Shown piece after piece: positions 1 to 64,000 of a stretch of 64,000 nucleotides of DNA. The position numbers and the translations under genes were made by a program. The notes under the pieces are model-generated. The model was not told the DNA's origin. It saw nothing but the letters and a program-made list of their open reading frames with translations, and searched no databases. Within the stretch, counting starts at the first letter, position 1; each line of letters opens with the position of its first letter. The DNA comes from Xanthomarina gelatinilytica (GTDB lineage Bacteria > Bacteroidota > Bacteroidia > Flavobacteriales > Flavobacteriaceae), in assembly GCF_000348685.1 (NCBI RefSeq), contig NZ_ANLA01000013.1, forward strand, positions 62,001 through 126,000, read 5' to 3'.

Positions 1-1030
1 GTAAAGCTAAATTTTTCTCCAGCTCTTTGGTCAATCTATCTTTTATATGTCTTGAAGTTACAAACTTGCCGTCTTTCCCAAAGAAAGGCGAATCGTTAAT
101 GGTAAACAACATGCTCATGGTAGGCTCATCAATGGCTATGGTTTGCAGTCCTTCAGGATTTTCAAAATCGGCAACGGTATCTCCAATTTCAAAACCTTCC
201 AGTCCAACAATGGCACAAATATCTCCTGTTTGAACCTGCTCTACTTTTTTACGGCCCAAACCTTCAAAAACATGTAGTTCTTTGATTTTGGATTTTACTA
301 TGGAACCATTTCTTTTTACCAAGGAAATATTTTGTCCTGCTCTAAGGGCTCCACGGGTTAAACGTCCAATGGCAATACGTCCTGTAAAAGATGAAAAGTC
401 CAAAGAAGTAATTAACATTTGTGTGTTCCCTTCAGGAATTTTTGGAGCTGGTATATGATCAATAACCATATCCAATAAAGGTTCAATGTTTTCTGTTTTT
501 TGTTTCCAATCGGTACTCATCCAGTTTTGTTTAGCTGAACCATAAACCGTTGGGAAATCCAACTGCCACTCTTCTGCTCCAAGTTCGAACATTAAATCAA
601 AAACAGATTCATGAACTTCGTCTGGTGTGCAGTTTTCCTTATCCACTTTATTGATAACCACACAAGGTTTTAAACCTAAATCGATGGCTTTTTGCAATAC
701 AAAACGGGTTTGTGGCATAGGACCTTCAAAAGCATCTACCAGCAACAACACACCATCTGCCATGTTTAGGACACGTTCTACTTCACCACCAAAATCGGCG
801 TGACCAGGCGTATCTATTATATTGATTTTTGTGTCTTTGTAAATAACAGAAACGTTCTTGGAGGTAATGGTTATCCCTCTTTCACGTTCTAAATCGTTAT
901 TATCCAGAATCAAATCTCCAGTGTTTTCGTTTTCACGAAACAACTGGCAGTGGTACATAATTTTATCAACCAAAGTAGTTTTACCATGATCAACGTGGGC
1001 AATAATTGCAATGTTTTTAATATTAGCCAT
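1..1030 (-). CDS. typA: Ribosome-associated GTPase TypA/BipA (C-terminus cut by window edge)
   Basis: This is a translational GTPase that binds the ribosome and helps assembly and stress or cold adaptation. About 343 N-terminal residues are visible of a protein normally near 600. The G1 motif [13 protein letters not shown] follows the start directly. The switch II motif [15 protein letters not shown] and the G4 motif NKVDK follow, and then the domain II beta-barrel ([18 protein letters not shown]). The order G domain then barrel without EF-G insertions, and the SPFFGKDGK stretch, fit TypA rather than EF-G or LepA. The start ATG (1028-1030) lies about 30 bp from a TACCTTTG promoter-like element. 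The end lies outside the window. Confidence 0.95.
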
Positions 1031-1053
1031 ATAGGTGCTTTATTTTGAGCGTG

Positions 1054-1061
1054 CAAAGGTA
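1054..1061 (-). promoter_or_regulatory. Promoter -7 element for typA (TACCTTTG)
   Basis: On the minus strand this reads TACCTTTG, an exact match to the Bacteroidota -7 consensus TAnnTTTG, 24 bp upstream of the typA ATG. I see no good TTG partner about 19 bp further upstream, so only half of the promoter is supported. Confidence 0.45.
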
Positions 1062-1260
1062 CACTATATTTTAGTAATTTTATCATTAAATTTTTGTTAT
1101 TAGTTAATTAAATGTTATAGTTCTTAAAAATTATACTATCTGTTTGTATCTTTCGTTTATAAAATTGATTAATAGTAAATAGCCATACTAACCAATCTGT
1201 TAACCACAACAGGCTTTTTTACATCTGTAATAACATTACGGATTAAAACCCTATTTTAAT

Positions 1261-1623
1261 ATGAAAAAGCAGATTAGTAAATACTCGAAATTTATTCCTT
1301 ATTTATACTTTATAGCAGCTGTTGCCTACTGGTTTACAGACGTTAATAAAAATGAAGGCATTACGGCCTATCCCATTTTATTGATTGCCATCCCTTTTGT
1401 GTGGCAGCTAATTAGGCCTAGCAAGCAACTAAACTTCTCTTTAGGGATTATTTTTGTATGTGTATCATCGTACATGATTTTAGCTTATTTAATAGATTTT
1501 TTCAACATTATCAGTTTCCCTGAAACCCTTAGCAACTTTATTATTTTGGGAGGTATGTTTGTTTTCACAAACTTTTTGATGTCGCTTTGGATGATACGAA
1601 ATAGTATGAAAAAAGCTTTTTAA
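1261..1623 (+). CDS. Hypothetical four-helix membrane protein
   Basis: The 120-residue protein has four hydrophobic segments, at about residues 13-28, 36-50, 58-80 and 92-115. A short basic N-terminus (MKKQISKYSK) suggests the N-terminus is cytoplasmic. No catalytic motif is visible and I do not recognise the family. It ends 36 bp before kdsA, which appears to have its own promoter element in that gap, so cotranscription is possible but not required. Lipid or lysophospholipid-type small membrane proteins look similar, but I would not assign a function. Confidence 0.7.
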   Translation: MKKQISKYSKFIPYLYFIAAVAYWFTDVNKNEGITAYPILLIAIPFVWQLIRPSKQLNFSLGIIFVCVSSYMILAYLIDFFNIISFPETLSNFIILGGMFVFTNFLMSLWMIRNSMKKAF

Positions 1624-1630
1624 AAATATG

Positions 1631-1638
1631 TATCTTTG
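1631..1638 (+). promoter_or_regulatory. Promoter -7 element for kdsA (TATCTTTG)
   Basis: TATCTTTG matches the Bacteroidota -7 consensus TAnnTTTG exactly and ends 20 bp before the kdsA ATG. The transcript would start near 1645, giving a very short leader. No clear -33 TTG is seen. Confidence 0.45.
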
Positions 1639-1658
1639 TGGCCTAAATTTAAGTGATT

Positions 1659-2477
1659 ATGACTCTAAATGACGTGCCTAAAATAAAATTTACCAATTCC
1701 GATAATTTTTTCCTGCTTGCTGGACCTTGTGCCATAGAAGGTGAAGATATGGCTTTACGCATTGCCGAAAAAATCATAGCCATAACCAACAAACTTCATA
1801 TTCCTTATGTCTTTAAAGGTAGCTTTAAAAAAGCCAACAGAAGTAGAATTGATAGTTTTACAGGTATAGGTGACGAGAAAGCCCTTAAAATACTACAAAA
1901 GGTATCCAACACTTTTGATGTACCAACCGTAACAGACATCCATGAAGTCTCTGATGCTGCCATGGCTGCAGCATACGCAGACGTGTTGCAAATCCCAGCT
2001 TTTTTGGTTCGTCAAACAGATTTAGTGGTGGCTGCTGCTCAAACCGGTAAGGTAGTAAACCTAAAAAAAGGACAATTTATGAGTCCGGAATCCATGAAAC
2101 ACGCGGTTCAAAAAGTAAAGGATGCAGGAAACGAAAAAGTTTGGATTACAGACAGAGGCACCATGTTTGGATACCAAGACATGATTGTGGATTTTCGTGG
2201 CATTCCAACCATGAGACAATATGCTCCCACTGTTCTGGATGTGACCCATTCCCTACAACAACCAAACCAAAGTGCAGGTGTAACTGGAGGCAGACCGGAT
2301 ATGATAGAAACCATAGCTCGTGCTGGAGTTGTCAATAATGTTGATGGACTGTTTATAGAAACCCATTTTGATCCTGCCAATGCCAAAAGCGATGGTGCCA
2401 ATATGTTGCGTCTGGACAATTTGGAAAAACTATTAACCAACCTGGTTGCCATTAGAAAAACAGTAAACAGCCTGTAG
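1659..2477 (+). CDS. kdsA: 3-deoxy-8-phosphooctulonate synthase (KDO-8-P synthase)
   Basis: KdsA condenses phosphoenolpyruvate with arabinose 5-phosphate to give KDO-8-phosphate for the lipopolysaccharide inner core. The barrel is full length at about 272 residues. AGPCAIEGED opens the first strand; the Cys there, the His of DVTHSLQQPN, the Glu of FIETHFDP and the Asp eleven residues after that Glu match the four metal ligands of the Aquifex-type enzyme. This therefore looks like the metal-dependent class; the E. coli class has Asn at the Cys position. I chose the ATG at 1659; an in-frame GTG at 1653 is the alternative. The stop lies 5 bp from the stop of the convergent DUF1801 gene. Confidence 0.96.
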   Translation: MTLNDVPKIKFTNSDNFFLLAGPCAIEGEDMALRIAEKIIAITNKLHIPYVFKGSFKKANRSRIDSFTGIGDEKALKILQKVSNTFDVPTVTDIHEVSDAAMAAAYADVLQIPAFLVRQTDLVVAAAQTGKVVNLKKGQFMSPESMKHAVQKVKDAGNEKVWITDRGTMFGYQDMIVDFRGIPTMRQYAPTVLDVTHSLQQPNQSAGVTGGRPDMIETIARAGVVNNVDGLFIETHFDPANAKSDGANMLRLDNLEKLLTNLVAIRKTVNSL

Positions 2478-2482
2478 TCATT

Positions 2483-2845
2483 TTATTTCCAGAAAGATTT
2501 TTCTTTGTGCAATTCAACTTCTTTAAGAATTGCGATAAGGACATCATCAGCAACTTCCTCTAAGGTTCTATAGCGAAGCGATTTCACTATTTTCCGGTTT
2601 TCACTTACCAGATAGCTATCAAATTTTTTCGCAAAATGGGCCGAATGCCAAAAACCCACATCCACATAATCTTTACTTTGATTTATGTAACAAATGGGTT
2701 TTTTTCCTATATAAAAACAAGGCAATCGCCATTTATACTTCAATTCGGCATCAGATAAGCTATGTTCAATCACAGCCTGTAGATGCATCATGATAGACCG
2801 ATATGGTTCTTTTTGCTTTAAAATATATGCTTCGGCTGGTTTCAT
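2483..2845 (-). CDS. DUF1801-like (YdhG/YjbR-CyaY fold) protein
   Basis: This 120-residue soluble protein resembles the DUF1801 family of small alpha/beta proteins with a YjbR/CyaY-like fold. The visible family traits are an N-terminal helix (EAYILKQKEPYRSIMMHLQAVI), the KYKWRLPCFYIGKKPICYIN core in which substrate-like or DNA contacts have been proposed, and a C-terminal helix. No signal peptide or membrane segment is seen. It is convergent with kdsA and divergent from the membrane-protein cluster at 2936. Its function is unknown. Confidence 0.75.
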   Translation of the reverse strand: MKPAEAYILKQKEPYRSIMMHLQAVIEHSLSDAELKYKWRLPCFYIGKKPICYINQSKDYVDVGFWHSAHFAKKFDSYLVSENRKIVKSLRYRTLEEVADDVLIAILKEVELHKEKSFWK

Positions 2846-2935
2846 TTTTTTAAGTGCTGTATTTCAAAAATAATAAAATTAAATAGTGTCAGATTCAAAA
2901 ATATTTATTTACTTTGTTTTTCAAAGTACTTTAAT

Positions 2936-3547
2936 ATGGAGCCAAAAGATTATTTGAAAGATATCACTGAGATAAAACAACTCATGAACAAATCCTCCCG
3001 TTTTATTTCCTTGAGTGGACTATCTGGTGTTTTAGCAGGAATTTATGCCATAATTGGTGCAACTGTTGCTTATTGGTTGGTAGAAGGCTATAGTGATGGA
3101 ACACTAATACTGGAAGGAAAAACCTATGGATTGGTGTTATTGGATTTGGCATTAATAGCTTTCTTAAGCATTGTAACTGCTGTGGTTTTAACTACTAAAA
3201 AAGCCAAAAAACAAGACGAAAAAGTTTGGGACAACACCTCCAAACGCTTGGTAGTTAATTTTCTTATTCCATTGCTAACAGGTGGCATTTATATTTTAAT
3301 AGTTTTAAACCAACAAAAATATGGACTGACTGCAGCCTTAATGCTCATTTTTTATGGTCTTGCTTTAATAAATGCATCAAAATATAGCATTGGCAATATT
3401 AGATATTTAGGCTTTATTCAAACGATTTTAGGCTTGATCTGTGCCTTGTTTCCAGATTACGGATTTTGGATTTGGGTTCTAGGGTTTGGAGTTATGCACA
3501 TTATTTATGGCCTTTGGATGCACATTAAATTCGATACAAACTATTAA
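2936..3547 (+). CDS. Hypothetical multi-pass membrane protein
   Basis: The 203-residue protein begins with a charged cytoplasmic helix (MEPKDYLKDITEIKQLMNKS). It then has six or so hydrophobic segments: about residues 23-45, 60-85, 103-122, 126-143, 150-167 and 170-195. No catalytic motif is visible. It is the first gene of a tight + strand cluster with a small membrane protein (3562), a winged-helix regulator (3892) and a DUF2809 protein (4224). The layout of membrane protein beside small winged-helix protein suggests the regulator controls these membrane genes. I do not recognise a named family. Confidence 0.75.
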   Translation: MEPKDYLKDITEIKQLMNKSSRFISLSGLSGVLAGIYAIIGATVAYWLVEGYSDGTLILEGKTYGLVLLDLALIAFLSIVTAVVLTTKKAKKQDEKVWDNTSKRLVVNFLIPLLTGGIYILIVLNQQKYGLTAALMLIFYGLALINASKYSIGNIRYLGFIQTILGLICALFPDYGFWIWVLGFGVMHIIYGLWMHIKFDTNY

Positions 3548-3561
3548 TAATTTTTAAAAAC

Positions 3562-3855
3562 ATGATGATGACACAAAACAAAAGAGTCCCAATTATCTTA
3601 ACTACTGCCACTATTTTACTATTGATCCCTTTTATTGCCATGCAATTTTCAACTGAAGTTAATTGGAGCGCATTCGATTTTTTTAACGCTGGAATTCTTT
3701 TATTTGGAACAGGGTTTCTCATAGAACTTGTTTTAAGAAAAGTAACCAAAAAACAAAATAGATGGATGCTACTTTTAATCATTATATCTTTGGTTCTTTT
3801 GACTTGGATAGAACTGGCTGTTGGTCTTTTTGGAACTCCCTTGGCTGGAAGTTAA
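3562..3855 (+). CDS. Hypothetical small three-helix membrane protein
   Basis: This 97-residue protein has three hydrophobic helices (about residues 10-26, 34-56 and 68-90). It starts 14 bp after the stop of the preceding membrane protein, so it is very likely cotranscribed and may act with it. The start could be at residue 1, 2 or 3, because the gene opens ATGATGATG. Similar small proteins accompany winged-helix regulators in other flavobacteria, but I cannot give a function. Confidence 0.7.
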   Translation: MMMTQNKRVPIILTTATILLLIPFIAMQFSTEVNWSAFDFFNAGILLFGTGFLIELVLRKVTKKQNRWMLLLIIISLVLLTWIELAVGLFGTPLAGS

Positions 3856-3891
3856 AGAATAGTTTAAAATTTCCTCTTAAAAGGAACCATT

Positions 3892-4185
3892 ATGAGCATC
3901 ATTACAAACATAAACAAAGTATTCGACCATAGAATTAGGTTGGGCATCATGTCCATCCTCATGGTGAATGAGTATGCCGATTTTAATACTCTAAAAGAAT
4001 TACTTGGTGCTACAGATGGTAATTTGGCAAGTCATGCCAAAGCGCTTGAAAAAGCTACATACATTTCGGTTGAAAAACAATTTATTGGCAGAAAACCCAA
4101 TACACGATATGCAACAACAAAACTTGGCAGAGCTGCTTTTAAAAAACATATAGATGCACTTGAAAAGTTAATTAATACACAATAA
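3892..4185 (+). CDS. Winged-helix transcriptional regulator (HTH_34/MarR-like)
   Basis: This 97-residue protein is a stand-alone winged helix. Residues 12-30 (HRIRLGIMSILMVNEYADF) form the first helix, and NTLKELLGATDGNLASHAKALEKA forms the helix-turn-helix. The beta wing is IGRKPNTRYATTKLGRAAFKKHI. The arrangement fits the small HTH_34/ArsR-like regulators that lack a sensor domain. It lies 36 bp after the small membrane protein and 38 bp before the DUF2809 gene, so it is likely part of the same operon and may regulate it. The ligand is unknown. Confidence 0.85.
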   Translation: MSIITNINKVFDHRIRLGIMSILMVNEYADFNTLKELLGATDGNLASHAKALEKATYISVEKQFIGRKPNTRYATTKLGRAAFKKHIDALEKLINTQ

Positions 4186-4223
4186 CATTTTTATCAATTT
4201 CCTATCAAACAGAATAATGTTAA

Positions 4224-4595
4224 ATGAAATTAAACTTTAACAAAACATACTTTGTACTTTTTTCCATACTGTTTCTAGCGGAAATATTAATTGCAAAATA
4301 TGTAGTTAGTGGTTTTATAAGACACACTTTTGGAGATTTCCTGGTGGTGATCCTTATGTATGGCTTCTTAAAAAGCTTTCTCCCTATCAAACCTCTAAAA
4401 GCTTCAATCTTGGTTTTGATAATTGCTTTTTGCATAGAATTTTTACAGTTATGCAACCTGCTGGAATGGTTAAACCTGCAAAACAACACCTTAGCCAAGC
4501 TTGTTTTAGGAAGTACGTTTCAAGTAACAGATTTGTTGGCATATACCTTAGGCATCCTTTTGGTTTTAATTGTTGAATACAAACAAAATAATTAG
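4224..4595 (+). CDS. DUF2809 family membrane protein
   Basis: The 123-residue protein has four hydrophobic helices (about 10-28, 33-50, 58-76 and 98-118). Its motifs are the FGDFLVVILMYGFLKSF stretch and the LGSTFQVTDLLAYTLGILL C-terminal helix, both typical of DUF2809 proteins, with conserved Asp residues inside helices (GDF and TDLLAY). DUF2809 proteins have a VanZ-like arrangement, but no biochemical role is established. It closes the cluster that begins at 2936. Confidence 0.8.
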   Translation: MKLNFNKTYFVLFSILFLAEILIAKYVVSGFIRHTFGDFLVVILMYGFLKSFLPIKPLKASILVLIIAFCIEFLQLCNLLEWLNLQNNTLAKLVLGSTFQVTDLLAYTLGILLVLIVEYKQNN

Positions 4596-4669
4596 TAGAG
4601 TAAATAAATTTCAAGTACAAATTAGCACATTGCCTAGCTAAGAATTTACAGTATTAAAATCCGATGTAA

Positions 4670-4798
4670 CCTTATAACAAACCAACCAGGAACAATACTG
4701 AAATTCTTTCGTCGCTTGCAGTAAAATCAGCTTTTACAAAAACATCCAAACCTGTCTATACAGCAGGTAAAGTTATTAACTGGAAGTATAAAACTTAA
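4670..4798 (+). pseudogene. Possible C-terminal coding remnant (42 codons, no start)
   Basis: Between the DUF2809 gene and the SDR gene there is an open frame of 42 codons that ends in TAA at 4796-4798 and is preceded by an in-frame TAA at 4667. It has no plausible start codon. The translation ends with SKPVYTAGKVINWKYKT, and the composition (Lys, Thr, Val, Trp, Tyr) looks protein-like rather than random. It overlaps the last bases of the convergent SDR gene. It may be a decayed 3-prime gene end or chance. Confidence 0.25.
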
Positions 4799-5577
4799 GC
4801 TTCCCTGTTTTTTTCTTGAATTCTCTTAACAATGGTTGCTGCGGTATTTCTTGGAATAAATCGTGGCAAGGTGGCCAATAATTTATTGAATTTCCCTGGA
4901 ATGGCATAGACTTTCCCTTTGTTCATGGCTTTATAACCGTAAGCTGCCACTTCTTTGGCATTGGCCATATTGAAGGTTATTTTATTCTCCGATGAAGCAT
5001 TGGATACCACCTTTTGAAACGATGTCTTGGTTGGCCCTGGACACAGGGCTGTTACCGTAACTCCGGTACCTTTAAGCTCGTTCGCAACAGCCTCAGAAAA
5101 GGATAAAATATAGCCCTTGGTTGCATAATACAAGGACATAAGTGGTCCTGGCTGGAAAGCTGCAAGAGACGATAGATTAAGGATTTTTCCAGAACCTCTT
5201 TGAATCATGTCTTTTAAAACCAATTTGGTTAAATGGGTAGTGGTGATAACATGCAAATGCAGCATTTGTTTTTCGCGTTCCCAATCGGTTTCCCAAAAGG
5301 AACCGAACAAACCAAAACCAGCATTGTTCACCAAAACATCTATGGGTAATCCCTTAAGTTCTAACATGATTTCTTCGGAAATATTGACCACACTTAAATC
5401 CTTGGCATAGATCTGAACGTTCACAGCAAAATCAGTCTCTATACCTTGTTTGACTTCTTGTAGCTTTTCTGCATCAATATCTATTAATACCAAATTGTAA
5501 CCATCTTTAGCCAACAAAAGTGCCAGTTCATACCCCAAGCCTGAAGCTCCTCCTGTTATTAAAGCTGTTTTACTCAT
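4795..5577 (-). CDS. Short-chain dehydrogenase/reductase (SDR, DltE/YqjQ-like)
   Basis: This 260-residue classical SDR is an NAD(P)-dependent oxidoreductase of unknown substrate. The Rossmann motif TGGASGLG is at residues 8-15, NNAGFG at about 85-90, the catalytic Ser in LNLSSLAAF near 140, and the YYATK catalytic Tyr/Lys near 153-157. The C-terminal tail (LPRFIPRNTAATIVKRIQEKNR) is basic and typical of the membrane-associated DltE/YqjQ-like group. It lies 15 bp downstream of the dehydrogenase at 5593-6795, so the two are probably cotranscribed. Confidence 0.9.
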   Translation of the reverse strand: MSKTALITGGASGLGYELALLLAKDGYNLVLIDIDAEKLQEVKQGIETDFAVNVQIYAKDLSVVNISEEIMLELKGLPIDVLVNNAGFGLFGSFWETDWEREKQMLHLHVITTTHLTKLVLKDMIQRGSGKILNLSSLAAFQPGPLMSLYYATKGYILSFSEAVANELKGTGVTVTALCPGPTKTSFQKVVSNASSENKITFNMANAKEVAAYGYKAMNKGKVYAIPGKFNKLLATLPRFIPRNTAATIVKRIQEKNREA

Positions 5578-5592
5578 TTTAATAAAAAGACA

Positions 5593-6795
5593 TTATTTGC
5601 CATCCACATAATCCTGTAAATACGAAAACTTCTCAGTCAATTTCCCGTTTTCGGTTATTTTGGCACGTTTTAGAATGCCACGTTCATCTTTATTGAAAAA
5701 TGCTGGGATAACGTGTTCCAAAAACATGTCTCCAAAGCCTTCACTGGCATCTTTGGGCAGTTCGCAAGGTAAATTGTCTACTGCCATAACGGTTATGGCG
5801 CCTTTGGCGTTGAATGCCACTTCGGTTTCAGTTTTGGGATCATACCCATAAAAAGGGTCTGCAATGGTTGAAGCCCTTAAAGTTGAAGCCACTGGCCCAT
5901 CCACATCGCAAGATATATCTGCCACCAGGTTTATTCTAAAGTCAGGATGTTTGGCATCTTCCCTAGTAAACAAATAGGGTGCATTGTTGCCATAAAAATG
6001 ACCTGCAATAAAGTAATCTGTTTGTTTTGCATAAGGCATAAAATTACTCTCATACCCACTTGGATCTTTATAAAACTCCTGTTTAAAACCTACTTTCCCA
6101 TCTGTTCGTTTATTGTACTCCATAACATCTGCCATACAATAAACAGGCTCCGAAAAGTTAGTGGTTAGGTATAGGGCATCACTTACTTGTTTTATTTTTA
6201 AATGATCCAGAATTTCTTTGGCACCTTGGGCCACTTTTCCTGTGCCAGTTAATACAATTTTAATATTGGGAATGGTAATTTTATCCAGTTCTGCTTTTAC
6301 TTCATTTAAATCCGCCAAGGTTTCCACCTTTGGCAAATGGAACAAGCCATCCCTTAATCCCAAAGCCCTAAAACCATTATAAGCTCCTACCAAACCTGCA
6401 TAGCGACCAAAACCTATTAATCTGGAACCACTTTTTTTCACAATGGTTTCATGATCGTACATATCAATGTTCTTTTCAAGCATGGCTTGAAGCAGTTTAC
6501 GGTTATAAGGCTGTTTTTTTATGGTATGGGAAAAATAAAAGTACTTTTTATTTGGAATTAAAGCCTCAATGGGAACTTCCTTAACTCCCAACATAACATC
6601 ACAGTCACTCACATTATTGCTTACCTCAAAACCCAAGGCTTTATATGCTTCATCTGGAAAGATCCTAATATCACTGGATTCCACTTTAAAAACTGCTTCA
6701 GGAAATTGCGCTCTGGCTTCTGCTAACTTTTCAGGTGAAAATACCACACGTCTATCTGGTGGATTTTTTCGTTCTTTGATGATGGCAAACTTCAT
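5593..6795 (-). CDS. NAD(P)-dependent oxidoreductase, alanine dehydrogenase/saccharopine dehydrogenase-like
   Basis: The protein has about 400 residues. The N-terminal half is an AlaDh/PNT-type domain (FAIIKERKNPPDRRVVFSP, then VMLGVKEVPIEALIPNKKYFYFSHTIKKQ), close to the LYS1 saccharopine dehydrogenase pattern. IKIVLTGTGKVAQGAKEIL is the Rossmann nucleotide-binding loop. The C-terminal part has VADISCDVDGPVASTLR, typical of this group. In related flavobacteria the gene is annotated only as NAD(P)-dependent oxidoreductase. I use the ATG at 6795 (MKFAIIKERK); an open frame continues upstream to 6834 with a less likely hydrophobic extension. Whether lysine, alanine or another amine is the substrate cannot be told from sequence. 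Confidence 0.8.
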   Translation of the reverse strand: MKFAIIKERKNPPDRRVVFSPEKLAEARAQFPEAVFKVESSDIRIFPDEAYKALGFEVSNNVSDCDVMLGVKEVPIEALIPNKKYFYFSHTIKKQPYNRKLLQAMLEKNIDMYDHETIVKKSGSRLIGFGRYAGLVGAYNGFRALGLRDGLFHLPKVETLADLNEVKAELDKITIPNIKIVLTGTGKVAQGAKEILDHLKIKQVSDALYLTTNFSEPVYCMADVMEYNKRTDGKVGFKQEFYKDPSGYESNFMPYAKQTDYFIAGHFYGNNAPYLFTREDAKHPDFRINLVADISCDVDGPVASTLRASTIADPFYGYDPKTETEVAFNAKGAITVMAVDNLPCELPKDASEGFGDMFLEHVIPAFFNKDERGILKRAKITENGKLTEKFSYLQDYVDGK

Positions 6796-6951
6796 ACTCA
6801 TGCAAACAAATTTTATTTTTTGATTCAACCACATGTAGTGAGTCTAAACTGACAAATTTACATTTGGTATAGATTTTGCACGAAAATACATGGATTTATG
6901 AAGTTGCACAACATTTTTTTATTAACTTCGCCATCCTTTTTAATGAAACTT

Positions 6952-7343
6952 GGGGTCGACTGGTTTTGACAGCGAGATTAATGAAATGGTAAGCACGTCG
7001 TGTAATGACTTTGAAACACGTAAAAGGCTAGGTCAAACATTTAAACGGCGAGAATAACTACGCTTTAGCTGCCTAATCTGAATTACAGTAGGATTGGCCT
7101 AGGTACACAAGGTGTACAAGCTAAATGTCTCCAGAAAGCCTTGGTTAGTGGCGTTCTATTTAGAGGCATCGTAAAAATTAACCAAGATAGTGCAGTGCTT
7201 TGATGCACTTTCGAGATTAAAAAGCTAAGTTGTAAGTAGGTTGTCTGTAACCAGCTTACAATCGAAAAAACAAGAACAGAATAAACGTGTAGAAAGCCCT
7301 TTGGTTACTTGTTTGGACGAGAGTTCGATTCTCTCCGACTCCA
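6952..7343 (+). ncRNA. ssrA: tmRNA (trans-translation RNA)
   Basis: tmRNA rescues stalled ribosomes and tags the nascent chain for proteolysis. The 5-prime end GGGGTCG pairs with CGACTCC at 7336-7342, forming the seven-pair acceptor stem with one G-U. The D-like start GACTGGTTTTGACAGCGAG is canonical. The T arm is GAGAG-TTCGATT-CTCTC at 7319-7335. The reading frame GGC GAG AAT AAC TAC GCT TTA GCT GCC TAA at 7047-7076 encodes the tag GENNYALAA (after the charged Ala). No CCA is encoded after the A at 7343, so it must be added. A terminator-like hairpin follows at 7378-7409. Confidence 0.96.
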
Positions 7344-7377
7344 CAAGCAAAGCAACTCTGTTGCGATTTTCAGCATA

Positions 7378-7413
7378 AAAGCTCAATAAGTTCTACTTGA
7401 TTGAGCTTTGTTG
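7378..7413 (+). terminator. Hairpin terminator after ssrA
   Basis: AAAGCTCAAT at 7378-7387 pairs with ATTGAGCTTT at 7400-7409, with an inner AAG/CTT and a one-base bulge around the loop TTCTA. The following tract is only moderately T-rich (GTTGTTT). It is placed 35 bp after the tmRNA end. Confidence 0.5.
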
Positions 7414-7480
7414 TTTAAAAATGCTTGGACTGAAATATTGGAATTTTGTATAAAGGATTTTCATATAACTTTTAAAACCA

Positions 7481-7519
7481 AAAAAGCCACTATAACAACA
7501 TGCTATAGTGGCTATTTTT
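7481..7519 (-). terminator. Terminator of the 88-residue membrane-anchored gene (bidirectional shape)
   Basis: The 10-bp stem AGCCACTATA (7485-7494) / TATAGTGGCT (7504-7513) has a nine-base loop and is flanked by A and T tracts on both sides. It lies between ssrA (+) and the gene at 7538 (-), so it can stop transcription in either direction. Confidence 0.7.
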
Positions 7520-7537
7520 ATGTAAACTAACGGCTAA

Positions 7538-7804
7538 TTAATTAGCTTGTATCCTTTTGGAGTTCTGTAACCTCATGAGCTCTTGTTGGATCTCCCTACT
7601 TCTATTCATGAATTTTTCAAATTTTTGACGCCTCAATTCTGCGCGTTCCTTCATCCTTTTGTTAAAGGCTTCCTCTCTCTCATGTTTTCGCTTCCAGATG
7701 GCTTCTCGTTTTTTATCTTCCAATGCCACTGTTCTATAGGAATACCAATAAAAAAATAAAAACATTCCTGCAAGAATTAACAATATAACAAACCCATTCA
7801 TCAT
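7538..7804 (-). CDS. Small membrane-anchored protein with charged coiled coil
   Basis: The 88-residue protein has one N-terminal hydrophobic helix (residues 3-20, FVILLILAGMFLFFYWYSY) followed by a strongly charged Lys/Arg/Glu helix with heptad-like spacing (about 28-80). This predicts a single-pass anchor with a cytoplasmic coiled coil. I do not recognise a family; a scaffold or division-related role is possible but unsupported. A clear hairpin terminator follows at 7481-7519. The 250 bp upstream (7805-8054) are AT-rich and contain no gene that I can see. Confidence 0.65.
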   Translation of the reverse strand: MMNGFVILLILAGMFLFFYWYSYRTVALEDKKREAIWKRKHEREEAFNKRMKERAELRRQKFEKFMNRSREIQQELMRLQNSKRIQAN

Positions 7805-8054
7805 AATAATATAATTTTAAGTTAATAAAAATTTGACGTTTATATGAATTAAGATTTGGGAAGACTATGCTATTCATACATGCTTACTTAAATCTATTAA
7901 AATAAATTAAAACACTACAAAAGAACAGATTAAGATCCAAAATTTTAGTTGAACGTCAGTTTTTTATAAATATTATTATAAAAAATAAAGAAAAAACCTT
8001 TTTTGAAAATTCAATATGGGAAATTGAAGTATGTAAAAAATCCTTGTTAAAAAA

Positions 8055-8447
8055 TTAATTTGAAAGCTCTACACCATAACCTTGGTGTTTCCATTGAGTG
8101 ATACCTCCTTCCAGATCGTAAACTTTTACAAATCCTGCTTCTATAAGTTTTTCTGAACAAGCTGCGCTTCTACGTCCAGATTTACAATATAAAATTACAG
8201 GTTTGGTTTTGTCCAGTTCTAAAATATCCTCTTCAAATGTATCTGAATAAAAGTTAATGTTTTGAGCATCTTTAATGAAGCCCTCTGAAAATTCTTCTGG
8301 TGTCCTAACATCTATCAATTGAACTTCTTCCAGTTCCAGTATGGATTGCATCTCTTCGGCTGTTACAATTTTCACATGGTCGTTTTTAGTCTCTTTGCAA
8401 CCTAAAACCACAGCCACGAACAAAATACTAAATAACAGATGTTTCAT
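8055..8447 (-). CDS. Rhodanese-domain lipoprotein
   Basis: This 130-residue protein is a lipoprotein: LFVAVVLGC is the lipobox and Cys17 the likely lipidation site. It is followed by a rhodanese domain. VQLIDVRTPEEFSEGFIKDAQNI is the CH2A-type region, and LYCKSGRRSAAC carries the active-site Cys in the loop CKSGRR. Rhodaneses transfer or carry sulfane sulfur. Being lipid-anchored, it acts at the periplasmic or outer-membrane side. It lies 43 bp downstream of a cytoplasmic rhodanese on the same strand, and the next upstream genes are thioredoxin-fold proteins, suggesting an envelope thiol/sulfur function. Confidence 0.88.
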   Translation of the reverse strand: MKHLLFSILFVAVVLGCKETKNDHVKIVTAEEMQSILELEEVQLIDVRTPEEFSEGFIKDAQNINFYSDTFEEDILELDKTKPVILYCKSGRRSAACSEKLIEAGFVKVYDLEGGITQWKHQGYGVELSN

Positions 8448-8490
8448 TGTTGGTATATTTTATGTTAATTAATGGCAAACAAGATGTACT

Positions 8491-8805
8491 CTATAAGGTT
8501 TCAACCTCACCTTTCCATTCGCAAAACCCTCCCAACAGATTGTAGGTGTTTTCAAAACCTAACTGACTCATAATGGCACAGGCTTGAGCGCTTCTTCCTC
8601 CTGAACGGCAATATACATAATAGTTTTTGCTCTTATCCAAGGCCTCTAATTGCTCCATAAATTCTTGTGGAAGATAGATGTCTATATGCTTGGCATTTTT
8701 AATAAAGCCTTCCTCTACTTCCTCTAAAGTCCTTACATCTATAATTAAAGCATTGGTATCCTTAGATAATTGTTCTTGCCACTGTTCTTGGTTTAAGTCT
8801 GCCAT
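8491..8805 (-). CDS. Single-domain rhodanese (cytoplasmic)
   Basis: The 104-residue protein is a lone rhodanese domain with no signal peptide. NALIIDVRTLEEVEEGFIKNAKHIDI is followed by the catalytic loop VYCRSGGRSAQAC, with the persulfide-forming Cys in CRSGGRS. It resembles the lipoprotein downstream at 8055 and may have arisen by duplication followed by gain of a signal peptide in one copy. The predicted role is sulfur transfer or persulfide handling. Confidence 0.88.
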   Translation of the reverse strand: MADLNQEQWQEQLSKDTNALIIDVRTLEEVEEGFIKNAKHIDIYLPQEFMEQLEALDKSKNYYVYCRSGGRSAQACAIMSQLGFENTYNLLGGFCEWKGEVETL

Positions 8806-8902
8806 GAAATACTATTTTATATAAATTTCAACAAAAATACTATTTCTAAATAAAAAATGACTAAAAAAAGTTGAACAGATACCTTGAACTTTTTATGAAC
8901 AT

Positions 8903-9508
8903 TTAAACTTTTATGGTACAGCCAATGGCTCTGGTATGTGTTTCTGTAATTGGTTTTCCAGCCAATAAAGCATCTACGGCATTCTCAACATAAGCTTGAT
9001 TTACAGATTCTGGGTTTTGATAATTATCGTCTATAGCACCAATATATTTTACCTGGTTTCCTTTTTTAGTCTTTTGCAAAACATATACATGTGGTGTTTT
9101 TACCGCGCCATATTTTGGATAAACTTCTTGGTTTGTATCCATTAAATATGGAAATGTAAAACCTTTTGCTTTGGCTCTGGCTTTCATGGCCTCCATACTG
9201 TCTCCAGGGCTGGCTGCTGGATTATTTGGCATAATGGCTATAACTGGATAACCTCGAGAAGCGTATTTTTTATCTAAAGCAATAATCCTATCTTCATAAG
9301 CCACTGAAAACGGACAGGTATTGCAGGTAAATATAACAATAAAGCCTTTTGCCTGACTGTAATCTGAAAGGGAAACCATGTTTCCATCTACATTCTCCAA
9401 CTTAAAATCTGTGGCAATATCTCCTACTTTATAACCGTTTTCTAAAGATGTAAAAACTGAAATGAGCATCATTGCCATAACAGCAGTAAATGTTTTTAAT
9501 GTATACAT
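8903..9508 (-). CDS. Secreted thioredoxin-family/redoxin protein (CxxC)
   Basis: The 201-residue protein begins with a hydrophobic signal segment (about residues 5-20, TFTAVMAMMLISVFTSL). It has a redoxin domain with VIFTCNTCPFSVAYEDRI, whose CNTC is the redox-active CxxC, and a peroxiredoxin-like ATDFKLENVDG opening. The C-terminal THTRAIGCTIK carries an extra Cys that is typical of this subgroup. It lies 5 bp after the TlpA-like gene and is surely cotranscribed. It probably handles thiols in the periplasm. The sequence lacks a typical peroxidatic PxxxT/SxxC motif. Confidence 0.88.
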   Translation of the reverse strand: MYTLKTFTAVMAMMLISVFTSLENGYKVGDIATDFKLENVDGNMVSLSDYSQAKGFIVIFTCNTCPFSVAYEDRIIALDKKYASRGYPVIAIMPNNPAASPGDSMEAMKARAKAKGFTFPYLMDTNQEVYPKYGAVKTPHVYVLQKTKKGNQVKYIGAIDDNYQNPESVNQAYVENAVDALLAGKPITETHTRAIGCTIKV

Positions 9509-9513
9509 AATGT

Positions 9514-10032
9514 TTATTTTATAAATTGTTTTACTTCGTTTTCCAATTCTTTGTAAGTAAATGATTTTTCAAAAAAATGACGCTTTTCCCTGTTGTAAAT
9601 AAGCGTTGCTGGAATCGCTCCAGACCAATCTGGATGAACCTGTGGTATCCAAGAGTTAAAATTGGCATCATCCAAAGCTACAACTTTAGTTTGTAATTTC
9701 TTCTCTTTTAAAAAGGGTTTTAAACTTGTTTCGTAAGTCTTTGGAAAATCCAGACTAACCAGAATAACTTCCACTTGCTCATTTTTATATTGTGTATTCA
9801 AATCTTCAAAATATGGCAGCTCCTTAACACATGGTGCACACCAAGTGGCCCAAAAATTCACCACATAGGTTTTGTTGGATGTTGTGTTTAAAAAATTTTT
9901 CAATCCATCAAAATCATAAATTTCCAAGTCCATTTGCTGGACTTCGGCCTGTAAATCTGCTTTGGCAACTGCCTTGGTGTCATTTTTACAGGCAAACAGC
10001 AATAGCATTAATAATGGAAGTATAAATCTCAT
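9514..10032 (-). CDS. TlpA-like thiol-disulfide oxidoreductase lipoprotein
   Basis: The 172-residue protein has a lipoprotein signal (LPLLMLLLFAC, Cys15 lipidated) and a TlpA/ResA-type thioredoxin domain. The active site is NFWATWCAPCVKELPYF, with the CAPC motif near residues 66-69. SLDFPKTYETSLKPFLKEK and WIPQVHPDWSGAIPATLIY (cis-Pro loop) complete the fold. It reduces or isomerises disulfides in the periplasm, for example during cytochrome c maturation. The redoxin gene starts 5 bp downstream. Confidence 0.9.
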   Translation of the reverse strand: MRFILPLLMLLLFACKNDTKAVAKADLQAEVQQMDLEIYDFDGLKNFLNTTSNKTYVVNFWATWCAPCVKELPYFEDLNTQYKNEQVEVILVSLDFPKTYETSLKPFLKEKKLQTKVVALDDANFNSWIPQVHPDWSGAIPATLIYNREKRHFFEKSFTYKELENEVKQFIK

Positions 10033-10154
10033 GACCTAAAATTAATAATGGAACTTATTGTTTTTCAAACTTTAACAAAACATTATGCAGTTTGTTACTA
10101 AAATACAAAATACCAACAACTTGAAAACCCTTCAGAACATTTTATGCAAATTAA

Positions 10155-10185
10155 TTTGAAAAAATCAATTACATGACTATATTTG
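10155..10185 (+). promoter_or_regulatory. trp operon promoter (TTTG-N19-TATATTTG)
   Basis: TTTG at 10155-10158 and TATATTTG at 10178-10185 are separated by 19 bp, matching the Bacteroidota -33 TTG / -7 TAnnTTTG layout exactly. Transcription would begin near 10192, only a dozen bases before the leader peptide start at 10204. Confidence 0.75.
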
Positions 10186-10203
10186 ACACACAATTAAACA
10201 AAC

Positions 10204-10266
10204 ATGAAAACAATTTTAAATCATACTTGGTGGTGGAACTTTCGAAACTCGAACTTCGTGAAGTAA
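10204..10266 (+). CDS. trpL: trp leader peptide with three consecutive Trp codons
   Basis: ATG at 10204 opens a 20-codon frame ending TAA at 10264-10266. The peptide is MKTILNHTWWWNFRNSNFVK. Three consecutive TGG codons at 10228-10236 are extremely unlikely by chance in this AT-rich sequence and are the hallmark of ribosome-mediated attenuation. The intrinsic terminator at 10295-10326 and trpE at 10381 follow. Low charged tRNA-Trp would stall the ribosome at WWW and favour read-through. Confidence 0.88.
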   Translation: MKTILNHTWWWNFRNSNFVK

Positions 10267-10294
10267 CCCTTTTGTATATTTAAACCATAATATT

Positions 10295-10326
10295 AAGGCT
10301 TGTCATTCACGACAAGCCTTTTTTTT
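10295..10326 (+). terminator. trp attenuator terminator
   Basis: AAGGCTTGTC (10295-10304) pairs perfectly with GACAAGCCTT (10311-10320) around the loop ATTCAC and is followed by TTTTTT (10321-10326). It is a strong intrinsic terminator between the leader peptide stop and trpE. The competing anti-terminator pairing could not be resolved by eye; only short complementarities are visible upstream. Confidence 0.9.
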
Positions 10327-10380
10327 GTAAATTAATTTAAGCCCTTCCCTCCTTAGGGAAAATGACACTAGCACATAGAT

Positions 10381-11784
10381 ATGAAAACATTCAGTCTTTA
10401 CACTCATTATAAAAAAATACTTGCAGACACCTTGACCCCTGTTAGTATTTACCTTAAAATACGTGATAAGTTCCCCAACAGCATTCTCTTGGAAAGTAGT
10501 GACTATCACGCTAACGACAACAGTTTTTCTTATATCTGTTGCAACCCCATTGCCACCATTAAGGTACTAGACAATAAAATCACACAAACGTTTCCAGATG
10601 GAACTGTTTTTAAAAACAATATCAACAAAAACACACAAGTTCCCGAGGTGATCCATAAATTTTCGAAGCGCTTTAAAGTACAATCTGAAGAAAATTTTAA
10701 ATTTATCAACAACGGGATTTTTGGTTACATGGCCTATGATGCCGTTAGGTATTTTGAAGATGTGGATATTTCAAAAAAAGAGGGCCATTTAAACATTCCT
10801 GACATGTATTATGCCGTGTACCAAAACATCATAGCCATCAATCACTTTAAAAATGAAGCTTATATTTTTGCACATTGTTTTAATGCTGAAAACAACATTG
10901 ATGACATTTTACAACTTATAAAATCTAAAAACTTTGCTGCATTTGCTTTTGCCAAACAAGGGGAAACCACTTCCAATTTAACCGATGAAGAATATAAACA
11001 ACAGGTAAATTTAGCCAAAAAGCATTGTGCCAGAGGTGATGTATTTCAGTTGGTGCTTTCAAAAAAATTCTCTCAATCCTTTAAAGGGGACGAATTTAAT
11101 GTATATCGTGCCTTAAGAAGCGTCAATCCATCGCCATACTTGTTTTATTTTGATTATGGCGATTTCAAAATTTTTGGAAGCTCTCCCGAAGCACAACTCA
11201 TAATCAATAAAGACAAAGCCGAAATCCATCCAATTGCGGGTACTTTTAAACGCACAGGACATGATGAAAAAGATGCTGAGCTGGCAAAAAAACTCGCTCT
11301 GGACGATAAAGAAAACTCTGAACATGTCATGCTGGTAGATTTGGCCAGAAATGATTTAAGCCGACATGGAAGCAACGTTAAGGTGGAAAAATATCGGGAA
11401 GTACAATTCTTTTCACATGTCATCCATTTGGTAAGTAAGGTAACAGGAACAAAACATAAAAACACCACCACCATGCAAGTGGTAGCAGACACCTTTCCCG
11501 CTGGAACCTTAAGTGGTGCACCAAAACACAAAGCCATGCAACTAATAGAAAAATACGAAAAAACAAGTCGGGAATTCTATGGAGGAGCCATAGGGTTTAT
11601 GGATTTTGAAGGCAATTTCAATCATGCCATTATGATCAGGACCTTTTTAAGTAAAAACCATCAATTGCATTGGCAAGCCGGAGCTGGTTTGGTATCAAAA
11701 TCAGAACCTGAAAACGAATTACAGGAAGTATATAACAAATTGGGTGCCTTAACAAAAGCCATAGAATTAGCTGAAAACATATAA
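10381..11784 (+). CDS. trpE: Anthranilate synthase component I
   Basis: TrpE converts chorismate and ammonia (from TrpG) to anthranilate, the first committed step of tryptophan synthesis. The protein has 467 residues, a normal length. The N-terminal LLES followed ten residues later by Ser matches the LLESX10S tryptophan-binding motif, so feedback inhibition should be intact. The chorismate-binding domain carries FQLVLSKKF, GSSPEAQL, IHPIAGTFKRTG, LVDLARNDLSR, FPAGTLSGAPK and WQAGAGLVSKSEPENE. It heads a complete trpEGDCFBA operon under the attenuator and is separate from trpG. Confidence 0.97.
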   Translation: MKTFSLYTHYKKILADTLTPVSIYLKIRDKFPNSILLESSDYHANDNSFSYICCNPIATIKVLDNKITQTFPDGTVFKNNINKNTQVPEVIHKFSKRFKVQSEENFKFINNGIFGYMAYDAVRYFEDVDISKKEGHLNIPDMYYAVYQNIIAINHFKNEAYIFAHCFNAENNIDDILQLIKSKNFAAFAFAKQGETTSNLTDEEYKQQVNLAKKHCARGDVFQLVLSKKFSQSFKGDEFNVYRALRSVNPSPYLFYFDYGDFKIFGSSPEAQLIINKDKAEIHPIAGTFKRTGHDEKDAELAKKLALDDKENSEHVMLVDLARNDLSRHGSNVKVEKYREVQFFSHVIHLVSKVTGTKHKNTTTMQVVADTFPAGTLSGAPKHKAMQLIEKYEKTSREFYGGAIGFMDFEGNFNHAIMIRTFLSKNHQLHWQAGAGLVSKSEPENELQEVYNKLGALTKAIELAENI

Positions 11785-11875
11785 GCATGAAATGTCTGTT
11801 AACACATTTACAAATCATGAAACCTGTTTCTTTAAACATACCATCAGACCATTAACATACAACAAACAGTTACAG

Positions 11876-12442
11876 ATGAAAAACATATTAGTCATAGACA
11901 ATTACGACAGTTTTACCTACAACCTAGTACATTATTTGGAAGAGTTAGGATGCCAGGTAACCGTAAAACGAAACGATCAATTACATTTGGATGAAGTTGA
12001 AGCTTTCAACAAAATTGTTTTATCTCCTGGACCTGGAATTCCTGATAAAGCAGGTTTGCTTAAACCCATAATTTCTAAATACGCGGCAACAAAAAGCATC
12101 TTGGGTGTTTGTTTGGGGCAACAGGCTATAGCCGAAGTCTTTGGTGGCAAACTCATTAACTTGGACACTGTTTTTCATGGTGTGGCAACCAAAGTAACAA
12201 CCTGTGTAACCGATGAGATATTATTTAAAAACTTAGATCAAACTTTTGAAGTTGGAAGATATCATTCTTGGGTGGTCGATGTTCATTTACCTGAGGTCCT
12301 GGAAGCCACTTCTTTCGATGAACATGGTCAAATCATGTCTTTAAGACATAGGTTTTTTGATGTTAAAGGTGTGCAATACCATCCAGAATCCGTATTGACT
12401 CCCAATGGGAAAAGGATCTTGGAAAATTGGGTGAATCAATGA
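11876..12442 (+). CDS. trpG: Anthranilate synthase component II (glutamine amidotransferase)
   Basis: TrpG hydrolyses glutamine and passes ammonia to TrpE. I chose the ATG at 11876 (MKNILVIDNYDSFTYNLVHYL), which gives the normal 188-residue length; an upstream in-frame start at 11792 adds a non-conserved extension. The class I amidotransferase triad is visible: Cys in GVCLGQQAIAE, and His/Glu in GVQYHPESVLTP. PGPGIPDKAG forms the oxyanion region. It follows trpE after about 90 bp. Confidence 0.96.
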   Translation: MKNILVIDNYDSFTYNLVHYLEELGCQVTVKRNDQLHLDEVEAFNKIVLSPGPGIPDKAGLLKPIISKYAATKSILGVCLGQQAIAEVFGGKLINLDTVFHGVATKVTTCVTDEILFKNLDQTFEVGRYHSWVVDVHLPEVLEATSFDEHGQIMSLRHRFFDVKGVQYHPESVLTPNGKRILENWVNQ

Positions 12443-12544
12443 ATAATGGCATGCTGAATTTACAGAAGCATCTTTTAACAAGTGCTTCTAGTTTTTCGAT
12501 TTTTAAAAACAAAATTAAAAAATTCCTTCTGGAAGGAAATGAAT

Positions 12545-13543
12545 ATGAAACAAATACTAAACAGATTAATCAACCAGGAAAGTATCTCCAGTGAAGAAGC
12601 CAAACAAGTTTTGGTGAACATTTCCAAAGGCGATTATAATCAAAGCCAAATTGCGTCTTTCTTAACTGTTTTTATGATGCGTAGTATAACTATTGAAGAA
12701 TTATTCGGTTTTAGGGATGCGCTTTTAGAATTATGCGTTCATATAGATTTAGAAGCATATAATGCCATAGATTTATGTGGTACAGGTGGCGATGGAAAAG
12801 ATACTTTTAATATTTCCACTTTGGCCTCCTTTGTTACAGCTGGAGCAGGTATTCCTGTTGCAAAACATGGAAATTATGGTGTTTCCTCTGCTTGTGGTTC
12901 TTCAAACGTAATGGAACATTTAGGTGTAAAATTCACTTCAGATAAAGATTTTTTAAAACGAAGTTTAGATGAAGCTGGGATTTGTGTGCTACACGCGCCT
13001 TTGTTTCATCCTGCCATGAAACATGTGGCTCCAATAAGAAGGGAACTTGGGATAAAAACCTTTTTTAACATGTTGGGGCCTATGGTCAACCCTTCCTTTC
13101 CCAAACATCAAATGGTTGGTGTTTTTAATTTGGAATTACTTCGCATGTATGGGTATCTTTATCAAAATACCAATAAAAATTATACCATCATTCATGCTTT
13201 GGATGGGTTTGACGAAATCTCACTAACAAGTCCTGCAAAAGTGGTACAAAAAAATTCAGAATATATTTTAACCCCAGAAGATTTTGGACTGGAAACTTTA
13301 AATCAAAACGAAATACATGGTGGGAATACTGTAGCAACTTCAGCTAAAATATTCACACACATATTAAAAGGTCAAGGTACAGACTCCCAAAATAATGTTG
13401 TTTGTGCCAATGCTGCCTTGGCCATCGCTACCGTTACAAATAAAACAGTAGCTGATGGTTTTGTAATGGCCAAAGAATCCTTAATGAGTGGTCGCGCTTT
13501 AAACAGCTTTAAAACATTGGTGAAACTAAGTAATAAAAAATGA
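12545..13543 (+). CDS. trpD: Anthranilate phosphoribosyltransferase
   Basis: TrpD transfers phosphoribose from PRPP to anthranilate. The start ATG at 12545 (MKQILNRLINQE) gives about 332 residues, the family length; ATG 12539 is an alternative two codons upstream. The PRPP loop is LCGTGGDGKDTFNIS; AKHGNYGVSSACGSSNVMEHLG and RRELGIKTFFNMLGPMVNP complete the active site. The stop overlaps the trpC start by 4 bp (ATGA), giving translational coupling. Confidence 0.96.
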   Translation: MKQILNRLINQESISSEEAKQVLVNISKGDYNQSQIASFLTVFMMRSITIEELFGFRDALLELCVHIDLEAYNAIDLCGTGGDGKDTFNISTLASFVTAGAGIPVAKHGNYGVSSACGSSNVMEHLGVKFTSDKDFLKRSLDEAGICVLHAPLFHPAMKHVAPIRRELGIKTFFNMLGPMVNPSFPKHQMVGVFNLELLRMYGYLYQNTNKNYTIIHALDGFDEISLTSPAKVVQKNSEYILTPEDFGLETLNQNEIHGGNTVATSAKIFTHILKGQGTDSQNNVVCANAALAIATVTNKTVADGFVMAKESLMSGRALNSFKTLVKLSNKK

Positions 13544-14325
13544 ATATTTTAGATAAAATAGTAGCAGACAAACGCATTGAAGTCACTCTTAGAAAACAAC
13601 TCATTCCTGTTTCACAATTGGAGCAATCTGTATTGTTTGAAAGACCTACAATTTCGCTTGCTTCAAAGCTTAAAAATAGTACTACAGGTATTATTGCAGA
13701 ACACAAACGTCGTTCTCCTTCAAAATCTGTAATCAATCAAAACTTAAATGTTTTCGATGTTGCAAAAGGATATGAAAATGCAGGTGTTTGTGGTATGTCT
13801 GTACTTACAGATTCAAAATATTTTGGTGGCTCTTTAGACGATTTACTTATAGCCAGAGCAAGTTGCAATCTACCATTATTACGTAAAGAATTTATTATTG
13901 ACGAATATCAGATATTAGAAGCTAAAGCTTATGGTGCAGATGTTATTTTACTAATTGCAGCAATATTAACCAAAGAAGAAATAAAGCAGTTTTCTGAATT
14001 CGCAAAAAGCCTGAATTTAGATGTGCTCCTAGAGGTTCATAACGAAGAAGAATTGCATAAATCAATCATGCCAAGTTTAGATATGTTTGGTGTAAACAAT
14101 AGAAACTTAAAAACATTCGATGTTAGTTTAGATACAAGTAAAACCCTAAGCCAAATAATGCCAAATGAATTTGTAAAAGTATCTGAAAGTGGCATTAGCA
14201 GTGTTGATGCTATTAAAGAATTACAACCATTTGGATATAAAGGGTTTTTGATTGGGGAGAATTTTATGAAAACAGATGACGCTGGGAAAAGTGCAGCAAA
14301 ATTTATAAAAGATTTAAAATTATGA
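13540..14325 (+). CDS. trpC: Indole-3-glycerol-phosphate synthase
   Basis: TrpC cyclises CdRP to indole-3-glycerol phosphate. The 261-residue TIM barrel shows AEHKRRSPSKSVIN (catalytic Lys region), VLTDSKYFGGSLDDL, LLRKEFIIDEYQILEA (catalytic Lys), GVNNRNLKTFDVSLD, and KVSESGISSVDAI with GFLIGENFMKTDD (phosphate site). It is not fused to trpF. ATGA overlaps join it to both neighbours. Confidence 0.97.
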   Translation: MNILDKIVADKRIEVTLRKQLIPVSQLEQSVLFERPTISLASKLKNSTTGIIAEHKRRSPSKSVINQNLNVFDVAKGYENAGVCGMSVLTDSKYFGGSLDDLLIARASCNLPLLRKEFIIDEYQILEAKAYGADVILLIAAILTKEEIKQFSEFAKSLNLDVLLEVHNEEELHKSIMPSLDMFGVNNRNLKTFDVSLDTSKTLSQIMPNEFVKVSESGISSVDAIKELQPFGYKGFLIGENFMKTDDAGKSAAKFIKDLKL

Positions 14326-14936
14326 AACTAAAAATCTGTGGCATGAAATATCCGGATAACATCTCTCAAGTGGCGCGACTTCAACCAGATTATCTCGGGT
14401 TTATTTTTCATGAAAGATCGCCAAGACACTTTGAAGAAAAAATTCCAGCATTGTCCGATCAAATTCAAAAAGTAGGTGTTTTTGTGGATGAAAAGGTAGA
14501 ATTTATTTCTGGCCAAATTGATAAACACAAATTATCTGCTATCCAATTACATGGTCATGAATCCCCTGAAACTTGTCGTCTTTTAAAATCATCTGGTGCC
14601 AAAGTGCTTAAAGTCTTTTCCATAAAAAATGAATTTGATTTTTCGGTTTTAACACCTTATGAAGACGTTTGCGATTACTTTTTATTTGATACCAAAGGAA
14701 AATTACCAGGAGGAAATGGTTATAGGTTCGATTGGTCGGTTTTGGAACAGTATCCATCAACCAAACCTTATTTTTTAAGTGGTGGCATTGGATTGGATCA
14801 AGTAGATAATTTAAAGCATTTTCAAAATAGCAAAGCATCAAAATTCTGCCATGCCATTGATGTTAATAGTCAATTTGAAATTGAACCAGGATTTAAAGAC
14901 ATTCAATTATTACAAGAATTAAAATCTCAATTATGA
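14322..14936 (+). CDS. trpF: Phosphoribosylanthranilate isomerase
   Basis: TrpF performs the Amadori rearrangement of PRA to CdRP. The 204-residue barrel has KICGMKYPDNISQVARL with the general base Cys, GFIFHERSPRHF, VGVFVDEK, IQLHGHESPETC, FLFDTKGKLPGGNGYRFDW (catalytic Asp) and FLSGGIGLDQV. It overlaps trpC and trpB by 4 bp each, so translation is coupled. Confidence 0.96.
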   Translation: MKLKICGMKYPDNISQVARLQPDYLGFIFHERSPRHFEEKIPALSDQIQKVGVFVDEKVEFISGQIDKHKLSAIQLHGHESPETCRLLKSSGAKVLKVFSIKNEFDFSVLTPYEDVCDYFLFDTKGKLPGGNGYRFDWSVLEQYPSTKPYFLSGGIGLDQVDNLKHFQNSKASKFCHAIDVNSQFEIEPGFKDIQLLQELKSQL

Positions 14937-16114
14937 GTTACAACATAAACAATAAAGGTTATTATGGAGAGTTTGGTGGTGCTTTCATTCCAGAAATGCT
15001 CTATCCAAATGTGGAAGAACTACGTCAAAATTATTTAAAAGTGATGGCTGAGCCAGAATTTCAAAAAGAGTTTGATAAGCTTTTAAAAGATTATGTGGGT
15101 CGTCCTTCACCTCTTTATTTTGCAAAGCGGCTTTCTGCAAAATACAATACCAAAATTTACTTAAAACGCGAAGACCTCAACCATACAGGAGCTCATAAAA
15201 TAAATAACACCATAGGGCAAATTCTCATGGCAAAACGTTTGGGCAAACAGCGCATTATTGCCGAAACTGGAGCTGGACAACATGGTGTGGCAACAGCAAC
15301 GGTTTGTGCTTTAATGGGTTTGGAATGTATAGTATATATGGGAGAAATTGATATTGCCAGACAAGCACCAAATGTGGCACGAATGAAAATGCTTGGCGCT
15401 ACTGTTATTCCTGCAGTATCTGGAAGCAAAACCCTTAAAGACGCTACCAACGAAGCCATTAGGGATTGGATCAATAATCCTGTAGATACTCATTACATTA
15501 TTGGTTCTGTGGTTGGACCTCATCCCTATCCAGATATGGTCGCGCGTTTTCAAGCTGTGGTTTCTAAAGAAATACAATGGCAATTAAAGGAGCAAGAAGG
15601 AAAAACAAAACCAGACTATGTTATTGCCTGTGTTGGTGGAGGCAGTAATGCTGCCGGTGCCTATTATCATTTTTTAGAAGACACAAATGTAAAACTTATT
15701 GCTGCGGAAGCTGCTGGAAAAGGCATTCAATCTGGTGAAAGTGCTGCCACTTCCGTGTTGGGAAATGAAGGCATTATCCATGGCAGCAAATCCTTGTTGA
15801 TGCAAACCAAAGATGGACAAATTACAGAACCCTATTCCATTTCTGCTGGATTAGATTATCCTGGTATTGGCCCCATGCATGCACATTTATACAAAACTGG
15901 TCGCGCAGAATTTATCTCTATAACAGATGATGAAGCTATGAAAGCTGGATTGGAATTATGTAAACTAGAAGGCATTATTCCTGCTATTGAAAGTTCTCAT
16001 GCCTTAGCAATTTTCGAACAGAAAACATTTAAACCAAATGATGTGGTGGTCTTGAGTTTATCTGGTCGTGGCGATAAAGATTTGGAAACATATATAAACT
16101 ATTTCAACTTATAA
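14933..16114 (+). CDS. trpB: Tryptophan synthase beta chain
   Basis: TrpB joins indole and serine to make tryptophan. The 393-residue protein is of the TrpB1 class. The PLP Lys lies in LNHTGAHKINNTIGQ, AETGAGQHGVATAT follows, and CVGGGSNAAGAYYHF binds the cofactor phosphate. SAGLDYPGIGPMHAHLYKTGR and SLSGRGDKDLETY finish the protein. It starts within the trpF stop (ATGA) and is followed after 3 bp by trpA, with which it forms the alpha2-beta2 complex. Confidence 0.98.
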   Translation: MSYNINNKGYYGEFGGAFIPEMLYPNVEELRQNYLKVMAEPEFQKEFDKLLKDYVGRPSPLYFAKRLSAKYNTKIYLKREDLNHTGAHKINNTIGQILMAKRLGKQRIIAETGAGQHGVATATVCALMGLECIVYMGEIDIARQAPNVARMKMLGATVIPAVSGSKTLKDATNEAIRDWINNPVDTHYIIGSVVGPHPYPDMVARFQAVVSKEIQWQLKEQEGKTKPDYVIACVGGGSNAAGAYYHFLEDTNVKLIAAEAAGKGIQSGESAATSVLGNEGIIHGSKSLLMQTKDGQITEPYSISAGLDYPGIGPMHAHLYKTGRAEFISITDDEAMKAGLELCKLEGIIPAIESSHALAIFEQKTFKPNDVVVLSLSGRGDKDLETYINYFNL

Positions 16115-16117
16115 ATT

Positions 16118-16885
16118 GTGAACAGAATCAATCAGAAATTACAAGAAGACAAAAAGCTTTTATCCATTTATTTTACAGCTGGTTATCCTGAGCTTGATAA
16201 CACAGTTACCATCATTCAAAATTTAGAAAAAAGTGGTGTTGATATGATTGAAATAGGCCTACCCTTTAGCGATCCTCTTGCTGATGGCCCAACCATTCAG
16301 GCAAGTTCCACACAAGCGCTTAAAAATGGCATGACTACTGATGTTTTATTCAAGCAATTAAAAGACATTAGAAAGTCTGTTAACATTCCATTAATCATCA
16401 TGGGATATTTTAATCCAATATTGCAATATGGCGTTGAAGCTTTCAGTAAAAAATGTGCAGAAATTGGTATCGACGGACTCATTATTCCAGATTTACCTAT
16501 AGAGGTTTACAATGAAGCCTACAAGACTGTTTTTGAAAAATACAAGCTTTTAAATATATTCCTAATCACTCCACAAACTTCAGGGGAACGTATCCGTTTT
16601 ATCGATTCTGTTTCCAACGGATTTATCTACATGGTAAGTAGTGCCAGTGTTACAGGAAATAGTTCTGGTTTTGGTGAAGAACAAACACAATATTTTAAGC
16701 GCATTGCCAACATGAAACTTAAAAACCCTCAAATTGTTGGCTTTGGGATTTCAGACAACAAAACGTTTTTACAAGCTACACAAGATGCCAAAGGTGCCAT
16801 AATAGGAAGTGCGTTTATTAAACACCTATCAAAATTTGGAACCAATAAGATACCCGAATACATCAAGCAAATCACAAAGTTATAG
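16118..16885 (+). CDS. trpA: Tryptophan synthase alpha chain
   Basis: TrpA releases indole from indole-3-glycerol phosphate and channels it to TrpB. The 255-residue barrel starts at a GTG (16118) since no ATG lies nearby and MNRINQKLQEDKKLLSIYF aligns with the family start. The catalytic Glu is in EIGLPFSDPLADGPTIQ and the catalytic Asp in LIIPDLPIE; YMVSSASVTG and GFGISDNKTF bind phosphate. The GTG start after a 3-bp gap makes expression dependent on trpB. It is the last gene of the operon; I see no clear hairpin terminator after it. Confidence 0.97.
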   Translation: MNRINQKLQEDKKLLSIYFTAGYPELDNTVTIIQNLEKSGVDMIEIGLPFSDPLADGPTIQASSTQALKNGMTTDVLFKQLKDIRKSVNIPLIIMGYFNPILQYGVEAFSKKCAEIGIDGLIIPDLPIEVYNEAYKTVFEKYKLLNIFLITPQTSGERIRFIDSVSNGFIYMVSSASVTGNSSGFGEEQTQYFKRIANMKLKNPQIVGFGISDNKTFLQATQDAKGAIIGSAFIKHLSKFGTNKIPEYIKQITKL

Positions 16886-16941
16886 ATTCTTACAATTTTA
16901 ATATCTTTATAACTTCTATATAAACACCTTAAAAAAAATAA

Positions 16942-18654
16942 ATGAAAAAAATTACCACGTTTCTCATTCTATCTATTTTAACTATTTCTTTTTCTTGTAA
17001 AAACGAATCTAAAGAAATTACTAACACTGCCAGTACAGCAACTGTATATTATGGTGGAGACATCCTAACCATGGAAGGTGAAGAACCTGAATATGCCGAA
17101 GCATTGGTTGTTAGGGATGGTAAGATAGAATATGTTGGCACCTCCTCAAAAGCCATGGAAATTGCAGGAAAAGGACATGTTATGAAAAACCTGCAAGGCC
17201 ATACGCTTATTCCTGGACTCATAGATGGTCATGTGCATGTTTCAAATTTTGGCCCTCAAGCCATTGGCGCTCAAATATTGCCTCCTCCAGATGCTGGAGC
17301 AAAAGACATTCCTACATTGATCAATATTTTACAGGAATGGAACACACCTGAAAACAGAAGCCTAACAGGATGGATTTTTGGCATGGGTTTCAACGATTCT
17401 GTTCTTGAAGAAAAACGGTTTCCAACCAAACACGACTTGGATAAGGTATCTACAGAATATCCTGTTATGATTACCCATATTTCTTTACATTTTGCCGTTG
17501 TTAATTCCAAAGGCTTGGAGTTACTGAATATTACTTCCGAAACCAAAGATCCTGAAGGAGGCCTTATTAGACGTGAAAAAAACGGGGAACCAAATGGTGT
17601 TTTGGAAGAATTGGCTGCCGTACCATATATGGCAAAGGTGCTAATGCCTTCCTCAAAAGAGGTGGCAGACAAATTTTTTGAAGCTGGTATAAACATGGCC
17701 ATGTCTTATGGCTACACGACTGCCCAAGATGGAAGAACCATGCAAAACCATGAAGATTTGGTGGCCAAAGCAGAATCCAACCAGTTAAAAATTGATGTTG
17801 TAAGTTATATTGATTACCTGTTTGTGGATGACTATATGTCTTCCAAATGGTATAGTAACACCTACAACAATCATTATAGAATAGGTGGCATGAAAGTAAC
17901 TCTTGATGGTTCGCCTCAAGGCAGGACTGCCTGGAGAACACAACCTTATCTCCTACTCCCAGATGGCGCTAAAAAAGGATATTCTGGATATCCTGCTATC
18001 CCTCAAGACAGCATCGTTTCCAGTATTTATGAAAAAGGCTTTAAAAACAATTGGCAAATTTTAACTCATGCCAATGGAGATGCTGCCATAGATCAGATGA
18101 TTCGGACCATGAAACCCCTAACAGAAAAATACAACAACCAAGATAGACGTAACGTATTGATTCATGGACAATATGTAAGAGAAGACCAACTGGATTCTTT
18201 AAAGGAAATGGATATTATTGCCTCTCTGTTTCCTTTACATACCTTTTATTGGGGAGATTGGCATAAAGAAATAATTGGGGATAGTTTAGGGAACAAAATA
18301 AGCCCAACAAAAACAGCTCTCGATAAAGGCTTAAAACTAACCATACATACTGATGCTCCCGTGGCTTTACCCAATTTAATGCGTGTTCTATGGACTGCTT
18401 CCAAAAGGGAATCGCGTTCTGGGGAAATAATTGGCATAGAAGAAAGACTCACACCATACCAAGCCTTAAAAGCCATTACCATTTGGTCTGCTCACCAACA
18501 TTTTGAAGAAAATTCCAAAGGCTCCCTTAAAGCTGGCAAACTTGCAGATTTGGTTATTTTGGACAAAAACCCTTTAAAAGTAGACCTGTCAGATATCAAA
18601 GATATTGTGGTATTGGAAACTATTAAAGAAGGAGTGACCGTTTATAAAAAATAA
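16942..18654 (+). CDS. Amidohydrolase-family lipoprotein (YtcJ-like)
   Basis: The 570-residue protein is a lipoprotein (ILTISFSC, Cys20). It carries a metal-dependent amidohydrolase of the Amidohydro_3/YtcJ type. VVRDGKIEYVG starts the composite beta-sandwich, LIPGLIDGHVHV holds the HxH ligands, ILTHANGDAAIDQMI and VLIHGQYVREDQL hold further His ligands, and IHTDAPVALPNLM the Asp. It ends with AGKLADLVILDKNPL. The substrate is unknown; relatives hydrolyse N-formyl or exocyclic amines. A Shine-Dalgarno is not evident, as usual in Bacteroidota. It is transcribed together with the next gene (6-bp gap). Confidence 0.88.
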   Translation: MKKITTFLILSILTISFSCKNESKEITNTASTATVYYGGDILTMEGEEPEYAEALVVRDGKIEYVGTSSKAMEIAGKGHVMKNLQGHTLIPGLIDGHVHVSNFGPQAIGAQILPPPDAGAKDIPTLINILQEWNTPENRSLTGWIFGMGFNDSVLEEKRFPTKHDLDKVSTEYPVMITHISLHFAVVNSKGLELLNITSETKDPEGGLIRREKNGEPNGVLEELAAVPYMAKVLMPSSKEVADKFFEAGINMAMSYGYTTAQDGRTMQNHEDLVAKAESNQLKIDVVSYIDYLFVDDYMSSKWYSNTYNNHYRIGGMKVTLDGSPQGRTAWRTQPYLLLPDGAKKGYSGYPAIPQDSIVSSIYEKGFKNNWQILTHANGDAAIDQMIRTMKPLTEKYNNQDRRNVLIHGQYVREDQLDSLKEMDIIASLFPLHTFYWGDWHKEIIGDSLGNKISPTKTALDKGLKLTIHTDAPVALPNLMRVLWTASKRESRSGEIIGIEERLTPYQALKAITIWSAHQHFEENSKGSLKAGKLADLVILDKNPLKVDLSDIKDIVVLETIKEGVTVYKK

Positions 18655-18660
18655 TTAAAA

Positions 18661-19704
18661 ATGAGTTGTATGATACCTTTTGTTTCAAATAGAATAAAAC
18701 TATCATGCGTATTGTTCTTGCTTTTTAATGTGTTTTCCTGGTCCCAAAATGATAGTATTGTATTAAAAAATAAAGATAAAATTGTTGGGGAAATAAAATC
18801 TTTGGACAAAGGCGTACTCACAGTTAAAACCGATTATAGCGATTCGGACTTTAAAATAACTTGGCTGGAAGTTATAAGTGTAAGAAGTGAACAAACCTAT
18901 TTACTTACCTTGTCTGATGGCAGCAGAATCAATAGTACGCTCTATACCAAACCTGGAGACACAACAAAAGTGACTTTAAAAGACGAGTTTGAACTTACAA
19001 CCGATATTAAAAACATTGTCTATATAAAACCTGTTAAAAACGATTTCCTGTCAAGGTTTGTAGCTTCCATTTCCTTAGGTTACAACCTTACAAAAAGCAA
19101 CAACCTCCATCAATTTTCCGTTAGCAGTAATTTAAGTTACACGGCTTATAAATGGCTCTTTACTGCTGGCTTTAATTCTGTAAGAAGCAACCAGGACGAT
19201 GTAGAGGAAACCCAACGTACAGATGCCAATATAGGTATTAAATATTTTATGAAGAATGATTGGTTTTACTCCACTTCAGCAGATTTTTTATCCAACGATG
19301 AACAAAAATTGGAACTGCGTTCCACAATAAAAGGTGGTCTTGGAAAATACTTTACCCATACCAACAGATTGTACTTTGGTGGAGGGTTTGGTTTGGCGTT
19401 CAACAATGAAAAATATACAGACGAGTCCAGCACCAACCGAAACTCCCTGGAAGCTTATGGCACTTTAATGTTGAACATTTTCGACCTAAACGATTTAAGC
19501 CTAAGCACAGATGCAACATTATATCCCAGCTTAACCGAAGGTGGTAGATACAGGTTGGATTACAACCTTAATTTTAAATACGATTTACCCTTGGATTTCT
19601 TTTTAAAACTAGGCTTATCTTACAATTATGATAGTAAACCTGTGGAAGGAGCTTCCAGTTCTGATTATGTGTTTCAATCGTCCTTTGGTTGGGAGTTTAA
19701 TTGA
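18661..19704 (+). CDS. DUF481 family outer-membrane protein
   Basis: The 347-residue protein has a signal peptide (about 1-29, cleavage after VFSWSQ) and an N-terminal OmpA-like/adhesion beta part (IVLKNKDKIVGEIKSLDKGVLTVKTDYSD). It then has a DUF481 beta-barrel in the C-terminal two thirds, with alternating aromatic strands and a final FGWEFN ending in Asn after an aromatic. Close relatives are annotated as salt-induced outer membrane protein YdiY-like. The function is unknown. Its start codon lies 6 bp after the amidohydrolase stop, so it is cotranscribed. Confidence 0.85.
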   Translation: MSCMIPFVSNRIKLSCVLFLLFNVFSWSQNDSIVLKNKDKIVGEIKSLDKGVLTVKTDYSDSDFKITWLEVISVRSEQTYLLTLSDGSRINSTLYTKPGDTTKVTLKDEFELTTDIKNIVYIKPVKNDFLSRFVASISLGYNLTKSNNLHQFSVSSNLSYTAYKWLFTAGFNSVRSNQDDVEETQRTDANIGIKYFMKNDWFYSTSADFLSNDEQKLELRSTIKGGLGKYFTHTNRLYFGGGFGLAFNNEKYTDESSTNRNSLEAYGTLMLNIFDLNDLSLSTDATLYPSLTEGGRYRLDYNLNFKYDLPLDFFLKLGLSYNYDSKPVEGASSSDYVFQSSFGWEFN

Positions 19705-19858
19705 TAAAGAACCATATTTTTGATGATTTCTGAAAAAACAACATCACAACCTTGGTTTTTTATTTTATTTAACATTTAACCAACTGATTTTAAGACCGTT
19801 TTAATACTTTTTTAATCCTTATTTTCTATATTATTAGTGAACTAAAAAAATAAAAAAC

Positions 19859-20002
19859 ATGGGAACAATAAAAGATAAAAAGAAATTTAAACCAACAAAA
19901 GAGCAAAGCAACCCTACAAATCCTACTGGGAAAACAAAAAAAGATACAAACCAGTTTGATATTGATAAGGAGACCATAAAAAAACAACAGAACAAAAAAT
20001 AA
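19859..20002 (+). CDS. Small lysine-rich protein (47 aa)
   Basis: ATG at 19859 opens 47 codons, ending TAA at 20000-20002. The protein starts MGTIKDKKKFKPTKEQ and has 14 Lys plus many Asn, Thr and Gln, so it is highly basic and probably disordered. A convincing terminator (20025-20056) follows at once, and an AT-rich leader precedes it. That arrangement supports a real small gene, possibly nucleic-acid or ribosome associated. The family is not recognised. Confidence 0.6.
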   Translation: MGTIKDKKKFKPTKEQSNPTNPTGKTKKDTNQFDIDKETIKKQQNKK

Positions 20003-20024
20003 TTGTTCAATAAACTTTAAAGTG

Positions 20025-20056
20025 AAACCTATTCCTTAAAAGAATAGGTTTTTGTT
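20025..20056 (+). terminator. Terminator after the 47-aa gene
   Basis: AAACCTATTC (20025-20034) and GAATAGGTTT (20042-20051) form a perfect ten-pair stem with a seven-base loop and are followed by TTGTTTT. It separates the small gene from trmL. Confidence 0.8.
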
Positions 20057-20102
20057 TTATATTACCTGCTCAATTTTTATAATCCTTTTTTAAATCTTAT
20101 AC

Positions 20103-20558
20103 ATGCCATTGAACATTGTTTTAATTGAACCTGAAATCCCAAACAACACTGGAAATATTGGACGATTGGCCTTAGCCTCAGGCGCTAACTTACACCTTGT
20201 AAAACCTTTTGGGTTTAAAATAGATAATTCTCGCTTAAAACGTGCTGGTTTGGATTATTGGAAACATTTAAATATTAGTTATTACGAAAATACTGAGGCG
20301 TTTTTTAAAATCCATAAAACTGCCAATATGGTATTTTTATCCAGTCATGGAACAAAAGACCATTGGGACATTCCCTTTCAAGATAACCTATTTCTGGTTT
20401 TTGGAAAAGAATCTGTTGGCCTACCTAAAAACTTGACCGAAAAACATCCCGATAAATTGTTTAAAATCCCTTTGTTCAGTGAACATGTTAGGAGTTTGAA
20501 TTTAGCAAACGCAGTAAGTATTGTGATATATGAAGGTTTAAAACATGTAAACCATTAA
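20103..20558 (+). CDS. trmL: tRNA (cytidine/uridine-34 2'-O)-methyltransferase TrmL
   Basis: TrmL methylates the ribose of the wobble base of tRNA-Leu. This SPOUT enzyme has the normal length of 151 residues. VLIEPEIPNNTGNIGR is motif 1 and holds the catalytic Arg. FLVFGKESVGLPKNL is motif 2, and RSLNLANAVSIVIYEGL is motif 3, forming the trefoil knot. The stop overlaps the convergent gene at 20555 by 4 bp. Confidence 0.95.
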   Translation: MPLNIVLIEPEIPNNTGNIGRLALASGANLHLVKPFGFKIDNSRLKRAGLDYWKHLNISYYENTEAFFKIHKTANMVFLSSHGTKDHWDIPFQDNLFLVFGKESVGLPKNLTEKHPDKLFKIPLFSEHVRSLNLANAVSIVIYEGLKHVNH

Positions 20559-20947
20559 TCTTTTTTATTATCATGTGCTTCTTGCTCATGTCGCAACCAT
20601 TTTAAGGCTTCTTCCCTATCTGAAAAAATCTTTAAATGCCATTCGGTTGGTCTTGGTAATTTCTCCAGGACCTCAGTACTCATACTTGCCATTTTATTAT
20701 AAGCCACAACAGCCATAGCAACAATTTCTTTTAAAGTTGCTAAATTTCTTTGGGCATAAAAATCATAAGTATAAGAGAATTTTTTATTTATAAGCAAGGA
20801 GAAAGGTGCCTTTAAATTTGATTTTAAAACGTCATGATAATGATCAATCATAGCTATGTCCATCACCACTCCCTCATTGATGATCACTTCGGCTATGTTC
20901 TCTTCCAATAGGATGATGGTACCATAAGATAATTGTATAATTTTCAT
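20555..20947 (-). CDS. Hypothetical protein, STAS/SEC14-like
   Basis: The 130-residue protein has no signal peptide or membrane helix. The alternation GTIILLEENIAEVIINEGVVMDIAMIDHYHDVL, then FSLLINKKFSYTYDFYAQRNLATL, AMAVVAYNKMASMSTEVL and LKIFSDREEALKWLRHE, is like a STAS or SEC14-like alpha/beta domain. Similar proteins are common in Flavobacteriaceae and carry no assigned function. It is convergent with trmL and lies downstream of argS in the same direction (about 40 bp), so it may be cotranscribed with argS. Confidence 0.7.
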   Translation of the reverse strand: MKIIQLSYGTIILLEENIAEVIINEGVVMDIAMIDHYHDVLKSNLKAPFSLLINKKFSYTYDFYAQRNLATLKEIVAMAVVAYNKMASMSTEVLEKLPRPTEWHLKIFSDREEALKWLRHEQEAHDNKKD

Positions 20948-20986
20948 TACTGCATTACAATTATAAATTAAACCGTATTTCTAAGT

Positions 20987-22771
20987 TTACATACGTTTAG
21001 GCACATCTATTCCCAATAAGCTGAATGCATTTTTAATAATGTTTGCAACTGTTTGTGAGAGTTGGACCCTAAACACCTTTTCTGTGTTTGTATCTGCTCC
21101 TAAGATAGACATATTTTGGTAAAAGGAATTAAATTCTTTCACCAAATCATATGTGTAGTTGGCAATTAATGCTGGACTGTGATTTGTGGCAGCTTGCTGT
21201 ACCACATCTTCAAAAAGTTGTATTTGTTTTATTAAGGCCTTTTCTTTGTCTGATAGGAACACATTCTCTGGATCTAACTCCATAGCAACATCTATATCTG
21301 CCTTTCTTAAAATAGATTGAATCCTAGCGTAGGTATATTGAATAAATGGTCCTGTATTCCCTTGAAAGTCTATGGATTCTTTTGGGTCGAACAAAATTCG
21401 TTTTTTTGGATCCACTTTTAAAATATAATATTTTAAAGCACCTAAGCCAATCACTTTGTACAAGTCTTGTTTTTCGGTTTCGGTATAACCATCCAACTTC
21501 CCTAATTCTTCAGAAATCTCTCCAGCTGTTGCAGCCATTTCATCTATTAAATCGTCTGCATCCACAACGGTTCCTTCGCGACTTTTCATTTTTCCGGAAG
21601 GCAAATCTACCATGCCATAACTTAAATGATACAGGTTTTCTGCCCATTCAAAGCCTAATTTTTTAATTATCAAAAATAAGACCTTAAAGTGATATTCCTG
21701 CTCGTTCCCAACTGTATAAACCATACCTCCAACATCTGGATAATCTTTAACACGCTGAATGGCCGTTCCAATATCCTGAGTCATGTAAACAGCTGTTCCG
21801 TCACTACGCAACACAAGTTTTTCATCCAATCCCTCATCGGTTAGGTCACACCAAACAGAACCATCTTCTTTTTTAAAAAAGACACCTGTCTTTAAACCTT
21901 CAGACACAAACTCCTTACCCAATAAATAGGTCTCACTTTCATAGTAAAGTTTATCAAAATCAACTCCAAGGTTTTTGTAAGTCACATCAAAACCATCATA
22001 TACCCATTGATTCATTTTTTCCCATAAGGCAACGGTTTCTGGATCACCAGCTTCCCATTTTAAAAGCATGTCTTGGGCTGCTTTAAATATTGGCGCTTGC
22101 TTTTTGGCCTCTTCTTCTGGGTAGCCATCCCCAATCATTTGTTTTATTTCCTGCTTGTATTCCTGGTCGAACTTCACATAATAATTCCCTACCAACTTAT
22201 CGCCTTTCAAGCCTGTAGATTCAGGGGTTTCTCCTTGACCAAACTGTTTCCAGGCAATCATACTTTTACAAATATGAATGCCTCTGTCGTTAATTATCTG
22301 TGTTTTGTAAACTTTCTTTCCAGATGCTTTTAAAATTTCAGAAACACTATAACCCAACAAATTGTTTCTTATGTGTCCCAAATGCAAGGGTTTATTGGTG
22401 TTTGGCGAAGAATACTCCACCATAATGGCTTTGTCTTCAGGATCAGGACTTGTAAATCCATATGTGGCATCTGCTTTAATGCTATTGAAAAACTGAATAA
22501 AATAAGCAGCTTTAATTTCAACATTTAAAAAACCTTTAATAACATTGTATCCTTCCACTTCTGCCACATGCTCCACCAAATATTGACCAATTTGTGCTCC
22601 TATCTGCACAGGATTTCCTTTAATTACACGTAACATAGGAAAAATAACCACAGTTATATCTCCGGCAAATTCCTTTCTGGTTGCTTGAAACTCCACTGTG
22701 GGCAATTCCTGATTATAAATAACTTTTACTGCTTGAACAACATGTTTTGACAAGATGTCTTGAAGACCCAT
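20987..22771 (-). CDS. argS: Arginyl-tRNA synthetase
   Basis: ArgRS charges tRNA-Arg. This 594-residue class I synthetase shows the N-terminal Arg-tRNA-synt domain (about 1-110), the HIGH motif variant SSPNTNKPLHLGHIRNN at about 125-141, and KMSKS replaced by the family-typical KMKSREGT. The DALR anticodon-binding domain is C-terminal (FIQYTYARIQSILRKA to DVPKRM). The start is the ATG at 22771; a TATCTTTG -7 element lies 22 bp upstream. Confidence 0.97.
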   Translation of the reverse strand: MGLQDILSKHVVQAVKVIYNQELPTVEFQATRKEFAGDITVVIFPMLRVIKGNPVQIGAQIGQYLVEHVAEVEGYNVIKGFLNVEIKAAYFIQFFNSIKADATYGFTSPDPEDKAIMVEYSSPNTNKPLHLGHIRNNLLGYSVSEILKASGKKVYKTQIINDRGIHICKSMIAWKQFGQGETPESTGLKGDKLVGNYYVKFDQEYKQEIKQMIGDGYPEEEAKKQAPIFKAAQDMLLKWEAGDPETVALWEKMNQWVYDGFDVTYKNLGVDFDKLYYESETYLLGKEFVSEGLKTGVFFKKEDGSVWCDLTDEGLDEKLVLRSDGTAVYMTQDIGTAIQRVKDYPDVGGMVYTVGNEQEYHFKVLFLIIKKLGFEWAENLYHLSYGMVDLPSGKMKSREGTVVDADDLIDEMAATAGEISEELGKLDGYTETEKQDLYKVIGLGALKYYILKVDPKKRILFDPKESIDFQGNTGPFIQYTYARIQSILRKADIDVAMELDPENVFLSDKEKALIKQIQLFEDVVQQAATNHSPALIANYTYDLVKEFNSFYQNMSILGADTNTEKVFRVQLSQTVANIIKNAFSLLGIDVPKRM

Positions 22772-23191
22772 AACCTAATCTTTTTAAGGATGCAAAGATA
22801 AAACTTTTATTAAAGGTTTATAGCTTATGTGGCAGCTTATCTATCTTTAAATTTAAATTAGGCCTTGGCTTAGATTCCGTCTTTTGTTTTCCCCTAAACC
22901 AGGAAGTGCATTTCATCGACAAAAGTGTATTTTTTCCTACTTTTTTACCTTTCATCGATAGCGTCTTTTTTTGCTTTTTTTTGAACTGCCATTTCAACTA
23001 ATTTATTGGTATTAAAACGCAGAAATTAGTGTATTAAAACTCTTTTTACAATTTTTGTTAGGTAATGCTATTAATCGCCCCAAAACTATGGGCATTCTTG
23101 AACTAACTAACAATTACAGCTCTAAATACCAGCTATTAGACTTAATCTCAACAAGTTACAAAGCTCTTATTTTTTGTTGTAAGGCTAATGT
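22772..23191. other. 420-bp divergent intergenic region with promoter and a direct repeat
   Basis: No gene is visible in this region. On the argS side TATCTTTG (minus, 22793-22800) is a -7 element. In the middle, TTTCATCGA occurs twice, at 22911-22919 and 22950-22958, 39 bp apart centre to centre. They may be binding sites for a regulator of the kinase gene at 23192. The remainder is AT-rich without strong stems. Confidence 0.5.
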
Positions 23192-25258
23192 ATGAAGAAG
23201 TTATTTTCTTTAGTCGCTTGTCTCGTTTTTTTCATTGGTTTTTCACAAACCAAGGAACAAGATAGTCTTACCATTCAATTAGCCTTTCAAAATTCCGATA
23301 CCACAAAAATCAAAACCTCTTTATTACTGGTAAAAGTCCTTTACAGGGATCAAGAGTACGACAAAGCATTAAAATACATTTCGCAAACCGAAAAACTGTC
23401 CCAAAAACTAAATTATCAGGATGGCATTGCAGAAATGACCTATTACAAAGCATTGATTTATGCCCTTAAAGACGATTACATCAATGCCAGGGACAATTAT
23501 TTGAAAGCCAAGGAACTATTTATTCAACTTCAAGACACCTTAAACATTGCAAAAGTCAACAACAGCATAGGCTTAAACGAAATTAAAAGAGGCAATTACA
23601 ACGTAGGTTTGCAATATTCGCTTTTAGCGTTAAAAGAGTTTGAAAAACGAAACTTGAAAAAAGAGTTGCGCTCTGCCTACGAATGTCTGGCCAACGCATA
23701 TTACAGCATTAACAATATCCAAAAAGCTACCGAATACTATGTAAAGACTTTGGATATGGAAAGACAAATAAACAACAATGAAGGTTCCATAGAAGTCTTA
23801 AAAAAATTAGCTGAACTATACTCCTTACAAAAAGAATATAGAAAATCCATAGACTATTACGAAAAGGTATTAAAGATGACCTCGGTTGAAAATGATTCCT
23901 TAAGAAGCGAAATCCTGCCCAAGTTGGGAGGAGAATATTTACAGTTTAATGATTATGACAAAGCACTGGAGTATTTGGTTGAAGGGTTAAAATTGAATAG
24001 AAGCCTTGACAATCGTCATGGCATTTTGGTCTCGCTTAACAACCTTGGAAATTTAAACCTACAAAGAAATTTTCTTAAATATGCCGAAATACAGCTTTTG
24101 GAAGCTAAAGACATAGCCAGCGACATAGACGCCAAGAATGAACAGTTAAAAAATTATAGGCTTTTAAAATCATTGGATTCCACCAATAAAAGATTTGATC
24201 GTGCTTTTGTTTGGCAAAGGGAATACTACCAGTTGCAAAACGAACTCACTAAAAAAGAAGCTTTAACACTCATAGAACCAGAGGAACCCATATTAATTGA
24301 CAACTTAAGCATTAACAATCGTAATGAAGATACTGAAACTGTTAACATGGATCCCGATGCTGCTAAAACACAAAAAGAATTTGATAGGTTAAGACTTATA
24401 TTCTATGGGTTGTTAGGAGCTGTGGCCATCCTTTCAACCTTTTTAATTTTAATCTATCTTAAAAGAAATAGCAGATTGCAATACACCAGGGAACTGGAAG
24501 AAAAAAATAAACGTATTGAGATTCAAAACGAAGCTATTTTGGAACAAACCAAACACCTTGAAGATATAAACAAGGTGAAGGACAAATTGTTTTCCATAGT
24601 ATCTCACGATTTAAAAGATTCCTTAACCTCCATTAAAGGTTTTATAGACTTGTTAAAAGACGGCTCTTTAACCCAAGAGGAATTTAAAACCTTAATCCCG
24701 GAATTAAGTGAAAATGCCAACAATGCCTCTTTATTGCTGTTCAACCTATTAAATTGGTCCAAATCTCAAATGCAATCCTTAGAGCCAAGTCCAAGTTTAT
24801 TCGATTTACAGGAAGTCTTTGCAGACAAAATAAATCTACTGGAACAAAAACTGGAAAAGAAAGGCATTATTTTAAGGGATAAAACCTTAAGGGATTTTGT
24901 TTATGCTGATAAAAGTATGGTAGAGATTATTATTCAAAACCTACTTACAAATGCAATAAAATTCAGTAAAAAAGGGGATACCATTACCATTGCCAACCAA
25001 ATTAGTAATGGAAAATCCATCATCAGCATTTCCGATACTGGTGTTGGCATCTCTAAGGAAAACCAGCAAAAATTATTCAAAAATTCATCGTTTACAACTG
25101 TTGGCACCCAAAACGAAAAAGGGACTGGTTTAGGATTGACCATCTGCAAAGAACTGGTAGACTTAAACCATGGAAAAATTTGGGTGGAAAGCGATTTAAA
25201 TGTTGGAACAACGTTTTATGTGGAATTGCCAAAATCCAATCCTCAAAATCAATCTTAG
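23192..25258 (+). CDS. TPR-domain sensor histidine kinase
   Basis: The 688-residue protein has a signal peptide (about 1-18, FFIGFSQ), then seven or so tetratricopeptide repeats (about 40-330) predicted in the periplasm. A single transmembrane helix follows (about 405-425) and then a coiled coil. The HisKA domain has FSIVSHDLKDSLTSIKG with His472 as the phospho-acceptor, and the HATPase domain carries IIIQNLLTNAIKFSKK (N box), SISDTGVGIS (G1) and GTGLGLTICKELV (G2). No receiver or DNA-binding domain is fused and none is adjacent, so it is an orphan kinase. Its stop overlaps ctlX by 4 bp. Confidence 0.92.
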   Translation: MKKLFSLVACLVFFIGFSQTKEQDSLTIQLAFQNSDTTKIKTSLLLVKVLYRDQEYDKALKYISQTEKLSQKLNYQDGIAEMTYYKALIYALKDDYINARDNYLKAKELFIQLQDTLNIAKVNNSIGLNEIKRGNYNVGLQYSLLALKEFEKRNLKKELRSAYECLANAYYSINNIQKATEYYVKTLDMERQINNNEGSIEVLKKLAELYSLQKEYRKSIDYYEKVLKMTSVENDSLRSEILPKLGGEYLQFNDYDKALEYLVEGLKLNRSLDNRHGILVSLNNLGNLNLQRNFLKYAEIQLLEAKDIASDIDAKNEQLKNYRLLKSLDSTNKRFDRAFVWQREYYQLQNELTKKEALTLIEPEEPILIDNLSINNRNEDTETVNMDPDAAKTQKEFDRLRLIFYGLLGAVAILSTFLILIYLKRNSRLQYTRELEEKNKRIEIQNEAILEQTKHLEDINKVKDKLFSIVSHDLKDSLTSIKGFIDLLKDGSLTQEEFKTLIPELSENANNASLLLFNLLNWSKSQMQSLEPSPSLFDLQEVFADKINLLEQKLEKKGIILRDKTLRDFVYADKSMVEIIIQNLLTNAIKFSKKGDTITIANQISNGKSIISISDTGVGISKENQQKLFKNSSFTTVGTQNEKGTGLGLTICKELVDLNHGKIWVESDLNVGTTFYVELPKSNPQNQS

Positions 25259-26187
25259 TTTTTAGGCAAAAATATTTCAGCCATCATACAACGTGCACTA
25301 CCTCCACCACAGGTCTCAATGGTTTCCAAAGAACTTGAAAGGATGTCACAATGCTTTTCAATGGTTTTTATTTGAGCAGTCGTTAAAGAATCGTGAGCAG
25401 CTTGGCTCATTACCAAAAAACGTTTATTGTCCAACCCTCTAACCTGCAACATGTTTCCTGCAAAGTTGGCCACCTGATCTTCTGTAATTACAATCACTTC
25501 TTTGCCATCTTCTTTTAAATGTTTCAAAACATTTTTGCGCTCTTTTTTATCGTCTATACTATCCAGACAAATTACAGCAAAGGTTTCTGCCAAACACATC
25601 ATCACATTGGTATGGTAAATAGGTTTACGTTCCCCTTCTACCGTTTGGTAGGCCGTGAAGATAACCGGAGTATATTCAAAATCTTCACAAAACTCTATAA
25701 ACAAGTCCTCATCTGCTCGAGCCGATAACGCACAATAGGCTTTTTTGTTTACTCGATCCAACAACAAACTTCCTGTACCTTCAAGAAAAATACCTTCTTT
25801 TTCTGCGCTTGTGTAATCCACAATGTTTTCAATAGTAAAACCTTGCGCTTCAATATGCTCTAAAATATCCTCTCTACGTTCTTTTCTACGGTTCTCGGCA
25901 AACATAGGGTATAAAGCCACATCGCCATTTTCATGGAAACTTACCCAATTGTTGGGAAATACAGAATCTGGAGTGTCCAATTCCTTGTTGTCGCTTACCA
26001 CAATAACATGAACACCCACTGCTTGAAGCTTCTCTACAAACGCATCAAATTCCTCTTGAGCCTTGGTATTAATAACAGCATTTTTTAAATCTAAGTCTTC
26101 CTGAAAATAATTGTTAACTGCTGTTTGCTCATTCATCCTAAATTGAACAGGACGAATCATTAAGATGGTATTTGTGGTTTGATTCAT
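25255..26187 (-). CDS. ctlX: Arginine deiminase/amidinotransferase-family protein, CtlX-like
   Basis: The 310-residue protein belongs to the guanidino-modifying (arginine deiminase) superfamily and matches the citrulline-utilisation hydrolase CtlX group. TPDSVFPNNWVSFH carries the active-site Asp; YHTNVMMCLAE supplies the His; ETCGGGSARCMMAEIFLP holds the catalytic Cys. The role is probably hydrolysis of a citrulline- or arginine-like compound to an amine product and ammonia. A promoter TTG-N19-TAATTTTG precedes it. It is convergent with the sensor kinase. Confidence 0.82.
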   Translation of the reverse strand: MNQTTNTILMIRPVQFRMNEQTAVNNYFQEDLDLKNAVINTKAQEEFDAFVEKLQAVGVHVIVVSDNKELDTPDSVFPNNWVSFHENGDVALYPMFAENRRKERREDILEHIEAQGFTIENIVDYTSAEKEGIFLEGTGSLLLDRVNKKAYCALSARADEDLFIEFCEDFEYTPVIFTAYQTVEGERKPIYHTNVMMCLAETFAVICLDSIDDKKERKNVLKHLKEDGKEVIVITEDQVANFAGNMLQVRGLDNKRFLVMSQAAHDSLTTAQIKTIEKHCDILSSSLETIETCGGGSARCMMAEIFLPKN

Positions 26188-26207
26188 ATCTTTACTTTTT
26201 AGATCTG

Positions 26208-26237
26208 CAAAATTACTTTATTAATAGTGAAAAGCAA
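26208..26237 (-). promoter_or_regulatory. ctlX promoter (TTG-N19-TAATTTTG)
   Basis: On the minus strand TTG (26235-26237) is followed after 19 bp by TAATTTTG (26208-26215). Both elements and spacing match the Bacteroidota housekeeping promoter pattern, about 20 bp upstream of the ctlX ATG. Confidence 0.65.
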
Positions 26238-26304
26238 TTGTGTAAGGCAATAAAAATTGTTACTTTGATAAACTAATTAGAGAGTCATTAAATTGTAAAT
26301 ACTT

Positions 26305-26811
26305 ATGAAACGTATTTTAATTATTTTTATTTGTTGTCAGGTGTTTTTTTCTTGTGAAAAACCAAAAGAAACAACAGACATCAATCCCATAAATTGGAAA
26401 AATCGCGCTGTAAAACTTAAGGAGTCCGACAGTTTAAAAACAGGTCAAAGCTATCTATCGGTTTATTCAGAAATCTATAGCATTACAGAACACAGAACCA
26501 TAAATTTAACTGTAACCGTAAGTTTGAGAAATGTAAGCACCACACATGAAATTTATTTGCTTAAAGCCAATTATTACAACACCAAAGGCGATTTGATACG
26601 TACTTATTTTAATGATCCAATTTCCCTAAAACCCTTGGAAACCATAGAAATTATAATTGATGAAAAAGACACTCATGGTGGTTCTGGGGCAAATTTTGTT
26701 TTTGATTGGGCCTTAAAGCACAACGAGCATGAACCTTTGTTCGAAGCTGTAATGATTTCTACCTCTGGACAACAAGGGATTTCTTTTACCACCCAAGGTG
26801 TTAAATTGTAA
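26305..26811 (+). CDS. DUF3124-domain lipoprotein
   Basis: The 168-residue protein has a lipoprotein signal (IFICCQVFFSC, Cys17). Its body matches DUF3124: GQSYLSVYSEIYSITEHRTINLTVTVSLRNVS, LKANYYNTKGDLIRTYF, LKPLETIEIIIDEKDTHGGSGANFVFDW, and a C-terminal FEAVMISTSGQQGISFTTQG. The family is beta-rich and of unknown function. A bidirectional terminator follows before the huge convergent secreted gene. Confidence 0.85.
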   Translation: MKRILIIFICCQVFFSCEKPKETTDINPINWKNRAVKLKESDSLKTGQSYLSVYSEIYSITEHRTINLTVTVSLRNVSTTHEIYLLKANYYNTKGDLIRTYFNDPISLKPLETIEIIIDEKDTHGGSGANFVFDWALKHNEHEPLFEAVMISTSGQQGISFTTQGVKL

Positions 26812-26832
26812 GAGTATCCAAACCTAAAAAAG

Positions 26833-26867
26833 AAACAGGCTTTAAGCAACTTGCTTAAAGCCTGTTT
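26833..26867. terminator. Bidirectional terminator between DUF3124 gene and the haloperoxidase-fusion gene
   Basis: AAACAGGCTTTAAG (26833-26846) pairs with CTTAAAGCCTGTTT (26854-26867) with a seven-base loop (CAACTTG). It is flanked by A on the left and T on the right and so can terminate both convergent genes. Confidence 0.85.
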
Positions 26868-26887
26868 TATTTAAAGCATGGAAAGGC

Positions 26888-29800
26888 TTAACTGCCTTTT
26901 TTAACCATGATTTTTTTAGTATAACCATTCCATCTTAAAAAGTAAATACCAGATGAAGTACCTGAAGGGATGGTGACTCTACTTGAATTATTTTGGTAAT
27001 TAAAATCCACTTGGTTGATTTTAATAAGTCTTCCACTTATATCAAACATCTCAAATGTATCAGATGGTTTTACATTCGTAACATTAATATATTCTCCAGA
27101 ATTTACAGGGTTCGGATAAACATTGGACAATTCATAGTCTTTTATCCCAATGGTATTCGGATAAAAGTATGGCAAGGCAAAATCATACGCCTCCACGCCA
27201 ATTTCTTCACCAGCTAAACGTCCTGGAATGTCATCGGCTGGCGGATGGATACCTCCCCAGATTCTGGACAAACTACATTGGTCTGAAGCATCTCTATAAG
27301 TCGCCCATTGTAATACTACATCTACAGAAGGGCCCTCTTCAAACACTAAAAATTCATTTTGTCTGGCATGAAATTCTCCCATACCTCCTGGAAAATACTC
27401 GTCGCCTGTAATTAATGTCATGACTTCAGCAGCAGCTCTGGAATAGGTGGAGTGACCAGATACATAACCTGCAAATGGAGGTGTTACAAATGAAGGTCTT
27501 TGGTAAGGCCACCAATCTTCAGACAACACCCAACCTACACCTGCTGTGTCTGTGTCTGTATTGTTTACATAGTCATGACCTCTCCAAGTATACAATTTAA
27601 TTTTGCCTACATGTTGATCTAAAGCACCTGCCAATGGATCTCCAGACTCAACGACCTCAATGTATCCTGGCTGTAAAGGAATCCCTTCTGGATCGTAATT
27701 GCTTAAAGACTGATTGGTGCTCTGCCCTTTGGATGCCATATAACGAATGGCCGAAATTGGTCGGATATAATCATACCAACCCTTAATTCCCCAAGCAGTG
27801 ATAGCCGAATCGTGCATGGCGCCACCAAGTACAAAGTAACTTTTCACATCCCACTCCAAAGGATCCAGTTCTGGGCCCTGACCATTGAACCTTTTTTCAA
27901 ACAGTGGATGATCAGACACATAATTCAAAAGTGTAAACCAGTGTCCTGGTGGTGTTTCAGAGTCTGGACCATCTGCCCAAAACTCTGCTAGAACCCTTGT
28001 ATAATCTCCCCTAGGAACCATCTGCTGGGCATAAGGCTGCCCTGTAACCGGATTCACGCTTCTTCCTGTACTGATATCGCCTCCATTTAAAACATCGTAA
28101 AAACTAGGGTATTGTAAATAACTTGTTGGTAAGGAAGAGGCTGAAATATTACCAATGGAATTAGGGGAAATATCCCACATCACACCATCGGAAGGGTCTA
28201 AATGAGAGCCCCAAATAGATACCAACGAGAAATTCCATTTATAAGCGTTGCTCGATTGACTGGTACCTGTATTGTCTAAATAAGGAGGATCTCCTGGATC
28301 TTTATAAACCAGATAGTTATGACCATCTCTTTGATGGGTAGTCATATCTGTTGAAGATAAAGCAAATGTATTTACATTTCCCCATTCTGGTCCCAAAAAA
28401 GGAATCATGGCACCATCAATAAGATTTCCACTTTGATCGATATAGGTATCCAAACTTAACGATTGCCATCTGTTTGGAAAAATAATGGTATTATCTTCGT
28501 AAGCTGGAGCCAATGGAGGGTTAACGGGTTCGTAATAAGCATTATCATAACCGGAAGCTTCCCTGGAACCATCCGTCAAGCCATAACTGATTATCGTCTG
28601 CGCCACATAATTCCCTAAATCGGCTGCATTTCCAGATTGATAATTGGTAGAAGTATAATTGATAGGATAATTTAATTCATCCATTAAATAATCGAAACGT
28701 TCTTGAGATTCTTGGGCTCCAGGCGAATTGGCAAACCTTTCGCTTAACAGTCTGTACATGGCATAACTAATTGCCTTGTTGTTAGATGCCTGATTTCCTT
28801 CGCTTGGAGTAAAGTTATCCAAAACACTTACAAAACCATGAACCTGGTTCCCCATTAAATAAGGTACTGCAGTAGGATCGTAAATAGCCCAAATATCATA
28901 CATGGCCACACTGGAATGAAACAAATTCCTAGCATGTACTGTTGGTCTGGCAAAATCATTTCTAATTGCGTCCAAGAGTGCTTCATTCCATAATCTTGCA
29001 ACAGATATATGGTCTTCGGTTTGATTCAAATCCAGATCTACAGCTAAGGTTACCAAAGGACTATAACAAGTGCCATCGTTCTCTATAACCGAAACCGTTC
29101 CAGCAGTATTTACACCCCATCTTACGGTAATCTGTCCAGTTCCCTGACCAGAAACCAACTCGCCACCAGAGACCTCCCAAAAAGTTGATGAACCAGATGT
29201 GGTTGGATAACTGTAAATGGCTTCCCTTAAAAATCCTGAAAACGTTGGACCAGAGATCACGCCAGACGGTAAATAGGTACAGGAATTATCATTCACGGTT
29301 GCCGATGGGTTATAAGAACAGGATTGTGGATCTGTACAACCATATATTTTAACACTAGGTGATACTGAAAGTGTGGCCAAACCAACACCTTCTGTTGCCT
29401 TTACGTGGGTATCGGCTGTAATGTTGTGATAGGTCTCCACCAAGCCCGATGGCCATTTTATGGTTAAATCTGTTACAGTGGTTTCAGCATTTAAGCCAAA
29501 CACAACGGGTTTGATACTTTGTCCCAAAAACCCGACACCATTAAAATATTTCTTGAAAGTTCCACTATTGGTTACAATGGTCAACTCGGTACCAATGGCA
29601 CTTCTGTTTGAAGTAACCCCTTCTAAAGACACTTTTAAATAATGGATGGCATTGGGCTGATCAAAACTAAGGGTCTTGTTTTCATATAAATAGGAATGGG
29701 CATCTGTATTTGTTAAAAACAAATCCAAATCGCCATCATTATCATAATCAAAATCCAAAGCTTCATGACTTATGGTTAAATCATATAAATTGGCAGCAAT

Positions 29801-30928
29801 GGTTTCATCTGAAAAATTGTTCAATCCTTCAACATAATTATTTTTAAAATACTTATTGTATTCTGCGCCTCTATTTTCAAACAGGTAACCATTTGCTATA
29901 AACAAATCATCATCGCCATCCAAATCCAAATCGGCAAACTTGGCTCCCCAAGCCCAACCAGCTCCAACAAGATTATTAACCACTGAGTTTTCAAAAAAAG
30001 TATTGTCGCCATTATTGGTATACAATACTTGTTCATCCACTCCTGTGTTATAAATATCAAAAGCGCCATCGTTATTATAGTCTGCAATAGTGATACCCAT
30101 ATCATCTATATGCGTTGTAAAACCATAAGCCATAGCTTGCTCAGAAAAACCTGTTCCTCCTTGATTGATGTACAAATAGTTTCTTTGGGCAAAATCATTG
30201 GCAACATAAAGGTCCATAAACCCATCACTGTTGAAGTCGAATGGAGTTGCTGTAAAACTGTTATGAGGCCAAGATTCATCCATTCCCATACTTACGGTAA
30301 CATCGGTAAAGGTACCGTCTCCGTTGTTTTGATACAATAAGTTTGAAGCACATGCGCCCCAATCACAGATATATATATCTAAAAATCCATCGTTATTGTA
30401 ATCAAACCAGGTAGCACCAGAAAATTGGCATGAATTTGCAACATTGAATCCAGCTGTTGCCGTTACATTTTGAAACGTGCCATCACCTTGATTTCTGTAT
30501 AGTAGTACATTGAAGGTATTGGTAAAAAACAAATCAGGAAAGCCATCATTGTCATAATCTCCCCAATAAGCACCAATTTTAAAACCATCGAAAACATAAA
30601 ACTCGCCATCCAGGCTATAATCCTGAATCAACAAGTTTGTCAATCCAGAGGCTACAGTTACATCTGTAAAAGAACCGTCGTCATTGTTCCGGAAAAGCCT
30701 ACTATGGGTTCTTTCTATCCCATTCCTGTCTATGGACTTGGCAACAACAAATAAATCCATGACATTATCGCCATTATAATCTGCAACAGCAACGCCATTG
30801 TTCTGCTCCAAAATTCCAAGACCGGAAATTGCCTCTGCCCTTTCAAAAACCTGGGCAGTTAATTGAAACGAAAAACATGTAAAAATAAGAATGCTATTAA
30901 TTAGTTTTAAATGTAATTTTGTTTTCAT
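26888..30928 (-). CDS. Secreted VCBS/FG-GAP + ASPIC/UnbV + vanadium-haloperoxidase-type fusion with T9SS tail
   Basis: The 1346-residue exoprotein has a signal peptide (1-26, ending LTAQ). Seven calcium-binding FG-GAP/VCBS motifs (for example DYDNDGFPDLFF, DLDLDGDDDLFI) span about 40-430. An ASPIC/UnbV domain lies at about 435-530, then a Cys-rich GCTDPQSCSYNPSATVNDN unit, then a PKD-like domain (about 565-640). The C-terminal half is a vanadium-dependent haloperoxidase-type (PAP2-related) domain with all vanadate ligands: Lys1049 and Arg1056 (KX6RP), Ser1157-Gly-His1159 (VSGH instead of PSGH), Arg1222 and His1228 (SRX5HPPAD). The end (NVYPNPVNSG...) is a type A type IX sorting domain. It probably halogenates, or dephosphorylates a substrate, outside the cell; vanadium loading needs proof. 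Confidence 0.88.
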   Translation of the reverse strand: MKTKLHLKLINSILIFTCFSFQLTAQVFERAEAISGLGILEQNNGVAVADYNGDNVMDLFVVAKSIDRNGIERTHSRLFRNNDDGSFTDVTVASGLTNLLIQDYSLDGEFYVFDGFKIGAYWGDYDNDGFPDLFFTNTFNVLLYRNQGDGTFQNVTATAGFNVANSCQFSGATWFDYNNDGFLDIYICDWGACASNLLYQNNGDGTFTDVTVSMGMDESWPHNSFTATPFDFNSDGFMDLYVANDFAQRNYLYINQGGTGFSEQAMAYGFTTHIDDMGITIADYNNDGAFDIYNTGVDEQVLYTNNGDNTFFENSVVNNLVGAGWAWGAKFADLDLDGDDDLFIANGYLFENRGAEYNKYFKNNYVEGLNNFSDETIAANLYDLTISHEALDFDYDNDGDLDLFLTNTDAHSYLYENKTLSFDQPNAIHYLKVSLEGVTSNRSAIGTELTIVTNSGTFKKYFNGVGFLGQSIKPVVFGLNAETTVTDLTIKWPSGLVETYHNITADTHVKATEGVGLATLSVSPSVKIYGCTDPQSCSYNPSATVNDNSCTYLPSGVISGPTFSGFLREAIYSYPTTSGSSTFWEVSGGELVSGQGTGQITVRWGVNTAGTVSVIENDGTCYSPLVTLAVDLDLNQTEDHISVARLWNEALLDAIRNDFARPTVHARNLFHSSVAMYDIWAIYDPTAVPYLMGNQVHGFVSVLDNFTPSEGNQASNNKAISYAMYRLLSERFANSPGAQESQERFDYLMDELNYPINYTSTNYQSGNAADLGNYVAQTIISYGLTDGSREASGYDNAYYEPVNPPLAPAYEDNTIIFPNRWQSLSLDTYIDQSGNLIDGAMIPFLGPEWGNVNTFALSSTDMTTHQRDGHNYLVYKDPGDPPYLDNTGTSQSSNAYKWNFSLVSIWGSHLDPSDGVMWDISPNSIGNISASSLPTSYLQYPSFYDVLNGGDISTGRSVNPVTGQPYAQQMVPRGDYTRVLAEFWADGPDSETPPGHWFTLLNYVSDHPLFEKRFNGQGPELDPLEWDVKSYFVLGGAMHDSAITAWGIKGWYDYIRPISAIRYMASKGQSTNQSLSNYDPEGIPLQPGYIEVVESGDPLAGALDQHVGKIKLYTWRGHDYVNNTDTDTAGVGWVLSEDWWPYQRPSFVTPPFAGYVSGHSTYSRAAAEVMTLITGDEYFPGGMGEFHARQNEFLVFEEGPSVDVVLQWATYRDASDQCSLSRIWGGIHPPADDIPGRLAGEEIGVEAYDFALPYFYPNTIGIKDYELSNVYPNPVNSGEYINVTNVKPSDTFEMFDISGRLIKINQVDFNYQNNSSRVTIPSGTSSGIYFLRWNGYTKKIMVKKGS

Positions 30929-31074
30929 CTTGTATTATTTTAACATAAATGAATACATAATTACTTACTCTAAAAAATATAATCTATCAAATGCGAAATA
31001 TAATCTTTTAACTGTATTTTAACATTGTATTTCCTTAAACAAAACTGCTTATAATCACTTCGTTTTTAAAGAGT

Positions 31075-31764
31075 TCAAGGAGTGGAATTTGAAACTTGAA
31101 GCAGCTTTCCATTATAATATTTTTGTCCGTTCAATGAGAAATCAAAAATATATTTGGCCATATCCAGAGCTGTTATTGGAGCTTGATATCCTGGAAAGGC
31201 TTCTTCCAACATTTCTGTTTGTACTGCTCCCAAGGCCAACACGTTAAAACGGGGTCCTGTTTCTTTGTATTCTTCGGCCAATAATTCGGTTAAGGTTATA
31301 ACAGCCCCTTTACTGGAAGAATAGGCCGAAAGTCCCGGAAATTTCATACTTCCCTGTACACCTCCCATGGAACTTATGCTTACCACATGACTTTCTTTGT
31401 TGGTAAATGGCAAGATGGTCCTGATCATTTCAGAAACCCCAAACACGTTTGTTTGATATACTTGCTGAAATTCCTGATATGTGGTTTCTTTAAAAGGTTT
31501 ATTCAGTAAAGCACCAGCATTGTTTATTAACACATCTACCTGCTGCTTCCATTCTTTACGAATAAATGCATCCACTTCACTATAAGATTCAGGATCAGAT
31601 AAATCGAAAGAAAACGTGGTAACGTTTTGTAATTGAAGTTTTGATATGGGTTGATGATTCCTGGACAAAGCCAAAACACGATGTCCTTGGGCTGCAAATA
31701 GCTGTACCAATTCGTAACCAATCCCTCTGCTTGTGCCTGTAACAATAATATGTTTACTCTTCAT
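31075..31764 (-). CDS. Short-chain dehydrogenase/reductase
   Basis: This 229-residue classical SDR (from the Met at 31764, MKSKHIIVTGTSRGIG) has TGTSRGIG, the NNAGALLN loop, the catalytic Ser in VSISSMGG and YSSSK (Tyr/Lys). It resembles 3-oxoacyl-ACP reductase or sepiapterin-type SDRs, but no substrate can be assigned. The start overlaps the M28 peptidase by about 11 bp, so translation is coupled. An alternative start three codons upstream (31773) is possible. Confidence 0.88.
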   Translation of the reverse strand: MKSKHIIVTGTSRGIGYELVQLFAAQGHRVLALSRNHQPISKLQLQNVTTFSFDLSDPESYSEVDAFIRKEWKQQVDVLINNAGALLNKPFKETTYQEFQQVYQTNVFGVSEMIRTILPFTNKESHVVSISSMGGVQGSMKFPGLSAYSSSKGAVITLTELLAEEYKETGPRFNVLALGAVQTEMLEEAFPGYQAPITALDMAKYIFDFSLNGQKYYNGKLLQVSNSTP

Positions 31765-32785
31765 ATAATACAATTTCTTTGGTTGGAGTTAGACTCATTT
31801 TTTCAATAACAGGAATCATGCTGTTTATTAATGATGACATATGCTGATAGTCCAGTTGATCGGCTTCATCATCCACATGGTGATAATAATCATAATTGGA
31901 CAAATCACAAGAGGCAATGGTCTGACATGGCAATTTAAAGGCCTCGTAAAATGGGTGATTGTCGGAAGCTTTAAACAACTGATATTGCTTAGCTATTTCC
32001 GATAATCCCACCAAGTTGCTTCCTGCGTATTCATTGATTTTTGCTGCCATATTGGATAAATCGTAACCCGTTACAAAAGCCACATAATCCCTATCGGTAA
32101 AAGGAACACCAATCATTTCAAAGTTTAACATGGTGTACAAATCAATACCTTCGGTTTTTAATTTCCCTGCCAAATGTTTAGAACCCAACAAACCCATTTC
32201 TTCAGCAGAAAAAAGCACAAACATCAAGCTTCTTCCATGGGATTTTTTCTTTGAAAAATATGTTGCCATTGCCAAAACAGCACTGGTTCCGGAAGCATTG
32301 TCGTTTGCTCCATTGGCTATGGAATCGTTTTCAACTACTTTTCCATACCCAATATGATCGTAATGTGCACCTATGATGATAACTTCCTCTTTAAGCAAGG
32401 CATCCTGACCTTCCAAAAAACCTATAATATTATAGGCATGCTTATCGCCTACCAAAAACGAATCCCTATAGGTTTCAAAATATGGCTTCAACTGGTTGGC
32501 CTTAAATGTATTTTCAATAAAAGCAGCAGCCTGTTCAATTCCTTCAGTTCCCGTTCCCCTTCCTTTCAATTCATCGGAAGCCAAAAAACCAACCGTTTCT
32601 TTAAGTTCTGAACTTGAAATTAAAGGGATGTCTACTGTTTCGGCAGACGATGTCATGATCACATCGTTTTTTGAAGGTTCTGGAATAATGTTCTCCTTGG
32701 GATTGTCGTTGTTCATAACCACAGTCGTGGATTTACAACCAAGCAACAGCAATGTGATACTGATAAGAAATAAAAAATGTTTCAT
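31754..32785 (-). CDS. M28-family metallopeptidase lipoprotein
   Basis: The 343-residue protein has a lipoprotein signal (LLLLGC, Cys17) and an M28 aminopeptidase domain. Di-zinc ligands are GAHYDHIG (His), GANDNASGT (Asp), FSAEEMGL (catalytic Glu and ligand), NFEMIG and DNHPFYEAF (His). The usual Asp of the NLDM-like motif is Glu here (NFEM); this occurs in other Bacteroidota M28 members. It is periplasmic or surface-anchored and trims peptides from the N-terminus. It overlaps the SDR downstream. Confidence 0.9.
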   Translation of the reverse strand: MKHFLFLISITLLLLGCKSTTVVMNNDNPKENIIPEPSKNDVIMTSSAETVDIPLISSSELKETVGFLASDELKGRGTGTEGIEQAAAFIENTFKANQLKPYFETYRDSFLVGDKHAYNIIGFLEGQDALLKEEVIIIGAHYDHIGYGKVVENDSIANGANDNASGTSAVLAMATYFSKKKSHGRSLMFVLFSAEEMGLLGSKHLAGKLKTEGIDLYTMLNFEMIGVPFTDRDYVAFVTGYDLSNMAAKINEYAGSNLVGLSEIAKQYQLFKASDNHPFYEAFKLPCQTIASCDLSNYDYYHHVDDEADQLDYQHMSSLINSMIPVIEKMSLTPTKEIVLYEE

Positions 32786-32811
32786 AGGTTTAGCGTATTT
32801 TGTTTAAAGAT

Positions 32812-32851
32812 AAAAAAACCTGTTCCAATTAAAATGAAACAGGTTTTTTTT
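32812..32851 (-). terminator. Terminator after pdhC
   Basis: AAACCTGTT (32816-32824) and AACAGGTTT (32838-32846) form a stem with a 13-base loop. Reading on the minus strand the stem is followed by a T tract, so it stops transcripts from pdhA-pdhC before the M28 gene. Confidence 0.75.
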
Positions 32852-32876
32852 ATTAGGGTATTCCTGCTGAAAATAT

Positions 32877-34556
32877 TTATACCAGCATGGTCACAGGATT
32901 TTCAATATATCCTTTAAGAGTGAGCAAAAACTCCGATCCCGTAGCACCATCAACAGTTCTATGGTCACAAGCCATGGTAAGTTTCATGGTGTGCCCAACA
33001 ACTATTTGTCCGTTTTTAACCACAGGTTTTTCTATAATGGCTCCAACGGATAGTATGGCCGAATTTGGCTGGTTGATGATAGACGTAAAACTCTCTATCC
33101 CAAACATTCCCAAATTGGAAATGGTAAACGTACTGCCTTCCATCTCTTGTGGTGTCAACTTTTTGTTTCTGGCTTTTACAGCAAAATCCTTAACGGCTGC
33201 TCCAATCTGTGTCAGACTTTGTTCATTGGCAAATTTCACTACTGGTACCACCAAACCATCTGGAACAGCAACTGCCACACCTATATGTACATGGTTGTTT
33301 AATTGCATTTTATCATCAAACCATTGTGAATTTACTTGTGGATGCTTTTTCAAAGCCAAGGCACAGGCCTTAACTATCATGTCGTTATAGGATATTTTGG
33401 TGTCTGGTAACGAATTGTATTGCTCACGGAACGCTATGGCATGTTCCATATTAAACTCCACATTTAAGTAATAATGTGGTGCCGTAAATTTGGATTCAGC
33501 CAATCGTTTGGCAATCACTTTACGCATTTGCGAGTGTTTAACCTCATCAAAATCTTCCTGTCCTGTTGGTACAAATTTCCCAACCGAAGCTGAAGCAGCA
33601 GGTGTAAAGTTCTCGATATCTCGTTTAATGATTCTGCCATTTTCGCCAGACCCTTTTACTTGTTGAATATTTATCCCTTTTTCATCTGCCATTTTTTTGG
33701 CCAAAGGTGAAATAAAAATTCTACTTGAATCTGAACTTGACGTTGATGAAGAACTTGATCCGGAACCTGAAGTGGCACTTGTTTGCTTAGGTGCCTCCTG
33801 AGGTGCATTTTCTTTTTTCTTGGAAGCTGTACCTGCTCCTGTTGTTTCGCTTTTGGTGGAAGCTCCTTCGGCTTTAAAGTTTTTGGCAATGGCAGAAACA
33901 TCTGTGCCTTCTGGACCTATAATGGCCAAAAGTGCATCAACTTTGGCAGATTCACCTTCCTCTAAACCAACATGCAATAAGGTTCCTGCTTGGAAACTTT
34001 CAAATTCCATGGTTGCCTTATCTGTTTCAATTTCGGCTAAAATATCGCCTTCAGATACCTGATCGCCTACTTTTTTTAGCCAAGTTGCAACGGTTCCTTC
34101 TTCCATGGTATCACTTAATCGCGGCATGGTCACTACAGTAACCCCTTCTGGGAGTTCGGTTGTGTTATTGGAATCGTTATGGGATGCTTCGTCTTCGCTC
34201 TGTGCAACTTTATCATCTTTGGATTTTTCATCTTCCTTTGATCGGTCCGATGTTTTATCCTCTTTGGAATTTGAAGCTTGCGTTTTGGAATTTGAAATTA
34301 AATCTGAGATATCTTCTCCTTCCTCGCCAATAATGGCCAACAATTCGTCAACTTTTGTGGTTTCCCCTTCTTGAACACCTATGTGTAACAAGGTCCCTTG
34401 ATGAAAGGACTCAAACTCCATGGTGGCTTTATCTGTTTCAATTTCGGCAAGGATATCACCTTCCTCTACTTTATCTCCAACCTTTTTCAACCAAGTAGCC
34501 ACAGTGCCCTCTTCCATGGTATCGCTTAAACGAGGCATGTTTATAATTTCTGCCAT
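32877..34556 (-). CDS. pdhC: Pyruvate dehydrogenase E2 (dihydrolipoamide acetyltransferase)
   Basis: E2 transfers the acetyl group from lipoate to CoA and forms the complex core. The 559-residue protein has two lipoyl domains, each with the lipoylation Lys in EIETDKATMEF (about residues 43 and 175), joined by a Lys/Asp/Ser-rich linker. A Gly/Ser/Thr-rich linker follows, then an E1/E3-binding domain (ISPLAKKMADEKGINIQQVKG) at about 285-320. The catalytic domain ends with MACDHRTVDGATGSEFL (His/Asp). The two lipoyl domains are nearly identical, indicating a tandem duplication. It starts 3 bp after pdhA; E1 beta and E3 are not in this window. Confidence 0.95.
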   Translation of the reverse strand: MAEIINMPRLSDTMEEGTVATWLKKVGDKVEEGDILAEIETDKATMEFESFHQGTLLHIGVQEGETTKVDELLAIIGEEGEDISDLISNSKTQASNSKEDKTSDRSKEDEKSKDDKVAQSEDEASHNDSNNTTELPEGVTVVTMPRLSDTMEEGTVATWLKKVGDQVSEGDILAEIETDKATMEFESFQAGTLLHVGLEEGESAKVDALLAIIGPEGTDVSAIAKNFKAEGASTKSETTGAGTASKKKENAPQEAPKQTSATSGSGSSSSSTSSSDSSRIFISPLAKKMADEKGINIQQVKGSGENGRIIKRDIENFTPAASASVGKFVPTGQEDFDEVKHSQMRKVIAKRLAESKFTAPHYYLNVEFNMEHAIAFREQYNSLPDTKISYNDMIVKACALALKKHPQVNSQWFDDKMQLNNHVHIGVAVAVPDGLVVPVVKFANEQSLTQIGAAVKDFAVKARNKKLTPQEMEGSTFTISNLGMFGIESFTSIINQPNSAILSVGAIIEKPVVKNGQIVVGHTMKLTMACDHRTVDGATGSEFLLTLKGYIENPVTMLV

Positions 34557-34559
34557 AGC

Positions 34560-35558
34560 TTATAATTTGTGTTGTATAAATGGATAATCTTTTTGTTCGT
34601 AAACAGCATCGTACATCACATTTATTTCTGGATAAGGCGATTCTTCGGCAAACTTTTCACATTCGTTTACCAAATCCTTCACTCGCTTATCAATTTTCTT
34701 TAGTTCGGCTTCCGTAGCATATTTCTTTTCAAGAATAACATCCTTTACTTGGGTAATTGGGTCTATTTTCTTGTACTCCTCTACTTCTTCCTTTGTTCTG
34801 TAATGCTGTGCATCACTCATTGAGTGACCTCTATATCTGTATGTTTTTAGTTCCAGGAATGTTGGACCGTCACCTCTTCTGGCTCTTTGTATGGCTTCAT
34901 CAAACGCTTCGGCCACTTTCACAGGATTCATACCATCAACAGGTCCACAAGGCATATCGTAGCCCAAACCTAACTTCCAAATATCTGTATGGTTGGCTGT
35001 ACGTTCTACCGATGTTCCCATGGCGTATCCATTGTTTTCACAAACAAAAACAACAGGAAGTTTCCATAGCATGGCCATGTTAAATGTTTCATGAAGCGAA
35101 CCTTGTCTGGCTGCTCCATCACCAAAGCAGCAAAGGGTTACGGCATCTATATTGTGGTATTTATCTCCAAATGCAATACCTGCCCCTAATGGAATTTGAC
35201 CTCCAACAATACCATGTCCTCCATAAAAACGGTGCTCTTTTGAGAATATGTGCATGGATCCTCCAAGTCCTTGGGATGTTCCTGTGGCTTTTCCATACAA
35301 TTCTGCCATAACACGCTTTGGGTCTTCTCCCATCCCTATAGGTTGCACGTGGTTACGGTAAGCCGTGATCATTTTGTCCTTGGTTAAATCCATGGCATGT
35401 AATGCTCCAGCCAATACAGCTTCTTGACCATTATATAAGTGAAGAAATCCTCTTACTTTTTGTTGAATGTAAACAGCAGCAAGTTTGTCTTCAAACTTTC
35501 TCCAAAACAACATGTCTTCATACCATTTAAGGTACACTTCTTTGGTTATTTTTTGCAT
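34560..35558 (-). CDS. pdhA: Pyruvate dehydrogenase E1 alpha subunit
   Basis: E1 alpha binds thiamine diphosphate and decarboxylates pyruvate with E1 beta. The 332-residue protein shows the TPP motif CCFGDGAARQGSLHETFNMA, then VFVCENNGYAMGTSV. The loop TYRYRGHSMSDAQHYR holds the residues that bind the cofactor phosphate and the phosphorylation-site Ser position. Its stop lies 3 bp before pdhC, so they form one operon. The upstream neighbour is cdd on the same strand; the 178-bp gap between them contains hairpins but no gene. Confidence 0.95.
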   Translation of the reverse strand: MQKITKEVYLKWYEDMLFWRKFEDKLAAVYIQQKVRGFLHLYNGQEAVLAGALHAMDLTKDKMITAYRNHVQPIGMGEDPKRVMAELYGKATGTSQGLGGSMHIFSKEHRFYGGHGIVGGQIPLGAGIAFGDKYHNIDAVTLCCFGDGAARQGSLHETFNMAMLWKLPVVFVCENNGYAMGTSVERTANHTDIWKLGLGYDMPCGPVDGMNPVKVAEAFDEAIQRARRGDGPTFLELKTYRYRGHSMSDAQHYRTKEEVEEYKKIDPITQVKDVILEKKYATEAELKKIDKRVKDLVNECEKFAEESPYPEINVMYDAVYEQKDYPFIQHKL

Positions 35559-35621
35559 TTAAGTAAATATTAAAAAAATAATTTCTGTAAAGCCTTTTGC
35601 AAGGCTAAAGAATAAAAATAC

Positions 35622-35639
35622 CTCTTTTGAAAAAAAGAG
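35622..35639 (-). terminator. Weak terminator between cdd and pdhA
   Basis: On the minus strand CTCTTTT pairs with AAAAGAG around TTTC and is followed by GTATTTTTATT. The stem is short and AT-rich, so this is only a possible stop for cdd. A second hairpin (AGCCTT / AAGGCT) lies at 35592-35607. Confidence 0.35.
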
Positions 35640-35736
35640 TTAAACAATTAACAAAAGTAACACTTTAGTCACTAATGAAAAAACTGTAAATCGTAAAATT
35701 TTTTTAGAAGTGTTCAATAAATAGGTATTGGGCTGT

Positions 35737-36219
35737 TTACAACACCGATTTATCAAAAACCAAAGGCAGTAAATTAGCTAAGGAATGCGACTTGACCACC
35801 TTTCCGGTTTCTCCCATAAAATAAATTTCTATGGGTGCATCCTGTTTTACTTCATATTCTGCAATGGCTTGTCTACAAGATCCACAGGGAGGGATTGGCG
35901 TAATGGTTTGATGGATTCTGGAACCTGCTATAATGGCCATTTTTAAAATTTTAACCTCTGGATATTGGGAACCTGCATAAAATATGGCTGTACGTTCGGC
36001 ACACAGGCCAGAAGGATAAGATGCGTTTTCTTGATTGGAACCTAAAACAATTTGCTTGTTTTCCAATAAAATGGCTGCTCCTACACTAAATTTGGAATAT
36101 GGGGAATACGAATTTTTTCTCGCTATGGCAGCTTGATCCATTAGTTCTATGATATCTGTTGGCAATTCGTCTATGTGATCGTAAACGGTTAACGTCGATT
36201 CAATTTTTATGTCTTTCAT
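35737..36219 (-). CDS. cdd: Cytidine deaminase
   Basis: Cdd deaminates cytidine and deoxycytidine in pyrimidine salvage. The 160-residue protein is of the tetrameric type. NASYPSGLCAERTAIFYA holds the zinc-binding Cys and catalytic Glu, and IPPCGSCRQAIAEY supplies the other two zinc Cys residues. SYSPYSKFSVGAAI binds the nucleoside. It lies between porV and pdhA, an arrangement I recall from other flavobacterial type IX loci. Confidence 0.94.
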   Translation of the reverse strand: MKDIKIESTLTVYDHIDELPTDIIELMDQAAIARKNSYSPYSKFSVGAAILLENKQIVLGSNQENASYPSGLCAERTAIFYAGSQYPEVKILKMAIIAGSRIHQTITPIPPCGSCRQAIAEYEVKQDAPIEIYFMGETGKVVKSHSLANLLPLVFDKSVL

Positions 36220-36261
36220 GGTGTTTGAAATATACTTAAAGATAACAATCCTATTTCAGAC

Positions 36262-36295
36262 AAAAAAACTATTGCTTTTGGCAATAGTTTTTTTT
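36262..36295 (-). terminator. Terminator after porV (bidirectional shape)
   Basis: AACTATTGC (36267-36275) pairs with GCAATAGTT (36281-36289) around TTTTG, with A and T tracts on each side. It terminates porV on the minus strand, just before the small palindromic repeat at 36296. Confidence 0.75.
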
Positions 36296-36320
36296 GTCAT
36301 TCTGAGCAAAGCGAAGAATC
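36296..36320. repeat. Short palindromic intergenic repeat (GTCATTCTGAGC type)
   Basis: GTCATTCTGAGCAAAGCGAA, followed by GAATC, has an ATTCT/AGAAT end-stem. From memory this sequence type recurs in intergenic regions of many bacterial genomes as a repetitive extragenic palindrome. Only one copy is seen here. It lies directly after the porV terminator. Confidence 0.5.
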
Positions 36321-36377
36321 TGATTATCATTAATTATAGGTAAAATATTCATTTGCAGGTTTTTGTAAATATTCCTA

Positions 36378-37619
36378 TTAATATTCTGAATAAGCTTCTC
36401 TATCAATATTAAAGGTTAAGGAAAAACGCAAGGTGTTTTCCAATGGGCTAGGTACTTTGGATGCTGAAAATAAATAGGACAAATCAATTCCTATCACATT
36501 GTATTTAAATCCAGCTCCAATGGCAAAAAACTGTCTGGCCCCTTTATCTGGACTCTCATGAAAATATCCTGCTCTAAAAGCAAAGGAGTCTTGGTAGTAA
36601 TATTCGGCTCCTAAGGCCCAAGTCCATTCCTGCATTTCTTCGCTGAAACCTCCTGGTGCATCACCAAAGGATTGAAACATACCCTTTAAAAAGCTTACAT
36701 CGTCATCTTTCCCTTCTATAATATAATCTGGCTCGTAACTGATTACATTATCTATGGATGGATCATATTCTCCATTATCATCTACATCTTCATATACACG
36801 TCTTTCCCCTCTAATTGGTGGTGTAGGTACCAATAGTTTTGTTACCTCTCCCGTTAGGGATATTTTGTTGAAATCGTCCAAAATAAAGTCGAAACCTCCT
36901 CCTAAACGCAGAGTCGTAGGTTGAAAGTTTTCCTGACCTCCTGCATCATACTTAAATTTAGGTCCTATGTTTTGAATGGCAAAACCTAGCCTGGTACGGC
37001 CATTAAAACTATTGTAAGCCTCCTCTTCACTTTGGTAGTACCCAGAAATGTCCACACCAAAGGTACTTGCTGCCTTGGCATCTTGTGTGTCATCTATTTT
37101 TAAATCGGAATTTAAATAACGCATGTTTACTGCCATGGCAAATTGGTCGCTCAACCTTAGCGCATAAGAGACATCCAAAGTAAATTCATTTGGTTTTTTA
37201 ATTAATTCTTCTGAAAATTCATCTTCAACAAATTCAATCTCACCCAAAGAAAAATATTTAAAACTGGCTCCAAAAGCACTTCTTTCGTTCAATCTATTGA
37301 AATATGTAAGGTTTCCTAAAAAAATATCGTTTACCAATTTACTTAAATAGGGCGTGTAACTAATAGCAACACCTTGCTTGGTTTCAGAGAAGGCATATTT
37401 AGAGGCATTCCATTGCTGTGAAAACCCATCCACAGAGGTGGCGACTCCCATGTCTCCCAAAGATGCCGAACGCGCATCTGGAGCAATCAATAAAAAAGGA
37501 ACACCTGTGGTAATGACTCTGGAATCATAAGGATCTGGGGTTATTTCTTCAACAATATTCTGGGCTTGTATTTGAGTAGCAAAAAAGAATGCTGATAGGA
37601 TTAAAAAAGATTTCTTCAT
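36378..37619 (-). CDS. porV: Type IX secretion outer-membrane protein PorV (LptO)
   Basis: PorV is a 14-strand FadL-like barrel that shuttles type IX cargo from the translocon to the PorU attachment complex. The 413-residue protein has a signal peptide (about 1-19, ATQIQAQ) and the family-typical N-terminal VPFLLIAPDARSASLGDMG. QQWNASKYAF follows, and the protein ends with LRFSLTFNIDREAYSEY. It is downstream of porU on the same strand (33 bp) and has its own promoter inside the end of porU. Confidence 0.95.
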   Translation of the reverse strand: MKKSFLILSAFFFATQIQAQNIVEEITPDPYDSRVITTGVPFLLIAPDARSASLGDMGVATSVDGFSQQWNASKYAFSETKQGVAISYTPYLSKLVNDIFLGNLTYFNRLNERSAFGASFKYFSLGEIEFVEDEFSEELIKKPNEFTLDVSYALRLSDQFAMAVNMRYLNSDLKIDDTQDAKAASTFGVDISGYYQSEEEAYNSFNGRTRLGFAIQNIGPKFKYDAGGQENFQPTTLRLGGGFDFILDDFNKISLTGEVTKLLVPTPPIRGERRVYEDVDDNGEYDPSIDNVISYEPDYIIEGKDDDVSFLKGMFQSFGDAPGGFSEEMQEWTWALGAEYYYQDSFAFRAGYFHESPDKGARQFFAIGAGFKYNVIGIDLSYLFSASKVPSPLENTLRFSLTFNIDREAYSEY

Positions 37620-37636
37620 GAATGTTGTTTATTTAG

Positions 37637-37666
37637 CAAATATAAATTTTTATTATAGTATAACAA
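37637..37666 (-). promoter_or_regulatory. porV promoter inside the end of porU (TTG-N19-TATATTTG)
   Basis: On the minus strand TTG (37664-37666, inside porU codons) is followed after 19 bp by TATATTTG (37637-37644). This is a full match to the Bacteroidota consensus, about 18 bp upstream of the porV ATG. It would allow porV to be expressed in excess of porU. Confidence 0.65.
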
Positions 37667-40600
37667 GTTTCTCTATTTTTTCTACGGTTTTGTTCAAGGC
37701 TGCCGAATGTACTGTAAGTTTGTAAATATATACGCCTTTACCTATTTTATCTCCAAAATCGTCCCTTCCATCCCAAATAATCTCACGGGACAGCGAAGAA
37801 GCTCCATTATCACAGCATTCACCCGTATTGGTTTGCCCACTTAAAGTTCTAACCAGTTTTCCTGTAACGGTAAATACCTGCACTAAAACGTCTAAAGACT
37901 CCGAACTATTGTGATTAAACCAAAATTCGGTGTAATTAACAAAGGGATTTGGATAATTTAAAACATTTTCGATGATCAACTGCTGATTCTCGTCATAAAC
38001 CACAAATTGAATTTCTGTGGTGGAAGAATTATTGTAAACATCCCATGCTTTAATGATCATGCTATGCAATCCTGGCTCTAAATCCCTTAAAGGATAATTT
38101 ACAACGCCTCGTTGGTAATCGTCCAGTTCTGTTTGGTAATAATCGTTTAAGATAAAAGGATTTGCTTCATCTCCATCTAAAATCCCAACAATATCATGTC
38201 CTATGCCACTAGCGGTATTGATCCCATTTTCATCTTCCAATTTAACCAATAAATTAGGGGAACTGTTTGTAATTCCTCCAGACACAAAACTTTCGTCATT
38301 CATATAGGCAGTAATAACAGGTCCTATATTGTCTTCTGGTGCGTTTGGGTTAAGCCCTCCTATTTGCACTTGATTGACACTTGCCCCAGCTTGGTCTTCC
38401 AATGCGCCATCTTTTTTTGCATAAAAACTCACCTTGCCATAACCCACAGGAATACCTATATCCCTTGGAACAACAAATTCAATGTCGAATTGACCGTTTG
38501 TTACAGTTGATTGCCCTCTAAAAATAATAGGCCCTAAGGTTTCAAAATCCATAATAATCAATTGTCCCCCGTCCCTAACACCATCATTCCCCAAAGTCTG
38601 TCTTTGAATGTTTTTATCGTATATCGTGGTTGATAACACCCCATTATAATTTGTAAGGGTGTTTCCAGACAAGTCCACAACTTCACCGGATAACTTCACC
38701 CGACTTAAAGCCTGTAAAACATCTGTAGTTCCTGAAATTGGGGCATCGTTTATTTTTGTTAATACAATATTGGGTTGTGGAAAAGCCAGTTTCATGGCTG
38801 GATCTCCTATAAAAAACACCAAGCGCCTTTGCAAGGTGCTGGAAATAGCAGGATCTATTTTGGTAAGTCTTAAAGATTCTGCCATACTTGGGTACTCATG
38901 ATCCGGATAGCTATCATTATCGCTATAAGAAAACAAATACTCTTCCAAAACTGTATTGAATGCCACACCAACCTGTACAAATATTTGTCTGGTTGTTGTA
39001 ATTAAGCCAATGGCTCCCCCATCTTTATTCCAATAGGTATACTCTCCTGCTGTGGGACGTAAGGGGTTGTCAAATTTGGTAAACTCACAGGTTACTGTTA
39101 CAAAGCAATTAAGTTTGCACACATTATTTAGTTCTTGTGCATCAGGTTTGGTAAAAACACGCTCGTGAGCCAAACCATCTTCCCCTCCATGACCAAAATA
39201 ATTTACAACCAAAGCACCTGTCTCGAGAGCATTCTTAATGGCCACGTTAACTGCAGGATACCTATCGCCTCCAGCAGACGATTCTTGCTGAAAAGCATCT
39301 AAATGTATTTTGGTAACATTAATGAAGGGTTTTTCAGCAGTTACCTCATCCCCAATTTCATCAGTGGTTTCTTCAAGTATCTCTTCCCATGCTTCATTGA
39401 CATCATCTGAAATAACCACAAAATTATTTCTCCAACTTCCAAAAGAGGCCTCTATGTAATACCTTTCAATTTTATCAACCAATTCAGTGGCACTTTGATA
39501 GTTTTCTGCCAAGATCCTACCCACTGCTATATCCAATTTATCTGAAATGGACATGTCTCCTTCATTAAAATCCATCATACCGTAAAAATCGTCAGAAATA
39601 AACGAATTGGTTAAATTGAAACTGTTATATGCATGCCAAGAAGGTACTAAATTGGTGTTGTTGGGAATTCGGTCTTTATAATCGAAGGAGCCATCACCAA
39701 ACAAACACAGGTATTTTAAACGTTTATCCGGGGAGCTGGCATTGTCATACACATATTTTACCAAATTCCTTATGGCTCCAATATCTGGATTGCTGGTACT
39801 AAACTCTGCATAAATTTCATTTAAGGTAAGCACTTTTACATTCAAATTGTTGTTAACCCTATTAATTTGTGCCAGTCTTTCTGCTTGCCCTTTCAAACTT
39901 GTTGGTGTAACAATGATATAATCGATATCTATGGTTTCCCCTTGTGCATTTTTAAAGATGTTACCTTTGATATTTTGATTGTACACCGTAGAGTTAGCTG
40001 CTAAAATGGGTTCATAATAATTTAAAGGGGTTACTAAAGCATAAGATTTTAAAGTCCCTAAAGAAGAGGTAAAACTTAAACTTGGACTGTTGTCCGTATT
40101 TACCAAATTTGTAACATTATAAATGTCCGTAACATTCCAAATCTCATGAACTTGAGATGTATTGGTAACAGTATACTGCCCTATTCCAGACATTTGGGTT
40201 ACTGCCTTGTTTTTAAAGGTAAATTGTTGCCCTGAAAATTTCAAAGCCCTGGTTGCTTCAAGCGATACGTAATCCACATATGCCAAGGCCGAAGGGTTTG
40301 AGCCTCTATCGTATATTAAAGACACAGAGATGTTTGATGAATTAACAGAAATGTTATTATTAAAACTAGCTTCCGTTGCCAGGTTGGAGTCTGTAATTGC
40401 CAACAAGGGTAAAGTGGTAATATTATCATTGTTCACCTTAACAGTCATGGAAGTTGGGGTTTCTGATGTACCAGCAACAAAAACTTTTAAATTCACTGGC
40501 TCTGTGGTTACCAAATCCGGAAAACTAAAATCGAAGGTTTTAACATCCTCCACATCAAATTTATCTCCAAACCAACGTCTTCCAACGCTCACTAAGTTGT

Positions 40601-41531
40601 ATTCGTCCAATTCATGGTATCTATAATCCTGAAACGTATTAATATCCAAATCTATTGGTCCCGTTGGCTGCATAAAAGGCTGGATGCGTTTGCCGTTTCC
40701 GGGACTTACATTTATATAATAATAGGTTTTATCTGTATAACAATTAATATGTGTATTGCTTTCCTCATTGAATTCATGAGGGCCTTGTGCATAAAACAGG
40801 ATATAATCGCTGTCATGAAACACGCCATCGCTTTCTCCTATAATTCTTATGGCATTTTCATTGATATCCATAGGATAGGGCTCCGAGTTGGCATAAGGGA
40901 TCATATTCCCACCATTACCATAAAGCTTTAAAGTCCTTGGATCGATATTATCTACAGGGATCCCCATTTGAGATAAGAAATTTTTACTTATTTTATGTAC
41001 TCCTGTTTTGTCCACATAAAACTTGTACCATTGCCCACTACTCAAAACAGAATTTGTGATGGCTCGTTGTTGTCCGCGTCTATTTGTAATCAATCTACCA
41101 TTGGAATAGCTCACCGTAAAAGAGGTTACTTTTTTAAAACTCCCATTGGCTTCCTTAATTATTGGGGACATCACAAAATAAGCGTACATATCGTCCCTGG
41201 CCATAGAGGTTTTCAAACTGTAGGTCAATCTGGAAGGAATGGTTTCAATAGCCAACTGCTTCAAATCCCTTCTTGACATGGTAGCATAAGTAACATTTTC
41301 AACACGTACCGAAGAAGGATCTACGGCTTGGCTAACCTGCCACTGCGATACAAACTGTAACCCATCGGAATCACTATAATTAAAATTGGCCTCATTAAAA
41401 GAAGGCACTGTTACAGAATAAGTGTCTGCAGTCAAAATCTTATCTCCTTTCCAAACAATCTGAAATTGCTTTTGTTGGGAATGGATAGCTATGGTTGCAA
41501 AAAAGGTTAGGAATAAAAATTTCTTTTTCAT
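37653..41531 (-). CDS. porU: Type IX secretion sortase PorU
   Basis: PorU removes the C-terminal sorting signal of secreted cargo and attaches it to anionic lipopolysaccharide. The 1292-residue protein has a signal peptide (1-18) and an N-terminal beta-sandwich. The gingipain-like C25 domain is at about 540-900: His781 in YFGHGGEDG and Cys815 in VTVTCEFTKF are 34 residues apart, as in gingipains. Its C-terminal domain (NYPNPFVNYTEFWFNHN...) ends in a T9SS-like CTD (VEKIEKLVIL). It is divergent from gldJ. This is one of the signature genes of gliding flavobacteria. Confidence 0.95.
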   Translation of the reverse strand: MKKKFLFLTFFATIAIHSQQKQFQIVWKGDKILTADTYSVTVPSFNEANFNYSDSDGLQFVSQWQVSQAVDPSSVRVENVTYATMSRRDLKQLAIETIPSRLTYSLKTSMARDDMYAYFVMSPIIKEANGSFKKVTSFTVSYSNGRLITNRRGQQRAITNSVLSSGQWYKFYVDKTGVHKISKNFLSQMGIPVDNIDPRTLKLYGNGGNMIPYANSEPYPMDINENAIRIIGESDGVFHDSDYILFYAQGPHEFNEESNTHINCYTDKTYYYINVSPGNGKRIQPFMQPTGPIDLDINTFQDYRYHELDEYNLVSVGRRWFGDKFDVEDVKTFDFSFPDLVTTEPVNLKVFVAGTSETPTSMTVKVNNDNITTLPLLAITDSNLATEASFNNNISVNSSNISVSLIYDRGSNPSALAYVDYVSLEATRALKFSGQQFTFKNKAVTQMSGIGQYTVTNTSQVHEIWNVTDIYNVTNLVNTDNSPSLSFTSSLGTLKSYALVTPLNYYEPILAANSTVYNQNIKGNIFKNAQGETIDIDYIIVTPTSLKGQAERLAQINRVNNNLNVKVLTLNEIYAEFSTSNPDIGAIRNLVKYVYDNASSPDKRLKYLCLFGDGSFDYKDRIPNNTNLVPSWHAYNSFNLTNSFISDDFYGMMDFNEGDMSISDKLDIAVGRILAENYQSATELVDKIERYYIEASFGSWRNNFVVISDDVNEAWEEILEETTDEIGDEVTAEKPFINVTKIHLDAFQQESSAGGDRYPAVNVAIKNALETGALVVNYFGHGGEDGLAHERVFTKPDAQELNNVCKLNCFVTVTCEFTKFDNPLRPTAGEYTYWNKDGGAIGLITTTRQIFVQVGVAFNTVLEEYLFSYSDNDSYPDHEYPSMAESLRLTKIDPAISSTLQRRLVFFIGDPAMKLAFPQPNIVLTKINDAPISGTTDVLQALSRVKLSGEVVDLSGNTLTNYNGVLSTTIYDKNIQRQTLGNDGVRDGGQLIIMDFETLGPIIFRGQSTVTNGQFDIEFVVPRDIGIPVGYGKVSFYAKKDGALEDQAGASVNQVQIGGLNPNAPEDNIGPVITAYMNDESFVSGGITNSSPNLLVKLEDENGINTASGIGHDIVGILDGDEANPFILNDYYQTELDDYQRGVVNYPLRDLEPGLHSMIIKAWDVYNNSSTTEIQFVVYDENQQLIIENVLNYPNPFVNYTEFWFNHNSSESLDVLVQVFTVTGKLVRTLSGQTNTGECCDNGASSLSREIIWDGRDDFGDKIGKGVYIYKLTVHSAALNKTVEKIEKLVIL

Positions 41532-41800
41532 TGATTAAATAACGTGAATAATTGATTGTTAGTATGACAAAGCAAACAATTTTAACAAACGTTTCAAAAT
41601 TACAATAATAATTTATAAAAATACACGTTATTTAAACACAAATTAACGGTATAAAACGCAAAAAACATCGTTATAACGCTCAATAAATAGGATGAAATAC
41701 ATAAATTTTTAATCAAATTTTACATTTTATCTTGTATTATTACCGATATTTCTTATATTGCGTCACCAAAAATATTATAAGCTTACTTAAAAGTATGGAT
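41532..41800. other. porU/gldJ divergent intergenic region with CGTTATAACG palindrome
   Basis: The region between the porU and gldJ starts is AT-rich. It holds the perfect palindrome CGTTATAACG at 41669-41678 and other CGTTA or TAACG half-sites (near 41626 and 41643). They could be an operator for both genes. I see no clear TTG/TAnnTTTG pair. Confidence 0.35.
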
Positions 41801-43483
41801 ATGAAAAAAGTAATGGCATTCAAGATTTTGTTGTTAGTAACAATATCTTTAACTACGATTGGTTGTAAAAGATCATCGAGCTCTAACAGCTCCAGAGCTA
41901 CTGGTTGGGACATAAACTCCAGAGATGGTGGATTCCAATACAACACACAATTTAAAGAACAAGAAACAGCTCCTGGATTGGTGTTTGTGGAAGGTGGTAC
42001 CTTTACCATGGGTCGCGTTCAGGACGATGTAATGCACGACTGGAACAACACACCTACACAACAACACGTTCAATCGTTTTATATGGACGAAACGGAGGTG
42101 ACCAATAAAATGTATTTGGAATACTTAGATTGGTTAAAAAGAACATATCCACCTTCTGAAGATAATTATAGAGCAATTTATACAGGTGCCTTACCAGATA
42201 CCTTGGTTTGGAGAAACCGTTTGGGCTATAACGAAGTCATGACAGAAAATTATTTACGTCATCCAGGCTATGGCGAATATCCTGTAGTTGGAGTAAGCTG
42301 GATTCAAGCTGTTGAATTTGCTAACTGGAGAACCGATAGAGTTACAGAAATGTATTTAGAAGATGCAGGCTATATTGTAAGAGATACAAAAATAACTGCT
42401 GGTGAAGGTGAAACTTTCAATACAGACACATATATCAATGCACCTTCTCAAGTGTATGGTGGAAACAGTGAGTATACAAATCCTGACAATACTAGAAGAA
42501 GAGTTCAAACCACAGCTGATGGAGAACCTATAAATGTACATGCAGGAAGAGAGACTGGTATTATACCTCCTGATTACAGACTTCCTACTGAAGCCGAATG
42601 GGAATATGCAGCCTTAGGCTTAACAGAGTTACGTAGTTACAACATTTACAGAGGTAGAAAAAAATACCCTTGGGATGGACAATACACACGTTCTGGAAAA
42701 CGTAAGGTAAGAGGCGATCAATTGGCCAACTTCAAACAAGGTAAAGGTGATTACGGTGGAATTGCTGGCTGGTCTGATGATGGTGCAGATATCACCAACG
42801 AAGTAAAACAATACGAACCAAACGATTTTGGACTTTACGATATGGCTGGAAACGTGGCCGAATGGGTTGCTGATGTTTACAGACCTATTGTGGACGATGA
42901 ATTCAACGACTTTAACTACTATCGTGGTAACGTATATACCAAAAATGCCATTAGCGAAGATGGAACGGTTAAAATTGTAACAACAGATGAAATTGTATTC
43001 GATACCTTACCTAACGGAAAAGTAATTGCAAGGGATTTACCTGGAGAAATTGCTCAAGTTCCTGTGGATGAAGATGAAACCTATTTAAGACAAAACTTCG
43101 ACAGAAGCGATAACAGAAACTTTAGGGATGGAGACAAACAATCATCACGTCAATACAGAGAAAGCTTTAGTGAAGAAGATGGGGTTACTACCGAAACTTC
43201 CATGACAAGTAAAATGTACAACTCCCCGAAACACAATATTGATGTAGATGATTCTACAGGTGCCTTAATCAGGGAATATGATAAATCAAACAAAAGAACC
43301 TCATTAATCAACGACGAAGTTCGTGTGTACAAAGGTGGTTCTTGGAAAGACAGGGAATACTGGTTAGATCCAGCGCAAAGACGTTACTTCCCACAAACTA
43401 TGGCTACAGATTACATTGGCTTTAGATGTGCCATGTCTCGTGTAGGTTCTAAATCCAAAAACAAGAACAAAACTAAAAACTAA
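41801..43483 (+). CDS. gldJ: Gliding motility lipoprotein GldJ
   Basis: GldJ is an outer-membrane lipoprotein of the gliding/type IX machinery that stabilises the GldK-L-M-N complex. It is related to formylglycine-generating-enzyme (FGE-sulfatase) proteins. The start at 41801 (MKKVMAFKILLL) or 41795 gives a signal ending at ISLTTIGC (lipobox, Cys lipidated). The FGE domain has FVEGGTFTMGRVQ, YMDETEVTNKMYLEYLDWL, VVGVSWIQAVEFANWRT, RLPTEAEWEYAALG, MAGNVAEWVADVYRP and VYKGGSWKDREYW. The open frame continues upstream to 41732 with no conserved sequence. A terminator separates it from murF. Confidence 0.95.
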   Translation: MKKVMAFKILLLVTISLTTIGCKRSSSSNSSRATGWDINSRDGGFQYNTQFKEQETAPGLVFVEGGTFTMGRVQDDVMHDWNNTPTQQHVQSFYMDETEVTNKMYLEYLDWLKRTYPPSEDNYRAIYTGALPDTLVWRNRLGYNEVMTENYLRHPGYGEYPVVGVSWIQAVEFANWRTDRVTEMYLEDAGYIVRDTKITAGEGETFNTDTYINAPSQVYGGNSEYTNPDNTRRRVQTTADGEPINVHAGRETGIIPPDYRLPTEAEWEYAALGLTELRSYNIYRGRKKYPWDGQYTRSGKRKVRGDQLANFKQGKGDYGGIAGWSDDGADITNEVKQYEPNDFGLYDMAGNVAEWVADVYRPIVDDEFNDFNYYRGNVYTKNAISEDGTVKIVTTDEIVFDTLPNGKVIARDLPGEIAQVPVDEDETYLRQNFDRSDNRNFRDGDKQSSRQYRESFSEEDGVTTETSMTSKMYNSPKHNIDVDDSTGALIREYDKSNKRTSLINDEVRVYKGGSWKDREYWLDPAQRRYFPQTMATDYIGFRCAMSRVGSKSKNKNKTKN

Positions 43484-43500
43484 GAATTTTCATAACTTTT

Positions 43501-43536
43501 AAAAAAGTCCTAACAAATTGTTAGGGCTTTTTTTTA
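43501..43536 (+). terminator. Terminator after gldJ
   Basis: AGTCCTAAC (43506-43514) pairs with GTTAGGGCT (43520-43528, one T-G pair) with a five-base loop AAATT and is followed by eight or more T. It lies about 20 bp after the gldJ stop and 13 bp before murF. Confidence 0.8.
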
Positions 43537-43548
43537 TACTTTTATTTC

Positions 43549-44823
43549 ATGAACATAGAACAACTCCATACGCTTTTTTTAAAGCATCCATCTGTTTCCA
43601 CAGACACCAGAAAAATTGTCAAAAACGATTTGTATTTTGCCCTTAAAGGCGACAACTTTAATGGCAATGCCTTTACCCAGCAAGCCTTGGACAAAGGCGC
43701 TTCCTATTGCATCATAGACGACAAAACCTATGCCATAAACAAACAATGTATTTTGGTGACCGATGTTCTAAAGACACTTCAGGAATTGGCACATGTTCAC
43801 AGAAAATATCTAAACTTGCCAATTATTGCCCTAACCGGAAGCAATGGCAAAACAACCACCAAAGAATTAATACACGCTGTACTCTCCCAAAAATATAAAA
43901 CCTCAGCAACTGTTGGCAATCTTAACAACCATATTGGCGTGCCTTTAACCCTTTTAAAAATGACCAAAAACACAGATATTGGAATTGTTGAAATGGGAGC
44001 CAACCACAAAAAGGAAATAGCGTTTCTTTCCAACATTGCACATCCCGATTATGGGTTGATCACCAATTTTGGAAAGGCACACCTGGAAGGCTTTGGAAGC
44101 ATAGAAGGTGTCATTGAAGGAAAATCGGAACTCTACAAACATTTAATTGCCCATAACAAAACCATTTTTGTAAACTCCAATGACCCCATTCAATTGGAAA
44201 AAAGCAAAGAAGCCAAAACCATCAGGTTCGGGTCCAGAAAAACAGATGATTATGAAATTTATTTTAAAAGTGCCCAACCAAATGTAACTGTTACTTTTAA
44301 TAATGTTGAAATTAACAGTCAGCTTATTGGCGAATACAATTTCAACAATATCGCTGTGGCCATTGCTATAGGTGCTTATTTTAATGTAGATGAAAAACAA
44401 ATTAAAGAAGCGATTGAGAATTATGTGCCAAACAACAACCGATCTCAAATTATCGAAAAAGGGACAACCAAAATAATCCTGGACGCCTACAATGCCAATC
44501 CCTCAAGCATGACAGTGGCTTTACAAAATTTTGGGAAATTGGAAGCTACAAACAAAATAGCCATTCTTGGAGATATGTTCGAGTTAGGACAAGATGCCAA
44601 TAAAGAACATACAGACCTGGCAGCATTGGCAAATTCCTTAAAATTATCGCAAGTGGTTTTTATTGGCGAAAATTTCCACAAAGCCCTTTCAGGCTCTAAC
44701 CTAACCTATAAAACCTTTGACGATTTTAAAACTGCATATCATTTAAAAACCTTGGAAAATGCCACAGTATTGATTAAAGGTTCCAGAGGCATGGCTTTGG
44801 AACGTATCTTAGAATTATTATAA
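43549..44823 (+). CDS. murF: UDP-N-acetylmuramoyl-tripeptide--D-alanyl-D-alanine ligase
   Basis: MurF adds the D-Ala-D-Ala dipeptide to UDP-MurNAc-tripeptide in peptidoglycan synthesis. The 424-residue protein has the N-terminal substrate domain (STDTRKIVKNDLYFALKG), the P-loop ALTGSNGKTTTKELIHAVL, NLNNHIGVPLTLL and EMGANHKKEIAFLS, then the C-terminal domain (DAYNANPSSM, LGDMFELGQ, IKGSRGMALERIL). It sits after gldJ, as in F. johnsoniae, and is followed after 17 bp by the S37-type peptidase. Confidence 0.95.
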   Translation: MNIEQLHTLFLKHPSVSTDTRKIVKNDLYFALKGDNFNGNAFTQQALDKGASYCIIDDKTYAINKQCILVTDVLKTLQELAHVHRKYLNLPIIALTGSNGKTTTKELIHAVLSQKYKTSATVGNLNNHIGVPLTLLKMTKNTDIGIVEMGANHKKEIAFLSNIAHPDYGLITNFGKAHLEGFGSIEGVIEGKSELYKHLIAHNKTIFVNSNDPIQLEKSKEAKTIRFGSRKTDDYEIYFKSAQPNVTVTFNNVEINSQLIGEYNFNNIAVAIAIGAYFNVDEKQIKEAIENYVPNNNRSQIIEKGTTKIILDAYNANPSSMTVALQNFGKLEATNKIAILGDMFELGQDANKEHTDLAALANSLKLSQVVFIGENFHKALSGSNLTYKTFDDFKTAYHLKTLENATVLIKGSRGMALERILELL

Positions 44824-44840
44824 ATTAAAACCAAAATAAA

Positions 44841-46154
44841 ATGAAACTATTTCGCTCGTTTTCACTAACCCTATTTGTTGTATTATTTATAAGTTGCAAA
44901 ACAACACAAACTCCTGTTGCCACCACAGGCAACCTATCTACTTTTGAAAAACTGGCCTCTATGGAACATGTGGTTAGCATTGAAAAAAGAGAGCCTGTCA
45001 GTCATTTCGATGAGAATTATGAAATCTGGTTCGAACAACCCATAGATCACAACAACCTTTCCAAAGGCACATTCAAACAGCGTGTGTTTTTAGGGTTCGA
45101 AAATCCATCAAAACCAGTTATCGTGGAGCTTCAAGGTTACGGCATAGGCTCTGAAAAAGCTGGCGAACTGGCCAGTCATTATCAAGCAAACCAATTAAAC
45201 ATAGAACATCGCTATTTTAACAAGTCACGACCAGAAACCATAGATTGGAACACCTTGACCATTGAAAATGCTGCTAAAGACCAAAAAAGAATTATCGATG
45301 CCATTAGAAAAACCCTCTATCCTGACGCGAAATTTATTTCTACTGGCATTTCTAAAGGCTGCCAAACAACCATGGCGCATCGCAGATATTTCCCAGACAA
45401 TGTCGATGCCTGCGTTTGTTATGTAGGCCCATTGAACTTTGAACGTGAAGACCCAAGGGTTTATGAGTTCCTAAATACAGTAAGTACCCAAGAAAACAGG
45501 GACAAGGTAAGGGAGTTTCAAGAATTGTGTTTTGAAAATAGAGCTGCTCTTTTGGAAATAATGAAACAAGAAGCCAAGGAAAAAGAAATGTCCTGGGAAT
45601 TTGGCGTGGAAAATGCCTTGGATTATACCATTTTGGAATACGCGTTTGCTTTCTGGCAATGGGGAACACCTATTGAAAGCATCCCTAATAAAAACGCTTC
45701 TCCAGAAGCTATTTACAAACACCTGATTGATGTGGTTGGTTATGGGTTTTTTGAAGAGAAATCCGTTGAAGCTTTGCAACCGTACTTTTGGGCTGCTTTA
45801 ACGCAACAAGGTATATATGGTTATGAAACAGCACCTTTTAAACAATATTTAAACACCGAAGACATTTATAAATTCGATTGGGCTTTTCCTGATGGAATCA
45901 CTAAAGATTTTGACCCCATCCCAATGAAAGATATTCAAACCTTTCTAGATAATTCAGCAGAAGACATGCTCTTTATTTATGGCGAATATGATGCTTGGAG
46001 TGCTACTGCTGTTGAATTGGACAAGGATGCAGCCAAACGTGAGGTTTATAAATTTGTATTGCCTCAAGGCAGTCATACAACCAGGATTAAAAGTTTCAGT
46101 CCAGAAAAACAAAAAGAAATTTATAACATTATCGATGGTTGGTTAAAAGAGTAA
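44841..46154 (+). CDS. S37-type (S28/PS-10 related) serine peptidase lipoprotein
   Basis: The 437-residue lipoprotein (LFVVLFISC, Cys19) matches the S37/PS-10 peptidases, which resemble S28 prolyl peptidases. EQPIDHNNLSKGTFKQRVFLGFE is the family N-terminal signature, and HRYFNKSRPE follows. The nucleophile Ser171 lies in STGISKGCQTT; the Asp is likely in YGEYDAWSA and the His in LPQGSHTTRI. Streptomyces PS-10 is a tripeptidyl aminopeptidase. Next to the hydroxyproline cluster it may trim peptides from the N-terminus at the cell surface, but the substrate is inferred only from context. Confidence 0.85.
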   Translation: MKLFRSFSLTLFVVLFISCKTTQTPVATTGNLSTFEKLASMEHVVSIEKREPVSHFDENYEIWFEQPIDHNNLSKGTFKQRVFLGFENPSKPVIVELQGYGIGSEKAGELASHYQANQLNIEHRYFNKSRPETIDWNTLTIENAAKDQKRIIDAIRKTLYPDAKFISTGISKGCQTTMAHRRYFPDNVDACVCYVGPLNFEREDPRVYEFLNTVSTQENRDKVREFQELCFENRAALLEIMKQEAKEKEMSWEFGVENALDYTILEYAFAFWQWGTPIESIPNKNASPEAIYKHLIDVVGYGFFEEKSVEALQPYFWAALTQQGIYGYETAPFKQYLNTEDIYKFDWAFPDGITKDFDPIPMKDIQTFLDNSAEDMLFIYGEYDAWSATAVELDKDAAKREVYKFVLPQGSHTTRIKSFSPEKQKEIYNIIDGWLKE

Positions 46155-46266
46155 CCGCTTTTGTAATTCTTGTTAAATAGGTAGTATATTATCCAATACT
46201 GATAGTATTTTCATCAGTTTAAAGTAAAAATGTATATATAATTTAAATTTTGGCTACTTTTAAAGT

Positions 46267-47226
46267 ATGGATAACATATTACAGATTACAGATACATTTA
46301 TTGAGGAAAACACCCTGTTCCCTGAATTGATTTCAGAATTGAAACAAAGCTTTTCCAACAATGAGGTTTTGGTACCTTTACGTCATCATCACGATTTTCC
46401 CAATCCGGAAGTGAATTCAGACTCCACACTGTTATTGATGCCTGCATGGAAACCCAGTGATATTGCAGGTGTTAAAATAGTAACGGTAAGTCCGGAAAAC
46501 AGCAGGTATCACCTACCTGCCATTCAAGGAACCTATATTTATTTTGATGCTTTAAAAGGAACCATTAAAGCCATCATTGAAGCCAAGGCTTTAACTGTAA
46601 AACGTACGGCTGCAGCCTCCGCTTTGGCATCGTCCTTTCTCTCCAGAGAAGACTCTAACGCATTACTGATGATAGGCACTGGTGCTTTATCCATAAACCT
46701 CATAAAGGCCCATGCTGCTGTAAGACCCATTGAGACTGTTTACATCTGGGGAAGACAGTTTAAAAAAGCACAAGCCATAGCCTCCCAACTTAAAAATGAA
46801 ACATTCGCTGTGCATCCCATTCCAACCCTTGAAGAGAAAATTTCAAAGGTTGATATAATATCCTCCGCCACCCTATCTAAAACCCCTCTGGTTTTAGGCA
46901 AATATTTAAAACCGGGACAACATATAGATTTGGTTGGTGCCTATAAACCAGATATGAGGGAAGCAGACGATGACACCATAAAAAAAGCATCTGTATTCAT
47001 CGATACCTATCAAGGTGGATTAAAAGAAAGTGGTGATATTTTTATTCCATTACAAAGTGGTGTTCTAAAAGAAAAAGACATTAAAGCAGATTTGTTTGAG
47101 CTTTGCTCAAATCAAAAATCGGGAAGAAAGAATATTGAAGAAATAACTCTATTTAAGTCTGTGGGTCATTCCCTGGAAGATTTAACAGCCGCAACCTATT
47201 ATTATAATAAATTTAAAAATGAGTGA
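46267..47226 (+). CDS. Ornithine cyclodeaminase-family reductase, likely 1-pyrroline-2-carboxylate reductase
   Basis: The 319-residue protein belongs to the ornithine cyclodeaminase/mu-crystallin family. The Rossmann region is LLMIGTGALSINLIKAH at about 135-150, and SSATLSKTPLV and VGAYKPDMREADD follow; KRTAAASALASSFLS holds the substrate-binding region. Some members reduce 1-pyrroline-2-carboxylate to L-proline in hydroxyproline metabolism. The next gene overlaps it by 8 bp and encodes a trans-3-hydroxy-L-proline dehydratase type enzyme whose product is exactly that substrate. That context supports reductase rather than cyclodeaminase. Confidence 0.85.
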   Translation: MDNILQITDTFIEENTLFPELISELKQSFSNNEVLVPLRHHHDFPNPEVNSDSTLLLMPAWKPSDIAGVKIVTVSPENSRYHLPAIQGTYIYFDALKGTIKAIIEAKALTVKRTAAASALASSFLSREDSNALLMIGTGALSINLIKAHAAVRPIETVYIWGRQFKKAQAIASQLKNETFAVHPIPTLEEKISKVDIISSATLSKTPLVLGKYLKPGQHIDLVGAYKPDMREADDDTIKKASVFIDTYQGGLKESGDIFIPLQSGVLKEKDIKADLFELCSNQKSGRKNIEEITLFKSVGHSLEDLTAATYYYNKFKNE

Positions 47227-48286
47227 TACTTATTTAAACATGCGCAACAAAACCCAATTTAAGCCTCATCCTAATTGGCTTGAAATAAAAACCATAGACA
47301 TGCATACGGGTGGTGAACCCCTTCGGGTTATTATCGATGGGTTTCCCGAATTAAAAGGCAATTCCGTATTGGAGTATCGCAGGTACTGTCAACAAAATTT
47401 CGACCACCTACGTACAGGCTTAATGTTTGAACCTCGTGGACATGCAGATATGTACGGCTGTATTTTAACACCCCCAAACGATGATGATGGCGATTTTGGA
47501 ATCATCTTTTTACACAACGAAGGCTATTCTACCATGTGTGGCCATGCCATTATTGCCATTTCAACGTTAGCTGTTGAAATGAATTGGATAGACGTTAAAG
47601 AAGGTGATAATATCTTAAAAATTGATGCACCTTGTGGTCGGATCACTTCCTATGCACATGTTAAAGAGGGAAAAGTAACTGGTGTCAGGTTTCATTGTGT
47701 ACCAAGCTTTGTGGTTGGCTTAGATAATAAAGTACAGGTTAATGGGCTGGGCGAAGTGACTTACGACCTAGCGTATGGAGGTGCTTTTTATGCCTATGTG
47801 GATATGGCTAAAAATAATTTCGATTTTAATTTAAAACCTGAATCCTATCGTTCCTTGATTTCAAAAGGCATGGATATTAAACAGGCAGTCATGGAAAACA
47901 ACAAAAGAATTGCACATCCCTTTGAGGAAGATTTAAGCTTTCTTTATGGTACAATTTTTATAGACAACAACCAACAAGCATCTGGTGCTGATAGCCGTAA
48001 TGTCTGTATTTTTGCCGAAGGTGAGGTAGACAGATGTCCAACAGGCTCCGGTGTGTCAGGAAGAATGGCTATTCACAAAGCCAGAAATGAAATCACCTAT
48101 GGTGAAGTCATGACCATTGAAAGCATAACGGACTCTGTATTTAAAGGCTCCATAATATCTGAAGAAAATTATGGCCCGTTTAAAGCCGTTATCCCTCAAG
48201 TTGAAGGGACAGCCCACATAACAGGCATACACACCTTTGTTATAGACCCAAACGACCCAATGAAAAATGGCTTTATATTAAGATAA
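47219..48286 (+). CDS. Trans-3-hydroxy-L-proline dehydratase (proline racemase family)
   Basis: The 355-residue protein belongs to the proline racemase family. The first active-site Cys is present (Cys107, STMCGHAII), but the second is replaced by Thr275 in DRCPTGSG. A Cys/Thr pair is the known signature of trans-3-hydroxy-L-proline dehydratases (as in human L3HYPDH), not of racemases. The reaction gives 1-pyrroline-2-carboxylate, which the upstream OCD-family reductase can turn into proline. It overlaps that gene by 8 bp and its 3-prime end overlaps the convergent M24 gene by 9 bp. Confidence 0.88.
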   Translation: MSDTYLNMRNKTQFKPHPNWLEIKTIDMHTGGEPLRVIIDGFPELKGNSVLEYRRYCQQNFDHLRTGLMFEPRGHADMYGCILTPPNDDDGDFGIIFLHNEGYSTMCGHAIIAISTLAVEMNWIDVKEGDNILKIDAPCGRITSYAHVKEGKVTGVRFHCVPSFVVGLDNKVQVNGLGEVTYDLAYGGAFYAYVDMAKNNFDFNLKPESYRSLISKGMDIKQAVMENNKRIAHPFEEDLSFLYGTIFIDNNQQASGADSRNVCIFAEGEVDRCPTGSGVSGRMAIHKARNEITYGEVMTIESITDSVFKGSIISEENYGPFKAVIPQVEGTAHITGIHTFVIDPNDPMKNGFILR

Positions 48287-49576
48287 AGAAGTCATAAGGG
48301 TTTCAATCTCATCAATTTCTATCGGCATGGCTTCTGTTAAGTTGATGTTTCCTTCTTTGGTGATTAAATAATCGTTTTCCAAACGGCAACCAAGCCCTTC
48401 TTCAGGAATATAAATCCCTGGTTCGCAGGTTAAAACCATGCCAGGCTCCAAGGGTTTGGAATACAATCCCACATCATGCACATCCAAGCCTATATGATGT
48501 GCTGTTCCATGCATAAAATATTTTTTATATAAAGGTTTTTCAGGATTCTGATTAGCAACATCCTTGGCGTCTAACAATCCCAATTTTATGAGTTCGGTTT
48601 CAACCAATGTTGCCATCTGTGTTTCATAATCAGAAGGTAAAACGCCAGGTTTCAATAATTTACTGCCCTCTTTTAAACAATGCAAAACAGAACTGTAAAC
48701 CTCTTTTTGCCTTTTGGAAAAGCTCCCATTTACTGGAAAACATCTGGTGGTATCGCTGTTGTAATTGGCATAGCAAACACCAAAATCCAAAAGAATCATC
48801 TCACCATCTTTACAAACAGCATCGTTGGTGTTGTAATGTAAGGCACATGCATTTTTACCAGAAGCCACTATGGGCTTAAAAGCATGACGCGTGGCACCAG
48901 ATTTAATTAAATTGTATGCTAATTCGGCTTCCAACTCGTATTCTTTCATAAGGGGCTTGCATGCTTTCAACACACGTTTAAAAGATGCCACACTAATGTT
49001 GGCAGCTTCTTGCATTAAAGCGATTTCCTCTTCCGATTTTATAAGCCTTAACTCTCGTGTAATTTTGGCTGCCCGATGGTACTCATGTAAAGGGTATTTT
49101 TCCTTGCACCAAGCAATCATTCGGTCTTGCTGGGTTTGCTGGTTGTATGTCACACGCTTAATGTGCTCGTTATGCCCCAAATAAATCCCATCGGCTTCAA
49201 AAGCCATAAGCTGAAGGATTTTCTCGAAATCCTGTAACCATTCCACACGGTTGATTCCTGAAATATCTGTGGCTTGCTCCTTGGTTAATTTATCGCCATC
49301 CCAAATCTTAATGTGCTCATTGGTCTCCTTTATAAACAAAATTTCACGATGCTCCTTTTTATACGCATCTGGATACATAAGCAAAATGGTTTCCTCCTGG
49401 TCAATACCACACAAATAAAACAAATCGTTGTTTTGGGTAAAACCCATCACATCGTCTGCATTGTTGTGCTTCACATCATTGGAAGTTAAAATTGCTAAGG
49501 TGTTTGACTTCATTTTGGAAACAAAGCGCTTTCTATTGGTTATGAATAAGCTATTTGAAATAGGATGATATCTCAT
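48278..49576 (-). CDS. Aminopeptidase P-family (Xaa-Pro, M24B) peptidase
   Basis: The 432-residue protein matches the M24B peptidases that remove an N-terminal residue in front of proline. It has the N-terminal creatinase-like domain (MGFTQNNDLFYLCGIDQEE), and the C-terminal pita-bread fold carries metal ligands in LLDFGVCYANYNSDTTR (two Asp), HGTAHHIGLDVHD (His), TCEPGIYIP (Glu) and RLENDYLI (Glu). This enzyme would release hydroxyproline-containing peptides for the cluster. It starts 2 bp after the FAD oxidoreductase stop, so they are one operon. Confidence 0.93.
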   Translation of the reverse strand: MRYHPISNSLFITNRKRFVSKMKSNTLAILTSNDVKHNNADDVMGFTQNNDLFYLCGIDQEETILLMYPDAYKKEHREILFIKETNEHIKIWDGDKLTKEQATDISGINRVEWLQDFEKILQLMAFEADGIYLGHNEHIKRVTYNQQTQQDRMIAWCKEKYPLHEYHRAAKITRELRLIKSEEEIALMQEAANISVASFKRVLKACKPLMKEYELEAELAYNLIKSGATRHAFKPIVASGKNACALHYNTNDAVCKDGEMILLDFGVCYANYNSDTTRCFPVNGSFSKRQKEVYSSVLHCLKEGSKLLKPGVLPSDYETQMATLVETELIKLGLLDAKDVANQNPEKPLYKKYFMHGTAHHIGLDVHDVGLYSKPLEPGMVLTCEPGIYIPEEGLGCRLENDYLITKEGNINLTEAMPIEIDEIETLMTSLS

Positions 49577-49578
49577 GT

Positions 49579-50826
49579 TTAAAAAGTTCTATCTGGATGA
49601 AACGGATTTAAATCTAAAATGGTTTTTTTATCTGAAATAACCTCAGAAACCAACTTCCCGGTGGCTGTTCCCATACTCCAACCCATCATGGCATGCCCTG
49701 TGGCTATGGTTAAGTTATGGCATTTTGAAGATTTACCTATATATGGCAAACCATCAGGGCTAACTGGACGTAAGCCTGAAGCGGCATCCTTTTTTTCTGC
49801 CTGGGACAAAGTGACTTCTGGATAATAGGAATGGGCTGCCTTGGCTATGGCTTCCACCCTCACCTGATTGATACTGTCGTTTATTCCAGCTATCTCCATA
49901 GTGCCTGCAAAACGTGTAAACCCATTCATGGGTGTTACAGCCACTTTGGCTTCCGCTAAAATGGAAGGAATGCTAATACCTGTATCTTGATGGGTATTGA
50001 TGCGATAGCCCTTTCCTGCTTGAAGCAATAATTTTAATCCTAATTTTTTGCTTAATGTGGCACTCCAAGAACCTGCAGACAAAACAAATTCATCAGCTTT
50101 TAAGCTTTGATTCTGAGTTTGAACAGCTTCAATTTTTCCGTTCTTGATAACAAGGTCCTCAACCTTTTCATTTGAAAAGAAAGTGACTCCTACGGCCTTT
50201 AAATGTCCTTTCATCTCTGTCATAAACTCATGGGGAGTCGTGTGGGAATCACATTTATAATAGGTTGCACCTTTAACGTTTAACCTGGCATGTGGCTCTA
50301 TAGTTTTTAAATCTTCTTGGCTCATTTCCCGGACGTCCAAACCTTCGCGCTTAGCCAAATGAGCTGTTTCAATTTCTTCCTCCAACATCTTGTCGGTTTG
50401 ACACAACATGAGCAAACCCTTTTTTTCGTAATGAAACGTAAAATGTTCCTCTTGTTTAATGTCATCATACAAATCCTGACTTAACAAAGTAATGGCCTTA
50501 ATGGCCGGAATGGCTTTATTGACATGATTGATATGACAAGATTTATTAAAAGCAAGGGTCCATTTAATGAAGTCTGGGTCCAAACGAGGTTTTATATATA
50601 AAGGACTTGCTGGGTTAAGCATCCATTTTAAGCCTTTTTTCATGACTCCTGGAGCAGATAGTGGCACCAAATGACTAGGTGACAAATAACCTGCATTTAC
50701 ATAAGAAGCCCCAGCATCCATATTCGATTGATCGATGATGGTCACCTGATGGCCTTCCTTTTGAAGATAATAGGCAGAACACAACCCGATGATGCCTCCT
50801 CCGATAATGATTACTTGTTTTGACAT
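49579..50826 (-). CDS. FAD-dependent D-amino-acid oxidase/dehydrogenase (probably cis-4-hydroxy-D-proline)
   Basis: The 415-residue DadA/DAO-family protein begins VIIIGGGIIGLCSAYYLQKEGH, the FAD-binding GxGxxG. ASYVNAGYLSPSHLVPLSAP and the C-terminal GLRPVSPDGLPYIGKS and TGHAMMGWSMGTATG match DadA-like enzymes. In hydroxyproline pathways such an enzyme oxidises cis-4-hydroxy-D-proline (from the 2-epimerase) to 1-pyrroline-4-hydroxy-2-carboxylate, and the neighbours provide the epimerase and the next two steps. It lies downstream of a 435-bp AT-rich gap in the operon. Confidence 0.88.
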   Translation of the reverse strand: MSKQVIIIGGGIIGLCSAYYLQKEGHQVTIIDQSNMDAGASYVNAGYLSPSHLVPLSAPGVMKKGLKWMLNPASPLYIKPRLDPDFIKWTLAFNKSCHINHVNKAIPAIKAITLLSQDLYDDIKQEEHFTFHYEKKGLLMLCQTDKMLEEEIETAHLAKREGLDVREMSQEDLKTIEPHARLNVKGATYYKCDSHTTPHEFMTEMKGHLKAVGVTFFSNEKVEDLVIKNGKIEAVQTQNQSLKADEFVLSAGSWSATLSKKLGLKLLLQAGKGYRINTHQDTGISIPSILAEAKVAVTPMNGFTRFAGTMEIAGINDSINQVRVEAIAKAAHSYYPEVTLSQAEKKDAASGLRPVSPDGLPYIGKSSKCHNLTIATGHAMMGWSMGTATGKLVSEVISDKKTILDLNPFHPDRTF

Positions 50827-51261
50827 TGAGTTATTGACTTGATGTATTATGTAATTATTCCGTTTCTTACTTATTTAGTTTAATAATTGAATATTTTTTT
50901 TATTTTTAAATATTCCAAAGATTCACTTATTAAAGGTATTAAATCTTCTTCTGAAATCTATTTTGTATCGTTTAAAATTTCTATGGGGAAAATGGCTTAA
51001 CAGCTTCTTTAAAAAACTATTGAAATTTTAGCAAAAGATGCTTTTTTTAAGCGAACCAAACAAGCATCGCTATCATGTGATACTGTCAAGGGAATTGATT
51101 TAATAATTTGATATGCTATCACTTTGGTTGCCTCAATTTTTATGCTATCATAAATAACACAACATCTACAGCCTATTTTTTGTTCTATACTTTAACTTTT
51201 CAACAAATTCTGACTTAAGCATCTTTAAATGATTTTAACAATTCATTAAATCATTGACATT
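50827..51261. other. 435-bp AT-rich gap inside the hydroxyproline operon
   Basis: I see no supported gene in this region. The longest minus-strand open frame is about 60 codons, without ATG. No strong hairpin is visible. It separates the D-amino-acid oxidase gene from the upstream 2-epimerase gene and may hold a promoter for 49579-50826, though no TTG/TAnnTTTG match was found. Confidence 0.4.
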
Positions 51262-52272
51262 TTAAATCACCTGAAAACCATACGCATAAGGATCATCTTC
51301 TGGATCTATGCTAATGGTATTATGCCCATAAATCTTAGCCCAACCCTGTATGCTAGGAATAATGGCCAAGGTCCCATCTAAAATGGTTTCTTTTTCCACA
51401 CGTCCAACAAACTTGCTTCCTATAAAACTCTCGTGAACAAAATCTTCTCCAATCTGCAAATGTCCTTTAGCATATAATTGGGCCAATCTTGCTGAAGTAC
51501 CTGTGCCACACGGACTCCTATCGATGGCTTTATCTCCATAAAACACGGCATTTCTTCCAGAAGACCTTGGGTCAATTGGTGTACCTGTCCACAACATATG
51601 CGTCACATCTTTAATGGTTTCATTTTCTGGATGAACAAAACGGTTGGGATAACTTTCATTGATACCTTGTCTGACCACTTGTGAGTATTGTATGATTTTT
51701 GAAGCAGAAAAATCCTGCACTCCCGAAAAATTCTTTTGTGGATCTACTATGGCATAGAAATTTCCACCATATGCCACATCAAAAGTAATTTCTCCCAATT
51801 CCGGACAATCAATGGTCAAGCCTTCGGCTGCCAAATAACTTTTTACATTGGTTAGCTTTACCCAATCCACCTTGGTTCCTGTTTGCTGATATTCAATTTC
51901 AACCAAACCAGCTGGAGCTTCCATTCTAATTTTTCCAGGAATTTTTGGGATTACCAACCCCTCCTCTATAGCAATGGTAATAGTACCTATGGTACCATGA
52001 CCACACATGGGCAAACAACCAGAGGTTTCTATAAACAAAATGGCAAAATCGTTTTCTGGATCGTGCGGAGGATATAGAATACTTCCACTCATCATGTCGT
52101 GACCACGAGGCTCAAACATAAGTCCTTTCCTAATCCAATCATATTCTTTTAAAAAATGCTGACGCTTTTCGCTCATGGTCTTTCCAACCAAGTCTGGGCC
52201 TCCTTCTTTAACAACTCTTACCGGATTGCCACAGGTATGCGCGTCTATGCAAACAAAAGTGCTTCTACTCAT
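51262..52272 (-). CDS. 4-hydroxyproline 2-epimerase (proline racemase family)
   Basis: The 336-residue proline racemase-family protein has both catalytic Cys residues: Cys90 in LPMCGHGTIG and Cys255 in DRSPCGTGTSA. This two-Cys pair is the racemase/epimerase signature. It contrasts with the Cys/Thr relative at 47219 and predicts conversion of trans-4-hydroxy-L-proline to cis-4-hydroxy-D-proline. GHGTIGTITIAIEEGLV and the C-terminal WAKIYGHNTISIDPEDD fit. It lies 1 bp after the semialdehyde dehydrogenase stop. True proline racemase is a less likely alternative given the pathway neighbours. Confidence 0.9.
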   Translation of the reverse strand: MSRSTFVCIDAHTCGNPVRVVKEGGPDLVGKTMSEKRQHFLKEYDWIRKGLMFEPRGHDMMSGSILYPPHDPENDFAILFIETSGCLPMCGHGTIGTITIAIEEGLVIPKIPGKIRMEAPAGLVEIEYQQTGTKVDWVKLTNVKSYLAAEGLTIDCPELGEITFDVAYGGNFYAIVDPQKNFSGVQDFSASKIIQYSQVVRQGINESYPNRFVHPENETIKDVTHMLWTGTPIDPRSSGRNAVFYGDKAIDRSPCGTGTSARLAQLYAKGHLQIGEDFVHESFIGSKFVGRVEKETILDGTLAIIPSIQGWAKIYGHNTISIDPEDDPYAYGFQVI

Positions 52273-52273
52273 T

Positions 52274-53857
52274 TTATATGCTGTCTGTGGTTTGTTTGTT
52301 ATTGACCAAACGGGAAATTTTTAAAGGATTTTCGTTCTTTAAAGCAGCTGGCAACAAATCATTGGGCCAATCTTGATAACTAAACGGTCTTACCCATCGT
52401 TTAATGGAATGTATACCAACGGCTGTAAAACGGCTATCGGTAGATGCTGGATAAGGACCTCCATGAACCATGGACGGACAAACCTCTACTCCTGTAGGCA
52501 CACCATTATATATAATGCGTCCTACACGATTTTTAAGGGCCTCTATGACGTCAGGATACTGCGAAGCTTCGTCGCTTTCTGCAATTAATGTTCCTGTTAA
52601 TTGACCTTCCAATTTCGAAATAATTTGCTCCAATTGTTCGGCATTTTCACATTGAACCACCATGGAATAGGGCCCAAACACCTCTTGATGCAAGGTCGTG
52701 TTTTTTAAAAATGTAGCTCCTTCAACTGTGGTAACGGTTTGTCTGGCATAATTTGATTGTACTTCTGAGTCATATTCTGCCACAACAGTTAACTCTGGTT
52801 GTGACAAGGCTTTTTGCCTGTTGTTTTCATAAGCCCCTATAATGTTTGGGTGCAACATGCAAGATGGCTCTATCTTCACAATTTCATCAGATAAATCCTG
52901 GATGAATTGTGTTAGTTCATCGCCTTGAATACCTAACAACAACCCTGGATTGGTACAAAACTGACCCGTTCCCAATGTAATGGATCCTGCATAAGTTTTA
53001 GCCAGCGCTTCGCCTCTATGTCTTAAAGCTTTTGGAAGCATTACCACAGGATTGATGCTTCCCATCTCAGCAAAAACTGGAATGGGTTCTTCACGTTTTG
53101 CAGCTAAATCATATAAAGCGCGTCCTCCACGAATACTGCCTGTAAATCCAACAGCCTTAACTTCTGGATGGGACACCAATTGCATGCCCACCTCTATGCC
53201 ACTACTGTTTAAATTTGAAAAAACGCCGTTTGGCATACCCGTTTTTTCGGCTGCTTTAATGATGGCCGAAGCTACCAATTCCCCTGTTCCAGCATGCATG
53301 GGGTGTGATTTAACTAAAACTGGACAGCCTGCTGCCAAGGCAGCAGCCGTATCTCCACCAGCAGTTGAATAGGCCAGGGGAAAGTTACTGGCTCCAAATA
53401 CAACCACTGGCCCCAAAGGCACCATCATTTTTCTAATATCCGATTTTGGCATGGGTTGCCGTTCTGGCTGGGCCGTGTCTATGGTGGCTTCAACCCAAGA
53501 CCCTTCCTGGACCAACTCGGCAAAAGATCGCAATTGCCCTACCGTTCTTCCTCTTTCTCCCATGGCACGTCCTTCTGGCAAACCGGTTTCGGAACAATAT
53601 GTTGCAATCAATTCGGAGTCCAGTGCCATGATTTCGTCTGCTATCGCATTTAAAAAGGCCGCTTTCTGCTCCCCAGAAATGTTTCTGAAAGTTTTAAATG
53701 CTTGAGAAGCTAAAGTCACGGCTGCATTTATCTCCTCCTTGGTCGCTTCAGTATAAACAGGCTGGTTTTCAATATGTAACTGTGGATTAAACGTTTTATA
53801 TGTTTTGGTTCCTGTGGCAGTTAATTGATTCCCAATATAATTTTTTCCTGATATCAT
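52274..53857 (-). CDS. Alpha-ketoglutaric semialdehyde dehydrogenase
   Basis: The 527-residue aldehyde dehydrogenase oxidises 2,5-dioxopentanoate to alpha-ketoglutarate, the last step of 4-hydroxyproline breakdown. VVVFGASNFPLAYSTAGGDTAAAL and KSHPMHAGTGE mark the NAD(P)-binding region, EMGSINPVV the catalytic Glu and GTGQFCTNPG the catalytic Cys. These fit the NADP-type KGSADH group rather than ordinary betaine or glyceraldehyde ALDHs. It follows the DapA-like gene by 104 bp, in which a palindromic repeat lies. Confidence 0.92.
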   Translation of the reverse strand: MISGKNYIGNQLTATGTKTYKTFNPQLHIENQPVYTEATKEEINAAVTLASQAFKTFRNISGEQKAAFLNAIADEIMALDSELIATYCSETGLPEGRAMGERGRTVGQLRSFAELVQEGSWVEATIDTAQPERQPMPKSDIRKMMVPLGPVVVFGASNFPLAYSTAGGDTAAALAAGCPVLVKSHPMHAGTGELVASAIIKAAEKTGMPNGVFSNLNSSGIEVGMQLVSHPEVKAVGFTGSIRGGRALYDLAAKREEPIPVFAEMGSINPVVMLPKALRHRGEALAKTYAGSITLGTGQFCTNPGLLLGIQGDELTQFIQDLSDEIVKIEPSCMLHPNIIGAYENNRQKALSQPELTVVAEYDSEVQSNYARQTVTTVEGATFLKNTTLHQEVFGPYSMVVQCENAEQLEQIISKLEGQLTGTLIAESDEASQYPDVIEALKNRVGRIIYNGVPTGVEVCPSMVHGGPYPASTDSRFTAVGIHSIKRWVRPFSYQDWPNDLLPAALKNENPLKISRLVNNKQTTDSI

Positions 53858-53866
53858 AAGATTTAT

Positions 53867-53890
53867 GTCATTCCTGTAAAGACAGGAATC
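53867..53890. repeat. Palindromic intergenic repeat (TCATTCCTGTAAAGACAGGAATC)
   Basis: ATTCCTGT (53870-53877) pairs with ACAGGAAT (53882-53889) around AAAG. Similar sequences (GTCATTCCTGCGAAGGCAGGAATC) are, from memory, common dispersed repeats in Bacteroidota genomes. It lies between the DapA-like gene and the semialdehyde dehydrogenase gene. Confidence 0.55.
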
Positions 53891-53961
53891 TTTTTATTGA
53901 TTTAAATTTTGAATTCCACAACACCTGCGAAATAACAAAACCTAATTATTAATAATTTGTT

Positions 53962-54876
53962 TTAAATGTTTTTATAATCTGGAAGTGTGGGTCTGTTTTT
54001 TACACCTTCTTCAATCACTTTTAAAACATGCTGGCGTTCATCACCTATTAAAGGCAACCTTGGTGCACGAACATGTTCCGTTCCAATTCCAGTGGCTACT
54101 TCTGCCAATTTTATATTTTGTACTAATTTAGGGTTTATATCTAACTCTAACAAAGGCATAAACCATCTATAAATATCTAAAGCTTCTTTTAGCCTGCCTG
54201 CTTTTTGAAGTTTATAAATAGCTACTGTTTCTGCAGGAAAGGCACAAACCAAACCAGCTATCCAACCGTCAGCTCCCAATAACAAACTCTCAAGGGCTAT
54301 GGTATCTACTCCTGTCATGATTTTTAATCGGTCGCCAAAACGGTTTTTGATTCGTGTAATGTTGGTCGTATCCCTTGTCGATTCCTTTACAGCTTCAATA
54401 TTGTCACATTTTAACAGTTCCTCAAACATGTCCATTGTCACTTCAATTTTATAATCCACAGGATTGTTATAGACCATAATTGGCAACGACGTGTTATTGG
54501 CCACAGCTTTAAAGTATTCCACGGTTTCCCTATCTCCAGATTTATAGCGCATAGGTGGTAACATCATCAAACCATTGGCTCCATCATCTTCTGCTTTTTG
54601 CGCAGCATGAATGGCGGCTTTGGTGGTTTGCTCTGCAATGTTTATCAAAACAGGCACTTGCCCTTTTACAATATCTACAGTGGCTTGCGTTAACTGGCGT
54701 TTCTCTTCGTCCAGTAAGGTGCTCGCTTCCCCTAAAGTTCCTCCAAGTACAATGCCATGAACTCCGGCTTCCAGTTGGGCCTTAATATTAACTTCAAACA
54801 TGTTTAAATCCAATTCGTCTGTTTCTGTAAACTTGGTTGTAACTGCTGGCATAACGCCTTTCCATTGAATACTCAT
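53962..54876 (-). CDS. DapA-family deaminase, probably 1-pyrroline-4-hydroxy-2-carboxylate deaminase
   Basis: The protein belongs to the dihydrodipicolinate synthase/N-acetylneuraminate lyase family. From the ATG at 54876 (MSIQWKGVMPAVTTKF) it has 304 residues. GVHGIVLGGTLGEASTL replaces the usual GTTGE loop, the catalytic Tyr lies in IMVYNNPVDY and the Schiff-base Lys in NIEAVKESTRDTTNI. In the 4-hydroxyproline pathway this family converts 1-pyrroline-4-hydroxy-2-carboxylate to alpha-ketoglutaric semialdehyde, which fits the adjacent KGSADH. It is first in the operon and divergent from the AraC regulator. Confidence 0.9.
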   Translation of the reverse strand: MSIQWKGVMPAVTTKFTETDELDLNMFEVNIKAQLEAGVHGIVLGGTLGEASTLLDEEKRQLTQATVDIVKGQVPVLINIAEQTTKAAIHAAQKAEDDGANGLMMLPPMRYKSGDRETVEYFKAVANNTSLPIMVYNNPVDYKIEVTMDMFEELLKCDNIEAVKESTRDTTNITRIKNRFGDRLKIMTGVDTIALESLLLGADGWIAGLVCAFPAETVAIYKLQKAGRLKEALDIYRWFMPLLELDINPKLVQNIKLAEVATGIGTEHVRAPRLPLIGDERQHVLKVIEEGVKNRPTLPDYKNI

Positions 54877-54899
54877 AATTTCTGTGTTTTTTGTTAATA

Positions 54900-54907
54900 C
54901 AAAATTA
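54900..54907 (-). promoter_or_regulatory. -7 element for the hydroxyproline operon (TAATTTTG)
   Basis: On the minus strand this is TAATTTTG, a match to TAnnTTTG about 23 bp upstream of the DapA-like gene start. No strong -33 TTG is seen, consistent with activation by the divergent AraC protein. Confidence 0.5.
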
Positions 54908-54994
54908 ATTTGGAAACCTGTAGTTATATAACCCATATTTATCCAGTTATAATATTATATTATCCATTTATTATTAATTAACACATAATTAGCT

Positions 54995-55002
54995 TAATTT
55001 TG
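54995..55002 (+). promoter_or_regulatory. -7 element for the AraC gene (TAATTTTG)
   Basis: TAATTTTG at 54995-55002 is identical to the -7 element of the divergent operon. It lies 22 bp before the ATG at 55025 and so argues for that start and against the ATG at 55004. No -33 TTG is clear. Confidence 0.5.
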
Positions 55003-55024
55003 TATGTGTATTAAATTATATAAG

Positions 55025-55876
55025 ATGAAAGTCCTTCCATTTAAAATCCCCAAACCTGAATTGGCCGCCTTAATTTATCAAGTGGATAAAGAAGCTTTCT
55101 TTTATGATAAACTTCATCAACATGAAGAAATCCAATTGAGTCATATCGTTGAAGGTGAAGGCACTCTTATTGTGGGCGACAGTATCAATTATTACAAGCC
55201 TGGCGATGTGTTGGTTATTGGCAGTCAAGTTCCACACGTATTTCAAAGCGATCAAGAACAATATCAACAATCACACATGGTTTCTTTATTCTTTACGGAA
55301 ACCAGTTTTGGAAAGACCTTTTTTGAATTGGAAGAACTTATGGAGTTACAAGTGTTTTTCAATAGAGCCAAACAAGGTTTTAAAGTGACTTCCAATCACG
55401 AAAAAATAATTGCGCTGTTTAACGACATTGAGACAGCCACGAAATTGGAGAGATTTATCATCCTCATGCAATTGTTAAAACATGTTGTAAATAGCGATTA
55501 CAAAAGTCTCTCCTCTTTTATTTATGAAAAAAATTATTCGGTTGTTGAAGGGGAACGTTTAAGGGATGTGTTTGATTATACCATGAACAACTACCACCAA
55601 GACATAACCTTGGACGCTGTTGCCAATGTAGCAAACATGACCAAGAATGCTTTTTGCAAATACTTTAAGAAATATACCAACAAAACCTATGGGGCATTTT
55701 TAAACGAGTTGCGCATAGAACATGCCTGTAAACTCATTTTGTCCAAAAAAAACCATACCATTTCCGATGTGGCATATAAAGTGGGCTTTAACAACATCTC
55801 AAATTTCAACAGACAGTTTAAAAAAGTAAAACAGGAAACACCCTTGAGTTTCAAAAAAAACAACGCGTTTCAATAA
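55025..55876 (+). CDS. AraC-family transcriptional regulator with cupin sensor domain
   Basis: The 283-residue protein has an N-terminal cupin ligand-binding domain (FFYDKLHQHEEIQLSHIVEGEGTL, YKPGDVLVIGSQVPH). The C-terminal double helix-turn-helix is ITLDAVANVANMTKNAFCKYFKKYT then HTISDVAYKVGFNNISNFNRQFKK, with the AraC signature. It is transcribed away from the hydroxyproline operon, from which it is separated by about 150 bp, so it probably controls it in response to hydroxyproline or a derivative. I use the ATG at 55025. Confidence 0.93.
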   Translation: MKVLPFKIPKPELAALIYQVDKEAFFYDKLHQHEEIQLSHIVEGEGTLIVGDSINYYKPGDVLVIGSQVPHVFQSDQEQYQQSHMVSLFFTETSFGKTFFELEELMELQVFFNRAKQGFKVTSNHEKIIALFNDIETATKLERFIILMQLLKHVVNSDYKSLSSFIYEKNYSVVEGERLRDVFDYTMNNYHQDITLDAVANVANMTKNAFCKYFKKYTNKTYGAFLNELRIEHACKLILSKKNHTISDVAYKVGFNNISNFNRQFKKVKQETPLSFKKNNAFQ

Positions 55877-55907
55877 AGCTCCTAAAAGAGTTGTTGCTGG
55901 AATAAAA

Positions 55908-55934
55908 AAAATCCACACTAAAAGTGTGGATTTT
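55908..55934. terminator. Bidirectional terminator between the AraC gene and tRNA-Val
   Basis: AATCCACACT (55910-55919) pairs with AGTGTGGATT (55923-55932) around a three-base loop AAA, with A before and T after. It can stop transcripts of the AraC gene and of the minus-strand tRNA. Confidence 0.8.
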
Positions 55935-55944
55935 CTATATAAAG

Positions 55945-56019
55945 TGGGCGCGAAGGGATTCGAACCCCTGACCCCCTGGGTGTAAACCAGGTGCTCTGAA
56001 CCAACTGAGCTACGCGCCC
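55945..56019 (-). tRNA. tRNA-Val (anticodon TAC)
   Basis: The minus-strand 75 nt fold as a clover leaf: acceptor GGGCGCG / CGCGCCC plus discriminator A, D arm GCTC-AGTTGGTTCA-GAGC, anticodon stem CCTGG / CCAGG with loop TTTACAC (anticodon TAC), and T arm with TTCGAAT. The CCA end is not encoded (the genomic sequence continues CTTT). TAC reads GTA valine codons. Confidence 0.97.
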
Positions 56020-56084
56020 TTTCGTAATTGGATTGCAAATATAAATTAGTTTTCCATATTGCAAAAGCTTTTTTGAAAAAAAAA

Positions 56085-57299
56085 TTAAATTATTTCTGCT
56101 ACCACAAACGTGCTGCCTCCCACATAAATCAAATCCTTGTTCGTGGCTTCCTTTTTGGCTGCCATGAATGCTTCATTTACACTTAGATAGCTATTGCCCA
56201 CAAACCCTTCTTTTAAAAATGCCTCTGCCAATAAATCGGCATCCATACCTCTTGGAACATTCGGTTTACAGAAATAATAAGTGGCTTGTTTAGGCAATAG
56301 GTCTAAAATACCTCCCAAATCCTTATCATTTACAACTCCAAAAACCACATGCAAGTGTTGAAACGGTTCTTCTTCCAACTGTTTTACTATGTATTTTAAA
56401 CCTTCTGTATTATGGGCAGTATCACAAATAATTTTGGGCAACTCTTGAAGCACTTGCCACCTACCTTGCAAACCGGTATTTTTTACAACATGCAATAAGC
56501 CTTTTTTTATTTGCTGTTCAGAAACTGAAAAGCTGCTCTTTAAAACCTGTATGGTTTGTAGTACGGTTTTGATGTTCTTTTGTTGATAGCTTCCTTTTAA
56601 ATCGCTTGGATACACCTCTTGGATCAAAGCATCTGCAAAATAAATATCACTTTGCTGCCTGGTTGCCACCTCTTTAAAAACGTGTTTGGTTGCCTCCTGC
56701 GTTTCTCCTATAACCACTGGCAGGTGTGGCTTGATAATACCTGCTTTTTCAGATGCTATCTGTTCTAAGCTAGTTCCCAAAAATTGGGTATGATCCAAAC
56801 CAATGTTGGTAATAACCGAAACTACTGGTGTGATAATGTTGGTGGAATCCAACCTGCCTCCCAAGCCAACTTCTATAACGGCCACATCTACTTGTTGCTC
56901 CTTAAAATAATCGAAGGCCATCCCTGAAGTCATTTCAAAAAAAGATAAATTCCGGGATTCCAAAAAACGGCTGTTCCTTTTAATAAACCCAACAACAAAG
57001 GCTTTGCTTACCACTTTGCCATTTACTTTAATGCGTTCCCTAAAATCCTTTAAATGTGGCGAAGTAAACAAGCCTACCTGATAACCTGCTTCCTGTAAAA
57101 TGGAAGCCAACATATGACTGGTAGACCCTTTCCCGTTGGTACCTGCTACATGGATGGTTTTAATGTGTTGTTGCGGATTGTTTAAATGTTCGGCTAATAA
57201 AAGGGAATTTTTTAAATCTGCTTTGTAGGCCGATTGCCCTTGTCGTTGATACATTGGAAGTTTGGAGAACATCCAATTAACAGTATCTTGATATGTCAT
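56085..57299 (-). CDS. folC: Folylpolyglutamate/dihydrofolate synthase
   Basis: FolC adds glutamate to dihydropteroate or folate. The 404-residue Mur-ligase-like protein has the P-loop HVAGTNGKGSTSHMLASIL, SPHLKDFRERI, EVGLGGRLDSTNII, IGLDHTQFLG and ICDTAHNTEGLKYI. The start overlaps the TonB gene stop by one base, so they are cotranscribed. Confidence 0.94.
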   Translation of the reverse strand: MTYQDTVNWMFSKLPMYQRQGQSAYKADLKNSLLLAEHLNNPQQHIKTIHVAGTNGKGSTSHMLASILQEAGYQVGLFTSPHLKDFRERIKVNGKVVSKAFVVGFIKRNSRFLESRNLSFFEMTSGMAFDYFKEQQVDVAVIEVGLGGRLDSTNIITPVVSVITNIGLDHTQFLGTSLEQIASEKAGIIKPHLPVVIGETQEATKHVFKEVATRQQSDIYFADALIQEVYPSDLKGSYQQKNIKTVLQTIQVLKSSFSVSEQQIKKGLLHVVKNTGLQGRWQVLQELPKIICDTAHNTEGLKYIVKQLEEEPFQHLHVVFGVVNDKDLGGILDLLPKQATYYFCKPNVPRGMDADLLAEAFLKEGFVGNSYLSVNEAFMAAKKEATNKDLIYVGGSTFVVAEII

Positions 57300-58192
57300 T
57301 ATTGCCCTAAATTGAAATTTACCTTTACGAAGCCTATTTGTTTGGCTGGTGCTTTATTGTCTGCGCGCCATTTATGGGATAAGGCTATTTTTTTTGCTGG
57401 CTCCAACAAGCAGGCAGCTGTGTTGGTAGTGCCTTTAACACCCGGAATGGCTTCAATAACATCGCCATTTCTATTGACAACGATTTTTACGATAACCATA
57501 CCAGATTCATTGCAATCTTGCTTATAGACTTTTTTTGTAGGAGCTCCACGCCCTTTTAATCCGTAACCTACACCTCCAATGCCAGAACCTGGCTCCCCAA
57601 AATAACTTGCAGCATACGGATCGCCATCCAACTGCCCTTTATCTCCTGCTTTGTTATCGTTGCCTTCGCCTCCAGTATCTTGGCCTTCCGACTTACTGAC
57701 ACCTCCTATTAACGCGTCCAGCTTCTTCTTTTTAGCTTCTTTCTCAGCTTGCTCTTTGGCTATTCTATCAGCTTCTGCTTTAGCCTTTGCTTCTGCTTCT
57801 GCCTGCGCCTTGGCTTTGGCATCTGCCACTTGTTTTGCTTTTGCCTCAGCCTCTTTCTGTTTTTTTATGGCTATGGCTTCTTCGTTATCTGCAGTTAAAA
57901 CATCTTCGACCTTGGTCTTGGATACTGCTGCCTCTGGCTGCTTTTGTTCCGGCTGTTTTACCGTTTCCTGAGGCTGTTCCTTTACTTCCCTTGGTTCCGA
58001 CTTAACTGGCTTTGTTGGTTGTACATCGCCACTGCCAAAATCTGTGGTTCCAAAGTTAACGGCAACACCATATTCCTCTGGTGGATCCATATATTGCGTA
58101 CCAACCACAAACAACAACAAAATAATCAATACAGCAATAAGGGCTGTTAATTTCGCTGAATTACGTTCGTGTATGGTTTCAAAATACTTCAT
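57299..58192 (-). CDS. tonB: TonB-family energy transducer
   Basis: TonB transmits proton-motive energy from ExbB/ExbD to outer-membrane receptors. The 297-residue protein has one N-terminal transmembrane helix (about 14-32), a Pro/Lys/Glu-rich region and a long Ala/Lys/Glu helix (KQKEAEAKAKQVADAKAKAQ...) crossing the periplasm. A Gly-rich segment follows, and the C-terminal TonB domain has ESGMVIVKIVVNRNGDVIEA. It lies 6 bp after exbD. Confidence 0.88.
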   Translation of the reverse strand: MKYFETIHERNSAKLTALIAVLIILLLFVVGTQYMDPPEEYGVAVNFGTTDFGSGDVQPTKPVKSEPREVKEQPQETVKQPEQKQPEAAVSKTKVEDVLTADNEEAIAIKKQKEAEAKAKQVADAKAKAQAEAEAKAKAEADRIAKEQAEKEAKKKKLDALIGGVSKSEGQDTGGEGNDNKAGDKGQLDGDPYAASYFGEPGSGIGGVGYGLKGRGAPTKKVYKQDCNESGMVIVKIVVNRNGDVIEAIPGVKGTTNTAACLLEPAKKIALSHKWRADNKAPAKQIGFVKVNFNLGQ

Positions 58193-58198
58193 CTAACT

Positions 58199-58591
58199 CT
58201 AATTTGGTTTTACAGCCAAAATGACCTTGAATTTGTTTCTATTGGCAATATCCATCACCTTTACAACATGTTCCACAGGAACAGATTTTTCTGCCCTTAA
58301 AACCAAAGTCGGCTTTTCTTCGTTGGATAAAACAGCTATAAGTTCAGACTCCAGCATGCTTTCCCCTACTCGTTTTTGATCGATATAATAGGTCAGGTCT
58401 TTTTTAATGCTCACGGCAACCGATTTTTTATTTTCGGTTTTTCCACTGGCCTTTGGCAACAAAATATCTATGGCATTGGTAGTTACCAACGTGGAAGCCA
58501 ACATAAAAAAGATAAGCAACAGGAATACAATATCTGTCATGGACGACATATTGAATTCTGGCGTGACTTTATTTCTTCCTCTTAAATTCAT
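58199..58591 (-). CDS. exbD: ExbD/TolR biopolymer transport protein
   Basis: The 130-residue protein has an N-terminal cytoplasmic tail, one transmembrane helix (about 17-40) beginning MTDIVFLLLIFFMLAST with the functionally important Asp, and a periplasmic domain ending VILAVKPN. It forms the proton channel with ExbB. Its start overlaps the exbB stop by one base and it is followed closely by tonB. Confidence 0.9.
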   Translation of the reverse strand: MNLRGRNKVTPEFNMSSMTDIVFLLLIFFMLASTLVTTNAIDILLPKASGKTENKKSVAVSIKKDLTYYIDQKRVGESMLESELIAVLSNEEKPTLVLRAEKSVPVEHVVKVMDIANRNKFKVILAVKPN

Positions 58592-59292
58592 TAAATAGGT
58601 TCGTTTAAGTGATCTAAAAATTCTAAGGAATTCGCTTCCATTTGATACACTACTTTATCTGTTTTAACCACCAAATGATTGTAGGCTATATAACCTATAA
58701 TCCCAACTATCAATCCAGCAACGGTTGTGGTCATGGCGGTATACAAACCATCGGCTAAAAGCTTGATGTCTATTTGCCCTCCTGAATTGGCTATTTCAAA
58801 AATGGAAAGGATCATCCCTATTACGGTTCCTAAAAACCCAATCATAGGCGCTGCCCCAGAAATGGTTGCCAAAACACTCACATTTTTTTCCAGACTGTAA
58901 ATTTCCAAACGACCGGCATTTTCAATGGCAGTATTGATATCTTCCAAAGGTTTCCCTATTCGCGTAATGCCCTTACTAATAAGTCTGGATACAGGCGAAT
59001 TTACCTGGGCACACAACATTTGTGCAGAATCTATTTTCCCATTGGAGACATGGTCCTTGATCTGGTTCATAAAATTGGCATCTATTTTGGAAGCTGCCTT
59101 GATGGCAAATAACCGTTCAAAATAAATATAAGTGGCAACAATCAACAACACAAACAAGATGGTAATAATGATCATTCCAGCTGTTCCTCCACTCGTTATC
59201 AACTCGATAATGGACAAGGTTTTTTCTACAGATTCACCATCGTTAAGCAACTCGGTTCCTTCTTGTGCGTCTTGTAAAAATAAATGTATCAT
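58591..59292 (-). CDS. exbB: ExbB/TolQ/MotA proton-channel protein
   Basis: The 233-residue protein has three transmembrane segments (about 33-55, 145-165 and 185-207) and a cytoplasmic loop between the first two. ISGAAPMIGFLGTVIGMI and MTTTVAGLIVGIIGYIAYN are the conserved channel helices. It powers TonB together with ExbD. The gene starts 54 bp after nhaD. Confidence 0.92.
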   Translation of the reverse strand: MIHLFLQDAQEGTELLNDGESVEKTLSIIELITSGGTAGMIIITILFVLLIVATYIYFERLFAIKAASKIDANFMNQIKDHVSNGKIDSAQMLCAQVNSPVSRLISKGITRIGKPLEDINTAIENAGRLEIYSLEKNVSVLATISGAAPMIGFLGTVIGMILSIFEIANSGGQIDIKLLADGLYTAMTTTVAGLIVGIIGYIAYNHLVVKTDKVVYQMEANSLEFLDHLNEPI

Positions 59293-59346
59293 ATGTTTTT
59301 ATTCTATTATTACGTTAATAACGTTTGTTTGTGCTTTAAATTATAA

Positions 59347-60741
59347 TTAGAAAATGGTTCTGGTAAACATAAAGGCTACGGCCCCTACCAAGAAGCCTAC
59401 CAAAGCCAACCAAGAGATTTTTTTCAAATACCAGAAAAAATCTATTTTTTCCATTCCCATGGCAACTACTCCTGCTGCCGATCCAATGATCAACATACTT
59501 CCTCCCGTCCCTGCCGAATAGGCAATAAAATGCCACAATTCATTATCAATAGGTTCCGAAAACATACCCAAACTAGCTGCTACCAATGGCACATTGTCTA
59601 TAACGGCCGAGCCTACACCCAATAACAACACCACTAAATCCGAAACGCCCTCATGATGCAACTCGGTTCCCAACATAGGCATATGCTCTTGCAAACTGGT
59701 TGCAAAACCAAACAAGATTCCTAAAGATTCCAAGGCTGCAACTGCCATTAATATCCCCAAAAAGAAAAGGATACTTGGCAATTCTATTTTGGATAAAGAC
59801 GCATGCACCGGACTGTGATGCCCTTGGTGGTCGGCATTCTCATCCGTATCAAAAGACAAGGCAAATTTAGAGTTACTGTACAGTTCTGCAAAAATGGCCA
59901 CAACGCCCAAAGCCAACATCATGCCTACATAAGGAGGTAAATGGGTAATGGTTTTAAAAATTGGCACAGAAACAATACCTCCCAACCCTAAGTATAACAT
60001 GGTTGCGCTAAATTTGCTTTTTGGCTTATCGGTATCTTCTTCCACATGCTCAAATGTCCCTTTGAAAACCGGAAGGAATGAGGCAATAAACGTAGGTACC
60101 AACATACACAATAAAGAAGGTATAAATAAGTATACAAACAAATGTCCTGTTGTAACCTTCTTCCCTATCCACAACATGGTCGTGGTTACATCTCCAATTG
60201 GAGACCAAGCTCCTCCAGCATTGGCTGCTACAACTATTAAACCTACATACCAAATACGGGAATTTCTGTCGTGTACCAGTTTCTGTAATATGGATATAAG
60301 TACAATGGTGGCTGTTAGGTTATCGATAATGGCCGAAAGGAAAAAAGCCAAAAAAGCAAAAATCCATAAAATGCGTTTCTTGCTTTTTGTTTTCACAAAG
60401 CTCTTTATGGTAGCAAAGCCGTCAAAATAATCTATAATTTCAACTATGGTCATGGCTCCCAATAAAAAGACTAATATTTCAGCTGTTTTACCCAGATGGT
60501 GCAAGAGGGTCTCTTCCATTAAATGCATCTTTTCCTCATGGTTCAACAACCCAAAATTCTCCAACAAACTATGTTGTGCAGAATCGAACCATTGGGTAAA
60601 ATGATCCAGCCCCAAAGCTATTAAAGCCCAACAAATGGCCATCATAACCAAAGCAGGAATAAGTTTATCTATTTTTAAGTTGTGTTCTAAAGTAATGGCC
60701 AAATAGCCCAGTACGAATACTAATATGATGATTGTTTCCAT
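59347..60741 (-). CDS. nhaD: Sodium/proton antiporter NhaD
   Basis: NhaD exports Na+ or Li+ in exchange for H+. The 464-residue protein has about 12 transmembrane helices. DNLTATIVLISI, VVAANAGGAWSPIGDVTTTMLW and VGSAVIDNVPLVAASLGMF carry the conserved Asp and Asn residues of the ion-transporter fold; TGGSMLIIGSAAGVVAMG is near the end. Such antiporters are common in marine bacteria. It lies 12 bp after the glutamate-type dehydrogenase stop. Confidence 0.93.
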   Translation of the reverse strand: METIIILVFVLGYLAITLEHNLKIDKLIPALVMMAICWALIALGLDHFTQWFDSAQHSLLENFGLLNHEEKMHLMEETLLHHLGKTAEILVFLLGAMTIVEIIDYFDGFATIKSFVKTKSKKRILWIFAFLAFFLSAIIDNLTATIVLISILQKLVHDRNSRIWYVGLIVVAANAGGAWSPIGDVTTTMLWIGKKVTTGHLFVYLFIPSLLCMLVPTFIASFLPVFKGTFEHVEEDTDKPKSKFSATMLYLGLGGIVSVPIFKTITHLPPYVGMMLALGVVAIFAELYSNSKFALSFDTDENADHQGHHSPVHASLSKIELPSILFFLGILMAVAALESLGILFGFATSLQEHMPMLGTELHHEGVSDLVVLLLGVGSAVIDNVPLVAASLGMFSEPIDNELWHFIAYSAGTGGSMLIIGSAAGVVAMGMEKIDFFWYLKKISWLALVGFLVGAVAFMFTRTIF

Positions 60742-60753
60742 AAAAATGAACTG

Positions 60754-61980
60754 TTAAATAAGTTGGCTAAGTGCAATTTCGAATGCAGTTTCGCTGATAT
60801 CGGTTTTAGAATTGTTTTGATTGTATACGTTTTGAATGGCTTTTCTAATGGTATTCGAAGTGTCGTTAAAAATGGCTTCATCGGTCATTTGAACACGAGC
60901 TTCCATAAAATAAGCAAATACACGAGCCATTCCACAATTGGAAATAAAATCTGGAATCAAGCTTACGCGCTTATCTGTATGCTCCATAATGGGTCCAAAA
61001 AATATTTCCTTATCTGCAAAAGGCACATTGGCACCACAGGAAATCACTTCCAGGCCACTATCTATCATTTGGTCTATTTGCTGTCTGGTTATCAATCGGG
61101 AGGCTGCACAAGGAGCAAATATTTCAGTTTGCATGCCCCAAATCTTTTCATTGATCTCATCAAAAGGGATTACCTGGTCTGCAACCAGCGTATTCCCTGT
61201 TTTGGCTAAAAACAAATCGGTGATTTCTTCAAAAGTAAACCCTTCTTCACGTATCAAGCCTCCTGTAATATCTATAATCCCAACCACCTTGGCACCCATT
61301 TGTGCCAAATAAAAAGCGGCTGCTGCTCCTACGTTCCCAAAACCTTGAATCACGGCCTTCTTTCCTACAACAGTGCCCCCATAGATGTCATAATAGTGCT
61401 TTACGGCTTGGGCAACCCCAAAACCTGTAATCATATCCGCTATGGTATATTTTCTTTTAACACTGGGTGAAAAGTTCGGGTTTTCAATAACCTTGATAAC
61501 CCCTTGCCTCAACTGGCCAATTCGGTTTATCTTATCGGCTTCTGTAGGTTTGAAATGTCCCGTAAAAACCCCTTCCTGTGGATGCCAAACCCCACTTTCT
61601 TCAGTAATAGGGATCACTTCATGGATTTCATCCACATTCAAATCCCCTCCTGTTCCATAGTAACTTTTCAACAAGGGGGAAACGGCTTGGTACCAACGTT
61701 CCAATACCCCTTTTTTCCGTGGATCTTTTGGATCAAAATTGATACCGGATTTGGCGCCTCCTATGGCAGGACCGGACACGGTAAATTTTACCTCCATGGT
61801 TTTTGCCAAAGACAAAACCTCATTCATATCCAAACCTTTGCGCATACGCGTGCCTCCTCCTGCTGCACCTCCCCTTAGGGAGTTTATCACAGTCCACCCT
61901 TCGGCATCTGTTTCTGGGTCTTTCCAATTAAAAATTATTTCTGGTTCTTTGGCTTCGTACTTTTGAAGAAGGTCTTTCAT
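60754..61980 (-). CDS. Glu/Leu/Phe/Val dehydrogenase family protein
   Basis: The 408-residue enzyme deaminates an amino acid (most likely glutamate or a branched-chain amino acid) with NAD(P). GGGTRMRKGLDMNEVLSLAKTMEVK and SGPAIGGAKSGI carry the substrate-binding Lys residues, and VIQGFGNVGAAAAFYLAQMG is the Rossmann loop. I use the ATG at 61980 (MKDLLQKYEAKEPE); the open frame continues upstream without conservation. The specificity cannot be settled from these motifs. Confidence 0.85.
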   Translation of the reverse strand: MKDLLQKYEAKEPEIIFNWKDPETDAEGWTVINSLRGGAAGGGTRMRKGLDMNEVLSLAKTMEVKFTVSGPAIGGAKSGINFDPKDPRKKGVLERWYQAVSPLLKSYYGTGGDLNVDEIHEVIPITEESGVWHPQEGVFTGHFKPTEADKINRIGQLRQGVIKVIENPNFSPSVKRKYTIADMITGFGVAQAVKHYYDIYGGTVVGKKAVIQGFGNVGAAAAFYLAQMGAKVVGIIDITGGLIREEGFTFEEITDLFLAKTGNTLVADQVIPFDEINEKIWGMQTEIFAPCAASRLITRQQIDQMIDSGLEVISCGANVPFADKEIFFGPIMEHTDKRVSLIPDFISNCGMARVFAYFMEARVQMTDEAIFNDTSNTIRKAIQNVYNQNNSKTDISETAFEIALSQLI

Positions 61981-62145
61981 CTGGTGAGAGTCATTTTTTA
62001 AATCAATTGAAGAAAATTGAAAAATTAAAACCACACATAATAAGTGAACTTTTAATGAGACAATATTTCATTCGGATGGTTAATTATTAAATGTGAAAAC
62101 AAATATAAAAAACAAATAGCCTTTCTTATTAAAATTATAATAATT

Positions 62146-63213
62146 TTAATGATTAAAAATGATTCCGGAACTATGGTCCTGCTTTGCTCCTGTCACACTA
62201 CTTAGGCAGTTGACGGCTCCTCTTAGTTTTAAAACCCCTAAAAACCCAAATACCAGGGCTTCTTTAAAATTTACCAAGGCCTTGTCTGGAACCACCAAAC
62301 TGTTGGAGGTCCTGGCTTGAATTTGATGAATTAAAAAACGATGGTAAGCGCCTCCTCCCGTAACCAAGACGGTTGCCTCCTGAGCTTTATTCAGTTCGGT
62401 CGCTATTTGTGTGGCTATGTGTTCCACAAAGGTCCTTAAAACAGTCGCTATGGGCAACTGGAAACTATCTATTAAAGGAAAGACCTGCTGTTTCACCCAT
62501 TCCAACCCCAAAGATTTTGGAGCTTCCTTCTTATAAAACTCCAACCCGTTCAAATGCTGCAACAACTCTTGATGAATGTCCCCTGTGGAAGCTATCTGGC
62601 CTTGATCGTCATAGGCCAATCCCAATGAAGACACATAGTGGTTCAATACAATGTTCACTGGACAAATATCGTACGCAATACGCTGTTGCTGGTTTTCGGT
62701 GGAGACATTGGCGAAGCCTCCCAAATTCAAACAAAAATCATAATCGGAAAACAACAAAGCATCACCTATGGGAACCAAAGGAGCCCCTTGCCCTCCCAAA
62801 GCTACATCCTGGACCCTAAAGTTGCACACCACAGGCAACTGAAGAAGTTCATACAACTCTGGTAAATTCCCAATTTGATAGGTCAAGCCCTTTTCGGGTT
62901 GGTGCAAGGCAGTATGCCCGTGCGAACAAACAGCATCAAGCGCCTTGAGCTTGTTGGCAGCTATAAAATCCTGAATAAAGCCTGCCAGATACTCGGTGTA
63001 ATCTTTATCTATCTGCTGTAAATCTTCCATGGATTGAGATACCAAATCCTTCAATACAGCTTGCCAATAGGCAGAATAAGGCTCTGTATGGGCAGCCTCT
63101 ATATGGTAAGTCCAGGAACCATCATCAAGGCTAAACGAAGCAGCCACCAAATCCACCCCATCCAAAGAGGTTCCAGACATAACTCCTACAACGCGATATT
63201 GGGTTTTATTCAT
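62146..63213 (-). CDS. anmK: Anhydro-N-acetylmuramic acid kinase
   Basis: AnmK phosphorylates anhydro-MurNAc while opening the anhydro bond, recycling peptidoglycan fragments. I use the ATG at 63213 (MNKTQYRVVGVMSGTSLDGVDL), giving 355 residues. GTSLDG binds phosphate, CSHGHTALHQ and NLGGFANVS are ATP-grasp-like actin-fold motifs, and TVLVTGGGAYHRFL follows. An upstream ATG (63273) adds an unlikely extension. Confidence 0.93.
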   Translation of the reverse strand: MNKTQYRVVGVMSGTSLDGVDLVAASFSLDDGSWTYHIEAAHTEPYSAYWQAVLKDLVSQSMEDLQQIDKDYTEYLAGFIQDFIAANKLKALDAVCSHGHTALHQPEKGLTYQIGNLPELYELLQLPVVCNFRVQDVALGGQGAPLVPIGDALLFSDYDFCLNLGGFANVSTENQQQRIAYDICPVNIVLNHYVSSLGLAYDDQGQIASTGDIHQELLQHLNGLEFYKKEAPKSLGLEWVKQQVFPLIDSFQLPIATVLRTFVEHIATQIATELNKAQEATVLVTGGGAYHRFLIHQIQARTSNSLVVPDKALVNFKEALVFGFLGVLKLRGAVNCLSSVTGAKQDHSSGIIFNH

Positions 63214-63236
63214 ATCCTGTAAAAATAACAATCCGT

Positions 63237-63268
63237 TTTGAAAAAATGCCAATAAAAAAGTATCTTTG
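63237..63268 (+). promoter_or_regulatory. Acyl-CoA dehydrogenase promoter (TTTG-N20-TATCTTTG)
   Basis: TTTG at 63237-63240 and TATCTTTG at 63261-63268 are separated by 20 bp and match the Bacteroidota promoter pattern, 35 bp before the ATG at 63304. The anmK start lies immediately to the left in the opposite direction. Confidence 0.7.
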
Positions 63269-63303
63269 TGCACTTTTAAATAATACTACAATTACAAGAA
63301 ACT

Positions 63304-64000
63304 ATGGATTTTAACCTTACCGAAGAACACATCATGATACGCGATGCTGCTCGCGATTTTGCGCAAACCGAACTACTTCCTGGTGTGATAGAACGAGATA
63401 ACACACAAACGTTTCCAGATAGCTTGGTTCGCAAAATGGGCGAATTGGGTTTTATGGGCATCATGGTAGACCCTAAATATGGTGGCTCTGGAATGGATGC
63501 CATTTCTTATGTGTTGATCATGGAAGAACTTTCTAAAATTGATGCATCGGCTTCCGTAATGGTTTCTGTAAACAATTCTTTGGTGTGCTATGGCCTGGAG
63601 GCTTTTGGAACTGAAGAACAAAAACAAAAATACCTTAGCAAATTGGCTACAGGTGAAGTTATTGGTGCTTTCTGTTTAAGTGAGCCTGAAGCTGGTAGCG
63701 ATGCAACCTCACAAAAAACCACTGCCATAGACATGGGGGACCACTACATCTTAAATGGTACAAAAAACTGGATCACCAATGGCGGACGTGCAGATGTTTA
63801 TTTGGTAATTGCCCAAACAGATAGAGATAAAGGCCATAGAGGCATCAATGCATTTATAGTTGAAAAAGGCATGCCTGGTTTTGATATTGGACCAAAAGAA
63901 GATAAGTTGGGCATTAGAGGTAGCGATACCCATACCTTACAGTTTAACGACGTAAAGGTCCCTAAGGAAAATAGAATTGGAGAAGATGGTTTTGGGTTCA
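63304..64000 (+). CDS. Acyl-CoA dehydrogenase (3-prime end outside the window)
   Basis: The first 232 residues of an acyl-CoA dehydrogenase are visible of a protein normally near 380. MDFNLTEEHIMIRDAARDFAQTEL opens the N-terminal helical domain, GELGFMGIMVDPKYGGSGMDA follows, and GAFCLSEPEAGSDATSQKT is the FAD/substrate signature. NGTKNWITNG and LGIRGSDTHTLQFNDVKVP mark the beta domain. It oxidises short- or branched-chain acyl-CoA with FAD; the catalytic Glu lies beyond the window, so specificity is open. Confidence 0.92.
   Translation, partial: MDFNLTEEHIMIRDAARDFAQTELLPGVIERDNTQTFPDSLVRKMGELGFMGIMVDPKYGGSGMDAISYVLIMEELSKIDASASVMVSVNNSLVCYGLEAFGTEEQKQKYLSKLATGEVIGAFCLSEPEAGSDATSQKTTAIDMGDHYILNGTKNWITNGGRADVYLVIAQTDRDKGHRGINAFIVEKGMPGFDIGPKEDKLGIRGSDTHTLQFNDVKVPKENRIGEDGFGF

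Follow-up and report, generated by a model that had tools for sequence, protein, structure and literature searches.

The window, by which we mean the whole stretch of 64,000 nucleotides that was analysed, contains on its reverse strand a gene whose product is composed, in this order, of a signal peptide, seven FG-GAP blades, an ASPIC/UnbV domain, a Cys/PKD-like linker, a predicted vanadium-dependent haloperoxidase (VHPO) domain and a sorting tail of the type IX secretion system (T9SS). The features are collected in Table 1. An earlier note on this DNA had given the frame, coordinates, strand and length of the gene correctly, and each module that it had named was recovered (seven FG-GAP stretches, ASPIC/UnbV, a Cys unit, a PKD-like part, a haloperoxidase and a T9SS tail). 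Full-length relatives are found in two genomes of the same genus, at 80-81% identity.

Table 1. The VHPO-fusion gene and its parts, with coordinates in the window
Feature	Residues	Coordinates	Strand	Basis or remark
Inverted repeat, likely terminator, between the VHPO-fusion gene and a DUF3124 gene		26828..26872	.	22-nt arms, 1 nt apart
Whole gene, 1346 aa		26888..30928	-	ATG to stop, single intact frame
Signal peptide	1-25	30854..30928	-	by eye; cleavage ...LTA/Q inferred
Seven FG-GAP calcium blades (beta-propeller)	~41-422	29663..30808	-	FG-GAP_3 matches and predicted model
ASPIC/UnbV domain	444-509	29402..29599	-	UnbV_ASPIC, E 3.4e-12
Small three-Cys unit	~528-556	29261..29347	-	C531, C537, C550
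PKD-like domain	568-619	29072..29227	-	PKD_6, E 4e-5; marginal match, 24.3 bits, cut-off 25
Predicted VHPO catalytic domain	632-1262	27143..29035	-	profiles, alignments, predicted model
Stretch with predicted vanadate pocket residues	K1049, R1056, S1157-G1158-H1159, R1222, H1228	27245..27784	-
T9SS type A sorting tail	1270-1343	26900..27121	-	TIGR04183, E 5.9e-9; PF18962, E 7e-8

In the N-terminal half, a profile search found seven FG-GAP_3 stretches, and motifs of the DxDxDG type start at residues 50, 124, 176, 231, 283, 333 and 394; the strict pattern fits six of the seven, the first being looser (DYNGDNVMD). Many of the aspartates in these blade motifs are invariant among the aligned N-halves, and calcium sites are predicted there. 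The best PDB match of a predicted model of residues 26-632 (pLDDT 93.7) is CRTAC1 (9etn, E 5.4e-25), and next come fungal PVL-type lectins that bind GlcNAc (E 6e-11 at best). The propeller is followed by a UnbV_ASPIC domain, the order that defines CRTAC1-like or ASPIC/UnbV proteins. What had been described as a VCBS repeat scaffold is better named a CRTAC1-like calcium propeller with an ASPIC domain. Q26 and all three cysteines of the small Cys unit do not vary among the 57 aligned N-halves; a fourth cysteine, C621, sits in the PKD-like part.

In a Foldseek search with a predicted model of residues 632-1262 (pLDDT 87.9), the C-terminal half matched NapH1 (E 5.1e-17), XhnO11 (1.3e-16), a Zobellia iodoperoxidase (5e-11) and a fungal chloroperoxidase (7e-11), whereas lipid and acid phosphatases appeared at E 1.1 or worse. 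The model has a helical-bundle fold of the VHPO type, not the small phosphatase fold. Profile searches at E 0.01 returned five PDB sequences, each of them a VHPO family member, and at E 0.1 the VCPO_2nd profile matched the window protein (best stretch 1155-1228) while PAP2 gave no match; DUF6851 matches at 674-803. The possibility raised in the earlier note, that this half matches acid phosphatases only, is not borne out by these scores. VHPOs and PAP2 phosphatases have a common pocket. A vanadate-free PAP2-superfamily enzyme (acid phosphatase or lipid phosphatase) would be in keeping with weak PAP2 matches below the cut-off in some relatives, and with the dephosphorylation catalysed by a vanadium apochloroperoxidase (title of 3bb0). 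However, the distance between the fold scores and the VCPO_2nd match both speak against it, and we reject this reading on the fold scores as highly improbable. Fold prediction thus supports the C-terminal domain being a VHPO rather than a phosphatase. Because the model aligns with the bacterial VHPO chains at moderate TM-scores (Foldseek, 0.49-0.56 by query length) and 15-19% identity, a substrate cannot be transferred from these chains. PMC13198595 describes the residues that decide between iodo-, bromo- and chloroperoxidase as largely unknown.

The vanadate ligands listed in the earlier note are all present at the positions given there. K1049, R1056, S1157, H1159, R1222 and H1228 are the same in all 92 aligned family frames, an alignment that includes the window protein and takes some genomes twice, from two source collections. 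The patterns K-x6-RP, SGH and SR-x5-H occur in all 167 VHPO frames (duplicates counted, patterns scored by first match), and the pocket motifs align with K-x6-R, SGH and SR-x5-H of the Zobellia enzyme (4cit). As judged from the sequence, the vanadate site of the C-terminal domain is intact. The idea that PSGH is usual and VSGH deviant has to be given up: across the 92 frames, SGH is preceded by V (76 frames), I (8) or L (8) and never by P, and in the solved Zobellia iodoperoxidase it is preceded by T. The same residues bear on the question of whether the domain might be a VHPO homologue with non-halide chemistry, such as a NapH3-like rearrangement or the selective oxidation of a specific substrate. 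NapH1 and NapH3, the latter being, by its structure title, a rearrangement-catalysing VHPO homologue, are indeed among the nearest folds. However, NapH3 has SGF where the window protein aligns with SGH, H1159 and the other pocket residues are kept throughout the family alignment, and the protein would be exported, whereas a pathway enzyme would meet its metabolite inside the cell, such that we regard non-halide chemistry as improbable.

With respect to export, the sorting tail that the earlier note had recognised is matched by both TIGR04183, at 35.8 bits against a curated cut-off of 23, and PF18962. Genes for PorV and for a PorU-type (C25) peptidase lie 5.4-10.6 kb away, within the window. 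These features support a putative exported protein of the T9SS type.

Among 299 Flavobacteriaceae genomes, 89 gave a total of 103 family matches, of which 50 are frames of fused size and 46 of unfused size. In sorting loci into fused and unfused, the frame-broken L059 was counted with the fused ones; L048, a fused gene with a broken frame, was not counted as unfused, and neither were L094 and L102, which are cut by contig ends. The joining of the modules, which had looked unusual in the earlier note, is in fact the standard architecture in this branch of the Flavobacteriaceae. That note had also envisaged that most relatives might share the exact architecture together with a known function; the sharing is there, but we found no known function for the fused architecture, nor a paper on it among those listed by full-text literature searches, in which subscription journals are mostly uncovered. 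Since close to half of the family matches are of unfused size, the enzyme can do without the N-half. The full-length gene is present in three of eight sampled genomes of the window's genus (among the remaining five is a genome of just 75% completeness). A search of 72,556 plasmid records yielded only nine distant matches at 24-32% identity, three of them annotated as vanadium-dependent haloperoxidases.

Terminator-like sites such as the inverted repeat in Table 1 are no more frequent in the scanned stretch than in shuffles (3 versus a mean of 2.9). In the window lineage, the gene is accompanied by an SDR in 29 of 80 loci, an M28 peptidase in 28 and PdhC in 27; this neighbourhood reflects a stable position on the chromosome and tells us little about function, and none of the window gene's own neighbours has a link to halogens. 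A SusC-like gene cluster occurs in the flanks of 7 of the 80 loci (L077 has SusD too), which would be about chance level by a rough estimate from the numbers of such genes per genome. In one locus, L086/L098, SusC/D-type genes and a porphyranase lie beside two fusion genes, and the enzyme there likely sits in a locus for the use of red-algal polysaccharide. Given this estimate and the single porphyranase locus, we do not claim a general link to polysaccharide loci. Redoxin-type proteins adjoin L077, L049 and L101.

New here is that the trees of the N-half and the VHPO half disagree, with separate fusions, N-half exchange and a two-gene arrangement. Two extra fusions, L169 and L171, each found in one genome, lie outside the main clade with both halves, and their junctions have no Cys/PKD linker, unlike the main fusion; the separation of L171 on the VHPO half is weak (AU test, p 0.016). 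The separate fusions nonetheless keep the same order of propeller, ASPIC, VHPO and tail. Two sub-lineages of the main clade, L108/L109 and L049/L077, carry a foreign N-half, and L180 is an unfused member lying inside the fused clade. The halves are separate neighbouring genes in 4 of 40 loci with an unfused VHPO, all four from one clade; in the other 36, the N-half gene is absent from the fetched flanks. AU tests on the VHPO half used 38 rows, with L180 left out. Sets of 38 rows served to test two groupings on the N-half (main+L169, main+L171) and two on the VHPO half (main, main+L171); L075 and L093 are absent from them, their ranges having been mis-set by spurious HMM matches in larger sets. 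The tests of L108/L109 and L049/L077 come from the 62-row set alone, which includes L075 and L093. As the tree groups were named with the trees already in view, the p-values err on the optimistic side. In the best 38-row tree of the N-half, the main set does not form a single clade, but a one-clade constraint was not rejected (p 0.35).

The two halves were apparently brought together on more than one occasion. This recurrence argues for functional coupling and suggests that they work together. One could also imagine a real haloperoxidase whose N-half is merely an accreted, T9SS-borne accessory, the pairing recurring as both gene types are common. Of 100 Flavobacteriaceae genomes, 76 encode ASPIC domains, with as many as 17 copies in a genome, and ASPIC-propellers are also joined to other non-catalytic parts, e.g., fn3 (L029) and PPC (L027), which, like the many family members of unfused size, would fit such accretion. 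However, among the ASPIC matches listed (in order of E-value, judged by frame length alone), frames are mainly ~536-752 and 1020-1210 aa long, with one frame of 1356 aa being VHPO-fusion-sized. By this measure, the module does not seem to be broadly joined to enzymes. The common domain order of the separate fusions and the clade that keeps both as nearby genes likewise argue against accretion, which we consider unlikely.

Our preferred explanation, which we hold to be probable, is that the gene encodes an exported vanadium-dependent haloperoxidase with a CRTAC1-like module as its carrier and positioning unit. What the analysis itself establishes is the domain content, the class of fold, the conservation of residues and the repeated pairing of the halves. 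The signal peptide would take the protein across the inner membrane, and the type IX system would take it across the outer one. Vanadate would be bound through H1228 and held by K1049, R1056, S1157/G1158 and R1222, and with H2O2 the domain would oxidise a halide to a hypohalous species, bromide or iodide being likelier than chloride as a prior only. The seven-bladed calcium propeller and ASPIC domain would hold or direct the enzyme, probably via a glycan or surface ligand, such that the short-lived oxidant is generated at a chosen site. Weighing against this explanation are the numerous family members of unfused size, the 36 unfused loci with no N-half gene in the fetched flanks, the lack of a halogen link among the gene's neighbours and the presence of the full-length gene in only three of the eight genomes of its genus. 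More tentatively, and with some doubt on our part, the propeller-ASPIC unit may be a dedicated haloperoxidase partner that places or regulates the enzyme at a surface, the pair having been put together by selection several times (at least three fusions, two N-half exchanges and one two-gene arrangement), and its hypohalous chemistry may help to handle algal material. Signal quenching is one possible use of the products. To our knowledge, the job of the ASPIC/UnbV-propeller module is still open in animals and bacteria. If our explanation is true, the module gains a catalytic partner and a direct assay, and halide oxidisers exported by marine bacteria would, as a widespread class, be added to halogen cycling and the chemistry of contact between bacteria and algae.

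Among known systems, the vanadium iodoperoxidase of Zobellia galactanivorans (4cit/4usz) resembles the window protein in being a VHPO from marine Flavobacteriaceae, and the two have TPPF-x-x-Y-x-SGHS in common. It differs in being a chain of 458 residues with 15-16% identity over the fold, and the solved chain is without FG-GAP, ASPIC and PKD parts. The NapH enzymes belong to natural-product pathways. NapH1 (3w36), XhnO11 (9l8x) and NapH3 (8cxl) provide the best fold matches (E 5e-17 to 6e-16, seven chains) and are also among the best profile matches of the window VHPO domain, whereas their chains have 478-531 residues, no extra modules and 16-19% identity; napyradiomycin is named in PMC11871015. 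CRTAC1 (9etn) and other ASPIC/UnbV proteins share the propeller and ASPIC domain of the N-half, but the solved CRTAC1 chain of 586 residues is without a haloperoxidase domain. Family members with an unfused VHPO, most of them 720-770 aa long, have the same catalytic domain and mostly a sorting tail, but lack the propeller, the ASPIC domain and the Cys part.

The fusion gene of the window (Table) has an unbroken frame of 1346 residues, so the earlier note was right to read it as one gene. A Pfam/NCBIfam search of the protein matched FG-GAP_3 in seven stretches, FG-GAP, UnbV_ASPIC, DUF6851, VCPO_2nd and a type IX secretion (T9SS) type A tail, which bears out the module list made earlier, with the PKD-like unit reaching only a sub-threshold PKD_6 match; the predicted design is, with high confidence, that of an exported protein. 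The genome holds one full copy, and two further matches share one 815-aa frame comprising the propeller and ASPIC parts only. By the C-terminal half, the closest named relatives are Xanthomarina sp. F2636L (83%) and strain LYZ1037 (81%).

An AlphaFold2 model of residues 632-1262 (62 sequences; pLDDT 87.9, pTM 0.92) points with high confidence to the fold of a vanadium-dependent haloperoxidase (VHPO). Its top Foldseek matches were NapH1, XhnO11 and NapH3 chains (E 5e-17 to 6e-16), followed by the Zobellia iodoperoxidase (E 5e-11) and the Curvularia chloroperoxidase (E 7e-11), while among the best 50 of 98 matches the lowest E value was 4e-3 for algal and Acaryochloris bromoperoxidases, 1.1 for lipid phosphatases and 1.5 for acid phosphatases. 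The structure prediction that had been proposed as a check thus favours a VHPO over a phosphatase (E 5e-17 versus 1.1 or worse, best 50 of 98). A profile search of PDB sequences at E 0.01 gave five matches, of which three carry the name vanadium(-dependent) haloperoxidase and the other two are NapH3 and NapH1. Modelled from 57 sequences, residues 26-632 (pLDDT 93.7, pTM 0.88) matched murine CRTAC1 best (E 5.4e-25), with fungal GlcNAc-binding lectins of PVL type second (E 6e-11 and worse). Calcium sites formed by DxDxDG motifs on propeller blades are described for integrin, PilY1, rhamnogalacturonan lyase and PVL lectin (PMC3123361).

A scan of genome contigs found 458 relatives, the best 80 of which were kept. 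The first 112 loci contained 92 VHPO frames; 84 of these also cover the N-terminal half (including the frame-broken L059), five are unfused (L011, L012, L013, L111, L112), and the remaining three are a frame-broken fused gene (L048) and two frames that end at contig ends (L094, L102). Family matches at E 1e-20 occur in 89 of 299 Flavobacteriaceae genomes, and a hand count of frame lengths divides the 103 matches listed into 50 frames of at least 1250 aa, 46 of 595-883 aa and 7 that are fragments or distant; within the genus, three of eight genomes carry the full-length gene. Given these counts across loci, genomes and genus, the architecture is ordinary for the family, and the suggestion that the joining of its modules is unusual has to be dropped. 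Among the matches listed in our literature searches, we found no published account of a propeller-ASPIC-VHPO architecture.

The two halves were placed in trees of 86 (VHPO) and 74 (N-terminal) rows, repeated under a mixture model with 38 rows per half. In the 38-row VHPO tree, 19 rows of the main fused clade make up one side of a branch with support 97; grouping the main fused rows with L169 is rejected (p 2e-74), and with L171 weakly rejected (p 0.016). For the N-terminal half, a single group of all 42 fused rows is rejected (p 1e-58), as is the main set joined by L108/L109 (p 2e-5) or L049/L077 (p 5e-4) and, with 38 rows, by L169 (p 2e-108) or L171 (p 8e-4); the main set as one clade is not rejected with 38 rows (p 0.35). 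In L169 and L171, ASPIC runs directly into the VHPO domain without the Cys/PKD linker, the matches lying 12 and 14 residues apart; across 113 fused frames the gap has a median of 117, a figure that includes some gaps mis-set where matches overlap.

Because L108/L109 and L049/L077 have their VHPO half inside and their N-terminal half outside the main clade, their sequences read as replacements of the N-terminal half; the Cys unit is retained in L109 and L049, and PKD_6 matches in L109 and L077. L180 (the gene of L011), unfused yet within the main fused clade and still carrying a vestige of the PKD unit, reads as a loss. Tandem fused genes of Wenyingzhuangia marina (L104) have identical VHPO domains and diverged N-terminal halves, possibly because gene conversion has recently homogenised the catalytic half.

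At four of 40 unfused-VHPO loci (L195, L196, L197, L200), all from small, incomplete assemblies, propeller-ASPIC genes are located upstream of the VHPO gene and in its orientation; the spacing between stop-to-stop frames is 26-35 nt at two of these loci and about 1.6-1.7 kb at the other two. The VHPOs of the four loci have no T9SS tail and group in a single clade, so we count the two-gene arrangement as one event. Two deeply diverged short VHPOs (L198, L199) also lack a sorting tail, and no propeller gene was found in their fetched flanks.

On one flank of the fusion gene lie SDR, M28 peptidase, PDH, PorV and C25 peptidase genes, the last two at least 5.4 kb upstream; on the other are genes for a DUF3124 protein and a dimethylarginine-hydrolase-type protein (names from Pfam, PDH by eye). 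The order PDH-M28-SDR-fusion gene is conserved in Xanthomarina, Bizionia, many Winogradskyella and related loci. A gene similar to the dimethylarginine-hydrolase-type one occurs at 6 of 80 loci. One Seonamhaeicola assembly has two fusion genes about 11 kb apart (L086, L098) beside genes for a SusD protein, a TonB-plug protein (SusC/D-type) and a T9SS beta-porphyranase, which places a VHPO inside a probable porphyran-use locus; near family members at large, SusC-like genes were not clearly more frequent than chance, the expectation being a rough estimate. Redoxin proteins adjoin the fusion genes of L077, L049 and L101.

Table. Coordinates of the fusion gene, its neighbours and features at related loci.
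Feature	Position	Strand	Remark
Fusion gene	window 26888-30928	-	
Dimethylarginine dimethylaminohydrolase-type protein	window 25255-26187	-	PF19420, E 4e-114
PorV	window 36378-37619	-	PF19572, E 3e-130; type IX secretion system
C25 peptidase, 1292 aa	window 37653-41531	-	type IX secretion system; PorU-type by our reading
Seonamhaeicola locus	L086 5126-12658		
Seonamhaeicola locus	L098 1395-12885		
Redoxin locus	L077 9143-13982		four consecutive AhpC/TSA-redoxin proteins after fusion gene; DUF4369 above cut-off in three
Short VHPO	L198 4951-6864		638-641 aa (both)
Short VHPO	L199 12997-14919		
Tandem fused genes	L104, frames from 5105 and 9140		

Haloperoxidase activity of the fusion protein is likely, and it is plausible that the propeller targets the enzyme. 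The residues that decide the halide are described as largely unknown (PMC13198595), and we therefore go no further than a prior expectation of iodide or bromide. One Zobellia iodoperoxidase is reported to be more strongly expressed on the brown alga A. nodosum (PMC9296495), an iodine-accumulating Arenibacter to have homologues of Zobellia iodoperoxidase (PMC5064120), and a diatom haloperoxidase system to inactivate acyl-homoserine lactones (PMC3917277); these cases illustrate a capacity of such enzymes and are not evidence for the fusion protein.

The vanadate ligands that the earlier note had listed are indeed all present: K1049, R1056, S1157, H1159, R1222 and H1228, together with G1158, are invariant in 92 of 92 aligned family frames (the window protein among the rows, some genomes entering twice from two collections), and SGH is preceded by V in 76, I in 8 and L in 8. 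In the corresponding aligned stretch, the Zobellia iodoperoxidase has TPPFPEYTSGHS and the fusion protein TPPFAGYVSGHS.
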